9,652 bases of DNA from Micropruina sp. (GTDB taxonomy: Bacteria > Actinomycetota > Actinomycetes > Propionibacteriales > Propionibacteriaceae): NCBI GenBank assembly GCA_013693855.1, contig CP059261.1, positions 2,642,036 through 2,651,687 on the forward strand, written 5' to 3'. Under the pieces are notes generated by a model. That model was not told the DNA's origin and searched no databases. It saw nothing but the letters and a program-made list of their open reading frames with translations. Made by a program: the position numbers and the translations under genes. Shown here piece by piece: positions 1 through 9,652 of this stretch; the stretch's first letter is position 1; each line of letters opens with the position of its first letter.

Positions 1-195
1 GCACGCGAAGCTGCTGACCTTGACCGGGCTGGAGCCGCGCGTCCGACTCTCAGCACCCTGCCGAGCCTGGTGGCGGTCCCGGTAGCGGGCCAGGCCCGTG
101 GCCTGGCACAGCGGGAGCCTGTGCTGGCGAGTCGCGCCGCCACGATGGTACGAGCGGGCGATGAACTCGGAGCTGATCTGAGTGCGGGTCTTCAT
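1..195 (-). CDS. Unrecognised small protein, 5' part only, runs off the left edge
   Basis: An open frame of 65 codons starts at an ATG whose first base is 195 and stays open to the window edge. A strong Shine-Dalgarno AAGGAG (complement of 202-207) lies 6 bases upstream of this ATG, which decides both start and strand. The product begins MKTRTQISSEFIARSYHRGG and continues with a basic stretch rich in Arg, Gln and His (RLPLCQATGLARYRDRHQAR). No signal peptide, membrane segment or known domain is visible. Codon use has high third-position GC, as expected of a real gene here. It is transcribed away from the polymerase operon and shares the 196-395 intergenic region with it, so a role in the same system is possible but unsupported. 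The function is unknown and the C-terminus is outside the window. Confidence 0.6.
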   Translation of the reverse strand, partial: MKTRTQISSEFIARSYHRGGATRQHRLPLCQATGLARYRDRHQARQGAESRTRGSSPVKVSSFAC

Positions 196-209
196 GTCGA
201 ACTCCTTCG

Positions 210-359
210 ATGTGGCGTGACTCAGGCACCCGGGACAACGCAGGGCGCATCCGGCGCCTGATCGCTCTGCCCGGGGCCGACGCCTCCTCGCGGGTCTCGG
301 GGTGTCTCACGGAGTACGAACTGCGCGGGGAGAACCCCGCCGAATTGGGCTGCCGCTAG
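210..359 (+). CDS. Possible 49-residue ORF in the divergent intergenic region
   Basis: A plus-strand frame from ATG 210 to TAG 357-359 encodes 49 residues, ending in CLTEYELRGENPAELGCR. About 86 percent of codons end in G or C, like the real genes nearby, and the last third reads like normal protein sequence. Against it, no Shine-Dalgarno precedes the ATG, because the purine-rich motif here belongs to the opposite strand, and the ORF is very short. It is in the same frame as the start of the beta-like gene, 36 bases downstream of its stop. It could be a small leader protein, a remnant of an older gene, or chance. I do not recognise it. Confidence 0.25.
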   Translation: MWRDSGTRDNAGRIRRLIALPGADASSRVSGCLTEYELRGENPAELGCR

Positions 360-362
360 GCT
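347..362 (+). promoter_or_regulatory. Weak candidate promoter for the polymerase operon
   Basis: The bases GGGCTGCCGCTAGGCT have a GG (348-349), ten bases, then GC (360-361), the invariant spacing of a sigma-54 -24/-12 promoter. The -12 half is AGGC rather than TTGC, and the -24 half lacks the usual TGGCA. Its last six bases, TAGGCT (357-362), could equally be a sigma-70-family -10 box, but no -35 at 16-18 bases is visible. Either reading places transcription start near 370, about 25 bases before ATG 396. A second GG-N10-GC match, TGGCGTGACTCAGGCA, lies at 213-228. In DNA this GC-rich such matches are common by chance. Confidence 0.15.
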
Positions 363-395
363 CACGCGCAAGGCAGCAAACGAATGGGGGCGTGC

Positions 396-3302
396 ATGAC
401 GACCGATCCGGACGACGCCCCCTCGGTGGGGTCGCCGCGTCGGTCGACGATGCCTGCACAGGCCGCGGAACTGACCGCCGACGAATGCTTGGAACGGCTT
501 GTCGGCGCGATCGCCGCGGTCAGCACGAGCAGGCTGTCCCGCGACGTGGTGGTGACCCACTCCGGCTTCGGCGAACCGGGGTGGAGCAGACTCCGCAACG
601 GGTGGTCCTGGGTCACGTCGGTCATCGTGACCGTCAGTGTCGGCCAGGCGGCGGAGTCGATCGAGCTTTGTGGCCCGCACGTTGGACGCGCACCAACGCG
701 GTCGCCTGCCCGGTAGCTCCCGACGAGGGCGCCGTCCAACCCGGCTGGCATGACGGCCTGTTCCTCGGCAAGCCGCTCGCGACCGGCCACGGTGTCCGGC
801 TGCGCGAAGACATCCACCTGATCTCCCGGCCGGTCAAGCTGATCTCCCCGGCAGACAAGACGACCTCCCAGCCAGCCAAGTATCGATGGAAGTCCGACGT
901 CGTGGTCTCCCCGATGATGGGTGAGGAGGTCTTTGGCCGCTTGGTGGTACCCGCACTGGATGGCAAGGTGCCGGACGCGTACCTCGACAAGGCACTCCAG
1001 GAACGTGTCCGGGAGAAGTTGACGGCCGAGGCGGTCGCCCTGGTCCTTGGCGGGGTGGAGCACCTACCCCCGCTCGTAGAGGATGTGATGGGCTCCCGCG
1101 CCGGCGACGACGAGACCACCACCGACGGCGACCTCGTCCGGTTCTGGAGGGAACGCCCCGACGACCCGCTGAGCCGCAGGAGGCTCCGGTCCGCGTGGCG
1201 GAAATTCAAGGAGGCGTCGGAGCAGGAGGCGTCGGAGGAACCCTGGGCATCGCCGAAGATACTCCCGCCCACGGTCGAGGACATCGGCCTCAACGCCGCC
1301 GAGCTGCGCGCGGCAGAGATCGCCGAGGGGCACCGCCGCCCAACCGGACCGCGGCCGAAAGGAACCGGCTGGTCGGCCCGGACGAGGTGATGGCCGAGCT
1401 GGTCTTCTCCCGCTACCTGCGCCGCGAAGTCAAGGCCTGGCGGGACGACACCAAGTGCGCCAGAGAACTCGCCTTCAGCCTGGGGCGGGCGGCCAAGAGC
1501 GCGCTGGCCCGGCTCTCGCAGGGGAAGGCCGGTGCCTCTGCCGTGGTGACCGGGGTGGACCGCGGCACCACTCTGGCGAGGGTGGAACAATCGGCGCGGA
1601 CCTGCTTCAACGGTTTCCGCGGACTGCCCGCGATCCTGCGCGGACGCGAGGACCTGCGCGACCTGGATCCGGGCTGGCGTGGGGTGTTGTGCCCGGTACA
1701 GACACCTGAATCCACCGATGTGGGGCTCGTCCGCTACACCACGGTGGGGGTACGGGTCGACGCACCCGAGGAGCTGCGGCAGTGGTTCGACCTGTCCGCC
1801 AGTGCGGCACTGATCCCGTTCATCAACCACAACGACCCGGCGCGGGCCTCGATCGGCAGCAAGAACCTGAAGCAGGCGATCCCCGTGGCCGGTGCGGAGG
1901 CACCCTGATCGCGACCGGGTGGGAGCGGGTGCTGGCCCGGGCGGAAGGCGTCTCGACCGCACCCACGGACGGCGTAGTCGCCGCGATCGAGTCGGGGGCC
2001 ATCATCCTGGAGACCGCGGAGGGGCGGGTGCGGGTCGGGTTGGGCGCGCCCTACGTGGATCGCTCAGGCCCCGACAACCAGTGGTGGTCAGATGTCGCCA
2101 CCGGGGAACGGGTGGTTGAGGGCCAGGTGCTCGCGCACGCACCCGATGTGGTGCTCGACCCCGAGACGGGGAACCCGAACTCGCCCTGGGGTTAACGCCC
2201 TGGTGGCGCTCACGCCGTGGCACGGACTCAACTTCGAGGATGCGATCGTCGTCAGTGATTCCTTCGCCGCCCGGATGACCTCGAGGCACATCCTCCGGGT
2301 CGACGAGCCGATCGAACCTGGTGACGATGTCCAGCATGTCGCCAACGTGTTGGTTGGTGTCGGGGGTGGGTCGAGGCTGGCCAGGACCTGGTCACGGTCA
2401 GCGAATGGCGCACGGTGGGCGACCGCCTCGTCCCGCCGCGATCGGTCAAGAGCCCGGTAAGTGGAGAATTCCTCGGCTCGTTCCTCGACGCTCGTCGGTC
2501 CACCGCGAGCTCGCTGATCAGCGTCGAACGCCCGCTCGCGGTCGGCGACAAGCTCAGCAACCGCCATCAGGGCAAGGGTGTGGTCAGCACGATTCTCCCG
2601 GAGGCGGAGATGCCGGTGGTGGAGTTCCCGGACGGCACGACTCGCCCGGCGGAGGTCCTGCTGAACCCCCTCGGGGTACTCCGCCGGCTGAATGTCGGCC
2701 AGTTGTGGGAGATGCACGAGTCGCTGCGCGCAGTGCTGACCGGGAAGGGCCGGCCGGATCCCGTGGGTCGCGCCGTCGCCGACCCCGCCCAACTCTCCCG
2801 TGACCTCGACGAGGCTGACGCCCGCCGGGGCCGACTACCGCTCCTGGCGCCAGACGGCAGGCCGATCGGCGGCAGCGAGGGTGTGGTGGTCGGATGGCAG
2901 TACATCCTCAAGCTCGACCACCTCGCCAGCGGGAAGCTGAGCGTGCGCGGTACCGACCATGCCCGGTCCCCGGTCAGCGGGCAGCCGAGCCAGACCGGCC
3001 GCTATCGCCGCGGCGAGCGGGTGGGCGCCGCGCAGCGCATGGGCGAGATGGAGGTCTGGGCGCTGGAGGCGGCAGACGCCCAGACGGTGCTGCTGGACGC
3101 ACTCACGCAGCGGGCGGGAGCCAGGCCCGAGGAGGCGGACCTGCCGCGGGCCGCGCTTCGCAGCACCCAGGCGCACCTGGCCGTGGCGGGCTACGACCTC
3201 GTCGCCAATGAGTCAAACCGGCACGCCCAGGCGCTGCGATGGGTGAAGCGCGACGAGATTCACCAGCTCATCCCCGCTCACGGGCGAGAGACTCCGGGCT
3301 GA
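396..3302 (+). CDS. Divergent RNA polymerase beta subunit (RpoB-like), about 970 residues, six apparent frameshifts
   Basis: This is the RpoB half of a two-subunit catalytic core for RNA synthesis. Landmarks in the corrected frame: CPVQTPESTDVGLV (433-446), equivalent to RpoB CPIETPEGPNIGLI; LIPFINHNDPARASIGS (from 473), equivalent to LIPFLEHDDANRALMGS; the acidic pair in NFEDAI (614-619); VGDKLSNRHQGKG with both active-site lysines (721 and 729, eight apart as in E. coli 1065/1073); LNPLG; and GEMEVWALEA (from 885) near the C-terminus. Regular RpoB is about 1,150-1,340 residues, so this copy is shortened, and the first 350 residues show little similarity. ATG 396 is chosen for GGGGG five bases upstream and coding-like sequence after it; ATG 384 is an alternative. 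Frames change at about 650-716 (possibly C3 674-676), G4 1327-1330, C3 1903-1905, G4 2168-2171, G4 2188-2191 and G5 2362-2366. Each needs one added base. The family is certain; the N-terminus is not. Confidence 0.88.
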
Positions 3303-3307
3303 AGGAG
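3302..3307 (+). promoter_or_regulatory. Ribosome binding site that sets the beta' start and overlaps the beta stop
   Basis: AAGGAG at 3302-3307 sits 8 bases before ATG 3316, and its first A is the last base of the beta TGA (3300-3302). This shows that beta and beta' are separate but translationally linked genes, rather than a fused beta-beta' polypeptide split by a sequencing error. Confidence 0.7.
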
Positions 3308-3315
3308 TTGCCGGG

Positions 3316-5618
3316 ATGGCGGGACGCCGAGAAATGGCCCCGCATCGGGCGGGAGCCCCCGGGCTGAAGGATCTTATGGCCCTGGCGGAGTGTTACGGCC
3401 CGGAATGGGCTCAGGGACAGTCGCCAAGTTGGAGCCTGCTGCACCCGCTGTATCGGCCCAGACACAAGGACGGCACGGTGCTCCACGGTGACCCCGGCAG
3501 CTTGGACGCCGAAGAGGTTCGCTACGTGATCCCCCTTCCCGAACCTATGCCACACCCCTGGGGACGCGCGAAGCGCACCAGGACGGGCCAGTGGAGGCCG
3601 TCGAACGACCCGAAGCTGGAGCCGATCACGGCGGTTCCAGTGTTGCCGCCGGCCTACCGGATCGCGGGCGCCTCCACCCTTGACCGTCACTACCAGGATC
3701 TCGCCGTCGCGCTCGCCCGGTACGCACGCAACATCGAACGCGCCGATGCCAACGAGGCCGCAGCGCTCGACGAAGACGCGGCGGCCAGGCAACTCGAGCT
3801 GGCTGGGCAGGAGCTCTCGCAAGCCGATCAGCCGGGGCCGGAGAAGAGGCGCGTCCACGCGCAGGCCCTTCGGAAGACGGCCGGTTGGCTGCGAAAATCG
3901 GCGCGGGACCGCTGGGTCGACGCCCAGGCGCAGGTGGAGGCGATCATCGGCGCATCGGTCGACATCGAGGGAAACGAGGTGACGCCCGATCCCGACAGCA
4001 TGCTGGGACGTCTGGCAGGGAAGCGCGGCCTGTTACGCCGCTACCAGCTCGGCCAGTCCGTGACCCACTCCGGTCGGTCCGTGATCGTCCCGGATGTGTC
4101 GCTGCAACCGTTCGAGGTGGGCCTCCCCGCAGCGCTGGCGCAAGGCATCGGGGTCGACCCGGCAGAACCTCTCGGGGATGTCGTTCTGGTGAACCGTCAG
4201 CCCTCCATCCAGCCGTACAACGTGCTGTCGCTGAGGGCACGAGCGACCCCGGCGATGCCGTACGGCTGCATCCGCTGGTCATCGGTGCCCTCGCCGGCGA
4301 CTTCGACGGAGACACCGTCGCCGTTCACCGGCCCATCAGTGATGACGCCCGCAAGCAGTCATGGGAACAGCTCAGCCCACAGGCCAACCTCCGCTCCTCG
4401 GCCAGTCGCCAGCTACTGGCCAAACTCGACCTCGACATCGCCCTGGGGATCCGCCTCCTGATCGCAACGACGGACGGGCGGCGTGAACTGGCCCGAAGGA
4501 CGGGACTTCGGGCTTCAGGCATGGTGAAGAACCCGCCGGAGCCTGTGGAGCTTGCCGAGGCGATCGTCTCGAGGGCGTCAGACCCGCAGGAAGCCGTCCT
4601 TGGCCTGGCAGGTCTGGAGGAAGTGGCCTGGCGGGGAGCGACCGGATGGTCGGTCGGTGCACTCGACCTGTACTCCGGCGGCGAGGGAGGACCCTTCGCC
4701 GAGGCCGTCTCCGCGGGTGTAGCCGGCAAGGAAGGTGCCCGCACCCAGCTGCTGGTCAAGCGCGGCGCCGTCGAGGGAGCCTACCCGGGAACCCCGTGGT
4801 CGACGTGCCGGGCTGCTTCCTCATCGGCCTGACCGACAACGACTACTTCGCCACATCGCCGGGCGCCCTCGCGAGCCTCGCGGAGAAGAAGCTTACCTCT
4901 CCTCACGCCGGGGCGCTCACCAAGACACTCGTCGAGATCGCCGACCAGGTGGTGATCGCCGACCAGAAGTGCGAACTGCCCGACACCCTGCGGTCCCCCT
5001 CACCTGCCAATCCCCGAACGGGGTGTGCGCAGCCTGCTACGGACCGGATCCAGGCACGAACCAGCCACTCACGTCGGGCCGCCGGGTGGGAGTCCTGGCA
5101 GGGCTGCTGATCGGCGCCCGATCCAGCGAACTATCCATGAAGGTGTTCCACGGCGGGGGCCAGACCGGAGACCTCGGCAGCGAGCTGACCACCCTCAAGG
5201 CCCTGTTCGGAAACGGCAAGAGCCGTACCGCCTTCACCCCCGGTGCGCCGCTCAGCCTGCGGCAGTACCTCGACCTCGGTGAGCACCTGGACGACCCCGA
5301 AAAGCGGCTGGAGTACCTGCAACCCGTCGTCGAACGAGCCGTGGAAACCCTCGGCGGCAAGCCCGGCGAGACACCCCGGTCGACGGCGTGCACGTCGCTG
5401 TCGTGCTGCGCCAACTGTACGAAACCTGGCTCGTCCGCGACGAACTGGCCTCAGCCGGACCACCAGGCCCACGCACACTCGCCGATCTCGCCCAGCAGCG
5501 AGGCCGAACCCCGTTCGAACTGGCGACCTCACGCGGATCCCTCCGATGGCTCCAGACCAGCCCGGGCGGCGCGACGGGTGGCGTCCGGACCAGGCTGGCG
5601 ACCGGAGCCGTGCAATGA
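3316..5618 (+). CDS. Short divergent RNA polymerase beta' subunit (RpoC-like), about 768 residues, four apparent frameshifts
   Basis: This is the catalytic partner of the beta-like protein. Landmarks in order: VPVLPP (107-112), as in RpoC PVLPPDLRPL; GKRGLLRRYQLGQSVTHSGR leading into SGRSVI (252-257), the switch-2 region; VNRQPSIQPYNVLSLRA, as in LLNRAPTLHRLGIQAFEP; AGDFDGDTVAVH with the three Mg-binding aspartates 329, 331 and 333 (bases 4299-4313); a bridge-helix equivalent; four zinc-site cysteines 553, 565, 572 and 575, with the C-x6-C-x2-C spacing of E. coli 888/895/898; then VGVLAGLLIG and ELSMKVFHGGG, a trigger loop with Met609 and His613; and VHVAVVLRQL near the C-terminus. Only 106 residues precede VLPP, against about 320 in E. 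coli, so the N-terminal zinc finger, lid, zipper and clamp helices look absent. Frames change at C4 4247-4250, C4 4792-4795 (or C3 4784-4786), C5 4995-4999 and C4 5374-5377. The TGA overlaps the next ATG (ATGA). It contains one rare TTA codon. Confidence 0.9.
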
Positions 5619-6594
5619 GCCCCGACGTCGGCCCGTGGAACGACCCCACCAGGACAACGGGAACGATCACCGGCATCGCCGCCGCGAGAGCGCGGGACCG
5701 CGAGGTAGCCGAGGACGCCGAGCGCATCGTCGACCTCCGCGACGAGATTCCGCTTCCAACCAGGCAGAGCTCCGTGAAGGACAACGCGCCGCCGATCGAC
5801 GAGGTCCCCGAGTCCCCCGCGACGACACCGAAGACCTCCCGATCGCCGACGACGGCGAGCAGGATCCGCCCGACCGCGCCGCAAGCTGGGATCCCTGGGT
5901 CCGCCTGACGATCTTCCGGGACACGTGGGGGCTCAGCTACCACGTGGAACATCCCGACGCGACAAGCCGGGCCATCGAGGAGATCCTGGACGTGCAGGAC
6001 CGAAACTGGGAGAACCTTGCCAGGACCCTGATCGACCTCCAGCACGACGCCCTCGCCTGCCCCACCGCGCTGGAGGCGCTGGAGACGCTCTGGGCGGAAA
6101 CCAAACAAGAGCACCAGCGCTCCGTCGGCCAACTCAGTCGCGACCGGCACTTCGTGATCGGCACCCCGTTCGGCACCGTTCCGCTGGACTTCTTCTTCAT
6201 GGGCCGCCGCACACGCGATCGCAAGGACACCCTCTACGCCGACCTCCGGAAAGTCGGCCAGCACCTCACAGAGACTGGAGCGCAATCGCTGTCAACGCCA
6301 CAACTCCGCGCGCTGCTTCCCCACCTGACCGAGGCCGGGATCGAGTCCACCCGCAAGCACGTTGCCGCACTCATCAAAGTGCTCGCGCAACCACACATTC
6401 TCGCCCGGCACCGCCAATTCTGGCCGCAGACCAGCACCGCCGCGCTCTACGACGATCTGGGGATCATGCCGCACAGCAACGACCGGTCCGCACCGGCCGG
6501 CATCCTTGCGATCCTCGGAGCATTCGAACGCGGCAATCCGGTGCTGGCCCAGGGCGCGGCGCCACGCCTGCCGAGAGAGACCAGAAGACCATGA
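5615..6594 (+). CDS. Sigma-54 (RpoN)-like factor, about 326 residues, one apparent frameshift
   Basis: The start ATG overlaps the beta' stop (ATGA, 5615-5618). The frame changes at C5 5814-5818, where one added C joins PESP to RDDTEDLPIADD. The C-terminal half follows sigma-54 by eye. Residues 95-115 (WVRLTIFRDTWGLSYHVEHP) match the IPD-V-R-V-DG-W-VELN segment. NWENLARTLIDLQHDAL (131-147) matches the TLL-VA-AIV-RQ-DFL helix. RDRHFVIGTPFGTVPLDFFF (176-195) matches the NKY-QTPRGIFELKFFF segment. SLSTPQLRALLPHLTEAGI (225-243) matches LSD-KI-ELL-EEGI. STRKHVAALIK (245-255) occupies the position of the RpoN box ARRTVAKYRE. An acidic stretch at 62-93 resembles region II. The Gln/Leu-rich region I and most of the core-binding domain are missing; typical RpoN is 430-500 residues. 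Its place between a polymerase core and a sigma-54-type activator strongly supports the assignment. The alternative is an unrelated helix-turn-helix protein. Confidence 0.68.
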
Positions 6595-8179
6595 CAACCT
6601 GCAAAGTCGTGGGAGACGTGCCGAAAGCGGTCGTCGCCCGCATCGGAAAAGGCGGATTGGCGACCCCGGCTGTCCGCCTGTCAGACCAGGTGATGGTGGA
6701 CAGCGACTTCGTGGTCGTCCATGTGCCCGAACGCCCCACCCTTGGCCAGCTCGACCAGGTCGCGGACTGGCTGAACGCCGCAGGCGACATGGGCGCCCAA
6801 GCTGGCCTGACCAGTGCGGGTGGCCTCTCGGCCGATCTGGTGTGGCTGCTATTCGACCGCTCAGTGCATCCGGTGATGTTGCTCAACGTCGGGGAACAGG
6901 CCAACACCTACGCCGTCAGCATCTTCCTTGAAGCAGCAACCAAGCCGACCGATCCCGCCGCGGGCGACGTCAAGATCGGCCGCCTCTACGCCCAGTCCTC
7001 AGACATCATCGAGTACCGCCGACAGCGCTACATGTCTCTGTCGAGCGCCAAGATGCAGCCGTTCCTACAGGCGCTCCAGGAAGCGGTCCACGCAATGAGC
7101 GCACCGTTCCCGCCCCTGCCGGACGGCATCACCCACGTGCCGCCCTGGCATCCCAACGGACCACTTACATCCGCGACCAAACTCGCAAAGGGCAACATTC
7201 CGTCGCTGGCCGACATGTTCCGCCTCCACCCCACCGACGAGGCGAAACTCCGATTCAACCGCGAGCAACAGGACTGGGCCGTACCCAAGCTCCTCGTGCG
7301 AGGCGAGAGTGGCTCAGGCAAGACCCTGGTGGCCGAACTGGTACACGACCTCATCTCCAGGCGCATGGGCAGGGTGCTGCCGTTCGTCCCGATCAACTGC
7401 GCGGGACTCACCGACCGAAACCTCGTGCACGAACTGTTCGGTGCTCCGCAGGGGTTTGGACCAACGCGGCCGTCGTCGGGGATCTCGCCAAGGCAGGCTA
7501 CGGAGTCGCCTTCCTGGACGAGATCGGCGACCTCGCCCCCGAGGTCCAGCGCGCCATGTTGACATTCCTGGGCGACGGAATGATCAGGCCAACCGGCATC
7601 GAGCCCTACCCCGGGTTCGTCCGGGTCGTCGCCGCCACCAACCGTGACATCTCGCTGCTCATTGAGAAGCAGCAGTTCCGAAACGACCTGAACCAGCGAT
7701 TCTCACTCCAGGTGGAAATCCCGCCACTGCGCGAACGGGATGAAGCAGAACTCGAAGCGCTGGTGGACTTCGTGGCGCTTCACCCGCAGCGCAACCCCAA
7801 CCTGGCGGTCAGCCACATCGGGCAGGATGCGCTCAAGGAACTGAAGAAGCACGAGTACCGCAACGGCAACTTCCGTGAACTGGAGGTGATCGTCCACGAC
7901 GGCATCGGACGAGCCCGCCGCCGGCGCTCCAAGGTGCTCCAGGCGCGCGATCTCGCCTTCAGCGACCCGCACGCCGTGAGCGACCGTGAGGCCTATCTGA
8001 TCGACGTCGACGCTGCGCCGGCGGGTCCCTACCTCACCGTCAAGCGGGAGGTGGATCTAGCTAGGGTCGCCGCGCTGGCCTCGGTTCCCGTCCTCAGGGC
8101 GCCGGACACGAGCCAATACGCCGTCACGCGGGAGGCAGTCTTCCGATACCCTCCATCGGCCGCCGAGCCGACTACCTGA
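6591..8179 (+). CDS. AAA+ ATPase of the sigma-54 activator (bEBP) type with altered GAFTGA loop, about 529 residues, one apparent frameshift
   Basis: Proteins of this family use ATP hydrolysis to remodel a sigma-54-polymerase complex so that it opens DNA. The ATG overlaps the upstream stop (ATGA, 6591-6594). Residues 1-220 form an unrecognised domain where a sensor normally sits. The AAA+ domain shows Walker A GESGSGKT (238-245), ELFG (281-284), the L1 loop GVWTNA (288-293) in place of GAFTGA, Walker B VAFLDEIGD (D310, E311), sensor I AATN (348-351), FRNDLNQRF (363-371) with arginine-finger candidates R364 and R370, EIPPLRER, and sensor II GNFRELE (426-432). The last 90 residues show no Fis-type DNA-binding helix-turn-helix. 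The frame changes at G4 7451-7454, just before the GAFTGA position. One added G yields APQGVWTNAAVVGDLAKAGY and an open frame to the end. The ATPase family is certain; its partner is inferred from the neighbours. Confidence 0.88.
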
Positions 8180-8235
8180 GGCCTGCGGCGGGCATCGACG
8201 AGGGCGTCAGCGGATGCTTCCTGCGTTGTGGGGAT

Positions 8236-8249
8236 CGCCCGTTTGGGCG
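8236..8249 (+). other. Short GC hairpin between the ATPase gene and the small ORF
   Basis: CGCCC-GTTT-GGGCG is a perfect five-base-pair stem with a four-base loop, lying in the 94-base gap between the ATPase stop and ATG 8274. No T-run follows, so it is not a clear intrinsic terminator. It might slow transcription or affect mRNA stability, or be chance. Confidence 0.25.
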
Positions 8250-8273
8250 TCCGTCCACGAAGGGAAACATGCC

Positions 8274-8588
8274 ATGGCCGACTCCGCCGAAACCTACCGC
8301 GACCGCTACCGCAGCGTCATCCAGCATTACCTGGGCCACAAGGTCAGCGAGTGTTCTGTCGGGCTCAAAGTGGAACTCGATAGTGGCCTCGTCGTCCTCA
8401 TCGAGGACCGTTATGCCGTCGAAGATCCTGAGTACCTCTCCGCGAGTGCGCTCTTTGTGATTCCCGATCTCCCAGCCCCAATGCTGGAGGCCGCCGCGAA
8501 CCGTGTCACCCGCCGAGTCAAGGTCGCCAAGGCCATCTTCCGCCGCAAGGCAGTCACCCTGCACGCCCAGACCATCACGTCGGCTTGA
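8274..8588 (+). CDS. Small unrecognised protein, 104 residues as read, probably cut short by the insertion sequence
   Basis: ATG 8274 is preceded by GAAGGGA (8259-8265) at a good distance. An ATG at 8269 is in another frame, and longer in-frame starts at 8214 lack a ribosome site. The product begins MADSAETYRDRYRSVIQHYL, then has a beta-rich middle (VGLKVELDSGLVVLIEDRYA, ALFVIPDLP) and a basic helix (ANRVTRRVKVAKAIFRRK). No catalytic motif, membrane segment or signal peptide is seen and I do not recognise the family. It lies 94 bases after the ATPase gene on the same strand, so it may be the last gene of the operon. Its TGA (8586-8588) coincides with the probable outer end of the IS3 element, so its original C-terminus may lie beyond the insertion. 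Confidence 0.6.
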   Translation: MADSAETYRDRYRSVIQHYLGHKVSECSVGLKVELDSGLVVLIEDRYAVEDPEYLSASALFVIPDLPAPMLEAAANRVTRRVKVAKAIFRRKAVTLHAQTITSA

Positions 8589-8613
8589 ACCGCCCCGGCG
8601 TGTCCGGAGACTC
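8586..8613 (-). repeat. Probable terminal inverted repeat of the IS3 element (orfB-distal end)
   Basis: The segment begins TGAACCGCCCCGG and ends GGAGACTC, outside the orfB stop. It supplies the stop codon of the small upstream ORF. Only one end is visible, so the repeat cannot be confirmed by pairing. Confidence 0.45.
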
Positions 8614-8627
8614 AGTTCTTTGACTCC

Positions 8628-9563
8628 TCAGCTTGCTGCTGCGGGTTGTTGTTGAGCGTAGTGGACCTGCTCGAGGACGACCGGTGGCATGTCCCCGCAG
8701 TACTCGTTGAGGCGGCGGTGGTTGTACCAGTCGGCCCACTTCGCGGTGGCGATCTCGACGGCATCCACGTTCCTCCAGGGTCCCTGGCGGCGGATGACCT
8801 CGGTCTTGTACAGCCCGTTGATGCTCTCGGCCAGCGCATTGTCATAGCTGGAACCGACCGCCCCGACCGACGGCTGGATACCGGCGTCGGCGAGCCGCTG
8901 GCTGTGCGCCAACGAGAGGTACTGGCTGCCGTGATCGTGATGGGCGACCAGGGCAGTGAAGTCGGCCCGGTCCTCCCGCTCACGGACCCAGATGGCTTGC
9001 TCGACAGCGTCGAGGACGAGGTCGGCGGTCATGGTGGTGGCGGTGCGCCAGCCCAGGATGCGGCGGGCGTAGGCGTCGATCACGAACGCGACGTAGGTCC
9101 AGCCGGCCCAGGTGGAGACGTAGGTGAAGTCGGCCACCCACAGCCGGTTAGGCGCCAACGGTTCGAAGTTGCGCTTCACCAGGTCAGCCGGCTTGGGCCC
9201 GGCCCCGGCGATCGTGGTGCGTTTGGTCTTGCCACGGACCGCGCCGGCCAGGCCGTCGGCTCTCATCAGCCGCTCGATCGTGCAGCGGGCTACGCCGATG
9301 CCTTCCCGGTTCAGGACCAGCCACACCTTCCGTGGCCCGTACACCCCGAAGTTGTCGGCATGGACCCGGCGGATGTGTTCCAGCAGCACGGCGTCGCGTT
9401 CCTGTCGTTTCGAGGGGAGCTTGTCTTTCCACTCGTAGTAGGTCGACGGGGCGATCTTCACACCATGCTCGGACAGCACGGCACAGATCGGCTCCACACC
9501 CCATCGCAGCCCGCCGGTGGCGGGCTGGTGGTCGGCGTTCTCGCGGATGAAGTCCACGATCAC
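8628..9563 (-). CDS. IS3-family transposase OrfB (DDE integrase-type)
   Basis: This 311-residue protein is the catalytic part of an IS3 transposase, which cuts and joins the element's ends. The first third is the IS3 OrfB helical region with YGPRKVWLVLNREGIGVARC and a DNA-binding stretch. The retroviral-integrase core follows: WVADFTYV (first Asp), HHDHGSQYLS (second Asp), and SSYDNALAESINGLYKTEVI (catalytic Glu in NALAE), then WYNHRRLNEYCGDMPP near the C-terminus. Length and motif order are those of an intact family member. The frame starts with GTG whose last two bases are shared with the TGA of orfA (GTGA), so production may rely on coupling or frameshifting from orfA. No frame break is visible. 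Confidence 0.93.
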   Translation of the reverse strand: MIVDFIRENADHQPATGGLRWGVEPICAVLSEHGVKIAPSTYYEWKDKLPSKRQERDAVLLEHIRRVHADNFGVYGPRKVWLVLNREGIGVARCTIERLMRADGLAGAVRGKTKRTTIAGAGPKPADLVKRNFEPLAPNRLWVADFTYVSTWAGWTYVAFVIDAYARRILGWRTATTMTADLVLDAVEQAIWVREREDRADFTALVAHHDHGSQYLSLAHSQRLADAGIQPSVGAVGSSYDNALAESINGLYKTEVIRRQGPWRNVDAVEIATAKWADWYNHRRLNEYCGDMPPVVLEQVHYAQQQPAAAS

Positions 9564-9652
9564 TGCCCGGGCCGGTCGAGCTCGGCCGCGAAGAAAGCCG
9601 AGGCCGCCTTCAGGATCGCGTTCGCACGTCGCAGCTCCGCGTTCTCCCGCTT
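9560..9652 (-). CDS. IS3-family OrfA, C-terminal 30 codons only
   Basis: On the minus strand the frame enters at the right edge and reads KRENAELRRANAILKAASAF then FAAELDRPGQ to a TGA at 9562-9560. The heptad-like ENAELRRANAILKAASAFF is the leucine-zipper tail characteristic of IS3 OrfA, which carries the N-terminal helix-turn-helix that recognises the element's ends. The stop overlaps the orfB GTG. The N-terminal part is outside the window. Confidence 0.85.
   Translation of the reverse strand, partial: KRENAELRRANAILKAASAFFAAELDRPGQ

Follow-up and report, generated by a model that had tools for sequence, protein, structure and literature searches.

What kind of transcription apparatus does a Micropruina sp. 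genome (G000) encode in addition to its housekeeping RNA polymerase? The question is raised by a stretch of 9,652 nucleotides (hereafter the window), where the initial annotation read positions 396 to 8179 as a private sigma-54-type machine. Our analysis bears this out in part: the catalytic core and the activator-type AAA+ protein stand, and the sigma-54 character of the third protein is weak by sequence. At roughly two in three, we favor the reading that the operon encodes a private ATP-gated machine composed of a second polymerase, a probable factor of the sigma-54 kind and an ATPase of bEBP type.

The operon itself is real. A genome from another genus of the Propionibacteriaceae (G098) contains it intact, with a 1720-aa fused β-β' polymerase (P0001), a 326-aa sigma-54-like protein (P0002) and a 539-aa AAA+ protein (P0003) joined by ATGA overlaps. 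In the window, all three genes lie on the forward strand: the polymerase gene at 396..5618 (ATG at 396, TGA at 5616-5618), the sigma-54-like gene at 5615..6594 (tblastn of P0002 and P0013, alignment, fold of P0002) and the bEBP-type AAA+ ATPase gene at 6591..8179 (Pfam on two pieces, tblastn of P0003, fold of P0003). The two ATGA junctions noted earlier are present at 5615/5618 and 6591/6594, one at either end of the sigma-54-like gene. The gene neighborhood was also sought in other genomes, and at least nine contigs, with identity of contigs judged by equal length, carry two or three of the parts. Two large protein searches scored about 8,000 candidates sharing most words, and their lists are lower bounds.

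P0001, P0031 and P0032 match the window polymerase as a chain of frames across 453-5615 (tblastn). The alignment to P0001 comprises eight segments with 29-65% identity and spans 1,640 columns, which places the homology beyond chance, and Pfam recognizes Rpb2_6 (8.1e-23), Rpb2_3 (1.7e-5) and Rpb1_2 (9e-7) in the pieces. Separate β and β' genes had been proposed, linked by a stop/Shine-Dalgarno overlap. Judging from the sequence, the two are most likely a single gene cut by frame changes, because G098 and the listed relatives have one chain and the P0032 match passes 3302/3316 through frame 3 (to 3272), frame 2 (3299-3361, 21 residues of this one relative only) and frame 1 (from 3358). The listing of relatives was restricted to 0.55-1.75 times 1720 aa and excludes split forms by design. 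If the single-gene reading is right, the overlap is an artefact; two separate genes were rejected as the leading reading on the strength of the tblastn chain across 3302/3316. Fused β and β' subunits are found in some genera, for example Helicobacter (NCBIfam PRK09603).

The earlier claim that β and β' homologs retain their catalytic residues is confirmed. The Mg-binding motif DFDGD of β' reads in frame at 4299..4313 and occurs in 76 of 76 listed polymerases. The catalytic-lysine motif of β, GDKLSNRHQGKG, reads in frame at 2544..2579, and its lysines correspond to K651 and K659 (GDK and GKG motifs), which are invariant in an alignment of 75 rows; stricter text patterns around them match 56/76 and 55/76 sequences. 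For the β' cysteine cluster, one text pattern matches 52/76 sequences and the alignment of 75 rows contains three invariant cysteines. A flap-tip motif of the RAIFG type is found in none of 68 family polymerases (P0001 and P0025-P0091), eight of which have no measurable span. The eight rows P0092-P0099 were left out of this count because P0092, P0093, P0096, P0097 and P0099 fall outside the family branch of the β tree; P0094, P0095 and P0098 are absent from the tree. In this tree, built by a quick method, the polymerase and 24 other sampled fused relatives group on a branch that excludes both housekeeping and phage enzymes. P0001 scores 220.5 bits against the equivalog model TIGR02013, below the cut-off of 801.15, and with its 1720 aa reaches 248.6 bits against the 2890 positions of PRK09603 (cut-off 5372). 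The housekeeping rpoB of G000 is a separate intact gene (C1:1162890) and lies inside the housekeeping group of the tree, which argues against a recent copy of the host gene. One rpoA match each is present in G000, G098, G040 and G017.

The distribution of the polymerase is sparse, with 2 of 197 family genomes positive, and a JAB-E1 gene is found in the same two. The order-level search returns two of 293 genomes (G000 and G098), and the class-level (1/246) and phylum-level (1/396) searches return G000 only. Searches in the phylum of G205 (0/149) and the class of G207 (0/193) carry little weight, no genome being known to match in either. On the reverse strand, a divergent gene for an NYN-domain (RNase-type) protein starts within the window (1..195) and runs on to -602 outside it (gene call; Pfam NYN, 2.3e-8). 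A homolog (31% over 159 aa) lies next to the operon in G098, which makes the gene a neighbor common to both operons, and NYN, JAB-E1 and HD-CE genes accompany the operon in two genera. The HD-CE gene flanking the G000 operon is in pieces; the region also has transposase-like genes and one gene that by eye resembles TraG/VirD4. Neither the window nor loci L096 and L098 contain an Rfam match that reaches the gathering score. The G098 neighborhood contains TIR, caspase-like and STAND genes, which, like HD-CE, we take to be parts of NTP-dependent conflict systems. From its gene content, the surroundings of the putative ATP-gated machine are most likely a conflict-type island. The same neighbors, shared between two genera and joined by the TIR, caspase-like and STAND genes of G098, would also suit a defence system whose output is the polymerase: on a signal it would make RNA from invader or host DNA, and the NYN nuclease and the JAB-E1 module would act as effectors linked to it. 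We regard this as credible if unlikely: PADLOC models match neither the polymerase nor the sigma-like protein, the shared genes may simply be independent residents of the island, and no RNA product is known.

The third protein is probably a sigma-54-like partner, as its predicted fold suggests. Nine sigma-54 chains take ranks 1-9 in a structure comparison with the low-confidence model of P0002, and the order of segments in profile alignments and in alignments of this low-confidence fold agrees with that of sigma-54. The motif GTPFGTVPLDFFF at 6160..6198 occupies the position that TPRGxFELKYFF has in sigma-54, and the N-terminus consists of one short helix and an acidic stretch. Among 12 members of the family, none exceeds the cut-off of Pfam Sigma54_DBD (PF04552), a single one reaching E 0.029 and 14.6 bits versus 22.8, and none matches the sigma-54 AID or CBD models. 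With whole alignments, hhalign returns P values of 0.14 and 0.045. Two hits of the family profile among PDB sequences, both to an mRNA-capping enzyme (E 0.22 and 0.23), were set aside as chance. The sigma-54 C-terminal segment order claimed at the outset is suggested by fold and profile alignments, with weak support by sequence; likewise, of the evidence sought for an RpoN match, the Pfam score stays below cut-off and the predicted fold ranks sigma-54 first. Typed sigma-54 promoter patterns yield no strict site at the operon and scattered looser matches. To our knowledge, canonical sigma-54 is nearly absent in actinobacteria. The premise that the phylum lacks it does not wholly hold: an Acidimicrobiia MAG (G207, L071) has a canonical RpoN.

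The AAA+ protein is of the sigma-54-activator type by Pfam and fold, as initially proposed. Sigma54_activat matches both window pieces (9.7e-10 and 2e-13). In a separate comparison, this domain scores 111.6 bits versus a cut-off of 20.2. Walker A (GESGSGKT, 7302..7325) and Walker B (VAFLDEIGD, 7505..7531) read in frame and align, and both are conserved in 11 of 11 members. Residues 1-468 of the P0003 model compare with the receiver and AAA+ domains of NtrC1, NtrX and FleQ at 21-25 Å rmsd, with no receiver match in Pfam, and the N-terminal 236 residues recur in at least 11 database proteins. GAFTGA is present in none of the 11 members, a GxFSDI- or GKWADI-type sequence being read by eye at that place, and the C-terminus has no recognized DNA-binding domain. 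Against genome contigs, the AAA+ piece finds at least 80 loci, with matches mainly around Walker A in ordinary bEBPs. The missing GAFTGA, together with Pfam and whole-profile matches under significance for the third protein, would fit a different arrangement: a real and active polymerase, a third protein that is no relative of sigma-54 but a helical factor for promoters or assembly, and an AAA+ protein that remodels the polymerase by other means. Among phages, multisubunit polymerases can rely on unrelated proteins as specificity subunits; that of AR9 reportedly does. We nevertheless consider such an arrangement unlikely, given the nine sigma-54 chains that head the comparison with the low-confidence model, the agreement of segment order between profile and fold alignments, and a partner of the bEBP class, whose usual client is sigma-54.

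Phages offer another possible source. Jumbo and other phages encode multisubunit RNA polymerases (PMC7598289), and the phage polymerase models PHROGs 24349, 25354 and 3295 match the operon polymerase. With the sparse distribution (2/197 in the family, 1/396 in the phylum, its own genome) and the transposase-like and TraG/VirD4-like genes of the G000 region, this would fit a mobile element or phage remnant whose transcription system serves the element's own genes and not the host's. We find this unlikely. The sigma-like protein has no relatives among 98 IMG/VR stretches, and none of 47 viral loci with a polymerase match has a relative of it or of the AAA+ protein. Polymerase identities are 21-37% for 46 of these 47; the remaining match, at 52%, lies at a contig edge, and its best match to the family is 27%. 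No place in 50,697 phage and 72,556 plasmid records covers 80% of the query, phage polymerases lie outside the family branch of the quick β tree, and the inspected neighbors in G098 are conflict-type genes. Phage origin was rejected as the leading reading on these searches and the tree.

Reading frames in 396-8179 are broken at least 13 times, 11 of them in the polymerase gene, one near 5810 in the sigma-54-like gene and one between 7454 and 7472 in the AAA+ gene. Twelve of 13 steps go 3>2>1>3, the way a dropped base would shift the frame. N runs occur at 1.31 per kb in five 20-kb stretches of G000, where the longest N-free gap measures 4,107 bases; when a 69-kb flank is included, 186 of 195 runs have length 1, and 45% adjoin a homopolymer of at least 3 bases, versus 11% of random sites. 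The housekeeping rpoB and rpoC are intact with seven Ns inside, and the window has no N in its 9,652 bases and one on either side. Since single Ns keep frames open elsewhere and the window has none, its breaks are most likely unpatched sequencing errors. That the window genes are decayed pseudogenes, whatever their state elsewhere, is highly improbable and was rejected as the leading reading on the N pattern of the assembly: so many frame changes within 7.8 kb and an HD-CE gene likewise in pieces would fit decay, but the changes share one direction, otherwise intact genes are dotted with single Ns where the window has none, and its frames were probably left unpatched for want of known relatives.

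The private ATP-gated machine would stay closed on promoters until ATP hydrolysis opens it. In the third protein, the acidic N-terminal stretch is predicted to play the role of regions I/II, followed by the last part of the core-binding domain, a DNA-binding portion and the segment corresponding to the RpoN box. It may dock on the operon polymerase and not the host enzyme, because the flap tip is present in host β and absent in operon β, and because most of the core-binding domain is missing; it would recognize promoters of its own. The receiver-like domain of the AAA+ protein may sense a signal that leads to opening, with the ring acting via a changed L1 loop in which GxFSDI or a similar sequence replaces GAFTGA. 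Host α would be borrowed or not needed, because each genome has one rpoA. The likely role is gated expression of the surrounding conflict-type genes (JAB-E1, NYN, HD-CE and others). The fullest version, in which a cell-encoded, one-chain, flap-tip-less lineage combines with a minimal sigma-54 and a dedicated AAA+ opener into a fully orthogonal ATP-gated apparatus that, in actinobacteria, fires the effectors of a conflict island of the ubiquitin-like/NYN kind, is tentative and falls short of even odds.

In the textbook view, a bacterium relies on a single core RNA polymerase and exchanges its sigma factors. If true, a second core that is encoded by the cell and served by an activator-dependent sigma factor of its own would break this rule. 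It would provide a natural orthogonal system for expressing genes under tight control, would show to what extent sigma-54 and its opener can be reduced, and would be a novel means of silencing dangerous conflict genes, which the host polymerase could not fire by accident. The link between this distinct branch of polymerases and conflict genes of the ubiquitin-like kind is testable. We did not find this make-up, a second compact polymerase with a sigma-54-like partner and an activator-type ATPase, described in the open-licence literature, including passages of PMC7159879, PMC8195603, PMC3162934 and PMC12316311; the term "RNA polymerase" has no occurrence in the main text of PMC7159879.

Each component resembles a known system and departs from it. 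Like housekeeping RpoB/RpoC, the polymerase has the DFDGD metal site, the β lysine pair, Rpb2_6, Rpb1_2, Rpb1_5 and the β' cysteines; unlike them, it lacks the flap-tip motif and occupies a separate branch of the β tree. It shares with phage multisubunit enzymes the status of a second multisubunit-type polymerase beside that of the host, and the PHROGs matches, but its family is on another branch and has no member in the phage, plasmid and IMG/VR searches. The third protein would resemble RpoN in predicted fold and in the order of its parts (core-binding end, DNA-binding portion, RpoN-box segment), whereas at 326 aa it lacks most of the core-binding domain and an exact RpoN box and is paired with its own polymerase. 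Sigma54_activat, both Walker motifs and, by predicted fold, a putative NtrC-like receiver plus AAA+ layout ally the ATPase with bEBPs of the NtrC/FleQ/RtcR type, from which it differs in having neither GAFTGA nor a recognized C-terminal DNA-binding domain. Finally, the island shares E1 and other ubiquitin-like parts with NTP-dependent conflict systems as outlined in parts of PMC7159879 and PMC8195603; in passages of the latter, proteins are predicted to act on the host RNAP, whereas this operon encodes a polymerase of its own.

At the level of sequence, the operon encodes a second catalytic core and an activator-type ATPase. The genes claimed for positions 396-8179 are real, as Pfam recognizes RNA_pol_Rpb2_6, Rpb2_3, Rpb1_2 and Sigma54_activat on the gene pieces of the window. 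The genome is a single contig of 3.67 Mb with an estimated completeness of 80%, and the window occupies G000:C1:2642036-2651687. An ordinary housekeeping rpoB (intact frame, 1262 codons) lies at a separate site; the window polymerase is therefore a second one. Downstream, an IS3-type transposase gene, assigned by eye, follows the operon directly on the minus strand (window 8628-9887). Between the two is a 124-aa open frame (8214-8588) for which the genes called on the contig of G098 (same family, another genus) offer no match.

G098 is the only one of 197 same-family genomes, besides the window's own, with a strong polymerase match. In 107 of the 109 family genomes with any match, the similarity is weak (E 1.2e-4 to 9.9e-4, over 48-49 residues), mostly within frames of housekeeping size. 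The operon is unbroken in G098, as three genes linked by ATGA overlaps. These encode a fused polymerase of 1720 aa (L096 7225-12387), a third, sigma-54-like protein of 326 aa (12384-13364) and an AAA+ protein of 539 aa (13361-14980). The fused polymerase, P0001, contains beta and beta' domains and, near its C-terminal end, a YgjP-like metallopeptidase domain (L096:12001-12237, residues 1593-1671). Precomputed Pfam lists place this domain in a small subgroup of four listed polymerases (P0001 and P0025-P0027), and a text search finds its HELTH-type motif in three of 76.

The same genes are broken in the window. Following tblastn of relatives, the polymerase runs from 453 to 5615 through frames 3, 2, 1, 3, 1, 3, 2, 1, 3, 2, 1 and 3, the third gene passes from frame 2 to 1, and the AAA+ gene from 3 to 2, giving at least 13 frame changes, 12 in the same direction. 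The initial annotation had separate beta and beta' genes meeting at 3302/3316; this boundary is most likely one of the frame breaks. In five sampled 20-kb stretches of the genome, one picked for rpoB, N runs occur at 1.31 per kb and the longest N-free gap is at most 4,107 bases. The window has no N within its 9,652 bases, and one N bounds each side. Single-base Ns make up 186 of 195 runs in the five stretches plus a 69-kb flank and are enriched at homopolymers; seven Ns fall inside rpoB and rpoC. Gene lengths in the five stretches resemble those of the same-genus genome G040, for which five stretches contain no N. Some correction programs patch frames with N, and we read the assembly as frame-patched where relatives were known, the window operon having had none. 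The single Ns preserve reading frames, as they would in a long-read assembly repaired with the help of similar proteins. In such an assembly, a gene that lacks known relatives would remain broken and escape annotation.

P0001 was searched against 5.8 billion proteins, with candidates limited to 0.55-1.75x the query length, so that split forms could not be listed. The best 120 of 178 hits comprise 76 proteins of 1155-2028 aa that join beta and beta' domains, followed by 44 RpoB. DFDGD is present in all 76 fused polymerases listed, and its residues, two beta lysines and three beta' cysteines are invariant in a 75-protein alignment. A beta-core tree was built by a quick method from 29 family members chosen from the 76, 11 housekeeping and 6 phage-type polymerases. 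One branch (SH-aLRT 97) unites 25 family members, all those drawn from P0001-P0091. The housekeeping polymerases, including the rpoB of the window genome, form a separate branch (SH-aLRT 98). P0092, P0093, P0096 and P0097 fall outside the family branch, and P0091 and P0099 are long branches. All eight of P0092-P0099 likewise combine beta and beta' domains in a single chain; the tree includes five of them, none within the family branch. One of these, P0099, is similar to IMG/VR polymerases whose parts occupy two or three genes of a contig. Eleven listed records of 96-135 kb (H5-H15, including NZ_CP149680.1) are Clostridioides difficile plasmids of ~100 kb. They match the fused polymerase with 32% identity over 32% of its length, and in 10 of the 11 the matched stretch carries genes annotated as RNA polymerase beta and beta'.

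The flap-holding span measures 85-106 residues in the family (median 93; 60 of 68 measurable) and 146-267 in 45 housekeeping proteins (median 264; 146 in the rpoB of the window genome). The flap-tip motif occurs in none of 68 family polymerases versus 41 of 45 housekeeping ones. Since the flap tip is the docking site of sigma factors, its loss would exclude ordinary sigma factors.

Contigs were equated across the sigma-like, polymerase and AAA+ protein lists by equal size, which is indirect evidence except for G098. On this basis nine contigs recur: all three parts on contigs of 72178 (G098), 43781 and 40096 bases, sigma-like plus polymerase on 60228 and 18580, polymerase plus AAA+ on 12831 and 17380, and sigma-like plus AAA+ on 30491 and 74544. 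A partner accompanies each of the seven sigma-like hits whose longest contig exceeds 15 kb, and the four remaining hits come from contigs no longer than 2,180 bases. Sigma-like and polymerase genes bear adjacent tags, LBK95_19985 and LBK95_19990, in a Bifidobacteriaceae MAG. This partner evidence concerns polymerases outside the distant set P0046-P0090.

Five further gene types are common to the window genome and G098 within ~40 kb of the operon. The JAB-ThiF/E1 fusions align at 52.5% over 579 aa, and the small genes with an RDYxFTF motif, for which Pfam gives no match above its cut-off, at 47% over 152. The NYN genes (31% over 159) pass the Pfam cut-off in the window genome and miss it in G098. 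The remaining two types are an HD-CE gene, fragmented in the window genome (42.5% over 80), and an OmpA-type lipoprotein gene (25% over 236). Among 197 family genomes, JAB-E1 was found in just the two that carry the polymerase, ~35 kb from the operon in G098 and ~1-3 kb in the window genome. Genes of STAND, TIR and caspase-like type also lie in the G098 island, with more assigned by eye. These shared neighbors are the company of the operon, not proof of its function. A 982-aa HD-CE protein (L163:7005-9950) also matches a PADLOC CARF-HD model. The region ~17-21 kb upstream of the window (L167:9019-13445, C1:2621019-2625445) contains a CRISPR array with 19 or more repeats; the genes next to it look, by eye, like those for Cas2, a Cas6-like protein and a 589-aa fusion of reverse transcriptase and Cas1.

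The third protein is predicted to be a cut-down sigma-54. Confidence is slightly reduced by the post hoc choice of sub-regions in the profile test and by the restriction of the polymerase search to unsplit forms. The polymerase and this protein could form a private holoenzyme, with the ATPase opening the closed complex. Loss of the flap tip would keep host sigma factors off, and the machine may fire the island genes. The window genome and G098 each show a single rpoA; alpha would therefore be borrowed or not needed.

Searches of open-licence papers uncovered no core that is encoded by a cell and paired with a sigma-54-like factor and opener of its own. Activators with a changed GAFTGA exist, as we take the relevant passage of PMC3162934 to mean, and passages of PMC3162934 and PMC12316311 describe the actinobacterial phylum as being without RpoN. 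A canonical RpoN match (E 2.2e-63) is present in an Acidimicrobiia MAG of this phylum (G207, L071). Among known systems, secondary multisubunit polymerases have been described in phages, and fused beta-beta' subunits are found in a few genera.
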